This document shows, piece by piece, positions 1 to 64,000 of a stretch of DNA of 64,000 bases. A model generated the notes under the pieces. The model saw only the letters and a program-made list of their open reading frames with translations. It was not told where the DNA came from and searched no databases. Position 1 is the stretch's first letter, and every line of letters begins with the position of its first letter. Origin of the DNA: Gallionellaceae bacterium (GTDB lineage Bacteria; Pseudomonadota; Gammaproteobacteria; Burkholderiales; Gallionellaceae); assembly GCA_030834965.1 (NCBI GenBank), contig JAUQWW010000021.1, positions 62,001 to 126,000 of the forward strand, given 5' to 3'. A program made the position numbers and the translations under genes.

Positions 1-1490
1 AGCAGCCGGGAGAGGTCGTGAGGCAGGTCGGCGATCAGCGCCAGCATCTCTCCGGCAGACCGCCAGCCGCGCTTGATCAGTGCGGCTGGCGTATAACGTG
101 CGCGCAGCGACTGCTCCAGCATGGGCAATGCCTCGCCAGCCATGTCGAAGTCCGGGTCGAGCTCGCGGCCCATACCTTCGAGTGTGATGAATGCCTTGAT
201 CAAGAGCGAGAGATCGGGCGGCAGCGCAATCTGGTGTTTGCGCAGGATGGCCGTAAGGTCGGTCAGCATGGCGCCAAGGCTGAGGCGTTTTAATGGTACG
301 CCGTGGTATTGATCGACGAATGTCTGGATATCCAGTATCAGACCGCCCTCATCCACCGTGCTGTCGCCGGACCAGTCGAGCAGCACATCGGCGACGCACG
401 CGGATTCCTGCCGGACCAGGCCGAGCATCAGCCGGATCATCTGGTCGCGGCGTTCCTCGGTCAGCCTGCCCACCATGCCGAAGTCGATGAAGGCGATGCG
501 GTTGCCGGGAAGATAGAACACGTTGCCGGGATGCGGGTCGGCGTGAAAGAAGCCGTCCTCGACGATCATCTTCAGTACGGCGTGCGCACCGCGCCGGGCA
601 AGCATCTTGCGGTCCAGGCCGGTACGATCGGCGGCGGCAAGATCGCGCCCCGGAATGCCATCGATGAATTCCTGCACGCACACCCGCTCGCCGGTCCACT
701 GCCAGTAGACACGAGGAATGACGATGCCCGGCGCAGCAGGCAGGCCGCTTGGTGCACTGTCCCGCACCGCGGCAGTGGCGGACCGGGATGCGCTGTCCTG
801 ATCCGTATAGCCTGCAAAATTTTCTGCGATGCGTTCGGCATTGCGGCATTCCGAGCCAAAATCAAGCTCGCGCCGCAGCGACTGCTCGAACTGCCGAACG
901 ATTTCCTGCGGATGAAAATTGCGCAGTTCAGGGCTTTCCGACTCAATGAGTGCTGCCAAACGCATCAGCCAGCGCAAGTCGGCCTCGATGACAGGCCGGA
1001 TGCCCGGCCTGCGCACCTTGACCACCACGGCGCTGCCGTCTTCAAGGCGGGCGCGGTGCACCTGCGCGATGGAGGCAGCCGCCAGGGGCTCGGGATCGAA
1101 CGCGGCAAATATTTCCTCGGGCCGTGCGCCCAGGTCTTCGGCTAGCTGTTGCTGGACATCGGCGTAGGGCAAGGGTGGCGCGCTGTCCTGAAGCTTGCCG
1201 AATTCGGCGATCCACTCGGGTTCGAACAGATCTACGCGCGTCGCCAACACCTGACCGAGCTTGATGAAGGTCGGGCCCAGTTCCTCCAGCGCGCGCCGCA
1301 CCCGTGCCGGCGGTTCCAGATGGGCCAGCTCTTCTGCGTGCTTCCATAGCAGCACCCGTCCCGCGCGTTCCAGCACATTCGACATTCCCATCCGCCGCAC
1401 AATGTCGCCGAATCCATAGCGGATCAGGACGGAGGTAATTTCGTGCAGGCGCTCAAGGTCGCGCGCTGCAATCAGCGTCTGCCACAGCAT
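1..1490 (-). CDS. ABC1/UbiB-family atypical protein kinase (3' end beyond window)
   Basis: My translation of the minus strand gives an open frame from ATG at 1490 running off the left edge (496 residues visible, no stop). It has the ABC1/AarF/UbiB hallmarks: the family KxGQ motif (KLGQ, about residues 77-80), an Ala-rich segment with AAASIAQVHRA (about 137-147) in place of a P-loop, HADPHPGN (about 316-323) as the catalytic loop and DFG (about 336-338) for metal binding. UbiB-type proteins are membrane-associated ATPases that support ubiquinone synthesis, but many paralogues are uncharacterised. An Ala/Ser-rich insert sits near residues 230-255. The start overlaps the stop of the upstream gene by one base (TGATG), so the two are probably co-translated. 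Family assignment is firm; the ubiquinone role is inferred. Confidence 0.88.
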   Translation of the reverse strand, partial: MLWQTLIAARDLERLHEITSVLIRYGFGDIVRRMGMSNVLERAGRVLLWKHAEELAHLEPPARVRRALEELGPTFIKLGQVLATRVDLFEPEWIAEFGKLQDSAPPLPYADVQQQLAEDLGARPEEIFAAFDPEPLAAASIAQVHRARLEDGSAVVVKVRRPGIRPVIEADLRWLMRLAALIESESPELRNFHPQEIVRQFEQSLRRELDFGSECRNAERIAENFAGYTDQDSASRSATAAVRDSAPSGLPAAPGIVIPRVYWQWTGERVCVQEFIDGIPGRDLAAADRTGLDRKMLARRGAHAVLKMIVEDGFFHADPHPGNVFYLPGNRIAFIDFGMVGRLTEERRDQMIRLMLGLVRQESACVADVLLDWSGDSTVDEGGLILDIQTFVDQYHGVPLKRLSLGAMLTDLTAILRKHQIALPPDLSLLIKAFITLEGMGRELDPDFDMAGEALPMLEQSLRARYTPAALIKRGWRSAGEMLALIADLPHDLSRL

Positions 1491-2188
1491 CACTTGTCCT
1501 TTTCTTTGCTTGTGCCGAGGTTGGCGTGTTCGGGCCGGATATGATCTGCCAACCCCGAGAGCACACCCGCTGCAATCTGGCGCATGAGATCGGAAGTGTT
1601 TTTCGCGAGATGCAGTCCAACCCCAACCTGGGTGCGCCCCGCCTCTTTGATATGGCTCGCAAACACGGGCAGCGTTTCCTTCAGCTGCCTGCCGACCGCG
1701 GAACCATAGATGCGTGTGTGCGCCGCCAGGTCATACAATATTTCTCCCGCGGCAGTCCTGGCAACCGAGGCCGAGCTCTGCAAGGTTTCCACGAACATTT
1801 TCTCCAGGCTCGCCAGGTCGGCGCGCGCCAGCTTGAGGTCCTCGCTGGAATATTTCTGCGCCCGGCCTGCCGCTTCCTGCACGGTGAGCTTGGCGGCCTC
1901 GGCAAATTGTGCAAGCGCAACATCCAGGCCCGTGACCGCCTGTTTGAGGTGATCCCGCGCAATGTGCGTTTGTCCGGATGACTGCTCCAACTCCTTTTGC
2001 ACGGCTGCCTGTGCGCCACGCAACACGGCGCCCGCAGTCTGTCGTACGGACTCGACATCAAGCGAACGGGCGCTGAGGACACGCAAGGTGAGCTGCCGCA
2101 CTTTTTCCTGCACATTGCCCCCCTGCCCGACCGTGTCCCGCACTTCTGCTTCAAGGGTGCGTGTATCGTTACTGCTTTCATTGTTCAT
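1490..2188 (-). CDS. DUF6781-like alpha-helical protein
   Basis: A 232-residue protein if translation starts at ATG 2188, which is preceded by a clear AGGAG eight bases upstream; an in-frame start 42 bases further upstream has no such site. The sequence is almost entirely predicted amphipathic helix rich in Ala, Glu, Gln, Lys, with no signal peptide and no membrane segment. It resembles phasin-like or DUF6781 proteins that often sit near ABC1 kinases in betaproteobacteria. I recognise no catalytic motif and give no function. It overlaps the downstream ABC1 kinase gene by one base, suggesting a shared transcript. Confidence 0.7.
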   Translation of the reverse strand: MNNESSNDTRTLEAEVRDTVGQGGNVQEKVRQLTLRVLSARSLDVESVRQTAGAVLRGAQAAVQKELEQSSGQTHIARDHLKQAVTGLDVALAQFAEAAKLTVQEAAGRAQKYSSEDLKLARADLASLEKMFVETLQSSASVARTAAGEILYDLAAHTRIYGSAVGRQLKETLPVFASHIKEAGRTQVGVGLHLAKNTSDLMRQIAAGVLSGLADHIRPEHANLGTSKEKDK

Positions 2189-2285
2189 GATTGATCTCCT
2201 GACGTAAAAAACCGATTTCAAACCGTGCAATAATTTCCGTGTTTTCCAGCTTCTGCTGTTCCTGCAAGCAACCCATTCAAACTCA

Positions 2286-4793
2286 TCAAGCGAATCTCAT
2301 CAAGGCAACACAGGCCACCACATAGATCAGCACGGCCAGCAGGATCACCACGGCAAAGCCGAGATGAATCGCCAGCAGCGTGGCAAGAACGGCCCCCACC
2401 ACCGAGGCGAAGCCGTTGATCGCCCATGCCCAGGGAATGGCTGCCTCGGCCGTGCCCGCCAGCCGCGTCATGGCGGTGGGGAATGGCACGCCCATGCACA
2501 TCGCCAGCGGCGCGATGAGCACAACGGAGATGATTATTTTTGCCGCATCGGACAGATGGATCAACCCCTGGAACAGGCCCGGCAGGATGGCGAGATAGAG
2601 CAGCGCCAGTGCGCCCATCGCCATCACCGCTACAGTAACTTTTTTCGTAACCTGCCAGCGTCCGGCAAGCCAGCTTCCCCCAATCCAGCTTCCCAGGGCG
2701 GCGAACATCAGGAAGGCGCACAGCACGACCGCCACGGCATACAGCGGGTGCGCCAGAAACAGTACGAATTTCTGGATGAAGGCAATCTCCATGAACATGA
2801 AGGCAAGGCCGATCGCGAGAAAATACAGCGCCACCGGCGCGCTGGGCAGCGTGCGCCGGCAATGCGACAGGGCCAGCGGCGCCAGGATCAGAGCTATGCT
2901 CGCAGCAAACGCCTGCACCAGCGTCGCCACCAGCAGCGGGTAACTCCAGTCGAGCAGCGGCATGCCGCCCTGCTCGCGCAGCGCAAATATTTCTGCGGCG
3001 GCATTCCATTTGAAGAAACGGAAAAAATGCGGCCGGTCGTCGGTCGCCGGCTCGATGTAGAACTTGTATTGGTCAATGAACTCCTGCCGCTGCGGCCCCA
3101 GCAGTGCCACGGCTCCCTCATAGAAATAGGGCTGCGACAGGATGTTGTATCGATTTGCCTCGTCACGCTGCATCCCGGGGTAGTACGCCAGATCGAAAGA
3201 GCGCGCACGGCTGAATTCCTTGATTGCTGCAATTTCCCGTGCGGTGAAATCGCTGTCCTTTACCAGCAGCGTGACGGTTTTCCAGCCCCGTATCATCGCC
3301 AGCCTTGCGGCAGGATTCTTTACGCCGCTGCGCTCCAGCACAGTCGCCGCAGTGACAAACAGTTTCAGCGCATCGCGCGGCGGCAGCGTGAGCCAGCGGG
3401 TGACGGCCAGCATGCCGCCCGGCGTGAGACGGCTCAGATAGGTCTGCAGCGCCTCCACCGTGTACAGATAGTTTTCGCTCAGGCCGTACAGCCCGGCCGA
3501 GGCAGTGCCAAAGGAATCCAGCAGCGCCACCTGGATCAGGTCATAGCGCTCACGGCTGCTGTTGACGAAGCCGCGCGCCTCGGCCGCGTAGGCATGCACA
3601 TCGGGCCGGGCATAAAGATTGCCGGCATAGTCACGAAAACGTTGCCGCACCAGATCGGTAACGTTGCTGTCCAGTTCCACCGCGTCGACTACCGCACTGC
3701 CGTGGTAGAGCGCCTGCAACACATCGCTGCCGGCCCCGGCACCCAGCACCAGCACGCGCGGCCGTCTATTTTCTTGAGACTCCAGCACATGATAAGGCAA
3801 CGCCGAAGTAAGCTGGTCGAGATAGTCCAGTGGCGCGAGATCGCCATTGAATTGTGTCAGCGCCGACGGCCCGTTTCCATCCACGAACACGCCCAACTGC
3901 GGCGGCGGCTCACTCGTGGCATTGAGGCTCATGCCCGGCGCATCGCGCAACGGAACGCGGGTATTTTCCACTACTGCAATCTGCCCCAGGGGACTGGAGC
4001 GCTCCTCGACCACACGCGCGCCCGCGATATTCAGGGCCTGGCTCAAATCCTTGTAGGCGGAGGGATGCACCTGCACGGCGGGCATCGCCACAGCCACCAG
4101 CGCGGCCATCACGACAAGGAATTCCATCAGCCATTTCGTCTGTATCTTCAGTTCGATCACGGCGATGGCGGAAGCCAGCAATGCCAATACAGTGAGGGCA
4201 GTCAGCACCTGGCTGGGCGGCATGAGGAACAGCACGCCGATCACGCCCAGACTGCCCACTCCCGCGCCGAGGATATCGCAGGCATAGATGCGGGGTGCCT
4301 GCTTGCCAAAGTGCGCAAACATGAGACCAATGCCCAGCCCGCCACAAAAGAATGGCAGCATCATCAGCAGATAAACGGCGAGCAGTTTGGCTGGCTGGGC
4401 CTTGTCCCACAACAGTTCGAGCGGATTGAAGGGAATCTGTTGCGCCAGAAAGAACGCAGTGGGCATCAGGAAAGCCAATGCCGCTGCGACCATCACGTAT
4501 GCCGCGCCGAAGTGCGGAGCGATCTTTTCTTTGAGCAGGGTAAGCAACGTGCCGCTCGCACCGTAACCCAGCATCGCCGCGCTGATAATCATGTATGCGA
4601 AGTGATGCCACAGCACGATGCCGAACAGACGCGTCAGCAGTACTTCGTATGCCAGCACGCAGGCGGAGAGCAGGCCGATGGCAATGAATGGCGGTCGGGA
4701 CGCCGCCCTCTCTCCAGCCCTCGCCCCCACAGGGAAGACGCCGGTGGTTGGACGGAGGGAGAGGGGGATAAGGTCTCGCCGCACGCGTTTCAC
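2286..4793 (-). CDS. Membrane-embedded spermidine-synthase-like protein
   Basis: An 835-residue protein. Residues about 35-235 form several hydrophobic helices, residues about 245-600 form a soluble methyltransferase-fold domain of the spermidine synthase family (nucleotide-binding loop GAGAGSD at 351-357, then VELD, and VALLDSF later), and residues about 625-835 form another set of membrane helices. Such 'fused MFS/spermidine synthase' proteins are common but their substrate is unknown; aminopropyl transfer should not be assumed. The only in-frame start before the first helix is GTG 4793, one base after the stop of the upstream methyltransferase gene. The first ~33 codons lie in a GC-rich repeat element, so the N-terminus looks recently acquired. 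Start moderately certain, family clear. Confidence 0.82.
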   Translation of the reverse strand: MKRVRRDLIPLSLRPTTGVFPVGARAGERAASRPPFIAIGLLSACVLAYEVLLTRLFGIVLWHHFAYMIISAAMLGYGASGTLLTLLKEKIAPHFGAAYVMVAAALAFLMPTAFFLAQQIPFNPLELLWDKAQPAKLLAVYLLMMLPFFCGGLGIGLMFAHFGKQAPRIYACDILGAGVGSLGVIGVLFLMPPSQVLTALTVLALLASAIAVIELKIQTKWLMEFLVVMAALVAVAMPAVQVHPSAYKDLSQALNIAGARVVEERSSPLGQIAVVENTRVPLRDAPGMSLNATSEPPPQLGVFVDGNGPSALTQFNGDLAPLDYLDQLTSALPYHVLESQENRRPRVLVLGAGAGSDVLQALYHGSAVVDAVELDSNVTDLVRQRFRDYAGNLYARPDVHAYAAEARGFVNSSRERYDLIQVALLDSFGTASAGLYGLSENYLYTVEALQTYLSRLTPGGMLAVTRWLTLPPRDALKLFVTAATVLERSGVKNPAARLAMIRGWKTVTLLVKDSDFTAREIAAIKEFSRARSFDLAYYPGMQRDEANRYNILSQPYFYEGAVALLGPQRQEFIDQYKFYIEPATDDRPHFFRFFKWNAAAEIFALREQGGMPLLDWSYPLLVATLVQAFAASIALILAPLALSHCRRTLPSAPVALYFLAIGLAFMFMEIAFIQKFVLFLAHPLYAVAVVLCAFLMFAALGSWIGGSWLAGRWQVTKKVTVAVMAMGALALLYLAILPGLFQGLIHLSDAAKIIISVVLIAPLAMCMGVPFPTAMTRLAGTAEAAIPWAWAINGFASVVGAVLATLLAIHLGFAVVILLAVLIYVVACVALMRFA
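4706..4793. repeat. GC-rich palindromic dispersed repeat, copy 1
   Basis: The stretch holds CCCTCTCTCC on one side and GGAGGGAGAGGG on the other, followed by a tail (about 4771-4793) reading aaggtctcgc then cgcgtttcac. The tail matches copy 2 at 24,528-24,553 (aaggtctcgc, then gcgagtttca). It lies inside the predicted 5' end of the spermidine-synthase-like gene and contains its GTG start. Confidence 0.7.
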
Positions 4794-4794
4794 G

Positions 4795-5526
4795 TCAATG
4801 TCCGCCAGTAAGCGGAACGAAACGCACCGGCAAAATCTGGCGGGTCGTCACCGAACCGTCCATCTTTTTTTCCACCAGCATCAGATACTGGGTCATGAAT
4901 TGCGTGCCAAGCGGGATTACCATGCGCCCGCCCGGCTTGAGCTGAGTGATCAGAGGGGGCGGCACGTGGCTTGCAGCCGCCGTCACCATGATCGCGTCGA
5001 ACGGCGCAGCTTCCGGCCAGCCATAGTAGCCATCGCCCACCCGGGTTTGCACGTTGCCGTAACCGAGCGATTTCAGCAAAGCACCAGCCTGCTTTCCCAG
5101 CGGCTCGATGATTTCGATGCTGTAAACCGAGCCGGCAATTTCCGCCAGAACCGCCGCCTGGTAGCCCGAGCCGGTACCGATTTCAAGCACCTTGTCGCCC
5201 GCCTTGGCTCTCATCAGATCAGTCATCAGCGCCACGATGAAGGGCTGCGAAATCGTCTGCCCGTAGCCAACCGGAAGGGGGCGGTTGTGGTAGGCCATCA
5301 CGGCCAGCCCAGATGGCACGAAACGATGGCGCTCCACCTTTTGCATCGCCGCAATGACACGGGAGCTGAGAGCGGAGCTGCCGCTGGACGAGGATGTGTA
5401 CGCGGCGTCGGCCACCACCTCTTCCACCATTTTGCGACGCTCCACGTCGTATTCCGCGCCCTGCGAGGGGAGAACGAAACCGAAAAAAAGTAATGCGCCC
5501 AGAGCGAAGCGATGTGTCACAGCCAT
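4795..5526 (-). CDS. Exported protein-L-isoaspartate O-methyltransferase
   Basis: A 243-residue protein with the PCMT signature: an SAM-binding loop VLEIGTGSGYQAA, a preceding GYGQTISQP segment typical of the family, and a later PGGRMVIPLG strand. PCMT methylates L-isoaspartyl residues as a protein repair step, using SAM. Unlike the classical cytosolic enzyme, it begins with a signal peptide (hydrophobic FALGALLFFGFVL then SQGAEYD), so it probably acts outside the cytoplasm, where an SAM supply is hard to explain. A second, cytosolic-type paralogue lies at 46,979-47,635. The stop is one base from the start of the spermidine-synthase-like gene, so the pair is translationally coupled. Confidence 0.88.
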   Translation of the reverse strand: MAVTHRFALGALLFFGFVLPSQGAEYDVERRKMVEEVVADAAYTSSSSGSSALSSRVIAAMQKVERHRFVPSGLAVMAYHNRPLPVGYGQTISQPFIVALMTDLMRAKAGDKVLEIGTGSGYQAAVLAEIAGSVYSIEIIEPLGKQAGALLKSLGYGNVQTRVGDGYYGWPEAAPFDAIMVTAAASHVPPPLITQLKPGGRMVIPLGTQFMTQYLMLVEKKMDGSVTTRQILPVRFVPLTGGH

Positions 5527-5563
5527 ATCCCCTTCCCTAGATCGCAGTATTTCAGCAATTTAT

Positions 5564-6307
5564 TTAATTGTTACTACAATTTGTTGATGTTAAAGGTAAT
5601 GATCTATGCAGCGCTTCGAGCACTGAGCTGCGCAACGTCCGCCATGGCTGGCCACCCTTGATTGCGTGCTTCTGGTTGATCTCCAGTTCGATGCCAACAT
5701 AAGCGCTGGCCGGAAACCGGCGGCGCAGATAGGCGGCAAAGCCGTCAGATTTGCCGGTGTAAGGGTAATTGCGTCGCACTGCCAGGTCAGGCACCAGTGC
5801 TTTCAGGCTTGCTTGCCAGCGCATGCACAATTCCCGTTCGGGTGGGCGCGACGGATCGCAGAGCAGGCCGATATCAGCAGTGCGCACCTGTCCATCGAGT
5901 ACAGGCGCAAAACTGTGGGAGGAAATGTGGAACACTTGGCTGCCCTGCTTGACCTCCTCGGCAATGGCGGCCTCGACTTTGTTGCGATAAGGCAGGTAGT
6001 AGCGCTCCAGAATCTCGCGGCGCACTGCGGCGGACGCATGTCGCGTGGCGTCAGAATAAAGATGCGGATGGCCGATGGAGCGGTTGAAATCGATCAGCAG
6101 GCGGCTCGTGGTTGCGGAAAACAACGGCGCGGAAAGCTCGCGAGCCAGTTCCCTGGCCATGCTCATGGCCCCCTTGTCGTAGCCGCGATGGCTGTGCAGC
6201 AAGGATACAAAGCCGCGAAAAAGCGGGCGGTAGCGTTGCGGAATCCGGTTACCACCATGTTCGCAGCTGATCAAGAAACGGATTGTCGCAGCCAATCTCT
6301 TCTCCAT
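5564..6307 (-). CDS. N-formylglutamate amidohydrolase family protein
   Basis: A 247-residue protein of the FGase family. Visible family features are ISCEHGGNRIP near the N-terminus, HSHRGYDKGA, a FNRSIGHPHLYSDATR segment, HISSHSFAP and the C-terminal VGIELEINQKH. FGases hydrolyse N-formyl-glutamate in histidine breakdown, but here there is no hut gene. Instead it is the last member of a cassette with a GCS2 ligase (21-base gap), a RimK-like ligase and a C39-like peptidase. That context suggests it removes a glutamyl or amide-linked group from the product of those ligases. The domain call is firm; the substrate is inference. Confidence 0.88.
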   Translation of the reverse strand: MEKRLAATIRFLISCEHGGNRIPQRYRPLFRGFVSLLHSHRGYDKGAMSMARELARELSAPLFSATTSRLLIDFNRSIGHPHLYSDATRHASAAVRREILERYYLPYRNKVEAAIAEEVKQGSQVFHISSHSFAPVLDGQVRTADIGLLCDPSRPPERELCMRWQASLKALVPDLAVRRNYPYTGKSDGFAAYLRRRFPASAYVGIELEINQKHAIKGGQPWRTLRSSVLEALHRSLPLTSTNCSNN

Positions 6308-6328
6308 TGTGTGGCAAATGCGTGGCCT

Positions 6329-7573
6329 TTACCGCATCCCCAGAAACATCCGGCCTTCTTCCAGGCAGTCGCATAGTTCCCCGTAGATCGCCTGCAGCCT
6401 ATCCCTTCGATAGTCATCACCCATGGCACGCAGGATGCGGTGGGCCAGCGTGCCGTGCTCCAGAATAATGTGCAGCGCTTCCTGCCAGGCGTCCTGCGGC
6501 TCGGGCCGGTACAGCTTCATCGATGTGATGAGATGTCGCCACAGTTCGCGCGCCTCGCAGCGGAGTGCGGGAAAACCCATAAGCCGTAGGTATTCGGCAT
6601 CGGCAATCACGGCATGCTCGGCATCGCGGATGCAGGTGCGCAGGATCTCCGCCAGTGCGTCAGTGCCAATGGCCTGTTGCTCTGCAAGCGGCGCATAGGT
6701 TTCCTCGTAGAGCGCGCGCACGGCATCGGTAGCCGCAGCGGCGATGGCAAGATTGGCCTGCGTGCATTCCTGCATGTCAATGACGCGAATTTCAAGGGCG
6801 TTGCGGTCGAAGCGCGGAATGGCGCCGCGCGCGTTGAGCCATTCGTGATGAAGCACTCCTTTCGCATCAAGCGTTTCCATCTCCCGGTACATGGGTGCCA
6901 GAATTTGCGCCTCATATTCGGCGCGGCTGGTGGACGTTTCAGGGATCACCACCCCTATCGTCGAGGGAACCCTCAATTGGTGGGTGCGGTAGCTCTCCAT
7001 GCGAAAATCCAGAAAGCCCGAACTGCCGCCTTCGGCGATCGGCGAGCTCGCTGCCAGTGCCGGTAAGACAGGCAGCAGCAGCCGCACGGCGGCATGCAGG
7101 CGCGCAAATTCCTGGTCTCCCGCAAAGGGTAAATTGAGTTGCATGCTCTGCAGGTTGGCCCAGCCATGACACCGGCAGCCGAAAATGCGATCGTAGGCCC
7201 GATAGATTTTTGCGCTGATGTGCGGCCACAGACGCGTCTCAGCGCGGGGGTTCATAAACGGGTGCATGGCGGTAGGCATGAGCCTTGCGCCCATGTGTTC
7301 GAGCAGCCGGTTGATGCGCTGGATCTCGCTCTGAAGCGCTTCCGAAAGGGATTCCATCGCGATATCCGGATTTGAATTCTTCAGTTCGAGCAGATGCAAT
7401 ACCAGTTCATTGGACCAACACAGCGCGCCTTGCCTGACTTCACCGACATATTCTCCGGCAAGTCTGTGCAGCAACTCGTCGGCGACAGGCAAGACCGCAA
7501 GCGTATGGCGGTCGACGATCATGTACTCAAGCTCGATACCGCAGCCCGAGAAGGCTTGCAGCGCAGTACTCAT
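6329..7573 (-). CDS. GCS2-type carboxylate-amine ligase (glutamate-cysteine ligase-like)
   Basis: A 414-residue protein of the GCS2 / YbdK-like family of ATP-dependent carboxylate-amine ligases. It shows GCGIELEYMIVD near the N-terminus, LLELKNSNPD, a central CRCHGWANLQSMQLNLPF segment and RFDRNALEIRVIDMQE. ATG 7573 is chosen because GGGAGGTGG lies just upstream and because the TGA of the RimK-like gene overlaps it (ATGA); the open frame continues upstream only as an overlap with that gene. Family members form amide bonds between an amino acid carboxylate and an amine. The true substrate is unknown; a pathway with the co-operonic RimK-like ligase is likely. Confidence 0.88.
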   Translation of the reverse strand: MSTALQAFSGCGIELEYMIVDRHTLAVLPVADELLHRLAGEYVGEVRQGALCWSNELVLHLLELKNSNPDIAMESLSEALQSEIQRINRLLEHMGARLMPTAMHPFMNPRAETRLWPHISAKIYRAYDRIFGCRCHGWANLQSMQLNLPFAGDQEFARLHAAVRLLLPVLPALAASSPIAEGGSSGFLDFRMESYRTHQLRVPSTIGVVIPETSTSRAEYEAQILAPMYREMETLDAKGVLHHEWLNARGAIPRFDRNALEIRVIDMQECTQANLAIAAAATDAVRALYEETYAPLAEQQAIGTDALAEILRTCIRDAEHAVIADAEYLRLMGFPALRCEARELWRHLITSMKLYRPEPQDAWQEALHIILEHGTLAHRILRAMGDDYRRDRLQAIYGELCDCLEEGRMFLGMR

Positions 7574-9054
7574 TTCCACCTCCCTTGCCGGTGCATTTCC
7601 ATGCGTCGCAAAAAAACGCCCATCACCTCGCGGTAGAGCGCATCCTTGAGCACGCCATCCTCGTTGCCGGCATCCACGTTGGGGTTGTCGTTGATTTCGA
7701 TGACACAGCAGCGCTTGCCGGCCTGCTTGATGTCCACGCCATAAAAACCGTCGCCGATCAGGTTGGCCGACTTGAGCGCGAGCTTCACCACCCTCTGCGG
7801 CACGTCTTCCAGCGCTACCGCTTCGGTCGGGCCCTCCACAAAATCGCGTTTTTCCTTGCCGTGCTTGATGATCTGCCAGTGGCCGGGCGCCATGAAGTAT
7901 TTGCACGCGAACAGCGGCTTCCGGTCGAGAATGGCGACCCGCCAGTCAAAGTTAGTGGGCAGATATTCCTGCGCGATGATCAGGTCGGACTTGTCCAGCA
8001 ACTCGTTCACGCTGCGCCGCAGCCCTTCCTCTGATTCCGCCTTGATCACGCCCACGGAGAAGGAACTGTCCGGCTGCTTCAGCACACACGGCAACGAGAG
8101 CGCAGGGATGATGCGCTCGACATTGTCGCGGTGCACCAGCTGGGTTTCCGGCGTGGGGATGCGGTGACGCGCCAGCAATTCGGCCAGATAGACCTTGTTG
8201 TTGCATTTCAGGATGGAGTCCGGATCGTCGATCACCACCAGTCCTTCCGCCGCAGCCCGCCGCGAAAAACGGTAGGTGTAGTGGTTCACGAAGGTGGTGT
8301 CGCGAATGAACAGCGCATCGAATTCGGGCAGCCTGCCGACGTCGGGGCGGGTAATGAGCTCGACGTGGATGCCCAGGGCATGTGCCGCCTTTTCGAATTT
8401 CCTGATCGCCTTGGCATTCGAGGCCGGTTCGGGATTATCGGGGTCATGCAGGATTGCGAGATCGTAGCGCGGCGCACGCTTGCGCAATCGCTGCTTATGC
8501 ACCCTGGGTCTTCGCCCCTGAAAATAATCCGTGGCGGCCTGGATTGCGAATTCCTGATGCGGCGGCGGGATGTCGCTGGCCGCTATCGCTCTTACGCCGC
8601 GAATGCGCCACTGTTCCTCATGGCGCTCGAAATCGGCGCGCAGCAACGGCGCCTGCAGAAGATTGAAAAGCTGGCGGCTAAGCTGGTCGTAGTGCCTGGC
8701 CACATTGCGGCCGAAGTAGATGCTGAGCTCGAATTTCTCCGCCTTGATGGGCGCCAGGGATTTCTGCACCAATTCGTCCAGTTCATCGGTGAGCAGGCGC
8801 ACCATGCTCCGGGATTGCAGATCCTCGATGGTGTTGGTCTTGGGCAGCGGATTATGGCCGCGCGCCTCGGCGAGCAGAGAAACGTAATAACCCATGCTCT
8901 GATAGCGATAGGATTTGCACAGGTTGAACACGCGCGTGCCGCGTTCGTTGCCGTATGCCGGCTCGGTCAGATAGGCCTTTGCCGGCACGACGGTCACGTC
9001 CGGAATGTCGAGCGGCCAGTCATGGGGGTTATTCACGATGATGAGGGTCTTCAT
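7570..9054 (-). CDS. RimK-like ATP-grasp ligase with N-terminal extension
   Basis: A 494-residue protein. The C-terminal half (about residues 270-490) is an ATP-grasp domain of the RimK type: PCVLKQPDSSFSVGV for the ATP-lysine loop, QEYLPTNFDWRV, and the metal-binding end YGVDIKQ plus VIEINDNPNVDAG. The N-terminal ~200 residues (starting MKTLIIVNNPHDWP) form the separate domain found on long RimK-family proteins. RimK-type enzymes add amino acids, commonly glutamate, to a peptide or protein carboxylate. The gene starts six bases after the peptidase gene and overlaps the GCS2 gene by four bases, so tight co-expression is expected. The acceptor is unknown. Confidence 0.9.
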   Translation of the reverse strand: MKTLIIVNNPHDWPLDIPDVTVVPAKAYLTEPAYGNERGTRVFNLCKSYRYQSMGYYVSLLAEARGHNPLPKTNTIEDLQSRSMVRLLTDELDELVQKSLAPIKAEKFELSIYFGRNVARHYDQLSRQLFNLLQAPLLRADFERHEEQWRIRGVRAIAASDIPPPHQEFAIQAATDYFQGRRPRVHKQRLRKRAPRYDLAILHDPDNPEPASNAKAIRKFEKAAHALGIHVELITRPDVGRLPEFDALFIRDTTFVNHYTYRFSRRAAAEGLVVIDDPDSILKCNNKVYLAELLARHRIPTPETQLVHRDNVERIIPALSLPCVLKQPDSSFSVGVIKAESEEGLRRSVNELLDKSDLIIAQEYLPTNFDWRVAILDRKPLFACKYFMAPGHWQIIKHGKEKRDFVEGPTEAVALEDVPQRVVKLALKSANLIGDGFYGVDIKQAGKRCCVIEINDNPNVDAGNEDGVLKDALYREVMGVFLRRMEMHRQGRWK

Positions 9055-9060
9055 TGCTGT

Positions 9061-9786
9061 TTACCCAGTTGCCGATGCAGTTGCCTGTTGCCGGGGCGGA
9101 TGAATCACCAGCAAGTTGGCGTCGTGTGTCACGATGCCCAGCAGCACGGCACCCAGCACCCGGTCGATATTGCTCCAGTATTCCTGTGACGGGCCGTAAG
9201 GGTCCGCCACCAGCACCGTATGCTTGTCGCTGTCATAGCCGGCCATGATGACGAAATGACCGGCAGGAAAACCGCGCACGTCGTCGGGCGTATCCTCTGG
9301 CCCATGCTCGCGCGCGGTACGATACAGATAGGTGGAGCTCAGCCCGGTCAGGACCGGCAGGCCGCGCCGCAAGAGGCCGTGAATAAGCTGATGGGACAAG
9401 TCGCTCAGGCGCAGCCGCCCGCCCAGGCTCAGGAATTCCAGATAGCCTTCGGTGGCATGGCGCAGCCTGGCATCCGTTTTGGCCTCACGCTGCAGCCGCA
9501 GCCGCTCGGCGATATCCACACCGGCGACGAACCAGGTTGGGTCGAACATCATCAGGTTGTAGGTGTAGATCGTCGTCTGGAAGCCATTGCGCAGCGCATC
9601 GCAGGCCAGAAAGACAGCGAAGGTCCCGCTGCCGCTTTCCAGCTTGCCGGTGCGGGCGATGACCTCCCCCAGCGCCTCGCGTTTTCCCCAATAGTTGTAG
9701 ATGGCATGCAGGCAGGTAGGACCGCAGGTCGTCTCGTCCGGCTGGGGCAGGATTTTGACGGGCAAGCGCAGTGAGGTCCTCAACAT
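9061..9786 (-). CDS. C39-like (papain-fold) cysteine peptidase
   Basis: A 241-residue protein with a complete candidate papain-like triad: Cys21 in ETTCGPTCL, His177 in GHFVIMAGYD and Asp195 in VADPYGPS. Spacing and motifs match peptidase_C39_like proteins, which include the bacteriocin leader peptidases. No signal peptide is seen and there is no ABC transporter fused to it, so it is a stand-alone cytoplasmic peptidase or transglutaminase-like hydrolase. It is the first gene of the cassette that continues with the RimK-like ligase, GCS2 ligase and FGase. It may trim a peptide that those ligases build or modify. No obvious precursor peptide gene was found next to it. Confidence 0.83.
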   Translation of the reverse strand: MLRTSLRLPVKILPQPDETTCGPTCLHAIYNYWGKREALGEVIARTGKLESGSGTFAVFLACDALRNGFQTTIYTYNLMMFDPTWFVAGVDIAERLRLQREAKTDARLRHATEGYLEFLSLGGRLRLSDLSHQLIHGLLRRGLPVLTGLSSTYLYRTAREHGPEDTPDDVRGFPAGHFVIMAGYDSDKHTVLVADPYGPSQEYWSNIDRVLGAVLLGIVTHDANLLVIHPPRQQATASATG

Positions 9787-9883
9787 GGCAATGAATCCGG
9801 CTAATATTACTATGGCGGTTCAAGTGAAACTTGGCGTCTCGGCACCGCGGATACTGCCTGCAGGATGTGCTGCGGGCCTGGGG

Positions 9884-10129
9884 TTAAACTGCATGCAGAT
9901 CGATGATGTCGCCCACCGTGATGACCATGGAATCAAGTTCCGGGGCCATGATTTCCACCACGAGATCACGCTCCGTGACGACCCCCACCGGAACACTTAC
10001 TCCGTCGCGCTCCTCTATGACCTGCAAGTCGCCGACACGGTGCTGGCGCATGAGTTTCGCCGCTTCCAGAACCGTATCATCGCGCTGTACGAATATGACT
10101 TCACGATGCCCCGCTTCACTGACAGCCAT
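9884..10129 (-). CDS. Short CBS-domain protein, apparently truncated
   Basis: An 81-residue protein from ATG 10129, chosen because GGAGG lies six bases upstream; a longer start at 10183 would overlap the htrA stop. It contains one CBS motif (VQRDDTVLEAAKLMRQHRVGDLQVI, then VGVVTERDLV) that in the family is followed by a second CBS repeat of about 60 residues. Here the frame ends soon after VGDII, where the second repeat should begin. CBS pairs bind adenosyl ligands, so a lone half pair would need to dimerise or be inactive. It may be a degraded gene; 97 bases separate it from the peptidase gene. Confidence 0.72.
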   Translation of the reverse strand: MAVSEAGHREVIFVQRDDTVLEAAKLMRQHRVGDLQVIEERDGVSVPVGVVTERDLVVEIMAPELDSMVITVGDIIDLHAV

Positions 10130-10175
10130 GATGGCCTCCATTTTTGCAAACTTCCAAATCTGAGCTGAAGCTTCT

Positions 10176-11630
10176 TCACCCATCCTTGCTTTTCAACGGA
10201 ATGAAAATCCTGCCACCGTCGCGCTCCACAAGCAGCGAGACATTCTTGCCGGCTTTTGCACGCGCCGCACGGAACTGCTCGATGCTGGAAACGCGCTGGC
10301 TGTTGACCGCGATAATGATGTCGCCAGGCCGGATGCCCGACTCCGCTGCCACGCCCTCGACTGCCTCGACCTCCAGAAATCCATCGGTATGCAGTTCCTG
10401 CCGCTCATCGCGGCTTAGCTCGCGCAGGGCCAGACCCAGATGTCCCGCCTCAACCGCCTTGGCCTGCGGCCGCTCCGCTTGCGCTGCACGGTCGATCTCC
10501 GCTTCGCCAAGCTTGACCGTCACCTCCCTGGCAGTGCCGTTACGCCATATCTGAAGCTTTACACTGGATCCGGGCGCCGCTTCGGCAACGGCACGGACGA
10601 GATCATCTGCACTCGCCAGATCCTTGCCATCAAACTTCAGAATGATGTCGCCGATCTCAAGGCCGGCCCGATCTGCCGGCCCTTCCTTCTCTACCCATGT
10701 AATCAGTGCGCCGCTGGCCTTCGCCAGGTCGAATGATCTGGCATGTTCCTGCGTGACATCCTGTATGGAAACGCCGAGCCGGCCGCGTCTGACTGCGCCA
10801 TGCTTCAACAGTTCGTCCTTTACCTTCATTGCAAGGTCGATCGGGATCGCGAAGGACAGTCCCATGTAGCCGCCGCTGCGGCTGTATATCTGGGAATTGA
10901 CGCCGACAACTTCGCCATTCATGTTGAACAGCGGGCCGCCGGAGTTGCCGGGATTGATCGGAACATCAGTCTGAATGAATGGGACAATTTTTTCGCCCGG
11001 CAGGCTGCGCCCCTTGGCGCTCACAATGCCCTGGGAAACCGAGTTGGTGAAGCCGAATGGCGAGCCGATCGCGACAACCCACTCGCCTACTTCGAGTTTT
11101 GAGGAATCGCCGATGCTGACGATGGGAAGATCAGTGGCGGATATTTTCAGCACAGCGACATCGCTGCGCTTGTCCGCACCGACGACCTTGGCCTTGAACT
11201 CGCGCTTGTCCGTCAGCCGCACGGTTACCTCGTCTGCATCTTCGACGAGATGCGCGTTGGTGAGAATATAGCCGTCCCGGCTGATGATGAAACCCGAACC
11301 CAGCGACTGGCTGCGGAATTCCCGCGGCAACTGGCCGCCTGGCGCAAAGCGGCGGAAAAATTCGTAGAATGGATCGTCCGGCGACAAACCGGGAAAGTCA
11401 TGAAAAGGAGCGCCCCTGAACCGGGTCTTCTGTGTGGTGCTGATATTGATTACAGCGGGGCCTTCCTTCTTGACCAGAGCCGTGAAGTTGGGAAGCGCAA
11501 CAACCGCGGGTACGGCTGTTGCCGCATTCGCACTTTTGGGCTCTATAGACGACTGTTTATCGCACCTGACGAATGTCAGCAAGATCATTGTCAGGAAAAG
11601 CGCAAGTGCAGGCATGCTCATGGGGCGCAT
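10176..11630 (-). CDS. HtrA/DegP-family periplasmic serine protease
   Basis: A 484-residue protein with an N-terminal hydrophobic signal or anchor (about residues 6-21), a trypsin-like domain with His127 (TNAHLVEDADEV), Asp157 (KRSDVAVLKI) and Ser230 (NPGNSGGPLF), and two PDZ domains (about 275-365 and 385-480, the second containing GIRPGDIIIAVN). HtrA/MucD proteases degrade and chaperone misfolded envelope proteins. A Cys at residue 23 follows the hydrophobic stretch, but the preceding residues (FVRC) do not form a good lipobox. Neighbouring genes for Hsp20 and later DUF883-type proteins give this region a stress-response flavour. Confidence 0.93.
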   Translation of the reverse strand: MRPMSMPALALFLTMILLTFVRCDKQSSIEPKSANAATAVPAVVALPNFTALVKKEGPAVINISTTQKTRFRGAPFHDFPGLSPDDPFYEFFRRFAPGGQLPREFRSQSLGSGFIISRDGYILTNAHLVEDADEVTVRLTDKREFKAKVVGADKRSDVAVLKISATDLPIVSIGDSSKLEVGEWVVAIGSPFGFTNSVSQGIVSAKGRSLPGEKIVPFIQTDVPINPGNSGGPLFNMNGEVVGVNSQIYSRSGGYMGLSFAIPIDLAMKVKDELLKHGAVRRGRLGVSIQDVTQEHARSFDLAKASGALITWVEKEGPADRAGLEIGDIILKFDGKDLASADDLVRAVAEAAPGSSVKLQIWRNGTAREVTVKLGEAEIDRAAQAERPQAKAVEAGHLGLALRELSRDERQELHTDGFLEVEAVEGVAAESGIRPGDIIIAVNSQRVSSIEQFRAARAKAGKNVSLLVERDGGRIFIPLKSKDG

Positions 11631-11867
11631 TGCTTTCGTCTCCTTGGTGGGCCCGATTCAAGTTCAGCAAGAGTAGAGTGAAGCTCCAGCGCACCCTCTT
11701 ACGCGCGGCGCAAAGCCTCGTGACGTCGCGCCGTAGTTGGCTGCGGCTATACGGCCGCAACCGAACCCGCTGCCATCTGGATTCAGACGTCAGCGGGCTC
11801 CGGATTCACTTCAGATGCTGCCCAAATTCCGCGATGCGAGGCCGTATTCCAGGTTTCTGGAACGTGT

Positions 11868-12317
11868 TCAGGAAACAGTAAGTTCCTTCTGGGCGGCTAC
11901 AACCTTCTTTGGCAGCTTGAGCTCCAGCACGCCGTCGGCATACTTGGCTTGAGCGGCGTCCTGATTCACGTCCTGATCAAGCCTGAAACTGCGCATGGCC
12001 TTGCCGTAACTGCGCTCGCAACGGACCATCTTCTCGCCTTCCTTCACTTCCTTTTCCTGCCTGACTTCGGCGCTGATGCAGACTTGGTTGCGATCAATGG
12101 TCACGTGGATATCTTCCTTCTTCACACCAGGAATCTCGGCCTTGACAGTATAGGCATCGTCCGCTTCAGATACATCCATCCTGATCTGGGGCTCGGCGGC
12201 TTCCATTTCGCGCCAGGCAGGGCGCATCATCATCCGGTCGAGCATATCGTCCATATCCAAGAGTGGATCAAAACGCGTGATCCTGCTGAATGGATTAAAA
12301 AGGGTAAGGTTGCTCAT
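11868..12317 (-). CDS. Hsp20/alpha-crystallin small heat shock protein
   Basis: A 149-residue small heat shock protein. The alpha-crystallin domain spans about residues 45-145, with VKAEIPGVKKEDIHV and the C-terminal family strand DGVLELKLPKK. It prevents aggregation of unfolded proteins without ATP. A strong AAGGAG sits before ATG 12317. Its 5' untranslated region holds a 9-base-pair hairpin (12,364-12,401). No convincing sigma-32 promoter was recognised by eye. Confidence 0.95.
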   Translation of the reverse strand: MSNLTLFNPFSRITRFDPLLDMDDMLDRMMMRPAWREMEAAEPQIRMDVSEADDAYTVKAEIPGVKKEDIHVTIDRNQVCISAEVRQEKEVKEGEKMVRCERSYGKAMRSFRLDQDVNQDAAQAKYADGVLELKLPKKVVAAQKELTVS

Positions 12318-12363
12318 GATCTTTCTCCTTTTTTGTTAGGTCTTTCGCTGTTGCAGTTGTGAG

Positions 12364-12401
12364 GATGAGGCTTCCGCGATTTCTTTCACGAGAGCCTCAT
12401 C
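12364..12401 (-). other. Hairpin in the hsp20 upstream region
   Basis: GATGAGGCT (12,364-12,372) and AGCCTCATC (12,393-12,401) are perfect inverted 9-base arms around a 20-base loop, about 47 bases upstream of the hsp20 start codon on the minus strand. It does not include the ribosome binding site. It could be an operator, an upstream terminator remnant or an RNA element; no T-run follows it. Confidence 0.45.
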
Positions 12402-12449
12402 GAAGCTGGATTGCATGGCTGGGAAACCGAATTATCGTGGGACAGCATC

Positions 12450-12728
12450 TCAGTGATAAAGCATTGCATCTATCTCTGCTTCGGCTGCCAGCCAGTCTTC
12501 CGTTTCACCACCACTGTTAAAGCCGCGCCGTTCAGCACGGTAATAGGCGGCGGTGGCAATCCTGTTATAACGATCTTCTCCGTTCAATGCACTTTGCCCT
12601 GCACTACCTGATGCGTCTGCGCCGCTTCTGGCAGACTGTCTTTTTGCCAGGCTTTTGATCGTGTCCGGTTTGCTTTTGGTTGTCTTGGCAGAGCCTTTTT
12701 TGCTTGTTACGGTTGCTTGATCCTGCAT
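12450..12728 (-). CDS. DUF2934 small protein
   Basis: A 92-residue protein. Residues 1-50 are Lys/Ser/Ala-rich and probably disordered. The C-terminal 40 residues carry the DUF2934 pattern: RIATAAYYRAERRGF, then ETEDWLAAEAEIDAML. Such proteins are small, soluble and of unknown function, common in proteobacteria and often beside stress genes. It has its own start at ATG 12728 and lies upstream of hsp20 on the same strand. Confidence 0.78.
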   Translation of the reverse strand: MQDQATVTSKKGSAKTTKSKPDTIKSLAKRQSARSGADASGSAGQSALNGEDRYNRIATAAYYRAERRGFNSGGETEDWLAAEAEIDAMLYH

Positions 12729-12988
12729 CTTCCATTCCTTTCTTCAAGTCCTTAAAGTTAGCTTGATAAAGCAGGGACATGAATTTATTTACCTTCTGTC
12801 TCCTGCAGTTCTTCTGCCATGTCATTCATTATTGAGTGCTTATTTTTCTGGCGCCTCGTTTCCTTCCGGCTCCCCGTCCTTCATAATAATGTGACGATCA
12901 GGATCGTCTTTCAATAAGCAAATTTCTTAATTTGTTTTGCGCTCAAAGATATATCCAGATGCTCTTTCCAAACGGATACCATTTCCGC

Positions 12989-13842
12989 ATGACTCGTTAT
13001 TATTTTTATGCTTTCCGTACCGTCACATTGGCCATGTGGCTGCTGGGTGCAACGCAATCCTTTGCCATGGAATCGGCGCTTGCGCTCAGGGAAATCTATA
13101 TGCAAAGAGTGGATCGCCAGCTTGCCGTGCCGCAGCAAGAGCAACGCTTCTACGCGGAACAACTCATCCAGCAATTGCATCAGGCGGGACTGGACCATCT
13201 GCATTTGCCGCCGCAGTACGTGGTGCTGGTTGATCGCAGCCGGCACGTGCAGGCATTGCTGCTGTTCTGGATATCTGGTGACGGCCTCGCCGAGTTTATC
13301 GGCGCATCACCGGTATCGACCGGACGGAGGGGCGGGTTCATGTATTACGAGACGCCGACCGGCGTATTTGACCACACCGTTGCAAACCGCGATTTCCGCG
13401 CAGAAGGCACGGAGAATGCGCTGGGTATCATGGGTTACGGTACCAGGGGCATGCGCGTGTATGACTTTGGCTGGGTGAGCGCACGCAGAATGTGGAAGCG
13501 CGGCGAGGGAGAAATGCGGCTACAGATGCATGCCACCGATCCGCGTTACCTCGAACCCCGCTTGGGCAGCGTGCAATCGATGGGCTGCATCCGCATTCCC
13601 GCCACGCTGAACATGCTATTTGACCACTACGGAATACTAGACGCGGATTACGAACAAGCCATGACAAATGGCCGCCGCTTCTGGGAGATACATATGGATC
13701 GTGAGGCCACGAGCTGGTCGGGGCGCTACGTGGTTGTCATGGACTCCAACCGTGCCGAGCGACCGGAATGGTCGCCGCAACCCAGTCTGCAAATGCGGAT
13801 GCCCAAGACCAAAAAACCCACCATCGCGGCACCTGTGCAGCG

Positions 13843-13846
<4 letters not shown>
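12989..13846 (+). CDS. L,D-transpeptidase (YkuD-like) with signal peptide
   Basis: From ATG 12989 this encodes 285 residues; an in-frame start 57 bases upstream also exists, but the later one places the hydrophobic signal ([16 protein letters not shown]) close to the N-terminus. The catalytic segment is [12 protein letters not shown], with the nucleophilic Cys of the YkuD family in the (S/T)xGC(I/V)R pattern and a His (MHATDP) upstream. These enzymes form 3-3 cross-links in peptidoglycan or attach proteins to it, in the periplasm. The usual family spacing is somewhat altered, so some substrate difference is possible. Its stop overlaps that of convergent ppsA. Confidence 0.83.
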
Positions 13847-16227
<2,381 letters not shown>

Positions 16228-16294
16228 GTTCATCTCCCCTCAATACAGTCGACACATGATAGGCTAATTACTCAACGGCAGGAATGCACGCATC

Positions 16295-17098
16295 ATGATA
16301 CGCACCGCCTTTTTTATTTCCGACCGCACCGGGCTGACCGCGGAAACCCTTGGGCGCAGCCTGCTTTCCCAGTTTGACGGCATCGAATTCAAACGGATAA
16401 CACTGCCCTATGTCGATACGGTAAATAAAGCCCGGGATGCCGTCGCGCTTATCAATGCCACCGGGCAGTCCGATGGCCGGCGCCCGCTGCTGTTCAGCAC
16501 CATGATTCTTCCTGAGGTGCGCGATGCCATTGCACAAAGCGACGCACTTATACTGGACCTGTTTGAAATGTTCATCGCCCCGCTGGAAGTGGAACTGGGC
16601 AGCGCCTCCTCGCACGCGGTCGGACGCTCGCATGGCGTGGGGGCAAGCTACACGGCGCGGATGGATGCGGTGAATTATGCGCTGAACCATGATGATGGCG
16701 GCATCACGCGCGACCTGTCACGCGCTGACGTGATCCTGGTCGGTGTGTCGCGCTGTGGCAAGACCCCTACCTCGCTTTACCTCGCCTTGCAGTTTGGAAT
16801 TTATGCAGCCAACTACCCGCTGGTGCCGGAGGATTTCTCTGCGGCCGCGCTGCCGTCTGCGCTCAGCCCATTACGCACCAAGCTCTACGGCCTGACGATA
16901 CGCCCGGAGCGCTTGCAGCAAATACGCGCCGAGCGCTCACCCGGCAGCCGCTATGCTTCACTGGAAAACTGCCAGCTCGAGGTAAGGCAGGCGGAACGCA
17001 TGATGCGCGAGGCCGGCATACACTATATTGATGTGACTTCCATGTCGGTGGAAGAAATCGCCACCACGATCCTGCATCAGACGGGATTTAGGCGCTGA
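16295..17098 (+). CDS. ppsR: PEP synthase regulatory kinase/pyrophosphorylase
   Basis: A 267-residue DUF299 protein. The P-loop GVSRCGKT is at residues 150-157, and the N-terminal FFISDRTGLTAETLG is the family signature. PpsR phosphorylates PEP synthase on a threonine next to its catalytic histidine, using ADP, and reverses it with phosphate. Divergent placement opposite ppsA, separated by about 67 bases, supports the functional link. Confidence 0.95.
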   Translation: MIRTAFFISDRTGLTAETLGRSLLSQFDGIEFKRITLPYVDTVNKARDAVALINATGQSDGRRPLLFSTMILPEVRDAIAQSDALILDLFEMFIAPLEVELGSASSHAVGRSHGVGASYTARMDAVNYALNHDDGGITRDLSRADVILVGVSRCGKTPTSLYLALQFGIYAANYPLVPEDFSAAALPSALSPLRTKLYGLTIRPERLQQIRAERSPGSRYASLENCQLEVRQAERMMREAGIHYIDVTSMSVEEIATTILHQTGFRR

Positions 17099-17123
17099 TG
17101 AATTGGCAGGCTTGCATAACCCT

Positions 17124-18938
17124 TCAGAACAACGCCTCAAATTCCTCTGGCGGCACCGGCTTCGAAAACAGATAGCCTTGCGCATAGTCGCAGCCGGCAC
17201 GGGCCAGCAAGTCACGTTGCGCCGGTGTTTCGACGCCCTGGGCAATCACTTTCAGCCCCAGCTTCTGCGCCATGGCAATGATGGCCTCGCATAGCGCCAG
17301 GTTGTCCGGATCGTGTTCCAGATTGCGTACAAAGGGCAGATCGATTTTGATGTAGCCGATGTCCAGCTTCTTGAGGTAAGCCAGCGATGCGTAGTCCGTT
17401 CCGAACTCGTCAATGGCAATCTGTATTCCGTCAAAGCGGGATTTGAACTGCTTGCCGGTAATGTCCTGCCGGGAATTCAGCAGTGTCTGTTCGGCCATAT
17501 CAATCACGATGCTTTCGCCGGGCAGTTCGATATCATGCAGATAGTTGAGCCATGTTGTTTCACTTCGATCCTCTTCCCGGCGCGACTGAGCAGGTGATTT
17601 GTTCACACTGATCTGGAATGCGGGATCATGATTCATCCGCCAATGTTTTACCTGGTTCGCCGTTTTCTTGAATACCCAGTCATCGATTTCGTTGATGAGC
17701 CCGGATTTTTCGGCCAGCGGAATGAACTGTATCGGGTTGATCATGCCCCGCTCGGGATGCTGCCAGCGTATCAGGGCCTCGGCCTTGTGGATATTTCCGG
17801 TCGCCAATTCCACGATGGGCTGGTAATAGACCTTGAACTGGTTGGCAGATAACGCATTGCGCAGGTCGTGGCTGAGGTGCATTCGGTTCTGCGCATCCAC
17901 CTGCAATGCAGTTGTGAAGTAGCTGAAACAATTGCGTCCTGCGTTTTTTGCGGCATACATGGCCTGGTCGGCATTCTTGAGCAGGGTTGCGGTGTCTGTC
18001 GCATCATTGGGATAAAGGGCAATTCCGATGCTGGCCGAGACATACGCGCTGTCCGCTCCCAGCTGAAAAAGTGAGGCGAGCCTGGTAATGATGTTCTGCG
18101 CGATGCGCTCTACGGTGCTCGCATCGTCCAGCTCCGGCAGAACAACAGTAAACTCGTCACCGCCCATGCGGGCAACAGTATCGGATTCACGCACGCATTC
18201 GGAAATGCGCCTTGCCGTTTCAATCAGCAGGATGTCGCCCTTGTCGTGCCCGAGGGTGTCGTTCACCTCTTTGAAGCGGTCGAGATCGATCAGCATCAGC
18301 GCAACCGGCAACCCGTCGCGACGCGCCTTTCTGATAGCGTGCTCCAGGCAGTCTTGAAACATGCGGCGATTGACCAGGCCGGTCAACGGATCGAGTTTGG
18401 CCTGCCTGCGCTCGGTGATATCCAGCAGTGCCAGACGGCAGGTCTGGCCGGATTCGTCGGCAACGGCCTCGATATTCACCCACACCGGTTGGTCCGTACC
18501 CCGCAGCGCCACCTCACAACTCACTTTGGCACGGCTGGCAAAGACCTTGTCCAGAAACTCGTTAAAGACAGGCAATGACTCCTCGCGCACAAAGCTTCCA
18601 AAGCGCCGGCTATTGATCTGGGAGCGCAGCACTCCCAGCAGGCTGGCGCCGGTGAGGTTTGCTTGCTGGATGGAGCTGTCGCGCCTGAGCGTGAAGTAGC
18701 CAACCGGTGCCAGATCGTAGAGTTCGGCGTAGCGCTCCAGGTCCGCTGCGATTTCAGCGCGCTCTGCACGCAGCTCCTCGTTCTGCATTTCCAGCTCGAT
18801 CTGATGAACACGCAATTCGTGCAGCAGGTTCTGCGTGTCTTCCACGCCATGTGGGGATTCAGGAGACTGCATCGCCAGCGCTTCCTCCGCGCGGCGGCGC
18901 AGTTCCTCGGGTGCTGCCATGTGCTGATCCTTATTCAT
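17124..18938 (-). CDS. PAS-GGDEF-EAL protein with altered EAL active site
   Basis: A 604-residue protein from ATG 18938 (GGGGAG upstream); the frame is open further upstream without support. Order: a coiled-coil stretch (about 35-70), PAS (about 72-178), GGDEF (about 180-345; GGDEF at 259-263 and I-site RESD at 250-253), then EAL (about 360-604). The GGDEF half has all key residues and should make c-di-GMP. In the EAL half the EAL triplet (KAEALIRW) and the Lys of IKID remain, but the usual DDFGTG reads DEFGTD and AEGVET reads AQGVET, so two likely metal-binding acids are changed. Soluble, no membrane segment. Probably a cyclase with a sensor-like EAL domain. Confidence 0.9.
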   Translation of the reverse strand: MNKDQHMAAPEELRRRAEEALAMQSPESPHGVEDTQNLLHELRVHQIELEMQNEELRAERAEIAADLERYAELYDLAPVGYFTLRRDSSIQQANLTGASLLGVLRSQINSRRFGSFVREESLPVFNEFLDKVFASRAKVSCEVALRGTDQPVWVNIEAVADESGQTCRLALLDITERRQAKLDPLTGLVNRRMFQDCLEHAIRKARRDGLPVALMLIDLDRFKEVNDTLGHDKGDILLIETARRISECVRESDTVARMGGDEFTVVLPELDDASTVERIAQNIITRLASLFQLGADSAYVSASIGIALYPNDATDTATLLKNADQAMYAAKNAGRNCFSYFTTALQVDAQNRMHLSHDLRNALSANQFKVYYQPIVELATGNIHKAEALIRWQHPERGMINPIQFIPLAEKSGLINEIDDWVFKKTANQVKHWRMNHDPAFQISVNKSPAQSRREEDRSETTWLNYLHDIELPGESIVIDMAEQTLLNSRQDITGKQFKSRFDGIQIAIDEFGTDYASLAYLKKLDIGYIKIDLPFVRNLEHDPDNLALCEAIIAMAQKLGLKVIAQGVETPAQRDLLARAGCDYAQGYLFSKPVPPEEFEALF

Positions 18939-19098
18939 GATCTGCTCCCCTGTGCCATGCGTGTTACGCAGCGCATGAGTTGTCCGGCTGGCGACTGAGC
19001 GCCAAACGGCTTGACGCCGTGCCAAGGTAACAACTTGGCTAGCCAGTCATTCCCGGAATAGAGGGAGAAAAATGGGCTAGTTTATCGGGCCAAATAAA

Positions 19099-19122
19099 AT
19101 GAGCAGCACGTTGGCTGCTCAT
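19099..19122 (-). terminator. Intrinsic terminator after the yqjDEK-type operon
   Basis: Perfect 9-base arms ATGAGCAGC (19,099-19,107) and GCTGCTCAT (19,114-19,122) with a six-base loop. Read on the minus strand it is followed by TTTTATTT, and it lies downstream of the last minus-strand gene of the operon. On the plus strand TATTAT follows, so weak bidirectional action is possible. Confidence 0.75.
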
Positions 19123-19160
19123 TATTATCAAATCACCCGAGGAAACACATAAATTGCTCT

Positions 19161-19451
19161 TTAGCCAGACAAGCGGCGCTTTACTGCCAGGGCCATGCGC
19201 CACATTCCCAAGCCGCGCCGCAACCACCCCAGCACGTTCCTGGGGCGCCAAAGTGCCGCAACAACGACCGTTCCCGCTAACAACGCCGGGGGGCGGTTCC
19301 GGAAGTAACGGACTACGCCCAAGCCTTTGTCAGCCATCGCCAGCGGCTTGCGCCAGTACTCCATTGCTCGCGCAATTTCCATGCGCTGGTGCGCTGATCT
19401 TGCGACCAGCATGGCCCGGCGCTCTGCCAATCTAATCAGCCTGTCTCTCAT
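19161..19451 (-). CDS. YqjK-like small protein
   Basis: A 96-residue protein starting at ATG 19451 (MRDRLIRLAERRAML). The pattern of RxxRLAxRRAxLxARSAxQR followed by a short hydrophobic segment matches YqjK-like proteins of unknown function, which lie with yqjD and yqjE in enteric and beta proteobacteria. It overlaps the end of the YqjE-like gene by 20 bases, so translation is coupled. Arg-rich and basic. Confidence 0.7.
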   Translation of the reverse strand: MRDRLIRLAERRAMLVARSAHQRMEIARAMEYWRKPLAMADKGLGVVRYFRNRPPALLAGTVVVAALWRPRNVLGWLRRGLGMWRMALAVKRRLSG

Positions 19452-19851
19452 GAGTGGAATCCAGATGCGCATGATCCTTGGAAAACTCCGCGAGGCTGGC
19501 CGCAAACAGGCGAGGCTTGGCGCGCATCTTGCCGCGCACAACATTCACGGCCAGAACGGCGCACAGCATAAGCAGCAGTGCCGGTATGGCCACAGCCAGC
19601 AGGCGGTGCGTATCCCACCAAATGACGATGAAAAACAATATGACAAGCAGGATACTCAGGCCGGCACAGAACAATGCGGTCAGCGTCCACACCAGCATGG
19701 AAGTGAGCCACACCCGCTCTTCTTCGATGTCGATCGAGAGCAATTCCAGCCGGGTGCGGCCGATCGCAACCAGTGTGGATGCCAGTGTTTTCAGGGAATC
19801 GAACAGCCCGCCGCGGTGGGCTGAGCGGGAACCCCGTGTGTCAAAATCCAT
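19432..19851 (-). CDS. YqjE-like / phage holin-superfamily membrane protein
   Basis: A 139-residue protein with two adjacent transmembrane helices (about residues 50-78 and 82-105) and a cytosolic amphipathic N-terminus (SLKTLASTLVAIGRTRLELL), the pattern of YqjE / Actinobacterial holin-X family proteins. Not a phage gene despite the family name. It sits between a DUF883 (YqjD-like) gene and a YqjK-like gene, the usual trio; members are linked to stationary phase and osmotic stress in E. coli. Confidence 0.8.
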   Translation of the reverse strand: MDFDTRGSRSAHRGGLFDSLKTLASTLVAIGRTRLELLSIDIEEERVWLTSMLVWTLTALFCAGLSILLVILFFIVIWWDTHRLLAVAIPALLLMLCAVLAVNVVRGKMRAKPRLFAASLAEFSKDHAHLDSTHERQAD

Positions 19852-19861
19852 GAGCGGAATT

Positions 19862-20173
19862 TCAGCGACGTGAAATCAGCGCGCCAAGAATGAGGCCAAC
19901 CGTGGCAGCAATGCCTATCGCTTGCCAGGGATTGTCGTGTACATAGTCATCCGTGGCTCTGGCTGCAACCTTGGTTCTTTCCACTACAGCTGCTTGAGCA
20001 TCATCCAAACGCGCCTTGGCGACCTGCAAAGACTCTCCCGCCCGGGCGCGTGCTGCCGCAATCCGTTCGCCGGTCTGACTAGCGGTGGCTTTCAGCAATT
20101 CCTCTGCATCAGCAACGACCATTCTGAGGTCTTCCACCAGTTTGTCTTTGGAAGTATTTACTGAAGTATTCAT
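19862..20173 (-). CDS. DUF883 (YqjD/ElaB-like) membrane-anchored protein
   Basis: A 103-residue protein from ATG 20173. Residues 1-75 are a long amphipathic helix with heptad-like Ala and charged residues; the C-terminus has the DUF883 pattern DDYVHDNPWQAIGIAATVGL followed by a membrane anchor and a basic tail. YqjD/ElaB proteins tether ribosomes to the membrane in stationary phase in E. coli. First gene of the three-gene stress operon. Confidence 0.88.
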   Translation of the reverse strand: MNTSVNTSKDKLVEDLRMVVADAEELLKATASQTGERIAAARARAGESLQVAKARLDDAQAAVVERTKVAARATDDYVHDNPWQAIGIAATVGLILGALISRR

Positions 20174-20374
20174 AACCAAGTCCCTTTTGTTTAAGTTAAA
20201 AAAATTCCGGTTTTCACTGTATCAATCCATTCCGGATAAATCAAGCCAGCCCAGAACAGATAAGAAAATTTCGTAGTTCACTGCGTCTTGTCTCACTGCT
20301 GTCAGCAGTGGCTCAAGCATCCTCCAATTTAACTTCGGCGTCAAAAAAACATGCGCCTGATGCCGGCCATGACA

Positions 20375-21178
20375 TCAAATTCTCGCCGCCTGGCTGCGCT
20401 GGCGCACGGCCTCGAACAGACACACCGCGGCTGCAGCCGCGACATTCAACGATTCGACATTTCCCGGCATGGGGATGGTGATATGCCTGGAGAGAGAGTG
20501 CAGCAAATGTTCCGACAGCCCTGCCCCCTCGTTGCCAAATGCAAAAGCGAGTTTGCTGCGCAGGTCGCAGTCGTACAAATTTATTTTTGCAGCGGGTGCC
20601 GCAGCAAATACCTCACCCTGGAAGCCCGCGACCACCGTGAGCAAATCCGCATGCTCGTGGATGCTGAGTACGAAATGCCCGCCCATGCCAGCACGCAACA
20701 CCTTGGGCGACCACGCATCTGCGCAGCCCTTGGACAGAAATACTGCATCGCATCCCGCCGCCGCCGCAGAACGCAACATGGAACCAAGGTTGCCGGGATC
20801 CTGTATGTCTTCCAGCAGTAAACAGAAACTGCTCTGCGCGGCGGAAACCGCAGGGCCGGGAAGCGCAATCAGGGCGAGGATGCCGCTGGGCGTTTTGAGC
20901 TCGGACAGATCCCCAAACAAATGATCGTCCAGCTGCGTGAGCGGTACGCCGGGAAGCTTCTGCAACAGTGTCGCCACTTCGCGGTCCTGCAGCGCCGCTG
21001 ACGTCACCAGCAGATGCTGCGGCTGCTTCCCGGAGGTTAGGTATGCATGAACCAGATGCACGCCATCCAGCAGGGCCTGCCCCGTCTTGCGGCGCTGGCG
21101 TGCGGAACCGGCAAGCTTGAGCAGCTCTTTGAAAAACGGATTATCGCGCGAAGAAATATGCTTCACGGAAAATGTCAC
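20375..21178 (-). CDS. TrmH/SpoU-family RNA 2'-O-methyltransferase
   Basis: A 267-residue protein with an N-terminal RNA-binding segment and a C-terminal trefoil-knot SPOUT domain. The three SpoU motifs are visible: [37 protein letters not shown] and [20 protein letters not shown]. It methylates a ribose 2'-OH in rRNA or tRNA using SAM; the target is not resolved from sequence. Start is GTG 21178, overlapping the scpB stop (GTGA). Confidence 0.9.
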
Positions 21179-21792
21179 GCCGCTGCTTGCCCTTCTTTTT
21201 CCAGCAGGCTGCCCATCTCTTCCAGCGACGGCAGCTCCTGCAGCGAGCGCAGATTGAGGTCGTCGAGAAGTTGTTTGGTGGTGGCGAACAGTGCCGGTTT
21301 GCCGGGCACATCACGCGTGCCGATCACGTCTATCCAGCCGCGCGCCTCAAGGGTTTTCAGGATTTGCGCGGACACGCCGACACCGCGTATTTCCTCGATG
21401 TCGCCGCGTGTCACCGGCTGGCGGTAGGCGATGATCGCGAGTGTCTCCATCACCGCGCGCGAATAACGCGGCGGCTTTTCCGGGCTGAGCCTGTCCAGAT
21501 ACACTTGCATCTCGGGGCGTGCGCGAAAGCGCCAGCCGGTCGCCACGCGGTTGAGTTCCACGCCACTGGCCGCATATTCCTGCGCCAACTGCTCCAACAG
21601 ATCTTCGATGACGCGGTTTTCCAGCGGCGCATCGCTGAGTTTTTTCAGTTCGGCCAGCGACAGTGGCTCTTGCGACGTCAGCAGCGCGGCTTCCAGTACC
21701 TTCTTGAATTGCACAGCATCTATCGGTGCCTCGGCTTCCACTGCCGGATGGATTTCTTCACTCTGCGGTGAGGTTAAAGCTTGCTCGGACAT
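21175..21792 (-). CDS. scpB: Segregation and condensation protein B
   Basis: A 205-residue ScpB with two winged-helix domains. It shows [18 protein letters not shown] near the N-terminus, [20 protein letters not shown] in the middle and [22 protein letters not shown] for the second domain. ScpB binds ScpA and the SMC ATPase to form condensin for chromosome segregation. Its coding sequence overlaps scpA by 35 bases, so the pair is translationally coupled. Confidence 0.93.
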
Positions 21793-22573
21793 AAATATTC
21801 CCCAGCGTTTCAGTTTGTGTAATTTCGACCATTGTTTCCTTGGCCAGCTCCAGGATTGCGATGAAAGTCACCACCAGTTGCGGAATGCCCCCGCTCACTT
21901 CGAACAGGTTTTCGAATGCCTCGAATTCGCCGTGGCCCAGCAGGCTCAACTGGCGCAGCACGCGCGTCATCTGCTCGCGCACCGACAATTCATCGCGCCG
22001 CACCTTGTGATGCGTATTCAACTTGGCGCGCGCCAGCAGTGCCAGCCAGGCCTGGCGCAAATCTTCAACGGAGACATTGGGCAGGCGATGCTCCACCGTG
22101 CGCTCGATCAGCACCTGCACCAGCTCGAAGTCGCGCCCCGCCTGCGGCAGCTCGTTCAGTTTCTGCGCGGCGAGTTTCATCTGCTCATATTCCAGCAGGC
22201 GGCGCATCAGTTCGGCGCGCGGGTCTTCCGTGCTTTCTTCGCTGACCTTGGGCGGGCGCGGCAGCAGCATGCGCGACTTGATCTCGATCAGCACCGCCGC
22301 CATCAGCAAGTACTCGGCGGCCAGCTCCAGGCGATTGCGCTGCATGATCTCGATATAGGCCATGTACTGATGCGTGAGCTGCGCCATCGGAATGTCGAGC
22401 ACGTCCAGGTTGTGCCTGCGTATCAGGTAGAGCAACAGGTCGAGCGGCCCCTGGAAAGTTTCCAGCACCAACTCCAGCGCATCCGGCGGAATGTAAAGGT
22501 CTTGCGGCATCTCCAGCAGCGGCTCGCCGTGGATATGCGCGATGGGTGTGAGCTGTAGTTCGGCCTGGCTCAT
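21758..22573 (-). CDS. scpA: Segregation and condensation protein A
   Basis: A 271-residue kleisin. The N-terminal family block [35 protein letters not shown] (read in parts) is very well conserved, and the C-terminus has a winged helix ([18 protein letters not shown]). It bridges the SMC heads with ScpB. Lies seven bases downstream of trpS. Confidence 0.94.
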
Positions 22574-22579
22574 GGTGGA

Positions 22580-23782
22580 TTAACTGTAACCCAGCCCCAT
22601 CGCCTCGCGCACGTCGCGCATGGTTTCTCCGGCCAGCTTGCGCGCCTTCTCACAGCCATCGGCGATGATGTTGCGCACCAGTGTCGGGTCGTCCAGATAT
22701 TGCTGGGCACGCTCGCGCATCGGCTTCTGCTCGGCCAGCACCGCGTCGATCACCGGCTGCTTGCATTCGATACAGCCGATGCCTGCGCTGCGGCAGCCCT
22801 GCTGCACCCATTGTTTGGTGTCTTCCCCGGAATACACCTGATGCAGTTGCCACACCGGGCAATGCTCCGGATTGCCCGGGTCGGTGCGGCGCACGCGCGC
22901 CGGATCGGTGGGCATGGTGCGAATTTTTTTGGTCACGCTCGCTTCATCTTCGCGCAGGCTGATGGTGTTGTTGTAGGACTTGGACATTTTCTGCCCATCC
23001 AGCCCCGGCATCTTGGAAGCCTTGGTCAGCATGGCGTCCGGCTCGGGCAGGATCATCTTGCCCGTGCCTTCGAGATAGCCGAACAGGCGCTCGCGATCGC
23101 CCATGCTCAGGCTCTGCTGTTCATCCAACAGCGACTTCGCCGATAGCAGCGCCTCGTCGTCCCCCTGTTCTTGAAAGCGCGTACGCAATTCGGCATACAG
23201 GCGCGCCTTCTTGCTGCCCAGCTTCTTGACCGCGGCCAGGGCCTTTTCCTCAAAGCCCGGCTCGCGCCCGTAGATATGGTTGAAGCGGCGCGCAATCTCG
23301 CGCGTGAATTCGATGTGCGGCACCTGGTCCTCGCCCACCGGAACATGAGTAGCGCGGTAGATGAGAATATCTGCGCTTTGCAGCAACGGGTATCCTAGGA
23401 AGCCGTAAGTGCTCAAATCCTTCGCCGCCAGCTTTTCCTGCTGATCCTTGTAGGTCGGCACGCGCTCCAGCCAGCCCAGCGGCGTAATCATGGAGAGCAG
23501 CAGGTGCAGCTCGGCATGCTCGGGTACTTTGGATTGAATGAACAATGTGGCACGGGAGGGATCGACGCCGGCGGCCAGCCAGTCGACGACCATATCCCAT
23601 ACGCTCTGCTCAATGACTTGAGGGGTATCGTAATGCGTGGTCAGCGCATGCCAGTCGGCCACGAAGAACAGGCACTCATATTCGTGCTGCATCTCGGTCC
23701 AGTTTTTCAGCACCCCGTGATAGTGCCCAAGGTGGAGGCTGCCCGTGGGGCGCATTCCGGATAACACTCGATCAGCAAACAT
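22580..23782 (-). CDS. trpS: Tryptophanyl-tRNA synthetase
   Basis: A 400-residue class I synthetase. The HIGH motif is HLGHYHGVL near residue 18 and the KMSKS motif is GQKMSKSYNN. It charges tRNA-Trp. It is about 65 residues longer than E. coli TrpS, with the extra residues mostly after the KMSKS loop, as in many betaproteobacteria, including a Cys-containing stretch (CRSAGIGCIECKQP). Start ATG 23782. Confidence 0.96.
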   Translation of the reverse strand: MFADRVLSGMRPTGSLHLGHYHGVLKNWTEMQHEYECLFFVADWHALTTHYDTPQVIEQSVWDMVVDWLAAGVDPSRATLFIQSKVPEHAELHLLLSMITPLGWLERVPTYKDQQEKLAAKDLSTYGFLGYPLLQSADILIYRATHVPVGEDQVPHIEFTREIARRFNHIYGREPGFEEKALAAVKKLGSKKARLYAELRTRFQEQGDDEALLSAKSLLDEQQSLSMGDRERLFGYLEGTGKMILPEPDAMLTKASKMPGLDGQKMSKSYNNTISLREDEASVTKKIRTMPTDPARVRRTDPGNPEHCPVWQLHQVYSGEDTKQWVQQGCRSAGIGCIECKQPVIDAVLAEQKPMRERAQQYLDDPTLVRNIIADGCEKARKLAGETMRDVREAMGLGYS

Positions 23783-23792
23783 AACTTTCCAC

Positions 23793-24440
23793 TTATAGTC
23801 CGAAAATAAAACTTATCAACTTCATCACCCCGACCACCGGCGCTGACAATAGCCAGCCCAGCACGGGCGTGACCGCCAGAAAAATCAGGATGAACATGCC
23901 ATACGGCTCGATCAGCGACAATTTGTAAGCCGGGCGGTGCGGCAGCAGGCTCACTGCAATGCGCCCGCCATCCAGCGGCGGCAGCGGCAGCAGGTTCAGC
24001 ACCATCAGCACCACGTTGATATTGATCCCGATACGCGCCATTTCCAGCATCGGCTCGGCAAAATAGCTGCTCGGGAACATCCATGCAAGTTTTGCCACCA
24101 CCGCCCAGCACAAAGCCATGAACAGGTTGGAGGCCGGACCGGCCAGTGCCACCCACAACATGTCCTGCTTGGGGCGGCGCAACGCGGCGAAGTTTACCGG
24201 CACCGGCTTGGCCCAGCCGAACAGGATACCGCCCATCCACAGCGTCAACAAGGGGAGCAGGATGGTGCCTACCGGGTCGATGTGGCGCAGCGGATTCAGG
24301 CTGATGCGCCCCTGCTGGAATGCCGTCATATCGCCGAAATGGCGTGCCACATAGCCGTGTGCCGCCTCATGCAAAGTAATGGCAAACAGGATGGGTATCA
24401 CCGCGATGGCAATGGTTTGCATCAATTGGTCAAATTGCAT
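23793..24440 (-). CDS. Site-2 protease family (M50) membrane metalloprotease
   Basis: A 215-residue, five- or six-helix membrane protein. The zinc site is HEAAHG near residues 24-29 (HExxH) with the third ligand in NLLPLPPLDGGRI, the typical S2P pattern. It differs from the longer RseP (37,029-38,384) in having no PDZ domains. Family members cleave membrane-embedded substrates; the target is unknown. It lies between trpS and a Sua5-type gene, a common order in betaproteobacteria. Confidence 0.88.
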   Translation of the reverse strand: MQFDQLMQTIAIAVIPILFAITLHEAAHGYVARHFGDMTAFQQGRISLNPLRHIDPVGTILLPLLTLWMGGILFGWAKPVPVNFAALRRPKQDMLWVALAGPASNLFMALCWAVVAKLAWMFPSSYFAEPMLEMARIGININVVLMVLNLLPLPPLDGGRIAVSLLPHRPAYKLSLIEPYGMFILIFLAVTPVLGWLLSAPVVGVMKLISFIFGL

Positions 24441-24506
24441 TTATTCCTCAACTAACGGGCATGGCAAAAAATGCCGTCCCTGATAATAAACCCGCGTTGC
24501 CCGTTT

Positions 24507-24553
24507 CCCTCTCCCTGAGGGAGAGGGGGAGAAGGTCTCGCTGCGCGAGTTTC
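24507..24553. repeat. GC-rich palindromic dispersed repeat, copy 2
   Basis: CCCTCTCCCT (24,507-24,516) and AGGGAGAGGG (24,518-24,527) form a 10-base-pair palindrome, followed by GGGAGAAGGTCTCG and a tail ending GCGAGTTTCA. The end of the tail supplies the stop codon of the minus-strand gene at 24,552. The tail matches copy 1 near 4,771-4,793. Confidence 0.75.
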
Positions 24554-25175
24554 ATCCCATAAATGGCGTGACATCACCCTTGCCGCGCCGCACCAGCACA
24601 GGGACTTCGCCGGTCAGGTCGATCACCGTAGTCGGCTCCAGCCCCACTGCGCCACCGTCCAGCACCAGATCAATCTCATGGTTGAGACGGTCACAAATCT
24701 CTTCCGCATCATTCAGCGGCTGCTCCTCGTTCGGCAGGATCAGCGTGGCGCTCAGCAACGGCTCGCCCAATTCATCCAGCAGCGCCAGCGCCACCGGGTG
24801 ATCGGGGATGCGCATGCCTATGGTATTGCGCTTGGGATGCTGCAAGCGTCGGGGAACTTCCTTGGTGGCGTCAAGGATGAAAGTATAACTGCCCGGCGTG
24901 TTGTTTTTCAGCAGGCGGAACTGCGGGTTGCTGACCCGCGCATAACGCGCGAGTTCGGACAGGTCGCGGCACATCAGGGTCATGTAGTGGTTTTCATCCA
25001 ACCCGCGTATCTGGCGGATGCGCGCCACGGCATTCTTGTCGCCAAGATGGCAGCCCAACGCGTAGCAGGAGTCGGTGGGATAGGCGATCACCGCACCGTC
25101 GCGCACCAGGGCAGCGGCCTGCTTGATCAAACGCAGCTGCGGATTTATCGGGTGTATTGTGAAAAATTGTGTCAT
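24552..25175 (-). CDS. Sua5/YciO/YrdC-type L-threonylcarbamoyladenylate synthase
   Basis: A 207-residue protein from ATG 25175, which overlaps the upstream PHP gene's stop (ATGA). The YrdC fold signature is AYPTDSCYALGCHLGDKNAV and the C-terminal GLEPTTVIDLTG. The enzyme makes threonylcarbamoyl-AMP for the t6A modification of tRNAs reading ANN codons, or belongs to the YciO branch of less certain role. The last codons and the stop fall at the edge of a repeat element. Confidence 0.88.
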   Translation of the reverse strand: MTQFFTIHPINPQLRLIKQAAALVRDGAVIAYPTDSCYALGCHLGDKNAVARIRQIRGLDENHYMTLMCRDLSELARYARVSNPQFRLLKNNTPGSYTFILDATKEVPRRLQHPKRNTIGMRIPDHPVALALLDELGEPLLSATLILPNEEQPLNDAEEICDRLNHEIDLVLDGGAVGLEPTTVIDLTGEVPVLVRRGKGDVTPFMG

Positions 25176-26038
25176 GGCTGAATAGGTGCCGTTTCCCACG
25201 CCTGCCATACCGGATGGCAATCGAGCGGAAAGTCAGGCAGTCGTCCCAGGTCGCGGTAGCTTTCGCCGGGGCCATGAAAATCGGAGCCGCACGAAGCCAG
25301 CAACCCAAACTCTTTGGCATAGCGCGCAAACTCGGCGTATTGCTCGGGCGTATGGCTGCCGCTCACCACTTCGATCCCCTGCCCGCCCAACTCGACGAAT
25401 TCACCCAACAATTCGCGCAGCGTCTTCTGCCCCATCGCCTTGCGCCCTGCAGTGTAGCGGCCCGGATGCGCCAGCACGGCGACGCCGCCGCTGCCGCGTA
25501 TCCAGCTAATTGCATCGGGCAAGTTTGCCCATTGGTGCGGCACATAGCCCGGCTTGCCCTTGACCAGAAAATTCTTGAACACGCTGCGCACATCCTTGCA
25601 GTGGCCGCTCTCAACCAGAAAGCGGGCAAAGTGCGTGCGTCCGATGAGACCGGGGTTGCTCACATAGCGGTAAGCGCCTTCCAGCGCCCCACCGATGCCG
25701 CTCCTTGCCAGCGACTCCGCCATCAGCTGCGCCCGTGCGCCGCGCCCGCTGCGGATCATGCGCAAGCCTTCGACCAGCGGCGCATAGACAGGATCAATGT
25801 GCAGGCCGACGATGTGCAGCGTATGGGTGCGCCAACTCACCGAAATCTCCACCCCATTGATGAATTGCATCCCATGCTGTGCAGCGGCCGCAGCCGCTTC
25901 GGCCAATCCACCCGTGTCATCATGGTCGGTCAGGGCGAGGAACTTCACTCCCCGCTCGGCTGCGCGCGCAACCACCTCGGCGGGTGACAGCAACCCGTCC
26001 GAAACGATGGAATGGCAATGCAAGTCATAATCCAGCAT
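25172..26038 (-). CDS. PHP-domain 3',5'-nucleoside bisphosphate phosphatase (RNase AM/YciV type)
   Basis: A 288-residue PHP phosphoesterase. The metal ligands are seen in DYDLHCHSIVSDG, ALTDHDDTGG, AVLAHPGRY and SDFHGPGE. E. coli YciV (Rnm/TrpH) hydrolyses 3',5'-nucleoside bisphosphates and trims 5' ends of RNAs. It lies upstream of the Sua5-type gene with a four-base overlap, the usual order with trpS and M50 in this group. Confidence 0.9.
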   Translation of the reverse strand: MLDYDLHCHSIVSDGLLSPAEVVARAAERGVKFLALTDHDDTGGLAEAAAAAAQHGMQFINGVEISVSWRTHTLHIVGLHIDPVYAPLVEGLRMIRSGRGARAQLMAESLARSGIGGALEGAYRYVSNPGLIGRTHFARFLVESGHCKDVRSVFKNFLVKGKPGYVPHQWANLPDAISWIRGSGGVAVLAHPGRYTAGRKAMGQKTLRELLGEFVELGGQGIEVVSGSHTPEQYAEFARYAKEFGLLASCGSDFHGPGESYRDLGRLPDFPLDCHPVWQAWETAPIQP

Positions 26039-26057
26039 TTGGATACCTAGAATAGCC

Positions 26058-26086
26058 TGGTCATCCCTGCCTGCAAGGGATGACCA
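26058..26086. other. Perfect 11-bp hairpin between rnfH and the PHP gene
   Basis: TGGTCATCCCT (26,058-26,068) and AGGGATGACCA (26,076-26,086) are perfect inverted repeats with a seven-base loop. It lies 24 bases after the rnfH stop on the minus strand. No T-run follows on the minus strand, so a classic intrinsic terminator is uncertain; it may be a short palindromic repeat or an RNA-stabilising hairpin. Confidence 0.6.
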
Positions 26087-26110
26087 ATTTAAAATGCGCA
26101 GAAAAATCAG

Positions 26111-26422
26111 TTAAAGTTCGCCGCCGCCCTTTTTCATGACCTTGCCCTCCTCCGCGCGCTGGCGGCGGATTTCCTTGGGGTCGGCAATGAGGGGGCGATA
26201 GATTTCGATGCGGTCCTTATCACGCAGGATTGCATCGGCTTTGCTCAGCTTGCCGAAAATGCCAAGCTTGTTCTTGCTGATATCAATGTCCGGATATTTT
26301 TCCAGAATGCCGGAAAGCCTGATCGCGTCGGCCACCGTGCTGTTCTGCGGCACCCGCACCTTCAGCAGAGCCTGCTCATGCGACAGCGCATACACCACTT
26401 CAATGTTGATCTGTTCACTCAT
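26111..26422 (-). CDS. rnfH: RnfH-family ubiquitin-like protein
   Basis: A 103-residue protein of the UPF0125/RnfH family, a beta-grasp fold. It shows NIEVVYALSHEQALLKVRVP, then ADAIRLSGILEKYPDIDI and DRIEIYRPLIADPKEIRRQRA. The function is not established. It overlaps the upstream ratA-like gene by four bases (ATGA). Confidence 0.9.
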   Translation of the reverse strand: MSEQINIEVVYALSHEQALLKVRVPQNSTVADAIRLSGILEKYPDIDISKNKLGIFGKLSKADAILRDKDRIEIYRPLIADPKEIRRQRAEEGKVMKKGGGEL

Positions 26423-26856
26423 TTCCTTACGTAAACCTTTTCTGCACGATGGATGAATGCATCCACAAAAGTGTTGGCAATGTAACTAAAAACGGGGCCA
26501 AACACTTTCTCCAGCAGTTTGCTGGAAAACTCATAATGCAACTGAAACGCTATTTTACAGGCAGATTCGGAAAGCGGGATGAAATGCCAGCTGCCGTCGA
26601 GATGCTTGAACGGCCCGTCCTTCAGCGTGATGTCGATGCGATGGGGCGCCCGGCGCACATTCTCGGTGGTGAAGCTCTGCTTGATGTGGTGATAATTGAT
26701 ATGCACCGTCGCATGCACGGTGTCCTCCGCCACGGGGCTCACGCTCGTCCCGCCGCACCACGGCAGGAATTGCGGGTAATCCACCACATTGTCCACCAGC
26801 GCAAACATCTGTTCCGCGCTATAGGGAACCAATACTGATTTTTCAACCAAGGCCAT
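26419..26856 (-). CDS. RatA/Coq10-type START-domain protein
   Basis: A 145-residue START/SRPBCC protein from ATG 26856 ([21 protein letters not shown]); the frame extends upstream but without family similarity. [22 protein letters not shown] is the conserved core. E. coli RatA was described as a ribosome-association toxin, and Coq10 homologues bind ubiquinone. It pairs with rnfH and lies divergent from smpB, the common ratA-rnfH/smpB arrangement. I do not claim a toxin-antitoxin system. Confidence 0.88.
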
Positions 26857-26939
26857 GCTATCTCTGTATCCCTTGCTATCCGTGCCTTCGGGCAAAGCTG
26901 GTAGAATATACGACTTACGCACAAAACTCATCCGCTATT

Positions 26940-27389
26940 GTGAGCATCGTTCAAAATAAAAAGGCCTTTCACGACTACTTCATCGAAGATCGCTACGAAG
27001 CCGGGCTCGTACTGGAGGGATGGGAGGTCAAGGCCATCCGTGCCGGACGCGCCAACCTCAAGGAAGCCTACGTCATCGTCAAGGACGGCGCACTGTACCT
27101 GCTCGGCTCCCACATCAGCCCGCTCACCTCGGCATCCACGCATATCCTCCCCGACCCGGTGCGCACCCGCAAACTGCTGTTGCACGCAGCAGAAATCAAC
27201 AAGCTGATCGGCAAAGTGCAACGCGCCGGTTACACCCTGATGCCGCTGAACATGCACTTCAAGGGCGGGCGCGTCAAACTGGAAATCGGCCTGGCAAAAG
27301 GCAAAAAACAGCATGATAAGCGCGAAGCTGAACGTGAACGGGAAGGTGCTCGCGAAGCACAACGCGCAATGAAAAAAGAGCGCAGATAG
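26940..27389 (+). CDS. smpB: SsrA-binding protein
   Basis: A 149-residue SmpB, the tmRNA-binding protein that rescues stalled ribosomes. It begins at GTG 26940 ([22 protein letters not shown]), and carries [19 protein letters not shown] and the basic C-terminal tail. tmRNA (ssrA) was not found in the window. Confidence 0.95.
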
Positions 27390-27454
27390 GCAAGGAATCG
27401 CGCTTGCGGCTCGAGCTATTGGCTTCGACATAACCTGAAGGTTAGTCTTCGCCG

Positions 27455-27479
27455 CAACAAGCCGCTTCGCGGCGTGTTG
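27455..27479. terminator. Stem-loop downstream of smpB
   Basis: CAACAAGCCG (27,455-27,464) pairs with CGGCGTGTTG (27,470-27,479), nine of ten positions, around a five-base CTTCG loop. It has no T-run, so a Rho-independent terminator is uncertain. A second short palindrome, AACCTGAAGGTT, lies just upstream. Confidence 0.4.
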
Positions 27480-27578
27480 TGTGCGCGCAGCGCATCTCCG
27501 TCTTCCAGAGGAATACTTCCATCGGCCACATAATTATGCGTATTATTGGCAAAACCAGTAAGAAATTTTCTTAGCATA

Positions 27579-28715
27579 ATGAGAAGCCCCAACAAATTGC
27601 GGTCATTTCCCCAACCTCTCGCCATCTTTTTACTTACGGCGTTAGGTATGACCACCTTTGAGTTCATAAAGGAATTGATTTACCAGAATACGCTGGCTCC
27701 TTGGGAGTCTCACTCGGCCACTATAATCGTCACCTCCATGCTTGCTACGGTTGCCGGATTGATCATGCGCAAGTGGGCTAGTTCACTCGAAGATGAGCTT
27801 CGTATTGCCGCCATCGCCTTCGAGGCGCAGGAAGGCATGATGGTTACCGATGCTAATACCGTCATCCTGAAAGTCAACCGCGCCTTCACCGAGATCACCG
27901 GTTGTACGGCACAGGAAGCATTAGGCCAGACACCACGCCTGCTCAAATCTGGCCTCCAGGATGAGGCCTTTTATGCCGCGATGTGGGAAAGCCTCCAGCG
28001 CACCGGTGCATGGAAGGGTGAAATCTGGAACCGGCGCAAAAACGGCGAGGTGTATGCGGAATATCTCGCCATTACCGCAGTGAAGAGAAGCAACGGAGAA
28101 ATTACGCACTACGTCGGCATGATGACTGACATCACAGAGCGCAAGCAGGTGGAGGTGCAACTGCGCGACCTGGCTTTCTACGACACATTGACACAACTTC
28201 CGAATCGCCGCTTGCTAAACGACCGGCTGGATCAAGCAATTGCAGCGAGCAAGCGCAGTGGTCGCTATGGCGCGCTGATATTTCTGGACCTGGATAACTT
28301 CAAGCCGCTCAATGATGCGTACGGGCATAACGTGGGCGATATGCTGTTGGCAAAAGTGGCTGGCCGCATTGTTGGCTGTGTGCGTGAAATGAATACTGTC
28401 GCGCGTTTCGGAGGGGATGAGTTTGTGGTGGTGTTAAGTGAGCTAGATGTGGATAAAGCCGGGTCGACCACGCAAGCCAATATTGTTGCCGAGAAAATCC
28501 GTACCACTCTGGCCGAACCTTATGTGCTTACAATCCAGCACGAAGGAAAAACGGAAACAACAATCGAGCATCATTGCACGGCGAGTATCGGCGTGGTGCT
28601 GTTCATCGATCATGGCGCCCGCAACGAGGAGATTTTCAAGTGGGCGGATATAGCGATGTATCAAGCCAAAGAGGCAGGAGGCAACGCCATACGATTTCAT
28701 GATTCCAAAGATTGA
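27579..28715 (+). CDS. Membrane PAS-GGDEF diguanylate cyclase
   Basis: About 378 residues from ATG 27579; a TTG in frame 33 bases upstream is possible. Two hydrophobic segments (about residues 10-30 and 45-65) are followed by a PAS domain (about 75-200) and a GGDEF domain (about 205-370). FGGDEF is intact, so cyclase activity is expected. The product-inhibition I-site, RxxD upstream of GGDEF, reads REMN, so feedback control by c-di-GMP is probably lost. Between smpB and mntP, with no clear operon partner. Confidence 0.88.
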   Translation: MRSPNKLRSFPQPLAIFLLTALGMTTFEFIKELIYQNTLAPWESHSATIIVTSMLATVAGLIMRKWASSLEDELRIAAIAFEAQEGMMVTDANTVILKVNRAFTEITGCTAQEALGQTPRLLKSGLQDEAFYAAMWESLQRTGAWKGEIWNRRKNGEVYAEYLAITAVKRSNGEITHYVGMMTDITERKQVEVQLRDLAFYDTLTQLPNRRLLNDRLDQAIAASKRSGRYGALIFLDLDNFKPLNDAYGHNVGDMLLAKVAGRIVGCVREMNTVARFGGDEFVVVLSELDVDKAGSTTQANIVAEKIRTTLAEPYVLTIQHEGKTETTIEHHCTASIGVVLFIDHGARNEEIFKWADIAMYQAKEAGGNAIRFHDSKD

Positions 28716-28965
28716 GTGGCCGTTAAGAGCCTATTGCGATAAACTTTTTTTGGCCGCCTCACAGTCAGAACTTTACCAATGCTGATCTCATAGAACCTGC
28801 GCCTGGGTAACGAAGCAATCACGTTCCAATGCGCAGATTTATCTCTTCCGGCGTGCCGATATCAAACTGAATCACGATAATCCGGTTGCCAGGTTGGCAG
28901 GAACATTTGGGCCTCCACTCTCACCCTGATAATAACGAATTTAATCAAACCCCAGAAAGTACAGC

Positions 28966-29499
28966 ATGATCGAAGTCATCATCCTCGCAATCGCCCTCAG
29001 TATGGACGCCTTCGCCGTTTCCATCGGCCTGGGCGCCAAAGAAAACTCTCCCAGATTGGCATTGAAAGCGGGTTTGTTCTTTGGAATTTTTCAGGCCTTA
29101 ATGCCCTTCATCGGCTACCTGGGCGGCAAGGGAGTTCTGGGCTGGATTGAAGCCTATGCGCATTGGATCGCGTTTGGACTGCTGGCGCTGATTGGCGCCA
29201 AAATGATTTATGAAGGCTTGCACGAAGGCATAGAAGAAGAATTCTCGGCCATCACCAATAAGGTCATGCTGATCCTGGCAATCGCGACCAGCATAGACGC
29301 GATGGCGGCAGGATTCAGCCTGACGCTTCTGGATGCGAGCCCCTACGTTGCCTGTTTAATTATCGGAATAACAACCTTCGCATTCAGCTGGGCCGGCGTT
29401 TACATCGGCAAAAACAGCGGCACATGGCTGGAAAGCAAAGCTGAAATTTTCGGTGGAGTTGTTCTGATACTGATGGGACTCAAGATGCTACTCGCGTAG
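28966..29499 (+). CDS. mntP: Manganese efflux pump MntP
   Basis: A 177-residue, six-helix protein. [13 protein letters not shown] in helix 1 and [18 protein letters not shown] in a later helix are the paired Asp-containing repeats of MntP. It exports Mn2+. The 250 bases upstream hold no recognisable yybP-ykoY riboswitch. Confidence 0.9.
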
Positions 29500-29548
29500 C
29501 ACTGCTTCTCGCCTGCCCGACAGGCTTTCCCCGCGGCGCCAAACTCTG

Positions 29549-29998
29549 CTATCCCCGGCCGAAAAATACCTCGGCAACCGTCAGCAGCCCGATGACCAGA
29601 TTCAATCCGACCAGCTTGCGTATCGTGCCCAGAATCGCGCCTGCCTTAACCCAGTCCTTGGCCTCGACCTGCAAATTGAAGCGCACGTAACAACTGAAAA
29701 ATACGTAGGCAAAAATGGCCATCATGACGATGCCCAGCAGCAGCATCAGGTGGACGTAAGCGGGGACATGGGCAAAGCCGCCGAGCTGGTAGATCATGTA
29801 GAAGCCGCTTGTCAGCAGCACGAATACCGCAAGCCACACCCAGTTGAAGAAGCGGCTGAATACTTTGTCCCACAGGCGCAGACGTTCCGGCGGCTGCAAT
29901 GCTTCTACGGCGCTTGGGCGCAGCACCACGTAGGCAAAGAACATCCCGCCAACCCATACCAGTACGGCAAGCAGGTGCAGCAGTTGAAATAGCGCCAT
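29549..29998 (-). CDS. CopD-family membrane protein
   Basis: A 149-residue membrane protein with four hydrophobic helices and the CopD-like N-terminus LFQLLHLLAVLVWVGGMFFAY, including the His that is conserved in CopD-type proteins. CopD is implicated in copper uptake, but many family members are of unknown role. It is convergent with mntP and lies just downstream of rnhB on the minus strand. Confidence 0.82.
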   Translation of the reverse strand: MALFQLLHLLAVLVWVGGMFFAYVVLRPSAVEALQPPERLRLWDKVFSRFFNWVWLAVFVLLTSGFYMIYQLGGFAHVPAYVHLMLLLGIVMMAIFAYVFFSCYVRFNLQVEAKDWVKAGAILGTIRKLVGLNLVIGLLTVAEVFFGRG

Positions 29999-30025
29999 CG
30001 TCAGTCTCCCCCAGTTTGCAACTTC

Positions 30026-30607
30026 TTACGAACGGGTTTGCAGCAACTCCCGGACGGGCCGGAAGCTTCTGCGGTGCTCGGCGGATACACCGTGCAGCTT
30101 TAGCGCCGCGAGATGCACCGCAGTAGGATACCCCTTGTGCGCAGCAAAATCATATTGCGGATAGCGTTCGTGCAGCAACAGCATGGCCTCGTCGCGCGCG
30201 GTCTTGGCCAGGATGGAGGCCGCCGAAATGGCCGCCACGCTGCTGTCTCCCTGCACGATGGCACGGCTGGGCAGGCCGGTATCCGGACAATGCAGGCCGT
30301 CCACCCAGACTTCCTGCGGCCGCACCTGGAGCTGCTCAACAGCACGGCGCATGGCCAACAGGCTGGCTTGCAGGATGTTGAGCGTGTCGATCTCCTCCAC
30401 CGATGCTTGGGCGATGGCCCATGCCAGCGCGTGTTGCTTGATTTCCGACGCCAGATGGTTGCGCCGCTTCTCGCTGAGCTTCTTGGAATCCGCCAGCCCG
30501 GCTATCGGACGGTTTTCATCCAGTATCACCGCAGCGGCATATACCGGCCCGGCCAAGGGGCCGCGCCCGGCTTCGTCTACGCCGCAGATAATCAATGTCG
30601 ATTTCAA
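30026..30607 (-). CDS. rnhB: Ribonuclease HII
   Basis: A 193-residue RNase HII. Catalytic Asp-Glu is in [20 protein letters not shown], with another Asp in [10 protein letters not shown] and a later Asp in KTARDEAM. It removes ribonucleotides from DNA. It starts with TTG 30607, which overlaps the lpxB stop (TTGA), a coupled and rather weak start. Last gene of the lipid A operon. Confidence 0.94.
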
Positions 30608-31761
30608 GTCTGCAACCCCAGATACGGCAGCACTGCCTGTGCCGCCTTGTGCGCCGTGTCCTGCCTGAGCATGGCATGCATATCAGTAAATGTTTGTTCC
30701 AGTTCAGCCACCGCTTGTTTGTCGCTGACCAGATTGAGCAGCGCTTGCGCCAGATTTTCCGGCGTGGCGTCATCCTGCAACAGTTCAGGCACGACAAATT
30801 TCTCGGCCATAATATTGGGAAGGCCGACATAGGGCTGGTATTTCTTGCGTTTCAGCAGCCACCAGGACAGGGCCGGCATCTTGTAGGTGATCACCATCGG
30901 GCGCTTGAGCAGTGCGGCTTCCAGCGTGGCGGTGCCGGATGCCACGAGCACGCCGTCAGCCGCGATCATCGCATCTTGCGCATGGCCGAATAACATGGTG
31001 ATGGGCAACTCCCGTGCCTCTTTGCGGTATATTTCCTCTTCAAAGATGGCACGCGTCTCGCGGCTTACCAGCGGTACCAGAAAGCAGGCATCAGGCTGCT
31101 TGTCCAGAATCAACCGGGCGGTTTCGATAAAGGTGGCGGCCAGTTGCCGCACTTCGCTCTGGCGGCTGCCTGGCAAGAATGCAAACACCTTGCGCTGCAT
31201 GGGCAGGCGCATCTGCTCGCGCATGACGTTGCGCTTGGGAATATCCGGCAGCATGTCGGCCAGCGGATGGCCGACGTAAGTCACGGGAATTCCGGCCTGT
31301 TCATACAAAGGAGCTTCGAAGGGGAACAGTGCAAGTATGTGCGACACCGCGCGCTTGATCTTGTGGATGCGCTCTCTGCGCCACGCCCAAATGGATGGGC
31401 TGACGTAATGTATGGTGGGGATGCCGCGCTGCTTGAGCGCCAGTTCCAGATCGAGATTGAAATCCGGCGCATCCACGCCAATGAATAAATCCGGCGGCTG
31501 GGCAATTAGCTGCGTGCGCAGTTTGCTGCGTATCCCGACGATTTCCCGGTAATGGCGCAGCACTTCAACATAGCCGCGCACCGCAAGTTTTTCCATCGGG
31601 AACAGTACCTGCATGCCGGCTGACTGCATTTTCGGCCCACCTATACCAATAAAACGCACGTCGGGCAGTTCCCGCTTGAGCGCTTCCATCAGGTGGCTCC
31701 CAAGCAGGTCGCCCGATGCTTCACCCGCGACCATCGCGATGGTTTTAATTTGCTGCCTCAT
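30604..31761 (-). CDS. lpxB: Lipid-A-disaccharide synthase
   Basis: A 385-residue glycosyltransferase. It opens with [17 protein letters not shown] and has [26 protein letters not shown]-like sequence and [15 protein letters not shown]. It condenses UDP-2,3-diacylglucosamine with lipid X at the inner membrane. The element at 31,773-31,897 separates it from lpxA. Confidence 0.95.
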
Positions 31762-31772
31762 GATGGGTAGTT

Positions 31773-31899
31773 ATTCCAATTTCAATTCGAAGATGAAACA
31801 AGGCGGCGACGAGCGAACGACGAAGACAGTGCGAGTAGCACGGCTAGGAGTAAGCGAGGAAGCCAACACAGTGTCATCGAAGAAGTGGAATTGGAATTA
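31773..31899. repeat. MITE-like element bounded by inverted repeats, between lpxA and lpxB
   Basis: The left arm ATTCCAATTTCAATTC (31,773-31,788) and the right arm GAAGTGGAATTGGAAT (31,882-31,897) are inverted repeats matching at 14 of 16 positions. The ~93 bases between them are purine-rich and repetitive in feel (gcggcgacgagcgaacg, then gtagcacggctaggag). The right arm reaches the lpxA stop codon (TAA at 31,899-31,897). It has no coding capacity. It resembles short dispersed repeats, but no second copy was seen in this window. Confidence 0.6.
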
Positions 31900-32667
31900 A
31901 CGGACGATGCCGCGCTGCGAATGATTCAGAAAATCCGCGAGCACATTGAGTTCAGGATGTTCTGCAGCCTGTTCAAGAATGGCATCCTTCGCCTGTTCCA
32001 ATGACAGCCCGGATTTGTACAGGGTCTTGTAAGCGCGCTTGATCGCCATCACGGCGCCGCTGGAAAATCCGCGCCGCTTCAACCCTTCCGAATTGGTGCC
32101 GTGGGGCGCAGCGGGGTTGCCGGAGACGGTGACGTAGGGGGGGATGTCCTGCAGCAGGATGGTCCCCATGCCGGTAATCACATGCCCACCGATCTGGCAG
32201 AACTGGTGCACCACGGTAAAGCCGCCGAGGATGGCGTAATCGTCGACCACCACATGCCCGGCAAGCTGGGCGTTGTTGGCGAAGATGGTGTGGTTTCCGA
32301 TCTGGCAATCATGCGCAAAGTGCACGTAGGCCATGATCCAGTTGTTGTTGCCCACGCGCGTCACGCCGGCATCTTGCGCAGTGCCCAGGTTGAAGGTGCA
32401 GAATTCACGAATCGTGTTGTTGTCGCCGATTTCCAGCCGCGTAGGCTCATCCGCATATTTTTTGTCCTGCGGAATTTCGCCCAGCGAGCAGAACTGGAAG
32501 ATGCGGTTATTGTTGCCGATGCGGGTGTGCCCACCGATTACCACGTGTGGGCCGATGTGCGTACCGGCGCCGATCTCGACATGCTCACCGATAATGGAAT
32601 AAGCGCCGATCTCGACATCGTCCGCCAGCCTGGCGCCGGGGTGGATGATTGCTGTAGGGTGGCGCAT
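31897..32667 (-). CDS. lpxA: UDP-N-acetylglucosamine acyltransferase
   Basis: A 256-residue left-handed beta-helix protein, starting at ATG 32667 ([21 protein letters not shown]). Hexapeptide repeats run for most of its length (for example [16 protein letters not shown]), with the family segment [28 protein letters not shown] (quoted in parts) holding the active His. It puts the first acyl chain onto UDP-GlcNAc in lipid A synthesis. Its start overlaps the fabZ stop by one base (TAATG), and its stop lies inside the right arm of an inverted-repeat element. Confidence 0.95.
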
Positions 32668-33113
32668 TACAAGTTCCGTATGGTGCACATCACTTCAGCT
32701 TCGGCGGCCACCTGTCCATCCACTTCGGCAACGGCGGCAAATTTCCACACGCCGCGCATGCTGCGCAGAACCGATACCTTAAAGATCAGTTGGTCGCCTG
32801 CGCTGACCGGCTTCTTGAATCGCGCGCCATCAATACCCGCAAAGTAATACACGGAATTACCGTCGGGCTTGGTGCCCAGCGTCTTGAAGGTCAGGATAGC
32901 CGCCGCCTGGGCCATGGCTTCGATGATCAGCACGCCTGGCATCACGGGGTGGTGCGGGAAATGGCCGGTAAAGAATGGTTCATTGATGGAAACATTTTTC
33001 AGCGCGACAATCCCCTTTTCAGGTTCGCAGGACAGCACGCGGTCTATCAGCAGGAACGGATAGCGGTGCGGCAGATATTCCAGAATTTCGTGGATGTCCA
33101 TTTGGGTACTCAT
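32667..33113 (-). CDS. fabZ: 3-hydroxyacyl-ACP dehydratase FabZ
   Basis: A 148-residue hot-dog-fold enzyme. The start is ATG 33113, which overlaps the lpxD stop (ATGA). Conserved [12 protein letters not shown] and the catalytic [21 protein letters not shown] segment (read in parts) are visible. It dehydrates beta-hydroxyacyl-ACP in fatty acid synthesis. Placed between lpxD and lpxA as in most gram-negatives. Confidence 0.95.
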
Positions 33114-34171
33114 CAATCTTTCCTCTTTAAGACTTCAATTTCTTGTTGCAGTGCTTTTACTTTATCCGCAAGCTCACCCAGGTGGCGCAGGTGTGCTGCA
33201 TTGTTGCGCCATTCTTCATTCTTGCTGAATGGGTAAATCCCGGTATAGCTGCCGCTTTCACGGATGGATTTTCCGATCAGCGTAAAGGAAGAAATTTCGA
33301 CGTGGTCCGCTATGTGCAGATGCCCCAGAATTCCCGCACTTCCGCCTATCCGGCAATGGTGTCCGATGGTAGTGCTGCCCGCAATGCCGACGCAGCCGGC
33401 AATGGCGGTATGCGCGCCGATGCGCACGTTGTGCGCCACCTGAATCTGGTTGTCCAGCTTGACTCCGTCCTCGATCACCGTATCGTCCAGCGCGCCACGG
33501 TCTATGGTGGTATTTGCACCGATCTCCACATCGTCGCCTATCACAACACGCCCGATCTGCGGGATTTTCAGCCAGCTGCCTTCGTCCATTGCAATACCAA
33601 AACCATCCGCGCCAATCACGACGCCGGAATGCGCAATCAACCTGTTGCCCAGCACGCAATCGTGGTACACGACAACGCGCGGATACAGGCGCGCGTCCTC
33701 ACCGATGGAGACCCCCGCGCCTATGCTGCATCCCGCCATGATCACGCTGCGTGCGCCGATTCTTGCGCCCGCCCCGATCGCCACATGTGGACCGATATGC
33801 GCGGTCGGGTCGATCTGCGCGCCGTCTTCAATCACGGCACTGTGATGTATGCCAGGCAAGGTCTGCGCTGGCGGGTTCAGAAACGTTGAAACCTTGGCGA
33901 AGTAGGTGTAGGGGTTGTCGCATACGATGCGAGGCAGCTGCGAGGCACCTGCATCTGCCTCGCTGACAATCACTGCTCCGGCGCGCGTGGTGGCAAGCTG
34001 GGCACGGTATTTACTGCTTGCCAGAAACGTAATATGTTCGGCCTGTGCGCTTTCCAGTGTGGCGATTTGCTCGATCGTCGTGTCGGCATTGCCCAGCACG
34101 CGGCCGCCAAAACGCTCCGCTATGTCTTCCAAACGATAGGCTGTACGCTTCTTTCGGCTCGACCGTTCCAT
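33113..34171 (-). CDS. lpxD: UDP-3-O-acylglucosamine N-acyltransferase
   Basis: A 352-residue protein with an N-terminal uridine-binding domain and a long left-handed beta-helix. The catalytic segment [18 protein letters not shown] and the hexapeptide run [14 protein letters not shown] are clear. It adds the second acyl chain in lipid A synthesis. The C-terminal helix ([16 protein letters not shown]) is short and coiled-coil-like. Confidence 0.95.
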
Positions 34172-34196
34172 TCATGTTGCCCGTGATACAGCGGAA

Positions 34197-34733
34197 TTAC
34201 TTTTCGCCCGCCAGATGTTTCAGCACCTTTTCGGTGATGTCGATTTTTGGATTGCGATACACCGCTTCCTGCAGGATCAAATCATATTTGTCCGCTTCCG
34301 CGATCGCCTGTATGGCCTTATTGGCGCGATCCAGCACGATCACCAGTTCCTCGTTCTTGCGCAGATTCAAATCCTCACGAAACTCGCGCTGCATGCGCTG
34401 CAAATTCACATTCAGGTTGGCCAATTCGCGCTCCTTGTTGCGATGGTCGGCATCTGGCAGCGTGACACCCTCTTTTTCGAGAAATACCTGAATGTCCTTG
34501 GCTTGCTGGGCAAGTTTCTGGATTTCCTGGTCGCGTGCAGCAAACTCTTTCTCGATCTTCTTCTCAGCCTTCAATGCCGGTGCCGATTCGCGCAGGATGC
34601 GTTCGGTATCCACGACGCCGATCCGGAAGTCAGCGGCAACCGCCGCCTGGGTAACAGACAGCGCCAACATGACCGGCATGAATTTCATGATCCAGTTTTT
34701 CAGTTTCGGGGTTTTGAATTTTCGGATTTCCAT
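34197..34733 (-). CDS. skp: OmpH/Skp family periplasmic chaperone
   Basis: A 178-residue protein from ATG 34733 (GAGGAG upstream). It has a signal peptide (FMPVMLALSVTQAAVAADF), then FRIGVVDTERILRESAP, a long charged helical hairpin and a C-terminal YDLILQEAVYRNPKIDITEKVL. Skp holds unfolded outer membrane proteins on their way to the Bam complex. It lies just after bamA. Confidence 0.94.
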   Translation of the reverse strand: MEIRKFKTPKLKNWIMKFMPVMLALSVTQAAVAADFRIGVVDTERILRESAPALKAEKKIEKEFAARDQEIQKLAQQAKDIQVFLEKEGVTLPDADHRNKERELANLNVNLQRMQREFREDLNLRKNEELVIVLDRANKAIQAIAEADKYDLILQEAVYRNPKIDITEKVLKHLAGEK

Positions 34734-34752
34734 TTTCCGCTCCTCGCCAAAT

Positions 34753-37020
34753 TTAAAATAATGAGCCCAGTGTGAACTGGAACTTCTGCAGCTTATCACC
34801 CGTATCTTTTTTCAGCGGCACACCCACGCTTAACTTCAGCGGGCCCACCGGCGATATCCAGGAAACCGCCATGCCGGTAGAATACCGCAAACCATCCCAT
34901 CCCATTCCATTGACCCCGCCAGCATCTGCAAAAACACTCAGGCGAACTGATTTTTCCTTGGACATCCCCGGTACGGGAAACAGCAATTCCGCATTGCCGA
35001 TAATGCGCTTGGTGCCGCCCAGCGCATTGTTATCCGAGTCGCGTGGCCCCAGCGAGTTGGGCTCGTAGCCGCGCACCGAACCGATGCCGCCCGCATAGAA
35101 GTTCTTGAAGAATGGCAGCGGCTTGCCGCCATAGCCGTTGCCGACTCCGGCTTCGCCATTCAGCATCAGGGTCACTTCGCGGGTCAATGGGTAAAACCAC
35201 TGATGCTGATAAGTCAATTTGTAATAACGCTGGTTTGAAACCGGCAGGGCAATTTCCGTGGAAGCGCGCTGTACCGTGCCTTCCGTAGTGTAAATCGCGC
35301 TGTCGCGGCTATCATGGCTCCAGCCCGCCGTACCAAGCAAGTTGGTCGTGGAAGATCCAAAGGTCGTGACATAATCCCGGTAGCGTTGCGGGCTGGCAGA
35401 GCTGAGATCCAGTTTGGTATGTTCCGCTGACAGTCCATAATGAATGGTTGCATCGTCACTGACCGGCACGCCATAGCGGATGCCGGCACCCATCGTCGAA
35501 GAACGGTAGGGGCTGACCGCCGTCCGGGTGGCATCCACTTCGCGTTTATATATATCAAAGCCGCGGCTCATTCCCTCATCGGTGTAATAAGGGTTGGTAT
35601 ACGATATCGAATATATCTGGTTTACCTTGCTGGTATTGACCTGTGTGGAGAGATAATTGCCGGAACCGAACAGGTTGCGCTCCGTAATCGCGGCGGTTAA
35701 CACCACGCCTTCACTGCTGGACAACCCGGCGCCAACCGAGAAATCGCCGGTGGCTTTTTCCTTCACTGACAGGCTGACGTCGAGCTGGTCATTCGCGCCT
35801 TGGACGGGAGGAGTCTCGATATTCACTTCACTGAAGAAATCCAGGCGATCCACCCTCTGCTTGGATTTCTTTATTTTGGAAGCAGAAAACCACTCGCCCT
35901 CCATCTGGCGGAATTCGCGCCGGATCACCTCATCGCGCGTCTTGTTGTTACCCGCGATATTGATGTGCCGCACATATACGCGATGCCCCGGATCAACCAT
36001 GAAAGTGAACGCCGCTTGATGCTTTTCCTTGTCCAGTTCCGGCACCGCGTTGATATTCGCGAAGGCGTACCCATCGTCGCTGAGGCGGTCACCAATCGTT
36101 GAAGTGGATGCGGTCAATTCCTTGCGCGAGAACGTATCGCCCGGCTTGACCGTAATCAGCTTACGGATTTGCTCATGCGGCAGGACGCTCTCCGGCCCCG
36201 CTACCTTGATATCTGAAATCGTGTACTTGGCGCCTTCGGTAAGATTGATGGTGATGTAAATATCTTTCTTGTCCGGCGTGATGGAAACCTGGGTTGAATC
36301 TATGGAAAATTCCAGGTAACCCGTATCGAGATAAAACGAGCGCAAGGCCTCCAGGTCGGCAGACAACTTCTGCTTGGAATACTGGTCGTTTTTGCTGAAC
36401 CAGCTCAACCAGTTGGGTGTGTCGAGTTTCATCAGGTCCCGCAACTCGGCCTCCTTGTAGGCTTGGTTGCCGATGATGTTGATTTGCTTGATCTTGGAAG
36501 CGTCCCCTTCCACCACATTGAAGCTGACGTCAACGCGGTTGCGTTCCAGTTCCGTGACGGTGGTGCTTACCGAGACCCCATATTTGCCGCGCGCCACGTA
36601 CTGGCGCTTGAGTTCCTGCTCGGATTTGTCCAGCGAGGACCTGTCGAAAATGCGCCCTTCGGCCAGGCCGATAGCCTTGAGGCTGTCGCGCAGCTGATCC
36701 TTGGGAAAGTCTTTCACGCCGTTGATCTCGACGCTAGCAATCGACGGACGTTCACGCACCAGCACGACCAGCACATCCTGCTCCACTTCAAGGCGCACGT
36801 CCTTGAAAAACCCGGTGGCAAACAGCGCACGGATTGCGGCGGCGGCACGCTCATCGTCCAGTTTGTCACCAACCTTGACCGGCAAGTAGCTGAACACCGT
36901 ACCCGCCTCGGTACGTTGTATGCCTTCCACACGGATATCCTTGACCACGAAGGGTTCGATTGCTGCGGCTGAAGTTGCGTACAGCAGCGGAAGTAGCACC
37001 GCCAGTTTTCTTAATTTCAT
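34753..37020 (-). CDS. bamA: Outer membrane protein assembly factor BamA
   Basis: About 755 residues from ATG 37020, with a signal peptide (LAVLLPLLYATSAAAIEPF), five POTRA domains (about residues 20-420) and a C-terminal 16-stranded beta-barrel. The barrel contains the VRGYEPNSLGPRD motif (VRGY/F loop) and ends in a Phe (FTLGSLF), as outer membrane proteins do. It folds and inserts outer membrane proteins. An in-frame TTG 12 bases upstream overlaps the rseP stop. Confidence 0.96.
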   Translation of the reverse strand: MKLRKLAVLLPLLYATSAAAIEPFVVKDIRVEGIQRTEAGTVFSYLPVKVGDKLDDERAAAAIRALFATGFFKDVRLEVEQDVLVVLVRERPSIASVEINGVKDFPKDQLRDSLKAIGLAEGRIFDRSSLDKSEQELKRQYVARGKYGVSVSTTVTELERNRVDVSFNVVEGDASKIKQINIIGNQAYKEAELRDLMKLDTPNWLSWFSKNDQYSKQKLSADLEALRSFYLDTGYLEFSIDSTQVSITPDKKDIYITINLTEGAKYTISDIKVAGPESVLPHEQIRKLITVKPGDTFSRKELTASTSTIGDRLSDDGYAFANINAVPELDKEKHQAAFTFMVDPGHRVYVRHINIAGNNKTRDEVIRREFRQMEGEWFSASKIKKSKQRVDRLDFFSEVNIETPPVQGANDQLDVSLSVKEKATGDFSVGAGLSSSEGVVLTAAITERNLFGSGNYLSTQVNTSKVNQIYSISYTNPYYTDEGMSRGFDIYKREVDATRTAVSPYRSSTMGAGIRYGVPVSDDATIHYGLSAEHTKLDLSSASPQRYRDYVTTFGSSTTNLLGTAGWSHDSRDSAIYTTEGTVQRASTEIALPVSNQRYYKLTYQHQWFYPLTREVTLMLNGEAGVGNGYGGKPLPFFKNFYAGGIGSVRGYEPNSLGPRDSDNNALGGTKRIIGNAELLFPVPGMSKEKSVRLSVFADAGGVNGMGWDGLRYSTGMAVSWISPVGPLKLSVGVPLKKDTGDKLQKFQFTLGSLF

Positions 37021-37028
37021 GTGTTGTT

Positions 37029-38384
37029 TCAACCCAAAATCAGGCGGTTTATATCGTTATATAAGGCAAGGGCCATCAAGGTAAAAAGCAGCGCGATACC
37101 CACATTTTGCCCGATTCCCCACGCTTTTTCCGATACAGGGCTACCCTTAATCAATTCAGCCATATAATACAGCAAATGCCCCCCATCCAATAAGGGGATG
37201 GGCAGCAAGTTAAGCACTCCCAGGCTGACGCTGATCAGCGCCAAAAAGCCCAGATACGCGGCCACGCCCAGTTGGGCAGACTGCCCGGCATAATCGGCAA
37301 TCGAGATCGGACCGCTCAGGCTTTTCGTCGATATTTCGCCCATTACCATCTTGACCAGCATTTGCAGACTCACTACAGCCGTATCCCAGGTGTTGTGCAG
37401 CGCCTGCCTGAGTGCTTCGGATGGCGCATAGCGCACCTCAATCGTCAGTGCATCAAATGCCTTTTTGTCCAAGAATGGCGCCGCACCGATCCTGCCGAAC
37501 GGTATGCCTGCGTCAAAAGCCTCCTCCGGTGTGATAGGTACCGCCATCTCCCTGCCGTCGCGCTCGATGTCGAATTGCAGCGGCTTTCTGGGGTTTCTGC
37601 GCACGATGTCCACCAGATCTTTCCAGCGCGTAATGGATTGGCCGTTCACGCGCAGGACGAGGTCATCCGCGCGCAGCCCCGCACGTTCGGCTACGCCGCC
37701 TTCTGTCAGCTGGCCGATAACGGGCCGTACCAGCGGCTGGTACGGACGCAGGCCGAGCTTTTCCATGAAATCCCCATCCAGATCGCCAGGGGCCAACATT
37801 TTCAGGTCGAGCACATGCCGCATTGATTCTCCCTGCATTGTGCGCCCCTCGATTTGCGCCTCGGCACCTCGCAGCGCCAGATTCAGCAATGTCCAGCGTA
37901 CATCCTGCCAGCTTGGAACAGGCTCTCCGTTGATGCTGACGATGGTTTCCTCCACCTGCATCTGCGCCACGGCAGCAGGTGTCGCCGGTACGATCTCGCC
38001 GAGTATCGGTTTCAGTCCCGGCACGCCATACATGAACAACCCCCAATACAGGGCGATGGCAAGCAGCAGGTTGGACACCGGCCCTGCTACGACGATGAGC
38101 ATGCGCCGCATCACTGGCTGGCGATTGAAGGCGCGGTGCAACTCATGCGCTGCCACTTCGCCTTCATGTTCGTCCAGCATCTTGACGTAGCCCCCCAAGG
38201 GGATTGCGGAGATCACCCACTCGGTTTCGCCACCTTTGAAGTACTTTGCGAACAGCGGCTTGCCAAAGCCAACAGAAAAGCGCAACACCTTCACGCCGCA
38301 CAACCGCGCCACACCGTAGTGTCCGAGTTCGTGGATCACCACCAGTACTGCGATGGCAAGGATAAAAGCCAATAGCGTCGTCAT
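37029..38384 (-). CDS. rseP: Regulator of sigma-E protease RseP
   Basis: A 451-residue site-2 zinc metalloprotease. Zinc site [14 protein letters not shown] near the N-terminus; two PDZ domains in the middle (with [13 protein letters not shown]); C-terminal [13 protein letters not shown] with the third ligand. It cleaves the anti-sigma factor RseA in the membrane to activate the envelope stress response. Overlaps dxr by four bases. Confidence 0.95.
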
Positions 38385-39562
38385 TGCGAAATATATTCTT
38401 GCGCGGTCGCTCGGGCCGCCTCGTCCGCCGCCAGCACATCATCCAGTGTGTTGACGATAGCCACAGGCAAGGCAGCCAGCACATCCTCGATCAACCGCGG
38501 AATGGCAAGAAAGGCAAGCTTCTTATCGAGAAAGGCAGCCACGGCCACTTCATTGGCCGCATTCAGCACGGCAGGTGCCGTACCGCCGGCGCGCAATGCC
38601 TGATAGGCCAAAGCAAGACAGGGGAAACGCACAAAATCCGGTGCTGTAAAATTGAGTGTCGCCACCTTGGCCAGATCGAGCGCATCGACCCCGGCTGCGA
38701 TGCGTTCGGGATAGGCCAGCGCATAGGCAATCGGAGTGCGCATGTCCGGATTGCCGAGCTGCGCCAGCACCGAGCCATCCACGTACTGCACCAGCGAGTG
38801 AATTACGCTCTGCGGATGCACCACTACCTGGATCGCGTCGGCCGGCGCGTTAAACAGCCAGTGCGCCTCGATGACCTCCAGCCCCTTATTCATCATGGTC
38901 GCGGAATCGACCGAAATCTTGCGCCCCATCACCCAGTTCGGATGCGCGCATGCCTGTTCCGGTGTGACCTGCTGCAATTCGGTCAAGGGGGTGTTGCGAA
39001 AAGGGCCGCCGGACGCGGTGAGCAAAATCTTGCTCACCCCGCTCGCCGCAAGGTCGCCGGAGTAGCTGTGCGGCAACGCCTGGAAGATCGCATTGTGCTC
39101 GCTGTCGATGGGCAACAAGGTGGCGCCATGCAGCCCTACCGCATCCATGAATATGCGCCCCGCCATCACCAGCGTTTCCTTGTTCGCCAGCAGTATTTTC
39201 TTGCCCGCGCGTGCAGCGGCCAGAGTCGGGCGCAACCCGGCCGCGCCGACAATCGCTGCCATCACGGCATCCACCTCGGGCAAGGACGAAACGAATTCGA
39301 GCGCTTCAATGCCGCACAGCACTTCCGTATCAAGTCTTGCAGCAGCAATTTTTTGCGACAACTGGGCAGCCGCAGCTTCATCCAGCAATACCGCGTAACG
39401 CGGCTTGAAACTCAGACATTGCTCAAACAGGTTGTCCGCTTTGCTGTGTGCAGTCAGTGCAAGCACACGGAAACGGTCGGGGTGGCGTGCCACCACATCC
39501 AGCGTGCTGATGCCGATGCTGCCGGTGGAGCCAAGAATGGTGAGATGGGTAATGCCGCTCAT
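38381..39562 (-). CDS. dxr: 1-deoxy-D-xylulose 5-phosphate reductoisomerase
   Basis: A 393-residue protein from ATG 39562 ([20 protein letters not shown]), the NADPH-binding start. The frame is open further upstream but that part overlaps cdsA and has no family match. Metal-site residues are in [13 protein letters not shown] and the [19 protein letters not shown] block. It makes MEP in the non-mevalonate isoprenoid pathway. Start overlaps the cdsA stop (ATGA). Confidence 0.96.
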
Positions 39563-40383
39563 GCCAGCTTCTGCATCAGGATTGCCATCGCGGCCAGGGG
39601 TAACGTTGATGTCAGCGCATCTATGCGATCGAGCAGGCCGCCATGGCCAGGCAGCAGCGCTCCGCTGTCCTTGACCCCGGCCTGGCGCTTGATGGCCGAT
39701 TCGAACAGGTCGCCGATTACCGCCAGGCCCACCCACAACCAGGAGGCCAGCAGCAGCGCGGGCAATATCTTATGGACGATGTCCGCATCTCCAAACCGGG
39801 TAATCAGCAGTACATACACTGTCACCCCAAACACTGCTCCGATCACGCCTTCCCAGGTTTTGCCGGGGCTGATACTGGGCGCAAGCTTGGTTTTGCCAAA
39901 CTTGCGTCCGGCGAAATAGGCCGCGATGTCTGCTACCCACACCAGCCCCATAAGACCCAGCAACAACCACGGGTTCATGGCGCGCAAATCCATCATTGCC
40001 AGGCCGGTCGGGATCAGCACTGCCCAGCCGACACATGCCAGCAGCAGCGGCTGCCGCGCCTGCCAGCCGGATATCAGCCAAGTCGGCACCACAATCAACC
40101 ACAACAGCGCCGATACTGTGTAGACCAGCAAGTGAGGAAAGACATGCAGAGAGGGAATATGACTCGCATCGAACCAGACTATTCCTAGCATTAAAGCCAG
40201 CGTCAGCCACCAGTAAACGCTGGCCGCACGGCCCTGCAACTTGGCCAGCCGCGCCCATTCCGCCGTACCCTGCATCACCATGACGACGACCAGCCCCGCC
40301 CAACCCAGCCCAGACAAACTGAACAGTGCTGCCAGAAATAACGCCAGCAAAATGATCGCGGTGACAATACGAGTTTTGAGCAT
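39559..40383 (-). CDS. cdsA: Phosphatidate cytidylyltransferase
   Basis: A 274-residue membrane protein of about eight helices. The family signature is [15 protein letters not shown] followed by [34 protein letters not shown] (read in parts). It makes CDP-diacylglycerol for phospholipids. Its start overlaps the uppS stop by one base (TAATG). Confidence 0.95.
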
Positions 40384-41195
40384 TATTTTTTTTCCTGCAC
40401 GGGCTCGCCGCGTACTTGCTCACTCCTGACCTGTTCACTGGTTCGCCCAAAACGGCGCTCGCGCGCCTGATATGACTGAATGGCTGCCTGAAATGCGTCG
40501 TGATCAAAGGCCGGCCACAGCGTATCGGTAAAATACAACTCGGTGTACGCCATTTGCCACAGCAGGAAATTGCTGATGCGCTGCTCGCCCCCGGTGCGGA
40601 TGAACAAATCCGGCTCCGGCGCATAGTGCGTGGAAAGATAAGGCTCCAGATCATCTTCATTGAAACTGACAGCCTTTCCGGCATCGCAGAAATTTGCCGC
40701 CATATCTGGGCGCGCCCGCAGCATTGCCTGCGTCGCCTGCATGATGTCCCAACGCCCGCCATAGTTGGCCGCGATGGTTAAGGTCAGTTCGGTATTGGAG
40801 TCGGTCAGATGTTCCGCATCTTCAATGAGCCGCACAAGCTTGGCATCGAACCGGCTGCGGTCGCCGATGATTTTGAGTCGGATGCCATTTTTATGCAATT
40901 TGTTGACTTCACGTTCCAGCATTTTCAAAAACAACTGCATCAGGAAGGAAACTTCCTCGGCTGGACGGCGCCAGTTTTCGCTGCTGAATGCAAACAGGGT
41001 CAGGTATTTGACACCCATCTTGCGGCAGTCTCTAACAACTTCGCGTACGGTTTCGACGCCGCGCTGGTGGCCGGCCACGCGCGGCAGAAAACGCTGCTTT
41101 GCCCAGCGCCCATTGCCATCCATGATGATGGCGATGTGACGCGGAACACCGGAGGTGTCGGGTACCAGGCGCGTTGAGCTCTGAAAGCCACTCAT
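40383..41195 (-). CDS. uppS: Undecaprenyl diphosphate synthase
   Basis: A 270-residue cis-prenyltransferase. Substrate-binding [16 protein letters not shown] with the catalytic Asp, [13 protein letters not shown], and [19 protein letters not shown] are all clear. It makes C55-PP, the carrier lipid for peptidoglycan. The C-terminal tail ([19 protein letters not shown]) carries a short repeat, SEQVR twice, which is unusual. Confidence 0.95.
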
Positions 41196-41210
41196 GTGAA
41201 AGGCAGTCTC

Positions 41211-41768
41211 TCAGACCGCCATCAGGTCTGCTTCTTTGGTTTGTAGTGCCTTGTCGATTTCGGCAACGAAACGATCCGTCAGTTTCTGCACCTCATCCTG
41301 CGCACGGCGCTCGTCGTCCTCCCCAATTTCTTTTTCCTTGAGCAATTTCTTGAGATGTTCGTTGGCGTCACGGCGCACATTGCGTACCGCCACCTTGGCA
41401 TTTTCTGCCTCACCACGTACCACCTTGATCAGGTCGCGACGGCGTTCTTCTGTCAGCATTGGCATCGGCACACGTATCACATCGCCATTGGTTGCGGGAT
41501 TCAATCCCAAATCAGCATCACGAATCGCTTTTTCCACCGGCGCAACCATGTTCTTTTCCCATGGCTGCACGCCTATCGTGCGCGCATCAATCAGGGTTAC
41601 GTTGGCAACCTGGTTAATCAGCGTGGGATTGCCATAATAGTCCACAGTCACATGATCCAGAATACCCGTATGCGCACGACCCGTGCGCACCTTGCCGAAA
41701 TCCGCCTTGAGCGTTTCCAGCGTCTTGCTCATTTTCTGCTCGGTGTTTTTCTTGATATCAGCAAGCAT
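41211..41768 (-). CDS. frr: Ribosome recycling factor
   Basis: A 185-residue RRF from ATG 41768 (GGGAGGAG upstream); a GTG one codon earlier is in frame. Conserved [14 protein letters not shown], and the [17 protein letters not shown] segment. It splits post-termination ribosomes with EF-G. Confidence 0.96.
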
Positions 41769-41783
41769 CACTTCTCTCCTCCC

Positions 41784-42506
41784 TCAATTGCAGTGAACCA
41801 GCGTCCCCTCATCTTCACCCAACACCACGCGCTTCAGCGCGCCGGGCTTGAAAATGCTGAATACGATGATTGGCAAATTCTGGTCGCGGCACAAGGTCAA
41901 TGCCGTGGCATCCATTACCTTGAGGTTCTTGGTGATCGCCTCATCGAAACTCAGGCTCTGGTAGCGCGTGGCAGAGGCATCTTTTTTCGGGTCGGCGGTA
42001 TACACGCCGTCTACCTTGGTTGCCTTGACGACGACTTGTGCATCCATTTCCACCCCGCGCAAGGCGGCAGCGGTATCGGTCGTGAAGAAGGGGTTGCCCG
42101 TACCGGCACCAAAAATCACGACTTTTCCTTCTTCAAGATAGCGCAAGGCCTTGCCGCGTATAAACGGCTCTGCCACCTGCTCCAGGTTGAGTGCAGATTG
42201 CACGCGGCATTCAAGTCCGTGGCGCTTCATTGCATCGGACAAGGCCATGGCATTCATCACCGTGGCAAGCATGCCCATGTAATCGGCAGTAGCACGGTCC
42301 ATTCCGGCCGCAGCAGGCGCCACACCCCGAAAAATATTGCCGCCCCCGATGACGACCGCCACCTGCACACCCAGCGCAACAATCTCACCTATCTCGCCGA
42401 CGATGCGCTCAATGACGGTGCGATTGATACCGTAACTGTCGTCGCCCATCAGGGCTTCGCCGGAAAGCTTGAGGAGGATGCGTTTGTAGGGTTGTGCAGT
42501 GGTCAT
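41784..42506 (-). CDS. pyrH: UMP kinase
   Basis: A 240-residue amino acid kinase-fold protein. [29 protein letters not shown], and [17 protein letters not shown] are typical. It phosphorylates UMP to UDP. Part of the rpsB-tsf-pyrH-frr cluster. Confidence 0.96.
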
Positions 42507-42511
42507 GGTTT

Positions 42512-43402
42512 TTACACCTTCGCGGCAGCAGCTACTTCGGCAGCGTAGTCTTCCACCTTCTTCTCGATGCCTTCACCGACGATGAACATCTGGAATGCAG
42601 AGACGGACGCGCCCTTGCTCTTCAGCAACTGCTCGATGGTCTGCTTCCCATCCTCAGCCTTGACGAACACCTGGCCGAGCAGCGTCACCTCCTTGAGGAA
42701 TTTTTGCACCGTGCCGTCGGCAATTTTTTCCAGCATGGCATCAGGTTTGCCGGCTTCACGTGCCTTCTCGATCGCGATGCGGCGCTCGGTAGCGATTTCC
42801 TCGGCATTCACGCCGGAAGCGTCAATCGATTTCGGTTTGCTGGCCGCAATGTGCATCGCCAGATCCTTGCCCAGCGCCTCGTCGCCGCCAGTATATTCCA
42901 CCAGCACGCCGATCTTGTTGCCGTGCAGGTAGGAAGCCAGCTTGCCGGCGGTGGTGGCATAGCGTGCAATACGACGCACCGTGATATTTTCACCCAACTT
43001 CATTATCAGCGCCTTGCGGACTTCTTCAACGCTGCCTGCACCGTTGGCAATCGGGAGGTCCGCCAGCGCGGCGATATCCGCAGGATCTTTCTCTGCCACG
43101 GTCTGCGCAACATTTTTGGCGAATGCCATAAAGTCGTCGTTCTTCGCCACGAAATCGGTTTCACAGTTGACTTCGGCAACCGCGCCGGTCTTGCCATCTG
43201 CAGCAGTGTATGAGCCGACCACGCCCTCAGCCGCCACGCGCGAAGCGGCCTTGCTGGCCTTGGCGCCACTCTTGATGCGCAGCAATTCTTCCGCCGCCTT
43301 GAAGTCGCCATTGGTTTCCACCAGCGCCTTTTTGCAGTCCATCATCGCGAGACCCGTGGCCTCGCGCAGCTCTTTCACCATGCTTGCGGTAATTTCCGCC
43401 AT
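42512..43402 (-). CDS. tsf: Elongation factor Ts
   Basis: A 296-residue EF-Ts. N-terminal [20 protein letters not shown] and [11 protein letters not shown] are the EF-Tu-binding and core motifs. It exchanges GDP for GTP on EF-Tu. A terminator-like hairpin separates it from rpsB. Confidence 0.96.
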
Positions 43403-43430
43403 TTCCTTACTCCTTGAAAATATTACTTAC

Positions 43431-43454
43431 AAAAAAAGGGGCTTGCGCCCCTTT
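43431..43454 (-). terminator. Intrinsic terminator/attenuator between rpsB and tsf
   Basis: On the minus strand: AAAGGGGC, loop GCAA, GCCCC, then seven Ts (43,437-43,431). The stem is GGGGC/GCCCC extended by A-T pairs. It lies 17 bases after the rpsB stop and 28 bases before the tsf start, so it likely lowers tsf transcription relative to rpsB. Confidence 0.8.
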
Positions 43455-43471
43455 GGTGCAGGGATCGCAGC

Positions 43472-44194
43472 TTACGCTGCCTCGCCTGCGACCTGCGCCA
43501 CTACTTCGTTGAGCGCCTGCTCGCGGCCTTCCAGCACCGCATCGGCCATGCCGCGCGCATACAGGCGAATCGCCTGGCTGGAATCGTCGTTGCCGGGAAT
43601 GACATAATCCACGCCCAACGGAGTATGGTTCGTATCCACCACACCGATCACCGGGATGCCCAGCTTCTGCGCTTCCACGATGGCACCCTTCTGGTAGCCG
43701 ACGTCGATCACAAAAATTGCGGAAGGCAGCCCATTCATGTTCTTGATGCCACCGAGACTGCGATCCAGCTTCTCCAGTTCGCGTTGGAACATCAGACCTT
43801 CCTTCTTGGAAACTTTTTCCATGGTGCCATCCTGCATCATGGTTTCCAGGTCATGCAGACGCTTGATGGATTGCTGCACCGTCTTGAAGTTGGTCAGCAT
43901 GCCGCCCAGCCAGCGATAATCAACGTATGGACAACCACAACGCGTTGCCTCTTCCTTGATGATTTCACGCGCTTGACGCTTGGTGGCGACAAACAGCACC
44001 GTGCCTTTGTTGGCAGCCATCTTGCGCACAACGTTCAGTGCCTCGTTGTACATGACAACGGTTTTTTCGAGGTTGATAATGTGAATCTTGTTGCGATGAC
44101 CGAAAATATAAGGGGCCATCTTGGGATTCCAAAAACGGGTTTGATGTCCGAAATGGACGCCCGCCTCCAGCATTTGACGCATCGTTACAGCCAT
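43472..44194 (-). CDS. rpsB: 30S ribosomal protein S2
   Basis: A 240-residue S2 with [23 protein letters not shown] (read in parts), [14 protein letters not shown] and [13 protein letters not shown]. Structural component of the small subunit. The promoter and leader upstream (to 44,347) are described separately. Confidence 0.97.
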
Positions 44195-44317
44195 GATTAC
44201 TCCATGTGTTAAGGGTTAAGTTATCCACTCGTCAGCCTGACCCTGATGGGCACCCCAACATGAACGAGTGTACGAATTTCCTGTCATTCAGCACCCTGCC
44301 GAACAAACAGGGCGCGC

Positions 44318-44347
44318 ATTATAACCCAATCCGACGGATTTGTGCCA
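44318..44347 (-). promoter_or_regulatory. Sigma-70-type promoter for rpsB
   Basis: On the minus strand an extended -10 (GGGTTATAAT; hexamer at 44,323-44,318) preceded by TGGCAC at 44,347-44,342 with an 18-base spacer. It would give a leader of about 115 bases before rpsB. The transcript leader contains possible pairing, but no S2-binding leader structure was proved here. Confidence 0.6.
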
Positions 44348-44430
44348 CGGTGACTTTGACTCCGGCATGGTTTTTCCATAATAATCCACCGGTTTCCGGC
44401 CTCGGGCCGTCCGACTTCCTGGGAGTATCA

Positions 44431-44601
44431 ATGAGCACCGAACAAAGAATGAGCAAAAAGAAAAAAATCAGGGTCAGCGCAATCGCCTGTGCCTGCAGCA
44501 CAGTTATTGCACTCCTGCTGGATGGCACGATGATGGACAAGCTGGTGTGGTCCATTGAATTTTCCGTTTTTTCCCTGGTCGTAATCTGGACCATCTGGTA
44601 A
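44431..44601 (+). CDS. Small membrane protein, 56 residues
   Basis: ATG 44431 has GGGAG seven bases upstream. The product starts with a basic segment (MSTEQRMSKKKKIRVS) and then has two hydrophobic segments (about residues 17-31 and 40-55), ending IWTIW. No family is recognised. It lies 24 bases upstream of a DUF411 gene on the same strand and may share its transcript. Confidence 0.55.
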   Translation: MSTEQRMSKKKKIRVSAIACACSTVIALLLDGTMMDKLVWSIEFSVFSLVVIWTIW

Positions 44602-44625
44602 CTGACCGCGCGAAAGGGAAACGCC

Positions 44626-45063
44626 ATGAAACATCGCTTGACCGCTTTGACTTGCGCCATTGGACTATTTTTCGGCGCACATACTGCCCTTGCTGCAACA
44701 AACGTCACCGTATACAAAAGCCCGACCTGCGAATGCTGCACAAACTACGTCCACTATCTGGAAAAGAACGGGTTCACCGTCAATGCGATCAACAGTGACG
44801 ACATGGACGCCATCAAAAAACGCTATGGCACGGCGCGCGCAGCGAGCTGCCACACGGCACTGATGGACGGCTACGTTGTCGAGGGACACGTTCCCGTACG
44901 CGCCATCCGCAAGATGCTGCGCGAAAAACCCGCTATCGCCGGCATCAGCGCACCCGGCATGCCGCAGAATTCGCCGGGCATGGGCGAAGAAAAACCGGGA
45001 ACGTTGACGATCTACGCCATCCCCAAAGGAAAGACACAATTGACCGTCTTCTCGGTTGAATAA
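44626..45063 (+). CDS. DUF411 periplasmic metal-binding protein
   Basis: A 145-residue protein. A signal peptide (LTCAIGLFFGAHTALAA) precedes the DUF411 signature YKSPTCECCTNYVHYL, a thioredoxin-like CxxC region, and HVPVRAIRKML. DUF411 proteins often accompany copper-handling genes and are thought to bind metals. A Pro/Gly/Met-rich segment (PGMPQNSPGM) follows. Role in copper tolerance is inference. Confidence 0.85.
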   Translation: MKHRLTALTCAIGLFFGAHTALAATNVTVYKSPTCECCTNYVHYLEKNGFTVNAINSDDMDAIKKRYGTARAASCHTALMDGYVVEGHVPVRAIRKMLREKPAIAGISAPGMPQNSPGMGEEKPGTLTIYAIPKGKTQLTVFSVE

Positions 45064-45109
45064 ACCTTCCGCCTTCTTGATCGAAAGACGGCGTGCACCA
45101 CGAACATCT

Positions 45110-45964
45110 CTAGGCGATCAGCTTCGTTTCAATACCTAGGGCACGTATACGCCCAGCGAACGCCTGCATCTGCTGCGCAGTCAGTGCAGCCAGGCGCGGC
45201 GCCTCAGGCTGAAGAGATGGGCGCGCCAGAGTATAAAGCAGCACGCCTTGCAGTTTGATGCTGTCGCGCAGCAACCCGGCCAGAAAGTTAAGATAATCAT
45301 CCTCATCCTGCCGGCTTGGCGGCTCACCGTCCAGTGCGAACCAGCAGGTTTGCAGCCAAGTTGGACACCGCTCGATCGCTGCAACCAGGTTGTCGTGCAC
45401 CTTGCTCATGCTTGTGCACGTATCGTTGATGCGCAGCATTCCCTGCTCACTGGCGCGATCCAGCTTGAACCACACTTCTCCGTTGAGCTGCGCCAACTGG
45501 CGCAGCCCTTGCCGCACATTGTCGCGATGCATCAGGCTGCCGTTGCTGATCAGGATCACCTTGATATCGACCGGCAGTGACAGTTCCTGTTTCAACCTCC
45601 CGACAAGCTCGATGACCTGCAAGAATTCTGCGGCACTGGTTGGCTCGCCATTGCCGGAAAGCGCGATATCATTGATGCGGCGCATCCCTTCCGGTACACG
45701 GCGCTGCATGAAATCGCCCTGCAGCAATTCATGCAGAAAGCCGCGCAGCTCGCGCTCTAGCAACGTGAGATCAACCGGTGGTGCGGTACCGCGCTTGAGG
45801 TCCGGCACCTGGCAATAGATGCAGCGCCAGTTGCAGGCATTGTTGGGATTGAGGTTGATGCCGATGGAAACACCGCCTGCACGGCGCGACACCACCGGAT
45901 AGACATAGTGCAATCCAGCACTGTCCCGGCTGTGGTCGGTTACATTGAGATTGCTCTCACTCAC
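45110..45964 (-). CDS. Radical SAM protein
   Basis: A 284-residue protein from GTG 45964, placed five bases after the nlpD stop; the frame runs further upstream but only as overlap with nlpD. The 4Fe-4S cluster motif is CNWRCIYC (CxxxCxxC), preceded by GGVSIGINLNPNN. Later strands include DIALSGNGEPTSAAEF and VKVILISNGSL. The substrate is unknown. It takes the place where rpoS often lies after nlpD in proteobacteria. Confidence 0.82.
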   Translation of the reverse strand: MSESNLNVTDHSRDSAGLHYVYPVVSRRAGGVSIGINLNPNNACNWRCIYCQVPDLKRGTAPPVDLTLLERELRGFLHELLQGDFMQRRVPEGMRRINDIALSGNGEPTSAAEFLQVIELVGRLKQELSLPVDIKVILISNGSLMHRDNVRQGLRQLAQLNGEVWFKLDRASEQGMLRINDTCTSMSKVHDNLVAAIERCPTWLQTCWFALDGEPPSRQDEDDYLNFLAGLLRDSIKLQGVLLYTLARPSLQPEAPRLAALTAQQMQAFAGRIRALGIETKLIA

Positions 45965-45971
45965 GGGAACG

Positions 45972-46982
45972 TCAGGACTTGATGAGTGGCAGGTATTTTG
46001 CCGGGTCCACCGGCTTGCCGAATTTGCGAATCTCGAAATGCAGCTTGACCTGATCGGCATCGGTGTTGCCCATCTCGGCAATTTTCTGTCCCTTGGTCAC
46101 GGTCTGCCCTTCTTTCACCAATACTTGGTCATTGTGTGCATACGCGCTGAGGTACGTCTTGTTGTGCTTGATGATGACCAGCTTGCCATAGCCGCGCAAC
46201 CCACTGCCGCTATACACCACCTTGCCCGCAGCGCTTGCCACCACGGCCTGGCCGCGCTTCCCGGCAAGATCAATGCCCTTCTGGTTGGCACTTTCCGAGA
46301 ACTCACCGATCACCTTGCCGCTGGTCGGCATGCTCCACTCCAGCGCATCGTCATCGCCTTCGCTAGTTACTGTGGAATCCGGTCTGGGTTCAGCCTTGGG
46401 CTCAGCCTTGGGCTCCATCTTGGCCACCGCCATTGGTTCGGGTTTGTGCGGCATATCCTGCATTTTCTCGATCTCGGCGACAGCCTGTTCGGAATAAGGC
46501 AGCTTGGCTGTTTTTGGCTGGTCCTTGATGAGCGCACCCAAGGCCTTGCTTTCCACAGGCTTGATTTCAGACAAAGGCGTGGTTTCCACCATGGGCATGG
46601 ATATCGGCTTGGACATTACCGATGCAGCGTTCGACACCAGGCGGATTTCCTGTCCTACGCGGATCAGGTCAGGCTTCTCGATGCCATTGAGTTCGGCAAG
46701 TTCCTGATAGCCCATACCATGATTGAAGGCAATGCTGTATAGCGTGTCACCCTTCTGCACCACATACGTCTGGGGACGCCAATCCTTCTCAGCGGGTACA
46801 GGCTGGGTCGCGGCTTCCAAGACAGGTGCGGCAATCGGCGCAACGACCGGTACGACAGGTTTTTTTTCAACAGCGCCGCGTTCCCGAACAGGCGCATGGC
46901 CGCTGCTGGACGCACAACCCGCCAGCACGGCAACGGCAAGTACTGCATACAACCTGCCCAAAGAATGCACTTTCAATGTCAT
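45972..46982 (-). CDS. nlpD: NlpD-like lipoprotein with LysM and degenerate LytM domain
   Basis: A 336-residue protein from ATG 46982, which overlaps the pcm stop (ATGA). A lipoprotein signal ends with the lipobox LAGC. A LysM domain follows ([15 protein letters not shown]), then a Pro/Lys/Glu-rich linker with a repeated AEPKAEPK stretch, and a C-terminal LytM/M23 domain. The first zinc ligand region reads [10 protein letters not shown], without the His seen in active M23 peptidases, while YAHND and LHFEI remain. As in E. coli NlpD, it is likely an amidase activator in cell separation rather than a peptidase. Confidence 0.9.
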
Positions 46983-47635
46983 GCTTTTCCCATCAATAAC
47001 GGCACGAACTTGACCGTCTCCAGACGGGTTTCGCGATAGCCCTGCGCATCGCGCTCGATCAGGCAAAGATATTGCTCCTGCGCGCCCAGGGGCAGTACCA
47101 TTCTACCACCCACGGCAAGCTGCTTCAGCAGCGTGGGTGGAACATGAGTGGCTGCCGCCGCCATGATGATGCCATCAAATGGAGCCACCTCAGGTAACCC
47201 CATGTTGCCGTCCGCGTAGCGTAGCGTCACGTTGTGCGCCTGCAATTCCTTCAAATATTCGGCCGCACGCTCATACAGCGGCTGCACGCGCTCCACCGAG
47301 TACACCTCTTCTGCAACCTGCGCCAGTACCGCCGCCTGGTAACCGCAACCCGTGCCGATTTCCAGCACGCGCTTGAGCGGCCTGCCGTCACGCAGAATTT
47401 CGATCATGCGTGCCACGGTATAGGGTTGCGAAATAGTCTGTCCAAAACCGAGCGGCAGCGACACATCGTCATAAGCGCGGCTGGCCAGCGCCTCATCCAC
47501 GAAGATGTGGCGCGGCACCGCGTTCATGGCGGCCAGCACCACCTCATCCTGAATTCCCTGCTCACGCAGGCGCTCGATCAGGCGCCCGCGTGTGCGCTGC
47601 GAAGTCATTCCGATGCCGCTGTAGCGTCTATTCAT
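46979..47635 (-). CDS. pcm: Protein-L-isoaspartate O-methyltransferase
   Basis: A 218-residue cytosolic PCMT. SAM loop [33 protein letters not shown] and PGG-like [10 protein letters not shown] are clear. It repairs L-isoaspartyl residues. Member of the surE-pcm-nlpD cluster, overlapping surE by four bases. Compare the exported paralogue at 4,795-5,526. Confidence 0.96.
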
Positions 47636-48384
47636 GTAGCGTTTTCCGTCAACCAGCCGCGCACCGCATTGAGCTGGCTGTACTGTGTCAGATCCATTTG
47701 CAGTGGGGTGATCGATACACGCCGATTGGCAACAGCGTGGAAATCAGTTCCCTCGCCCGCGTCCTGCGCTTTGCCCGCCGCTCCCACCCAGTACACGGTT
47801 TCGCCGTGTGGGTTGGTGCTTTTCACCACGGGTTCCGCCTTGTGGCGTTTGCCCAGCCGGGTGACTTCCATGCCCTGCAATTGCTCGTATTCGATATCCG
47901 GTACATTTACGTTCAGCAGCCACGGATGGGTGTGCGAATGCTTTTCAAAGCGCCGCACCAGGTCTGCAACCACGCGTGCCGCCGTGGTGAAATGCGCCAA
48001 TTCCTTGCCTGCCAGCGATACGGCAATGGACGGGATGCCAAGCAGAAAACCTTCCGTAGCCGCTGCCACGGTTCCCGAATAAATCGTATCGTCACCCATG
48101 TTGGCGCCGGAATTGATGCCGGAAATAATCATGTCGGGCTGGGTATCCAGCATGCCGGTGACTGCCAGATGCACGCAATCCGTCGGCGTGCCATTCACAT
48201 AGTGAAAGCCGTTCGCGGCACGGCGCAGATTGAGCGGTCGATCCAGGGTCAAGGAATTGCTTGCGCCACTTCGGTCCCGCTCCGGCGCCACCACCACGAT
48301 ATCCGCGGTAGCGGAAAGGGTTTCCGCGAGACAGATCAGGCCTGGTGCAAAATATCCATCGTCGTTACTGAGCAAAATGCGCAT
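47632..48384 (-). CDS. surE: 5'-nucleotidase SurE
   Basis: A 250-residue Sur[15 protein letters not shown] holds the Asp-Asp metal site, with [12 protein letters not shown] and [21 protein letters not shown] (read in parts). It dephosphorylates nucleoside monophosphates, often in stationary phase. Start of the surE-pcm-nlpD operon. Confidence 0.96.
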
Positions 48385-48810
48385 CTGGCTGGGCTGATTG
48401 TGATTGCGAATCGTAATAATGAAGAAATCGTTAAACGCGCTCTACTGCACATATGAGCGTATGAAAACAAGGCGGCTGGATTATAGGGGGTGTTTCAACT
48501 GCATACAATGTCTGTGCAGGGAATGTAGCGGGCCGCCGCCTGCTATGCATTCAAGCGGCGGCAGTTTGATTATCGCAGCGAGCGCAGCTAAGATGGGTGC
48601 TCATTATACGGGGTAGAGATATACAGCTTTGACCCTTAGCCTCCAGTTTTTTGACCCTTCCGCCAAATGTGGAAGGGTATAGAAGTATTATAAAGATATA
48701 CTGCATCAAAAGATCTTCGGCGTGCCTTGACCCTCGCCAACACATACCCTGCCGCCAATGCGTTACTGCCTGACGCGCAGGGCCATCAGACATAAAAGTG
48801 GGTGGACGAT
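48385..48810. other. 426-bp gene-free region with hairpins, before an accessory region
   Basis: No convincing gene is seen. It holds a perfect 8-base-pair hairpin, GCCGCCGC (48,532-48,539) with GCGGCGGC (48,555-48,562), and a second, CCCTTCC (48,655-48,661) with GGAAGGG (48,671-48,677). TTGACCCTT occurs twice, 22 bases apart (48,629 and 48,651). A minus-strand TATAAT (48,608-48,603) could serve surE but has no good -35. Confidence 0.5.
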
Positions 48811-50520
48811 ATGCGTTACCTTGCACTCGTGACGGACTACGATGGAACCCTGTCTTCGGATGACAGGTTGTCGGAGCAGGTGGTAAGTGCCCTGGAGCGC
48901 CTGAGGGTTTCCGGCAGGCGGGCGATCCTGGTCACGGGTCGCCGGCTCGACGACCTGCTTGCGGTCTGCCATTGCGTGCAACTTTTTGATCGCGTCGTCG
49001 CCGAGAACGGTGCAATCGTCTACGATCCCGCAAGCAGGGAAGAAACGCGACTCGCCAATCCGCCGTCCAAACTGCTGATACAGAGCCTGCAGGCGCGCGG
49101 CGTCACGCCGCTTGAGATCGGACAGGTACTGGTGGCGACCCATGCGCCGCATCGCGCAACCGTTCAGGACGTCATCTGGGAACTCGGCCTCGAGGCCCAG
49201 GTGATCGGCAATCGCGGCGCGGTGATGGTGCTCCCGGCTGGAGTCAACAAGGCGACGGGGCTCGAGTACGCACTGCGCGAACTGAGGCTTTCGCGCCACG
49301 AAGTGGTGGGCATCGGCGACGCGGAAAACGATCATTCGTTTCTGGAGCGCTGTGAGTGCGCCGTGGCGGTGGCCAACGCGGCACCGTCTATCAAACAGAT
49401 CGCCGCCCTGGTGACGGAGGCCGAAAATGGCAACGGTGTCATCGAACTGATCAACGAGTTGATCAGCGACGATTTACACCGACTGGAAGGCTCACTTTCG
49501 CAAAACCTGATTTTGCTCGGGAAACGCACAGACGGCACCACCGTACAACTCCCGCCCTACGGCCGCACCATGCTCGTAGCCGGTCCTTCCGGCTGCGGCA
49601 AGTCTACACTCACCGCCGGCATCATCGAACGTCTCATCGAAAAGGATTACCAAGTCTGCATCGTCGATCCGGAAGGTGATTACGGAACCTTACGCGACGT
49701 CGTGGCGCTCGGCAACCAGTGGCGCACCCCGAGTATCGCCGAGGTATTGGCGATACTCGAAGACCCCCAAATCAACCTGAGCGTTAATCTCCTCGGTATC
49801 CCGTTGGGTGACCGGCCGGATTTTTTCGCACAACTTGCACCGAACCTGCAGGCCATGCGAGCCCGGACCGGGCGGCCACACTGGCTGGTCGTGGACGAAG
49901 CGCACCATCTGCTGCCCGACACCTGGGGTCACGCCGCGGCCATACTGCCACAAAAACTCCACGAAACCATCCTGGTCACCGTGCATCCCGACCATGTGGT
50001 CCCGGAGATCCTCGCGCCGATCGACGTGGTTGTGGCTATCGGCCATTCACCCGAAAAAACCCTTGGGGATTTCGCCGTGGCGACGGGGCAGACGATTGCC
50101 TGGCCCGTGGATTTGGTCTACCAGGCAGATCGCGTTGTCGTATGGTTCGACGAGGACGGGCAAGCACCGTTCGCGATGCAGGCACAACCCGGGCGGGCCG
50201 AGCGCATCCGCCACCATCGCAAGTATGCAGAAGGCAATCTGCGCTGGCACAGTTTTTATTTCCGCGGCCCCAACAATTATCACAACCTGAAGGCGCAGAA
50301 CCTCGTCGTCTTCTGCCAGATCGCCCAGGGCATCGACGAGTCGACCTGGATGTACCATCTTCGCCGTGGCGACTACTCGCGCTGGTTCCGCCACGCGATC
50401 AAGGACAATCATCTCGCCGACGAGGCGGAACGCGTCGAACGTCGTGCCGACCTCGAACCCTGGCAGACGCGGCAGATGATTCAGGAATTGGTGAATGCCC
50501 GTTACACGCTGCTGGAATAG
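48811..50520 (+). CDS. HAD phosphatase fused to a HerA/DUF87-like P-loop ATPase
   Basis: About 569 residues from ATG 48811; an in-frame GTG nine bases upstream is an alternative. The N-terminal ~225 residues are a HAD-IIB phosphatase: motif I DYDGTL (residues 10-14), ILVTGRR for motif II and GIGDAENDH for motif IV. The C-terminal part has Walker A GPSGCGKST (about 258-266), a following VDPEGDYGTL and Walker B WLVVDEAHHL (about 358-367), like DUF87/HerA ATPases. Residues after 460 are Trp/Arg-rich without a known motif. The combination suggests a nucleic-acid or sugar-phosphate role, but the true substrate is unknown. Neighbours look scrambled. Confidence 0.85.
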   Translation: MRYLALVTDYDGTLSSDDRLSEQVVSALERLRVSGRRAILVTGRRLDDLLAVCHCVQLFDRVVAENGAIVYDPASREETRLANPPSKLLIQSLQARGVTPLEIGQVLVATHAPHRATVQDVIWELGLEAQVIGNRGAVMVLPAGVNKATGLEYALRELRLSRHEVVGIGDAENDHSFLERCECAVAVANAAPSIKQIAALVTEAENGNGVIELINELISDDLHRLEGSLSQNLILLGKRTDGTTVQLPPYGRTMLVAGPSGCGKSTLTAGIIERLIEKDYQVCIVDPEGDYGTLRDVVALGNQWRTPSIAEVLAILEDPQINLSVNLLGIPLGDRPDFFAQLAPNLQAMRARTGRPHWLVVDEAHHLLPDTWGHAAAILPQKLHETILVTVHPDHVVPEILAPIDVVVAIGHSPEKTLGDFAVATGQTIAWPVDLVYQADRVVVWFDEDGQAPFAMQAQPGRAERIRHHRKYAEGNLRWHSFYFRGPNNYHNLKAQNLVVFCQIAQGIDESTWMYHLRRGDYSRWFRHAIKDNHLADEAERVERRADLEPWQTRQMIQELVNARYTLLE

Positions 50521-50814
50521 CCTCGAAAACAGTCGTTGAACGATTTCCAGAGATACATCAAAAACGATAGATCGCGGCGGCGCCAATGTCCACGGGACAT
50601 CGGCGAAAAAGCTCGGCCTCACCCTGTCTCGAATTATTCAGGGGCTCCTTGAAGTCTTCCTGTCTTCAGTTCTGATTCGCTAGGTTCGAATCCGGACGCT
50701 TTTCTGGAGTGAAATATGGCACGGGTATACACGATCTCGCAGACGCTAAGCGTTACGTCCGAAGCATTTCGATTCATTGCGGCCGACGTCATCGCGCCAA
50801 CTCGATTATCTCGA
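50521..50814. other. Non-coding or degraded segment after the HAD-ATPase gene
   Basis: No homologous gene was recognised. A short frame starts at ATG 50716 with GGAG just upstream (MARVYTISQTLSVTSEAFR) but it runs into the reverse strand of the permease fragment and loses any meaning. GGTTCGAATCC at 50,683-50,693 resembles a tRNA T-loop without a matching tRNA body. Confidence 0.4.
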
Positions 50815-51490
50815 CGGCGTTCTCTGCGTCAGGTCGCCGGCCTGCGCGGCGGTCGACAGGTAGCTGCCGAGTCCCGGCAGCCGGAAGTCGCGGCTGCCGA
50901 CGGTGAACATTTCCGCTGCCATCAGAAAAAACCAACCGCCGGCCCAGCTCATGACGCTATTCCACACCAGGCCGTTTGCGGCAAACGGTAATTCGACGTA
51001 CTTGAGTCGAAACCAGGCACTGCAGCGAAACACCGCCGCCGCTTCACGCAGTTCACCGGGGACGGTGCGGGTCGACTGATAGACCGAGAAGGTCAGGTTC
51101 CATACCTGCGAAGTAAAGATCAGCACGACGGCGGCCAGCTCTGACGCCACTGCCGTGGTGAGCAGGACCGACAGCAATAGCAGAACCACCGGCAGAAAGG
51201 AAAGGATCGGCACACTCTGCAGCACGTCGAGCAGAGGAATCATGACTTGCTCGGCACGACGGTTGCGCGCAGCGTAATATCCGTAGACGAGACTGAAGAC
51301 CAGCGACAGTGCGTAGGCCGCGCCCATGCGCGCCAGCGACAAGACGGCGTACCACGGCAGCGCGGCGGCATCGAGCGATATCTCGGGACCGGTAACGATG
51401 GCGGGTGCCCGCAGTGCCAGCCGCGTACCGATGTAAAGTGTTCCGGTGAGAGTGACAAGAACCATCACATCGCCGAACGTGAATTGCGTT
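50815..51490 (-). pseudogene. Internal fragment of an NitT/TauT-type ABC permease
   Basis: The minus-strand frame encodes a membrane permease piece: ITQFTFGDVMVLVTLTG near the start, then the binding-protein-dependent transport region with LLDVLQSVPILSFLPV and the EAA-like loop REAAAVFRCSAWFRLKYVELP, and MSWAGGWFFLMAAEMFTVG. Family members usually continue for many more residues on both sides. Here the left end stops after STAAQAGDLTQR, and the right end joins directly to a diguanylate cyclase fragment in another frame. Almost certainly non-functional; boundaries are approximate. Confidence 0.75.
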
Positions 51491-52147
51491 ATCCGTGGTA
51501 GTGCCTATCTGGTGTTCAAGAGTTTCCATCAGACTGCTATAGCTCAACACGCCGGTGAGTTGATCGGTCGTGGCTTTCTGATGCCGCCGGGACACTTCTT
51601 CGCGCAGTTTATCCAGCTCCTTCTGCAACTCGCCGACCTCGGGCAGACGATAGCCTTCCGCGGTCAGGTACAAGCCCAGGGAAGTGAGTTTCAAAACACA
51701 GTCCACGAGAGGCCATGCGGCCTCTGGATCGCCCCCGCATTGAAGCGCAAGGCTATCGACCAGAACTTGCTGCGTGAGGCTGTGCTGCAATTGCAAAATA
51801 CCCAGGGGAATTCCCGCGCGAGCCCACGCCGCGGCAATGCCTAACCGGTCTTCGAAATACCCGGGAGCATCGAAATTTTGGCCGAAGCCGCGCAAGTGAT
51901 GAATCCAGGACTGTTTGAAGTATTCGGCGCCAATGTTTCTCTCCACCAGCGAAAAATCCTGGTTGCGGGCGAGCGCGTCCAGGCAGGAATTTACCAAGGT
52001 CTCGGCTTTCCCGTCGATGAACTCGCTCCGAAGACGCGCCGCGCGCTTGCCGTGCTCCGCGTCCAATCCCAATAACGAAATGGTTGCCAGGATTCGGGCG
52101 CAGTCAAACCCGAACGCGGCGCAGTTAGGTTCGGTTTCAGGGTTCAT
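51491..52147 (-). pseudogene. 5' part of a protoglobin-like diguanylate cyclase, truncated in GGDEF
   Basis: ATG 52147 opens a frame with a sensor-globin-like helical domain (about residues 8-160; FKQSWIHHLRGFG in the middle), a coiled-coil linker (LQKELDKLREEVSRR), and the first ~25 residues of a GGDEF domain (ATTDQLTGVLSYSSLMETL). It then loses homology near 51,500, where the permease fragment begins in another frame. No GGDEF motif remains, so it cannot make c-di-GMP. The position where globin-coupled sensors have the heme His appears to be Trp (AAAWARAGIP), though the alignment was by eye. Confidence 0.72.
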
Positions 52148-52250
52148 TATTTTCCAGAAGATTTTCCGCGATGGGGCGCTGCCGGACACTTTCGCGATTT
52201 TGGAAGGGCAGGGAAGGCGGACGCGCCCTCTTGCGGCAATGGAATTCCGC

Positions 52251-53102
52251 TCATCCGACAATCATTACGTCACAAGCGCTGTTGTGCAGGACGTGCCTGA
52301 CAACGCTGCCCAGCCGGTCGCCGTGCTTCCCCATCACGATGAGGTCGAAATGAAGCTTCTCCGTCCACCTCCGTATCATGGCTGGCGGATAGCCCATTTC
52401 AACCACTCGCGAAATGCGGATATCTTCCCTTTCGGTGGCCAGTTTTTCGATTTCCTGAGTGGCGCGGTCGTAGAATTCGGAATAGTAGCGCTTGATTTTC
52501 TTGTCAGTCGCGCCGAACTGTTGGAGGTGCTCATGATTCGGAACCTGAAATGCATGCAACAGGCTGGTCATTGCGTTCGGCGCCAGCTCGAACGCCTTGC
52601 GGACCACGGTGGCTGAGCACTCTGAAAAATCAACCGGCACACCGATTCTGGCGTATGGAGCAGCGGCTTTTTGCTTGGCGATCAAAACCGGGCGCCTTCC
52701 TCTGGCGAGGACATTCTCCGCAGTGGTGCCGACAAACAGCTCGTGAGCCAAATGTTCTCCGTGGCTTCCAAGAACGATCAGATCGGCATCGCAGGCCTCC
52801 GCCGCTTCGATAATGCCGGCCTCGACTTCGGCTATCTTGACGCGGGGCTGAATCGCGATGGGCCACTCGGGCTCCACCTGATCGATAAAATGGTAAAGCT
52901 GCGCAGACAATGAATTGGCGAGCTTCTCTTCGACAACATGCCGGGGGTCAGGCAGAAAATCGCAGAGAGCGTCCACCGACGCCGGGGTAATTACATGAAG
53001 GACTTCGAGCACCGCCCGATGTTCGGTTGCCAGCAGCACCGCCCGGTCGAGCGCCCGTTCCGCATGTTGGGAGAAGTCTGTCGCGACCAAAATTTGCTTC
53101 AT
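52251..53102 (-). CDS. Tandem universal stress protein
   Basis: A 283-residue protein made of two Usp domains (about 1-145 and 150-283), from ATG 53102 with GGGGAGGAG upstream; the frame is open far upstream without family match. It begins MKQILVATDFSQHAERAL. The ATP-binding pattern G-2x-G-9x-G(S/T) is present in the first domain (GSHGEHLAHELFVGTT) and partly lost in the second (GKHGDRLGSVVRHVL). Usp proteins respond to starvation and stress. Its upstream region holds two tandem duplications. Confidence 0.88.
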   Translation of the reverse strand: MKQILVATDFSQHAERALDRAVLLATEHRAVLEVLHVITPASVDALCDFLPDPRHVVEEKLANSLSAQLYHFIDQVEPEWPIAIQPRVKIAEVEAGIIEAAEACDADLIVLGSHGEHLAHELFVGTTAENVLARGRRPVLIAKQKAAAPYARIGVPVDFSECSATVVRKAFELAPNAMTSLLHAFQVPNHEHLQQFGATDKKIKRYYSEFYDRATQEIEKLATEREDIRISRVVEMGYPPAMIRRWTEKLHFDLIVMGKHGDRLGSVVRHVLHNSACDVMIVG

Positions 53103-53143
53103 TCTTTGACTACTCCTCCCCTCACGCCGAAATTCCGTAGATC

Positions 53144-53173
53144 GCGAGACATCTGCCAGCGAGACACCTGCCA
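53144..53173. repeat. Tandem duplication of 15 bases upstream of the usp gene
   Basis: Two adjacent copies of GCGAGACAYCTGCCA (53,144-53,158 and 53,159-53,173), differing at one base. The second copy plus its left flank (CCAGCGAGACACCTGCCA) also occurs near 53,853-53,870 inside the flavoprotein gene, so the segment may have been copied from there. Confidence 0.65.
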
Positions 53174-53186
53174 GACGGACAGGACA

Positions 53187-53216
53187 AGTATAGTATGAGT
53201 ACCGCAAATCCGGCAA
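53187..53216 (-). promoter_or_regulatory. Candidate promoter of the usp gene
   Basis: On the minus strand TTGCCG (53,216-53,211), an 18-base spacer and TATACT (53,192-53,187). The resulting 5' leader would be about 80 bases and would contain the 15-base tandem repeat. Confidence 0.45.
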
Positions 53217-53219
53217 CCC

Positions 53220-53247
53220 GCAGACTTGCCCATGCAGACTTGCCCAT
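53220..53247. repeat. Perfect 14-base tandem duplication
   Basis: GCAGACTTGCCCAT occurs twice in direct tandem (53,220-53,233 and 53,234-53,247), just upstream of the candidate usp promoter. It could double an operator site or be neutral slippage. Confidence 0.7.
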
Positions 53248-53316
53248 GTCTGTGCAGGAAATATGCACAAACCAGCAAGGCGCAGCTTGAGTTCAATTTC
53301 GGATGCCCTCCCAAAT

Positions 53317-54489
53317 TCAACAATACTGGCCGGCAGCATGGCCTGAGGCCCATGCCCACTGAAAATTGAAGCCGCCCAGCTGCCCGGTGACATCCACCAC
53401 CTCGCCGATGAAATACAGGCCGGGCATGTCATTGGCCTGCATGGACTTGGACGACAGGGCATGCGTGTCGATCCCCCCGCAGGTGACTTCCGCTTTCGCA
53501 TAGCCCAGTGTTCCGGCCGGCGTGATCTGCCAGCCGTGCAACTTTCCTGCAAACGCGGCCAAGGCCTGTTCGGAATACTGGTTGAGCGGCTTGTTCTCCG
53601 CCGACTGCCCGCACCACACATCGGCGAATCGCCTGGGCAAATACTGCGCAAGAAAATTGCTCAGTAACATGCGGCTACCGCGCTGCTGCGTGAACAGCGC
53701 ACGCATGTCGTGATCAGGCAGCAGGTTGATCGAGAGCGGCTGGCCGTGCTCCCAATACGAGGAGATTTGCAGGATGGCGGGGCCGCTCAGGCCGCGATGG
53801 GTGAACAGCAGGCTTTCCCGAAACGAATGCTTTTCGTAACTCACGATCGCTTCCAGCGAGACACCTGCCAATTCGGAATAGGCTGACCACTCTTCGGGAT
53901 GGAAACTCAGCGGCACCAGCCCCGGCTTGAGTTTGGTCACGGAGATGCCGAATTGCTGCGCGATGCGATAACCGAATGGCGTCGCGCCGATTTTGGGGAT
54001 GGACAGGCCGCCCGTTGCGACGACCAGCGATTGGGCCTTGAATCCGCCACGACTGGTGGCAACATGGAAAGCTTCGTCATGATCTACCCTGTCAATGCTG
54101 CAGGGCATCATCCATTTCACTCCGGCCGCATCACATTCGCTCTTCAACATTCCGATAATCGCTTCCGAGCCTTCATCGCAGAACAATTGCCCGAGCGTCT
54201 TTTCGTGGTAGCCGATGCCGTGCTTGTCGAGCATGGCGATGAAATGTTGCGGGGTAAAGCGCGCCAGTGCAGAGCGGCAGAAGTGCGGATTATGCGAAAT
54301 GTAGTTTTCCGGTTTGGCATTCAGGTTGGTGAAATTGCAGCGCCCTCCGCCCGAGATGCGGATTTTTTCCGCCAGCTTTGCGGAATGATCGAGCAACAGC
54401 ACGGAACGGCCACGGCGCGCTGCTTCGATGGCGCACATCATGCCCGCCGCCCCAGCGCCGATAATCAGCACATCTACCGTATCAGCCAT
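53317..54489 (-). CDS. HI0933/YhiN-type NAD(P)/FAD-dependent oxidoreductase
   Basis: A 390-residue flavoprotein from ATG 54489 (MADTVDVLIIGAGAAGMMCA). FAD-binding dinucleotide fold at the N-terminus, the family signature KIRISGGGRCNFTN, and C-terminal GLYFIGEVVDVTGQLGGFNFQWAWASG (read in parts). Members have FAD but unknown substrates. In-frame starts slightly upstream also exist. Confidence 0.9.
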   Translation of the reverse strand: MADTVDVLIIGAGAAGMMCAIEAARRGRSVLLLDHSAKLAEKIRISGGGRCNFTNLNAKPENYISHNPHFCRSALARFTPQHFIAMLDKHGIGYHEKTLGQLFCDEGSEAIIGMLKSECDAAGVKWMMPCSIDRVDHDEAFHVATSRGGFKAQSLVVATGGLSIPKIGATPFGYRIAQQFGISVTKLKPGLVPLSFHPEEWSAYSELAGVSLEAIVSYEKHSFRESLLFTHRGLSGPAILQISSYWEHGQPLSINLLPDHDMRALFTQQRGSRMLLSNFLAQYLPRRFADVWCGQSAENKPLNQYSEQALAAFAGKLHGWQITPAGTLGYAKAEVTCGGIDTHALSSKSMQANDMPGLYFIGEVVDVTGQLGGFNFQWAWASGHAAGQYC

Positions 54490-54555
54490 TGCGCGCATGT
54501 AGCGACGCACACCAGCAAAGCTGCACGATCAAAGATCTGCCGGCTGGCCCCGACA

Positions 54556-55266
54556 CTATGCCTGTAATTCCAGCTGTGTCCACAGACACGCGCCTTTGCT
54601 GGCCTTGTCGATGGCAGCCAACTGTTGCGCGTGTTGCGCCAGTTCTTCTTCCGTTGCAAGCAGCACGCGCACCGGCAGGCGCAGCGCATCTCCGGACAGG
54701 GAAGCAGCCTGCTCTTCCTGTTCGTCGCTCCCGTCCCCCAGCAAACTCTCCTGCCCGCGTGTCATCGCCAAATACACCTCGGCCAACAACTCGGTATCCA
54801 GCAAAGCGCCATGCAGCGTGCGGTGGGAATTGTCGATCTGGTAGCGGTCGCATAACGCATCCAGGTTGTTTTTCTTCCCCGGATGCAAATCCTTGGCCAG
54901 CTTCAGCGTGTCGATGACACTGGGGCAATGGTTGCGCAACAGAGGCAGCCCGGCCAGTTCCAGCTCCTTGTTGAGAAAGCCGACATCGAACGGCGCATTA
55001 TGAATGATGAGTTCCGCACCGCCGATGAACTCGAGCAGTGCGGATGCGATATCCGCAAACTTCGGCTCGTCCCGCAGACGCTCCAGAGTCAGGCCGTGCA
55101 CCTCCGCTGCTCCGGCCTCGATCTCGCGCTCCGGATTGAGATAACGGTGGAAGCGCCGCTCGGAAACCTTGCGGTTGCTCAACTCGATGGCGGCCAGTTC
55201 CACGATGCGATGCCCCTGTTTCGGGTCCAACCCGGTGGTTTCGGTATCCAGTACGACCTGCCTCAT
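54556..55266 (-). CDS. dnaQ: DNA polymerase III epsilon subunit (proofreading exonuclease)
   Basis: A 236-residue DEDDh exonuclease. [11 protein letters not shown] has the first Asp-Glu pair, [12 protein letters not shown] the next Asp, and [14 protein letters not shown] the His-Asp. It removes misincorporated bases for the replicative polymerase. Overlaps rnhA by four bases. Confidence 0.95.
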
Positions 55267-55736
55267 GCCTGCTCCCCGCTTGATAGTTGTTCAATGCCGC
55301 GATTGGCCAACTGATCGGCGCGCTCGTTGCCATCATGCCCGGCATGTCCTTTTACCCATACCCATTGCACATGATGCTTGCTTGCCAGTTCGTCCAGCCT
55401 GCGCCACAAATCCTCGTTTTTCACTGGCTTCTTGTCAGCAGTCTTCCAGCCGCGCTGTTTCCAGTTGTGCACCCATATGCTGATGCCCTGCTGCACATAT
55501 TTCGAATCGGTATGCAGAACCACGCGGCACGGGCGCTTCAGCGCCTCGAGTGCACGAATTGCACCCATCAGCTCCATGCGGTTGTTGGTGGTTTGCGGCT
55601 CGCCGCCACACAGCTCGCGCTCCTTGCCCATGGTCTGCAGCAGCGCGCCCCATCCCCCCACGCCGGGATTGCCCTTGCAGGCCCCGTCGGTGAAAATTTC
55701 CACGACGTCTGCACTCATTGTCTTGTCTGAACTCAT
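55263..55736 (-). CDS. rnhA: Ribonuclease HI
   Basis: A 157-residue RNase HI from ATG 55736, overlapping the methyltransferase stop (ATGA). The catalytic acids are in [32 protein letters not shown] and GHDGNERAD. It cuts RNA in RNA-DNA hybrids. A longer in-frame start overlaps the neighbour only. Confidence 0.95.
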
Positions 55737-56530
55737 TTGGATTCCGTCTTCCTGCGCTGCGACACTTCCCGGTTCAACTTGGGCGCTGCCGGCAACAGTT
55801 TGCCCACCAGACCCTGGGTCCACTGCGGCTTGATCAGGCGCATGCCCGGCACACGTTTGATCGCCTGCACAAAATATACTCCACCACACACCGCCCACCA
55901 GCGTTTTCCCTCCGGCTCCATGAAGTGCAGGCGATTGAGCCAGCCTGGATTGGTCAGCGGTGGCGCATAACAGGCAAAGCCCGCCCCGGCCACTTCAAAG
56001 CCAAGCAGAGCCAGCCAATCCTTCAGGCGCGGTAAATTGATAAAGTTACCGCGCCACGGATAGCCCGTCCGTGAACCCAGCCTGCGGCGCACCCCCCACA
56101 GGCTGCGCGGGTTGAAACCGCTAATGATGATGGTACCCTCCGGCCTTAGCACACGTTCGACCTCGCGCAGAATCTGGTGCGGATGCTCGTTAAATTCCAG
56201 TACATGCGGCATTACCACCAAATCGAGGCTGGATGAGTCGAATGGCAATTCATCCATGATCAGCCTGACCATCTCATACCGGCCCGGATTCTCACCCGCA
56301 ACCAGCGGCTCGCCCCCATTGCGCACCAGCAACCCTGCCTTGTTTCCCGCCACGGTGCGCAGCGGCATGCGGCTGGCGCGCAGGAACTCATATTCCGTCA
56401 GCCCAAGTTGTACGGCATTGAAGCCAAAAATATCTGCCACACTGTTGTCGAAAAAGGCCTGCTCGCGCGCCAGCAGATATTGTCCCTGCGGCGTAGCAAA
56501 CCAGTCGTTCAGTGTATCAGCGGTTGACAT
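55733..56530 (-). CDS. SAM-dependent methyltransferase (YafS-like)
   Basis: A 265-residue protein from ATG 56530 ([20 protein letters not shown]). It has a Methyltransf_11-like core: [20 protein letters not shown] and [17 protein letters not shown]. The usual glycine-rich SAM loop is weak. It lies between gloB and rnhA-dnaQ, exactly as YafS does in E. coli. Substrate unknown. Confidence 0.83.
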
Positions 56531-56578
56531 AGGACCTGTTTCACTCAAATATGAACCAACCAAAAACAAACTCTCATC

Positions 56579-57358
56579 ATGTTAAATATTATTCCCATCC
56601 CTGCCTTCAAGGACAACTACATCTGGCTGCTGCACAATCAGCGGCACGCGGTGGCCGTCGATCCGGGCGACGCAGCACCGCTGCGAGCCTGGCTCGATGC
56701 TCACAACATCAGGCTCGCCGCCATCCTGTGTACCCATCACCATGCCGACCACAGCGGCGGCATCTGCGAACTGGCAGAAGTATACAACGTACCGGCATGC
56801 GGGCCTCGCCATGAAGATATTCCCTGCGTCAGCCATGCGGTCGGCGAAGGCGACGTGATCCAGGTCAAGGAACTGGACATCATGCTCGACGTGATCGACA
56901 TCCCCGGCCATACGCGCGGCCACGTGGCCTACCTGTTCTCCCTGCCGGGCATGGATGGGGTATTTTGTGGCGACACCCTGTTCGGCTGCGGTTGCGGCAG
57001 GCTGTTTGAAGGAACGCCGGTGCAACTGCTGCACTCGCTGCAACGGCTGGCGCACCTGCCGGACAATACTCAGGTCTATTGCGCCCATGAATATACCGAA
57101 GCCAATATCCGTTTCGCCTTGGCCTGCGAACCCGGCAATCCGCAACTCGCACAACGCCAGGCGGATGCGCACGCGCTGCGTGCGGGCGGCCGCCCCACTC
57201 TCCCTTCGGCCATCGGGCTGGAAAAAGCCACCAATCCTTTTCTGCGCTGCACTCAGCCGGCGATTGTGCAGGCGGCACAGCGCCACGGTGCTGCCAAGTC
57301 ATCTGATGAACTGGCTGTGTTTACGGCATTGCGCGAATGGAAGAATCATTTTGGCTGA
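56579..57358 (+). CDS. gloB: Hydroxyacylglutathione hydrolase (glyoxalase II)
   Basis: A 259-residue metallo-beta-lactamase-fold enzyme. Metal ligands are in THHHADHSGG, then DIPGHTRGH and CGDTLFGCGCGR, with CAHEYTEAN near the end. It hydrolyses S-lactoylglutathione to lactate and glutathione. Divergent from the YafS-like methyltransferase gene. Confidence 0.95.
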   Translation: MLNIIPIPAFKDNYIWLLHNQRHAVAVDPGDAAPLRAWLDAHNIRLAAILCTHHHADHSGGICELAEVYNVPACGPRHEDIPCVSHAVGEGDVIQVKELDIMLDVIDIPGHTRGHVAYLFSLPGMDGVFCGDTLFGCGCGRLFEGTPVQLLHSLQRLAHLPDNTQVYCAHEYTEANIRFALACEPGNPQLAQRQADAHALRAGGRPTLPSAIGLEKATNPFLRCTQPAIVQAAQRHGAAKSSDELAVFTALREWKNHFG

Positions 57359-57388
57359 TTAAAACTCACGATAAGTTTCTAAAGAATG

Positions 57389-57433
57389 TTGACTTAAAAT
57401 GGATATTAATGATAATTATTCTCATTAATATCC
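57389..57433 (+). promoter_or_regulatory. Fur-box promoter of the ferric iron transporter
   Basis: TTGACT (57,389-57,394), a 16-base spacer and GATAAT (57,411-57,416) make a sigma-70-type promoter. The -10 lies in a Fur-like box: perfect 12-base arms GGATATTAATGA (57,401-57,412) and TCATTAATATCC (57,422-57,433) around a nine-base AT-rich centre, with the inner part AATGATAATTATTCTCATT close to the Fur consensus. Iron-bound Fur should repress fbpABC. Confidence 0.82.
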
Positions 57434-57461
57434 ACGTTTTTACTTTACAAGGAGTGGCAAC

Positions 57462-58475
57462 ATGATTACCAGAATCCGTTTCACCACTTTTTTTTTCGCC
57501 CCTCTGGCCTTGTGTGCAGTATTTTCCGCCCCGCTCCAGGCCGAAGAGCTGGTGGTCTACACCGCCCGCAACGAGCAGCTGATCAAGCCGCTGTTTGATG
57601 CTTACACCAAGGAGACCGGGGTCAAGATCACCTTCGTCACCGACAAGGAGGGAGCGCTGATGCAGCGGCTCAAGTCCGAGGGACGCAACACGCCGGCTGA
57701 TATGCTGATCACCGTGGATGCGGGCAATCTCTGGCAGGCGGCACAGGAAGGATTGCTTAAGCCGGTGAAATCCGAGGTGGTGGAGAAGAATATCCCGGCC
57801 CATCTGCGCGATCCTAATAATCAGTGGTTCGGCCTCTCGGTGCGGGCACGCACCCTTTTCTACAATACCCAGAAGCTTAAACCGGCCGATCTCAAGGGTT
57901 ACGAAGATCTGGCGGACCCAAAATGGAAGGGGCGTCTCTGCCTGCGCACTTCGAAGAAGGTCTATAACCAGTCGCTGGTGGCGATGATGATTGCCGAACA
58001 TGGCGCAGTGAAGGCCGAACAGATCGTGCGCGGCTGGGTCGACAACCTCGCCACGCAACCCTTTCCCGACGACACCAAGATGATGGAGGCCGTGGCAGCC
58101 GGCCAGTGTGATGTCGGTATTGCCAACACCTACTACTACGGACGTCTGATGGAGAAGAGCCCCAAGCTGCCGCTGGGGATATTCTGGGCCAACCAGGAGG
58201 GAAGCGGCGTGCATGTGAATATCTCTGGTGCCGGTGTCACGAAGTTTGCCAAGCATGAGAAGGAGGCGGTGAAGCTGTTGGAGTGGCTCTCTTCCGGCAA
58301 GGCTCAGAACCTTTTTGCCGACGTCAATCTTGAGTTTCCTGCCAATCCGCAGATCAAACCTGACGCCACAGTGGCAGCCTGGGGAACATTCAAAGGCAAC
58401 AGCATCAATGTCGTCAAGGCTGGCGAGTTACAGGTGGAGGCTGTCAAGCTGATGGATCGGGCGGGGTATAAATAG
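57462..58475 (+). CDS. fbpA: Ferric iron ABC transporter substrate-binding protein
   Basis: A 337-residue periplasmic protein. A signal peptide ([20 protein letters not shown]) is followed by [20 protein letters not shown] and, in the C-lobe, NTYYYGRLM with the adjacent tyrosines that bind Fe3+ in FbpA/FutA proteins. A strong AAGGAG lies before ATG 57462. It delivers ferric iron to the permease at 58,587-60,248. A Fur box controls the operon. Confidence 0.92.
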
Positions 58476-58509
58476 GGATGTCTGTTGTTAATGTAGCAGA
58501 TGAAGGACT

Positions 58510-58585
58510 AACCCCTCCCCGGCCCTCCCCTTGTCAGGGGAGGGAGACTCGTTTCCCCCCTGACAAGGAGGGATCAAGGGGGGTT
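58510..58585 (+). repeat. GC-rich palindromic repeat, copy 3, between fbpA and fbpB
   Basis: CCCTCCCC (58,523-58,530) and GGGGAGGG (58,537-58,544) form one hairpin; CCTTGTCAGGGG (58,529-58,540) is also complementary to CCCCTGACAAGG (58,557-58,568), so an alternative long stem from 58,510 to 58,585 is possible. The right arm holds AAGGAGGG and AAGGGGGG, the apparent ribosome binding sites of fbpB. Confidence 0.75.
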
Positions 58586-58586
58586 G

Positions 58587-60248
58587 ATGGACGTTAGCAC
58601 CACTCCAATCGCCTCCTCCTCCGGAGCCGGGCGGCTTTCTGTTTTACGAACCCTCGGCCCGTGGCGACTGGTGGCGCTGCTGATCACACTGCTGGTGCTG
58701 GTGCCGATCTCGGTCGTACTCTCATCCCTCCTCAACCCCGAGCCGGAAATCTGGAACCATTTGGTCGAGAATGTGCTGGCTGATCTGGCCATCAACACCC
58801 TCTGGCTTATTGCAGGTGTGGCAAGCGGAACTCTGGTGCTGGGCGTATCACTGGCGTGGCTCACCGCGGTCTGCCAGTTTCCGGGGCGGCGTCTCTTTGC
58901 CTGGGCGCTGCTGCTGCCGCTGGCGGTGCCTGCCTACGTCACCGCCTTTGTTGCGGTGGGCCTGCTCGACTTCACCGGGCCGCTGCAAACCTGGTGGCGC
59001 GCCGAGTTTGGCCTTGAGCAATTTCCCGAGATCCGTTCACGCGGCGGCGTGATTGCGGTGATGATCCTGGCCTTCTACCCCTATGTCTACCTCATCGCGC
59101 GCAACGCCTTTCAGACGCAGGGACAGCGTGCCATGGAAGCGGCGCAGTCGCTGGGGCTGAACCGCTGGGGTGGTTTCTGGCGTGTCTCGCTGCCAATGGC
59201 GCGCCCATGGATAGTGGGCGGGGTGATGCTGGTCGTGATGGAGTGTCTTGCCGATTTCGGCACCGTGGCAGTCTTCAACTACGACACGTTCACCAGCGGG
59301 ATATACAAGGCATGGTACAGCCTCTTCTCCCTGCCTGCCGCTTCGCAACTGGCTTCGCTGCTGGTGATTATTGTCTTTGCGATTCTGCTGCTCGAACAGC
59401 AGGCGCGGGCGCGCATGAGCTACACGCAGATCGGCCGTGGCGCGGCACAACAGCAGCGGATACAGCTGCACGGCTGGCGCGGCTGGCTCGTCACGCTCTA
59501 TGCGAGCGTGATCCTGCTCATCGCCTTTATTGTTCCAGTAATGCAACTTCTGTTGTGGACGATGGAGTACGCCCTCAATGATCTTGACGCGCGCTATTTC
59601 CAATTCCTCTGGCACTCACTGCTGCTCGCCACGCTGACCGCTGTTGCAGTCGGGATGACAGCGCTGGTGCTCGCCTATGCCGGGCGCCGTCACCGTGACC
59701 TGCCGACCCGCGTCCTGATCCGCGTCTCCACCATGGGCTACGCACTGCCCGGTCCTGTGCTGGCTGTGGGCACCTTCATCCCCATCGCGTGGTTCGACAA
59801 CCTGCTCATCGACACCGCGCAGCAGTGGTTCAATCTCGAGATCAGCCAGCTGTTGCAGGGAACACTGATCACCATGCTGCTGGCGCTGATCGTGCGCTTT
59901 CAGGCGGTCGGTTTCAGCTCTATCGACGGCCACATGCAGCGCATCACCACCAGTGTCGATGATGCTGCACGCAGCCTCGGATGCAGCGGCCTCAACCTGC
60001 TGCGGCGCATCCACCTGCCGATCCTCAGCGGCGGCATCTTCACCGGCATGATGCTGGTCTTTGTCGATGTGATGAAGGAGATGCCCATCACCCTGATGAC
60101 GCGCCCCTTCGGCTGGGATACGCTGGCGGTGCGCATCTTCGAACTTACCTCCGAAGGCGAGTGGCAGCGCGCCGCCCTGCCCGCCATTGCCATTGTCATC
60201 GCCGGGCTGTTACCTACGCTATTGTTGACTCGACATGCAGAACGATAA
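58587..60248 (+). CDS. fbpB: Ferric iron ABC transporter permease (fused double permease)
   Basis: A 553-residue inner-membrane protein from ATG 58587, with about 12 helices in two homologous halves. Each half has the EAA loop that contacts the ATPase: EAAQSLGLNRWGGFWRVSLP and DDAARSLGCSGLNLLRRIHLP. This is the FbpB-type architecture. It overlaps fbpC by 14 bases. Its ribosome binding site lies in a palindromic repeat. Confidence 0.92.
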   Translation: MDVSTTPIASSSGAGRLSVLRTLGPWRLVALLITLLVLVPISVVLSSLLNPEPEIWNHLVENVLADLAINTLWLIAGVASGTLVLGVSLAWLTAVCQFPGRRLFAWALLLPLAVPAYVTAFVAVGLLDFTGPLQTWWRAEFGLEQFPEIRSRGGVIAVMILAFYPYVYLIARNAFQTQGQRAMEAAQSLGLNRWGGFWRVSLPMARPWIVGGVMLVVMECLADFGTVAVFNYDTFTSGIYKAWYSLFSLPAASQLASLLVIIVFAILLLEQQARARMSYTQIGRGAAQQQRIQLHGWRGWLVTLYASVILLIAFIVPVMQLLLWTMEYALNDLDARYFQFLWHSLLLATLTAVAVGMTALVLAYAGRRHRDLPTRVLIRVSTMGYALPGPVLAVGTFIPIAWFDNLLIDTAQQWFNLEISQLLQGTLITMLLALIVRFQAVGFSSIDGHMQRITTSVDDAARSLGCSGLNLLRRIHLPILSGGIFTGMMLVFVDVMKEMPITLMTRPFGWDTLAVRIFELTSEGEWQRAALPAIAIVIAGLLPTLLLTRHAER

Positions 60249-61299
60249 GCCGATCCTCATCCTCAACAACATCAGCCAACGCTACGGCAGCAACACCGTC
60301 GTCGATGGTCTCTCGCTCACCCTTGAACGTGGTCGCATCGGCTGCCTGCTCGGCCCCAGCGGTTGCGGCAAGACCACGGTGCTGCGCTGCATCGCCGGGT
60401 TTGAAAAAATAAGAGCGGGTGACATCAGACTCGATGATGAGGTCGTCAGCACTGCGCAGCTCCATGTGCCGCCGGAGAAGCGCCGCATCGGCATGGTATT
60501 TCAGGATTACGCCCTGTTTCCCCACCTGACAGCGCAACAAAACATCGGCTTTGGCTTGCATAAACTCAGTCGCAGTGACCGTCAGCAGCGCCAGGATGAA
60601 CTGCTGACCCTGATCGGTCTGAATGATGCGGGCAAGCTCTATCCCCACCAACTCTCCGGCGGCCAGCAGCAGCGCATCGCCCTCGCCCGCGCCTTGGCGC
60701 CAAGGCCAAAACTGCTGCTGCTCGATGAACCCTTCTCAAACCTTGATATCTCGCTGCGCGAGCGGCTCTGCAATGATGTGCGCGAGATCATCAAGCGCGA
60801 AGGGACCACGGCATTGATGGTGACGCATGATCAGCACGAAGCCTTTGCCGTCGCCGACGATATCGCCATCATGCATCACGGCGTCATTCAACAGTGGGAC
60901 AGCGCCTATAACCTGTACCACCGCCCCGCCAACCGCTTCGTCGCCGACTTCATCGGCAAAGGCGTCTTTGTGCAAGGTGTGGTGCTGGAGGGAAGCCGTG
61001 TCGAAACCGAACTCGGGGTGCTCGAAGGTGAACTTCACGCCCCCTGCGCCCGTGGCTGTGTGGTCGATGTTCTGCTGCGCCCCGACGATATTGTGCATGA
61101 CGACGCCAGCCCGCAGACCGCAGTGGTCATCGGCAAGGCGTTCCAGGGGGCCGACATCCTCTACACCCTGCGACTCCCCAGCAGCATGCAGGTGCTGGCA
61201 CTGGTCCCCAGCCACCATAATCACGCCATCGGCCAGGCCATCGGCATTCGTCTCGCCACTGACCATGTGATTGCATTCAATCCGGAAGTAGTGGAGTAG
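60235..61299 (+). CDS. fbpC: Ferric iron ABC transporter ATP-binding protein
   Basis: A 354-residue ABC ATPase. Walker [11 protein letters not shown]-loop [10 protein letters not shown], signature [16 protein letters not shown], Walker [13 protein letters not shown] and H-loop THDQHEA are all present, followed by a C-terminal TOBE-like regulatory domain (about 240-354). It powers the FbpA/B ferric iron uptake system. Start within the end of fbpB. Confidence 0.93.
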
Positions 61300-61327
61300 A
61301 TGCTCTCTACAGCCGACAAAATTCAGC

Positions 61328-61355
61328 TTGCTTTCCTTTCACATCTGCATATAAT
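61328..61355 (+). promoter_or_regulatory. Promoter for the DEAD-box helicase gene
   Basis: TTGCTT (61,328-61,333), 16-base spacer and a perfect TATAAT (61,350-61,355). Transcription would start near 61,362, giving a leader of about 200 bases with a TACCGG/CCGGTA stem (61,454-61,486) and a GTGTGGC/GCCACGC hairpin (61,514-61,532). Long leaders are usual for cold-shock-regulated helicase genes. Confidence 0.6.
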
Positions 61356-61564
61356 GCGCGCCTCGCTGCGATGATCGTGCAGCGTTGGTTCATCGTTTCC
61401 TGACCTCTGGCGTCCCCAGCTCAAAGCAACAACACTGGAACGCGTCTTGCTCTTACCGGTTAGCGACGATGTTTTATGCGCCGGTAGAGTCTATATCCCT
61501 ACTGAATTTTATTGTGTGGCTATACGCCACGCATGCGCCTTGTTTAAATTATTAAGGAATACTC

Positions 61565-63046
61565 GTGTCTATTGAAAACACAGCTACACCTATTGAAGTC
61601 ATGACCTTTGCAAAACTGGGGCTGAATCCCCTGATTCTCAAGGCCGTTGAAGAAGCCGGCTATACCGTACCTTCGCCGATCCAGGCACAGGCAATTCCTG
61701 AAGTCATGGCCGGCCACGATCTGATGGCATCCGCCCAGACCGGTACCGGCAAGACCGCAGCTTTCATCCTGCCCGCGCTTAACCGCATCGCAGAACCTTC
61801 CGCTATCCGCAGCAAAGGCCCGCGCGTACTCGTGCTGACCCCGACGCGCGAACTGGCACAACAGGTTTCCGACGCCGCCACCAAGTACGGCAAGAACATG
61901 CGCCTGAAAGTGGTGAGCATCCTGGGCGGCATGCCCTACCCGCTGCAAAACAAGCTGCTGTCAAATCCTGTGGATATCCTGGTGGCAACACCTGGCCGTC
62001 TGATTGACCACATCGAACGCGGCCGCATCGACTTCTCGCGCCTGGAAATGCTGGTGCTGGACGAAGCCGACCGCATGCTGGACATGGGCTTCATCGACGA
62101 CGTGGAACGCATTGCTGCCGCCACGCCTGCCACACGCCAGACACTGCTGTTCTCGGCCACGCTGGACGGCATGATCGGCAACCTGGCCAAGCGTCTGCTC
62201 AAGGACCCCAAGCGCATCAGCGTTGCAGCAACACAAGCGCGCCACGAAAATATCGAACAGCGCCTGATGTATGTAGACGACATGGCACACAAGAATCGTT
62301 TGCTGGACCACCTGCTGAACGACAAGGAACTCAACCAAGCCTTGGTTTTCACCGCCACCAAGCGCGATGCCGATGCACTGGCCGACAACCTGCTGGCACA
62401 AGGCCACTCTGCCGCAGCACTGCATGGCGACATGAACCAGCGCGAGCGCAACCGAACGCTGCTCAACCTTCGCCGCGGTCAAGTGCGCATTCTGGTCGCT
62501 ACCGACGTGGCCGCTCGTGGCATTGACGTCGCAGGCATTTCCCACGTGATCAACTTTGACTTGCCCAAGGCTGCCGAAGACTACGTGCACCGTATCGGCC
62601 GCACCGGGCGCGGTGGCGCTTCCGGCATCGCCGTATCGTTTGCCTCCAACCGCGATGCAGTGAACCTGCACAAGATCGAGCGCTACACCGGCCAGAGCAT
62701 CGTCGCCCACACCGTTGCCGGCCTGGAGCCCAAGTTCAAGCCGCGTCCACAACCTGCCGGCTCGCGCGGCAAACCAGGCGGCTTCGGGCGCCACACTGCT
62801 CCAGACAGCCGCCACGGCCACCCGGACGGCGCACGCCGCGAAGGACATTCGCACAACCGTTTCAGCAACAATGCGCCACGCTATGGTGCCGGCAATACCG
62901 GCACCGCCGCGGGACAAGCACGTTTCGGCGACAACGCACAACGCCGCAATGGCAACACCGGTAATACCGCAGGCGGCCAGCGCCGCCAAGGCACCAGCTT
63001 TTCACTGGGGCGCGGCCATAACGGCAATACCAACGGCAACCGTTAA
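61565..63046 (+). CDS. DEAD-box ATP-dependent RNA helicase (RhlE-like)
   Basis: A 493-residue helicase from GTG 61565. Core motifs: Q-motif in FAKLGLNPLIL...PSPIQAQAIP, motif I ASAQTGTGKTAAF, motif II VLDEADRMLDMGF, SAT, and C-terminal HRIGRTGRGG. Residues after ~385 form a Gly/Arg/Asn-rich basic tail (GNTGNTAGGQRRQG) typical of RhlE/CsdA-type enzymes that bind RNA. It unwinds RNA in ribosome assembly or mRNA decay. Confidence 0.93.
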   Translation: MSIENTATPIEVMTFAKLGLNPLILKAVEEAGYTVPSPIQAQAIPEVMAGHDLMASAQTGTGKTAAFILPALNRIAEPSAIRSKGPRVLVLTPTRELAQQVSDAATKYGKNMRLKVVSILGGMPYPLQNKLLSNPVDILVATPGRLIDHIERGRIDFSRLEMLVLDEADRMLDMGFIDDVERIAAATPATRQTLLFSATLDGMIGNLAKRLLKDPKRISVAATQARHENIEQRLMYVDDMAHKNRLLDHLLNDKELNQALVFTATKRDADALADNLLAQGHSAAALHGDMNQRERNRTLLNLRRGQVRILVATDVAARGIDVAGISHVINFDLPKAAEDYVHRIGRTGRGGASGIAVSFASNRDAVNLHKIERYTGQSIVAHTVAGLEPKFKPRPQPAGSRGKPGGFGRHTAPDSRHGHPDGARREGHSHNRFSNNAPRYGAGNTGTAAGQARFGDNAQRRNGNTGNTAGGQRRQGTSFSLGRGHNGNTNGNR

Positions 63047-63074
63047 GGGAAATTCGCGTAGCAATTCCTTGTCC

Positions 63075-63098
63075 CCCTCTCCCGCTCGCGGGAGAGGG
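63075..63098. repeat. GC-rich palindromic dispersed repeat, copy 4
   Basis: CCCTCTCCCGC (63,075-63,085) and GCGGGAGAGGG (63,088-63,098) form a perfect 11-base-pair stem with a two-base loop, followed by CTGGGGAGAGGG. It lies 29 bases after the helicase stop and could also help stabilise or terminate its transcript. Confidence 0.75.
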
Positions 63099-63133
63099 CT
63101 GGGGAGAGGGAAGCAAGTTTTTCGCTGACGAAC

Positions 63134-63161
63134 AAAAAAGCACGCTTCGGCGTGCTTTTTT
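63134..63161 (+). terminator. Intrinsic terminator of the helicase gene
   Basis: AAAAAAGCACGC, loop TTCG, GCGTGCTTTTTT: a perfect 12-base-pair stem with a terminal T-run (63,156-63,161). It follows the palindromic repeat copy 4. The strong TTCG tetraloop makes it a clear Rho-independent terminator, possibly working in both directions. Confidence 0.92.
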
Positions 63162-63194
63162 GTTTATGTTCTCCCGCATTACTTGGACGGGTAT

Positions 63195-63223
63195 TTGACC
63201 CCTCACAAAACAGATGGGGTCAA
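63195..63223. repeat. Inverted repeat TTGACCCC / GGGGTCAA upstream of map
   Basis: TTGACCCC (63,195-63,202) and GGGGTCAA (63,216-63,223) are perfect 8-base inverted repeats with a 13-base centre. Sequences of this form are common at edges of small mobile or REP-type elements; no transposase lies near. The rest of 63,224-63,410 shows no gene. Confidence 0.55.
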
Positions 63224-63410
63224 TGGCCGTAACATTCTAGAAGGAGATATTCGGATTCTCAATTGGAACTTTTGGCCGATCCCGTCCCGCTGTGGGCATG
63301 TAATTCCTCCAACCCGCATGCCCTTTTCTTCACCCGGTATGCCGTGCAAATGTTGTGCTGCCAGCCGCTATCCACTATGCTTAGCGCCGCTTACATCCAA
63401 TCATTGAATT

Positions 63411-64000
63411 ATGTCCATCAGCATCAAAACCCCGCAGGAAATCGAAAAAATGCGCGTTGCCGGCCGCCTAGCCAGCGAAGTGCTCGACTACATCGCCCCC
63501 TTTGTGCAGGCTGGCGTCACCACCGGTGAGATCGACAAACTGTGCCATGATTACATGGTGGATGTGCAGCAATGCATTCCGGCCCCGCTCAACTACGCGC
63601 CGCATGGGCATGCGCCCTACCCCAAGTCGATCTGCACCTCGATCAACCATCAGGTGTGCCACGGCGTGCCGGGCGACAAGAAGCTCAAGAATGGCGATAT
63701 CCTCAATATCGACATCACCACCATCAAGAACGGTTACCACGGTGATACCAGCCGCATGTTCTATATCGGCGAACCTTCCATTCAGGCACGGCGCTTGTGC
63801 GAAGCTACCTATCAGGCGATGTGGCGCGGCATCCGTGCCGTGAAGGCCGGCGCGCATCTGGGCGACATCGGTCACGCCATTCAGAGCTACGTTGAAGCGC
63901 TCGGCTACAGCGTGGTACGCGAATTCTGCGGCCACGGCATAGGAAGCAAATTTCACGAAGAGCCGCAGGTGCTGCACTATGGCAGGCCGGGTACCGGAAT
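63411..64000 (+). CDS. map: Methionine aminopeptidase type I (3' end beyond window)
   Basis: ATG 63411 opens 196 codons and runs off the right edge. MSISIKTPQEIEKMRVAGRLASEVL is the family start; metal and substrate residues visible are NYAPHGHAPYPKSICTSINHQVCHGVP (read in parts), GDILNIDITTIKNGYHGDTSR with two Asp ligands, and FCGHGIGSKFHEEP with His. It removes the N-terminal methionine of new proteins. In many proteobacteria map is beside rpsB; here they are 19 kb apart. Confidence 0.96.
   Translation, partial: MSISIKTPQEIEKMRVAGRLASEVLDYIAPFVQAGVTTGEIDKLCHDYMVDVQQCIPAPLNYAPHGHAPYPKSICTSINHQVCHGVPGDKKLKNGDILNIDITTIKNGYHGDTSRMFYIGEPSIQARRLCEATYQAMWRGIRAVKAGAHLGDIGHAIQSYVEALGYSVVREFCGHGIGSKFHEEPQVLHYGRPGTG

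Follow-up and report, generated by a model that had tools for sequence, protein, structure and literature searches.

The window analysed here is a 64,000-nucleotide stretch of DNA from a Gallionellaceae bacterium. Four genes lie side by side on one of its strands (Table 1). The C39-like gene ends 6 bases before the start of the ATP-grasp gene (gap 9055–9060), the ATP-grasp and GCS2 genes overlap by 4 bases (7570–7573, with the ATG of GCS2 taken at 7573), and 21 bases (6308–6328) separate GCS2 from the FGase-family gene. All four open reading frames are intact, and the spacing of 6, −4 and 21 bases agrees with that of the first-pass annotation. Beyond FGase, a 37-base gap (5527–5563) leads to a methyltransferase gene (PCMT), which is 1 base apart from a spermidine-synthase-like gene (SPEE). 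A promoter and terminator scan gave signals no commoner than in shuffled sequences, and defence-system models matched none of the four cassette proteins.

Table 1. Genes of the cassette, in order of transcription
Product	Coordinates	Strand	Length (aa)	Pfam	Remark
C39-like papain-fold cysteine peptidase/acyltransferase	9061..9786	−	241	PF13529	cassette gene 1
RLAN domain + RimK-like ATP-grasp ligase	7570..9054	−	494	PF14401 + PF08443	
GCS2-family carboxylate-amine ligase	6329..7573	−	414	PF04107	
FGase-family (N-formylglutamate amidohydrolase-like) hydrolase	5564..6307	−	247	PF05013	

Each product matches its family above the Pfam cut-off. The C39-like protein (Peptidase_C39_2, 2.6e-11) gives an AlphaFold model with a pLDDT of 85.7. 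In VIA-align, which we applied for both fold comparisons to the folds listed by Foldseek, this model fits C39 peptidase domains best (6mpz, Z 17.5; PCAT1, 16.8; ComA, 16.4), followed by phytochelatin synthase Alr0975 (Z 15.0–15.7). The ATP-grasp protein carries an RLAN domain (8.6e-52) and a RimK-like domain (6.4e-13) in a single reading frame, a fusion that characterizes RLAN-type amidoligase systems, as does an adjacent C39-like peptidase. Its predicted model (pLDDT 85.6) was compared over residues 194–494, outside of which lies the RLAN domain (about residues 1–190); residues 197–488 fit ArgX (Z 28.2), LysX (27.6) and RimK (27.1) about equally well. The genome of the window has no other gene that matches the RimK domain.

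The GCS2 protein (2.1e-24) matches YbdK/GshA-related NCBIfam models below cut-off, and among solved sequences it comes closest to plant glutamate-cysteine ligases (E 4e-4 to 1e-3). The nearest solved sequence to the FGase protein (7.6e-24) is 2odf, hypothetical protein Atu2144 (7.5e-18). The active-site residues had been described as looking intact, and the putative catalytic positions, which we assigned by analogy, are indeed kept in the window proteins and all relatives compared with them: Q15, C21, H177 and D195 of C39 (50/50), K287, K326, D441, E453, N455 and N457 of ATP-grasp (81/81), E14, E16, E56, E63 and K65 of GCS2 (51/51), and E16, H17, H127, H131 and E207 of FGase (37/37).

To follow the cassette through relatives, we compared 80 ATP-grasp loci, the best of 260 relatives and hence biased to close kin, with the window's own locus outside the 80. 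Twelve loci with too little flanking sequence (7 with C39, 5 with RLAN only) were left out. Among the remaining 68, C39 is present at 45, C39 with GCS2 at 44 and the complete set at 33; FGase is absent beside 11 of the 44, and at 23 of the 68 the ATP-grasp gene has no cassette partner beside it. One locus (L082) was scored as C39 only by phmmer, and its downstream reading frame belongs to the GCS2 BLAST cluster. At another (L091), the first 690 residues of a 1166-aa reading frame match nothing in Pfam, NCBIfam or the PDB sequences and may be a spurious extension. In a sample of 300 genomes from the order, including that of the window, C39 and GCS2 occur in the identical 11 genomes, RLAN lies beside C39 in all 11 and FGase adjoins the cassette in 10; absences in this sample are uncertain, as only part of the first-look candidates were scored (thresholds 1e-20, RLAN 1e-40). 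The co-occurrence of C39, GCS2 and RLAN gives Fisher P values of 3e-19 and 3e-20 with shared ancestry ignored. The four genes are therefore a conserved operon in which FGase is optional, and RLAN-ATP-grasp, present in every variant seen, is its core enzyme.

The first-pass annotation had proposed that two families forming amides and two cleaving them make up one unit, and this unit is conserved in relatives. Linkage of all four genes holds in part: C39, ATP-grasp and GCS2 are not mostly unlinked, but FGase is dispensable, ATP-grasp often stands alone, and the cassette is present in just 2 of the 36 genomes sampled from the family to which the window belongs. Records that carry it bear the names Nitrosomonas, Nitrotoga, Thiobacillus, Sulfuricella, Gallionellaceae, Azoarcus, Aromatoleum and Herminiimonas; a small number of draft genomes assigned to Desulfobulbaceae, Myxococcota and Balneolota have it as well. 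Five Nitrosospira/Nitrosovibrio genomes keep C39, GCS2 and FGase together, away from the ATP-grasp gene. A neighbour of about 490 aa recurs at seven loci in Nitrosospira (cluster 13), and a Pfam scan of two of its members gave no match. Among 23 genomes with a lone RLAN gene (many of them drafts), 18 are without C39, GCS2 and DUF3335, and no partner of the lone gene was found across lineages.

PCMT and SPEE had been suggested as further members. Neither is conserved: SPEE is found at 0 of the 80 loci, and PCMT on the same strand within 4.5 kb at 1 of 68, where the cassette is missing; one further PCMT lies 8 kb away on the opposite strand. Within the window, the two genes could still share the cassette transcript. 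Apart from the four cassette families, clustering of the neighbours, part of which were annotated, yielded no family shared by more than 9 of 52 C39 loci. For small reading frames, we took 48 cassettes and compared those of 20–111 codons lying up to about 0.7 kb before or 0.9 kb after them. No family lies near more than 10 of the 48 cassettes, in line with the earlier remark that no precursor peptide gene is nearby. The two commonest families (10 of 48, upstream) occur solely where an NMD3-like gene directly precedes the cassette, and downstream families reach 6 of 48. The NMD3-like gene, detected at 11 loci by profile, ends 9–141 bases before C39 and in one case overlaps its called start.

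Other Pseudomonadota carry RLAN loci of a different composition. We fetched 40 of these from 58 non-window RLAN matches, and 39 have a GNAT or GNAT-C39 gene near ATP-grasp. At 28 loci it is a GNAT-C39 fusion, with profile scores of at least 400 bits (six checked with Pfam), and at 11 it is GNAT only (120–172 bits; six checked). Twelve weak GCS2-profile matches (23–96 bits) in the same 40 loci were taken as other-frame artefacts, because some profile rows were frame extensions into RLAN; their coordinates overlap the RLAN gene, and one (L125) was assigned to DUF2157 by Pfam. In the other direction, the GNAT-DUF3335 profile gave one weak match (26 bits, L074) over the 80 loci and the first 20 kb of the window, and none of 39 genomes, the window's among them, has DUF3335. 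The cassette thus lies outside the GNAT branch, not outside the wider kind of RLAN-type amidoligase. The window C39 protein and the DUF3335 domain are homologous (hhalign E 5.4e-11, probability 97%), with the Q, C, H and D residues aligned. One GNAT-DUF3335 protein was scanned against NCBIfam, and its top match, RimI, stays below cut-off (76.8 of 86.4 bits). RimI is an N-terminal protein acetyltransferase.

Relatives of the window FGase also occur at loci without the cassette. Of 13 genomes with FGase and no cassette, 10 were fetched (the omitted three include one weak match of 75.5 bits); Anbu lies near FGase in 9 of these 10 and transglutaminase in all 10. The Anbu/transglutaminase genes are another predicted amidoligase, peptide-tagging system, and this neighbourhood suits a role of FGase in removing amide-linked groups. 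The function of the Anbu genes themselves is still unsettled, according to the passages on them in PMC6376114.

The cassette may well encode a pathway in which a short glutamyl peptide or a glutamylated end is built by non-ribosomal ligation and trimmed, a reading in which we place middling confidence; we infer the chemistry, the glutamyl substrate, the cytoplasmic location and the order of the steps. The RLAN/RimK-like ligase would activate a carboxylate as an acyl phosphate and join it to an amine. GCS2 would form a second amide, probably of the gamma-glutamyl type, either on this compound or for it. The C39-like cysteine enzyme would cut or transfer an acyl group of the product, like phytochelatin synthase with glutathione or like an isopeptidase, and the FGase-type hydrolase would free an N-acyl-glutamate/aspartate-type group for recycling. 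The enzyme families, the two predicted folds, the conservation of the operon, the co-occurrence of its genes when split and the lack of a general small-ORF family all suggest such a pathway, and the recurrence of the gene set across other bacteria makes it probable that the pathway is real. Against it count the loci without FGase and, to our knowledge, the presence of members with other chemistry in every one of the enzyme families. The lone-RLAN genomes without partners also count against it, since there the acceptor of ATP-grasp need not depend on the partners.

These same lone lineages would fit an acceptor encoded elsewhere, and thus a somewhat unlikely alternative in which ATP-grasp adds amino acids to one particular protein at its C-terminal carboxyl, with GCS2 branching or capping this extension and C39 and FGase shortening or removing it. 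The fit of ATP-grasp to enzymes acting on protein C-termini (ArgX/LysX and RimK, Z 26.7–28.2, above the 24.3 or less of D-Ala-D-Ala ligases and the 22.0 of glutathione synthetase) and the RimI match of the GNAT-DUF3335 protein point the same way. However, no target protein was found: the LysW carrier gene is present in 0 of 13 cassette genomes (the same search was positive in 4 of 14 control genomes), and 25 S6 sequences, 13 of them from cassette genomes, show by eye no C-terminal tail particular to the cassette (one of 26 genomes yielded no S6). Less probable still is a glutamyl-tagging system, in which RLAN-ATP-grasp and GCS2 would write a (branched) glutamyl tag that C39 and FGase erase; the FGase subfamily, with relatives near Anbu/transglutaminase genes, would then be a deconjugating module used by both systems. 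The optional FGase and the frequently solitary ATP-grasp gene would also suit four independent catabolic or housekeeping enzymes with one transcript and no common product. This is decidedly unlikely, as C39 and GCS2 are confined to the identical genomes, always with RLAN, and stay together where RLAN sits elsewhere. Biosynthesis of a graspetide-like RiPP, with C39 as leader peptidase, is highly improbable. PCAT/ComA-type domains are the top fit of C39, and passages in PMC8939145 place C39 peptidase-transporters and PCMT-type methyltransferases beside graspetide ATP-grasp loci, but a precursor gene conserved beside the ligase is lacking in the 48 cassettes, the commonest small-ORF families go with the NMD3-like gene, no other neighbour family is general and PCMT is not conserved.

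The preferred reading, a pathway of glutamyl ligation and trimming, concerns a cassette found in several named genera, yet we found no report of its product in the open-licence literature. To call the product undescribed, as had been suggested, is too strong: in 2009, Iyer et al. reportedly predicted RLAN/RimK-like ATP-grasp amidoligase systems with GNAT and C39-like (DUF3335) peptidase partners. What is added here is ATP-grasp without partners, the GNAT-linked sister loci and the FGase–Anbu/transglutaminase neighbourhood. The comparison offers three handles, namely the ATP-grasp core, GCS2 and FGase where other Pseudomonadota carry GNAT, and the tie of the FGase subfamily to Anbu genes; the four enzymes could lead to a new metabolite or protein modification.

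As had been stated, the cassette is, judged by family scores, not that of glutathione synthesis, hut or standard S6 modification. RimK, a glutamate ligase, adds residues to the C-terminus of ribosomal protein S6, and ArgX and LysX act on the carrier LysW. The window enzyme shares their ATP-grasp fold, but it has the extra N-terminal RLAN domain, scores far below the NCBIfam cut-offs of RimK, LysX and CofF (RimK models NF007764, 31.6 of 331 bits, and TIGR00768, 67.3 of 143.4 bits) and, unlike LysX/ArgX, comes without a LysW gene in the 13 cassette genomes searched. As regards HutG of the histidine pathway and AstE of the arginine pathway, the window FGase has no NCBIfam match at 0.001. The glutathione/phytochelatin pathway is echoed by the weak sequence match of GCS2 to plant glutamate-cysteine ligase, by the fit of ATP-grasp to glutathione synthetase (Z 22.0) and by the papain fold of C39 (Z 15.7 to phytochelatin synthase). 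However, GCS2-type models give 30–54 bits against cut-offs of 176–427, glutathione synthetase models 18 of 272 and 37 of 408 bits, and FGase is added. NAGGN synthesis (asnO-ngg) resembles the sister GNAT system in its GNAT and ATP-grasp logic (weak GNAT match to TIGR03103, 28.9 of 569 bits), whereas the cassette has no asparagine-synthetase-like gene and its families differ. To the Anbu proteasome-like operon (ATP-grasp, alpha-E, transglutaminase, Anbu) the cassette is tied by relatives of its FGase, 46–62% identical, that lie near Anbu and transglutaminase genes, but no Anbu, transglutaminase or circularly permuted ATP-grasp match (E 1e-10) occurs in the 80 RLAN loci and the first 20 kb of the window. 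The GNAT/DUF3335 RLAN systems have in common with it the RLAN-ATP-grasp enzyme and a homologous C39-like domain; the cassette differs in its free-standing C39 and in carrying GCS2 and FGase in place of GNAT, and together with the lone RLANs it forms one clade, separate from the 40 GNAT-type loci (support 100, quick tree).

The four minus-strand genes of the cassette are present and intact, with the spacing described in the first-pass annotation. Their products match Peptidase_C39_2, RLAN plus RimK ATP-grasp, GCS2 and FGase in Pfam, all above cut-off, and the putative active-site positions of the four proteins, assigned by analogy, are invariant among relatives. None has an above-cut-off match in NCBIfam: the ATP-grasp protein stays below cut-off with the RimK family (67 of 143 bits) and S6 ligase (32 of 331 bits), GCS2 scores 30–54 bits against YbdK/GshA-type models with cut-offs of 176–427, and C39 and FGase match nothing.

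Features of the window and of two related loci (L062, L091)
Feature	Position	Strand	Remark
C39-like peptidase	window 9061-9786	-	
RLAN/RimK-like ATP-grasp	window 7570-9054	-	
GCS2	window 6329-7573	-	
FGase	window 5564-6307	-	
PCMT-family methyltransferase	window 4795-5526	-	N-terminus resembles signal peptide by eye
Spermidine-synthase-like gene	window 2286-4793		1 base from PCMT-family gene
Conserved ORF (~490 aa)	L062:8426-9901		just upstream of lone RLAN
Open frame (1166 aa)	L091:7955-11455		ends in RLAN-ATP-grasp

A one-genome-per-species scan with the ATP-grasp protein gave 260 relatives, of which the best 80 were taken as loci; the 68 whose flanks reach at least 1 kb upstream and 2.3 kb downstream of the ATP-grasp gene were counted. 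Among these best relatives, 33 of the 68 loci carry all four genes, 11 lack FGase alone, one has C39 with GCS2 and FGase unmatched, and 23 have RLAN without its three partners; the commonest C39–RLAN spacing is a 4-base overlap (36/49 loci with both genes called). In a sample of 300 genomes of the order, including the window genome, C39 and GCS2 occur in the same 11 genomes and never without the ATP-grasp, RLAN in these and one more (G454), and FGase in 10 of the 11 and 13 others. C39 and RLAN lie side by side on one contig in all 11, with RLAN in G479 and C39 in G616 broken by contig ends. Within the window's own family, RLAN is found in 6 of 36 sampled genomes and the cassette only in the window genome and G017 (one of the other four RLAN contigs is just 3.7 kb); the cassette is not general there.

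In a tree of 121 RLAN proteins, built by a quick method that leaves certain forks unsure, the cassette clade contains lone RLAN genes at four positions, and loss or separation of partners thus reads as the derived state. Five of 23 examined lone-locus genomes (Nitrosospira/Nitrosovibrio) keep C39-GCS2-FGase together elsewhere, with no RLAN match there; in the remaining 18, neither C39 nor GCS2 nor DUF3335 is matched. Since, in addition, ATP-grasp residues K287, K326, D441, E453, N455 and N457 are intact in 28/28 lone proteins, the enzyme apparently has a role in its own right. The ORF tabulated for L062 recurs at six other Nitrosospira/Nitrosovibrio loci (cluster 13), and the two members scanned have no Pfam match. 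The first 690 residues of the L091 frame match nothing in Pfam, NCBIfam or PDB sequences and may be a spurious extension.

Across the phylum, 56 of 299 sampled genomes carry RLAN. By profile, 28 of 40 fetched Pseudomonadota loci (L123-L162) carry a GNAT-DUF3335 fusion, 11 a GNAT-type match without DUF3335 and one neither; the cassette C39 and FGase profiles match none of these stretches (at most 12.5 kb). The free-standing C39 and DUF3335 are homologous by hhalign (E 5.4e-11), with a direct PF11814 match in 1/34 cassette C39 proteins, at 0.008. Judged from these comparisons, the common core would hence be an ATP-grasp, usually with a C39-like enzyme, joined by GNAT in one branch and by GCS2 and FGase in the other.

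PMC6376114 lists ATP-grasp, alpha-E, transglutaminase and Anbu as the genes of the Anbu operon, and presents hypotheses that lack experimental confirmation. Ten of the 13 cassette-less FGase genomes were fetched (L176-L185): all ten stretches carry a transglutaminase-like gene and nine an Anbu gene, the tenth contig being 3.3 kb, and one also has a circularly permuted ATP-grasp. The three genes are neighbours in most stretches; in L176, Anbu and transglutaminase lie ~3 kb from FGase. Two Anbu proteins match natural (E 2e-72, 3e-76) and designed (2e-91, 1e-92) Anbu sequences of solved structure, and the Anbu-linked FGases are 46–62% identical to the window FGase. Searches of the open-access literature found no paper that links Anbu to formylglutamate, or FGase to both transglutaminase and ATP-grasp.

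RLAN-ATP-grasp-peptidase systems were reportedly predicted as a kind by Iyer in 2009, so the first-pass description of the product as undescribed overstates the case. The present work adds the GCS2+FGase variant, together with the pattern of its losses, and the connection between FGase and Anbu; both may overlap the 2009 prediction. Membership of the PCMT-family methyltransferase, raised as a possibility in the first pass, is not supported, as conservation with the cassette is lacking. Eleven mainly Thiobacillus-type loci have an NMD3-like gene (the one member scanned matches PF04981) immediately upstream of the cassette on the same strand (L014, L040, L041, L042, L044, L046, L050, L051, L052, L053, L061), a possible lineage-specific fifth gene.

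The ATP-grasp part of the model fits ArgX (Z 28.2), LysX (27.6) and RimK (27.1) roughly equally, followed by D-Ala-D-Ala ligases (up to 24.3) and glutathione synthetase (22.0). With VIA-align, the C39 model is closest to C39 peptidase domains (highest Z 17.5), ahead of phytochelatin synthase (15.0–15.7) and pseudomurein endoisopeptidase PeiR (14.7); Foldseek ranks PeiR first. The modelled fold would be equally compatible with peptidase, isopeptidase and acyl transferase activity.

Because two amide-forming families accompany two amide-cleaving ones, with no general precursor-peptide gene near the cassettes (as had been noted for the window), we favour, with about even confidence, a cassette whose enzymes would build and trim a short glutamyl compound non-ribosomally. 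Modification of a protein tail ranks next and is rather unlikely. In most of the fetched sister loci GNAT is fused to the C39-like domain, whereas in the window cassette C39 is free and stands with GCS2 and FGase. According to PMC12239564, RimK and the peptidase RimB form a writer/eraser pair of a similar kind, but RimB is an aspartic peptidase.
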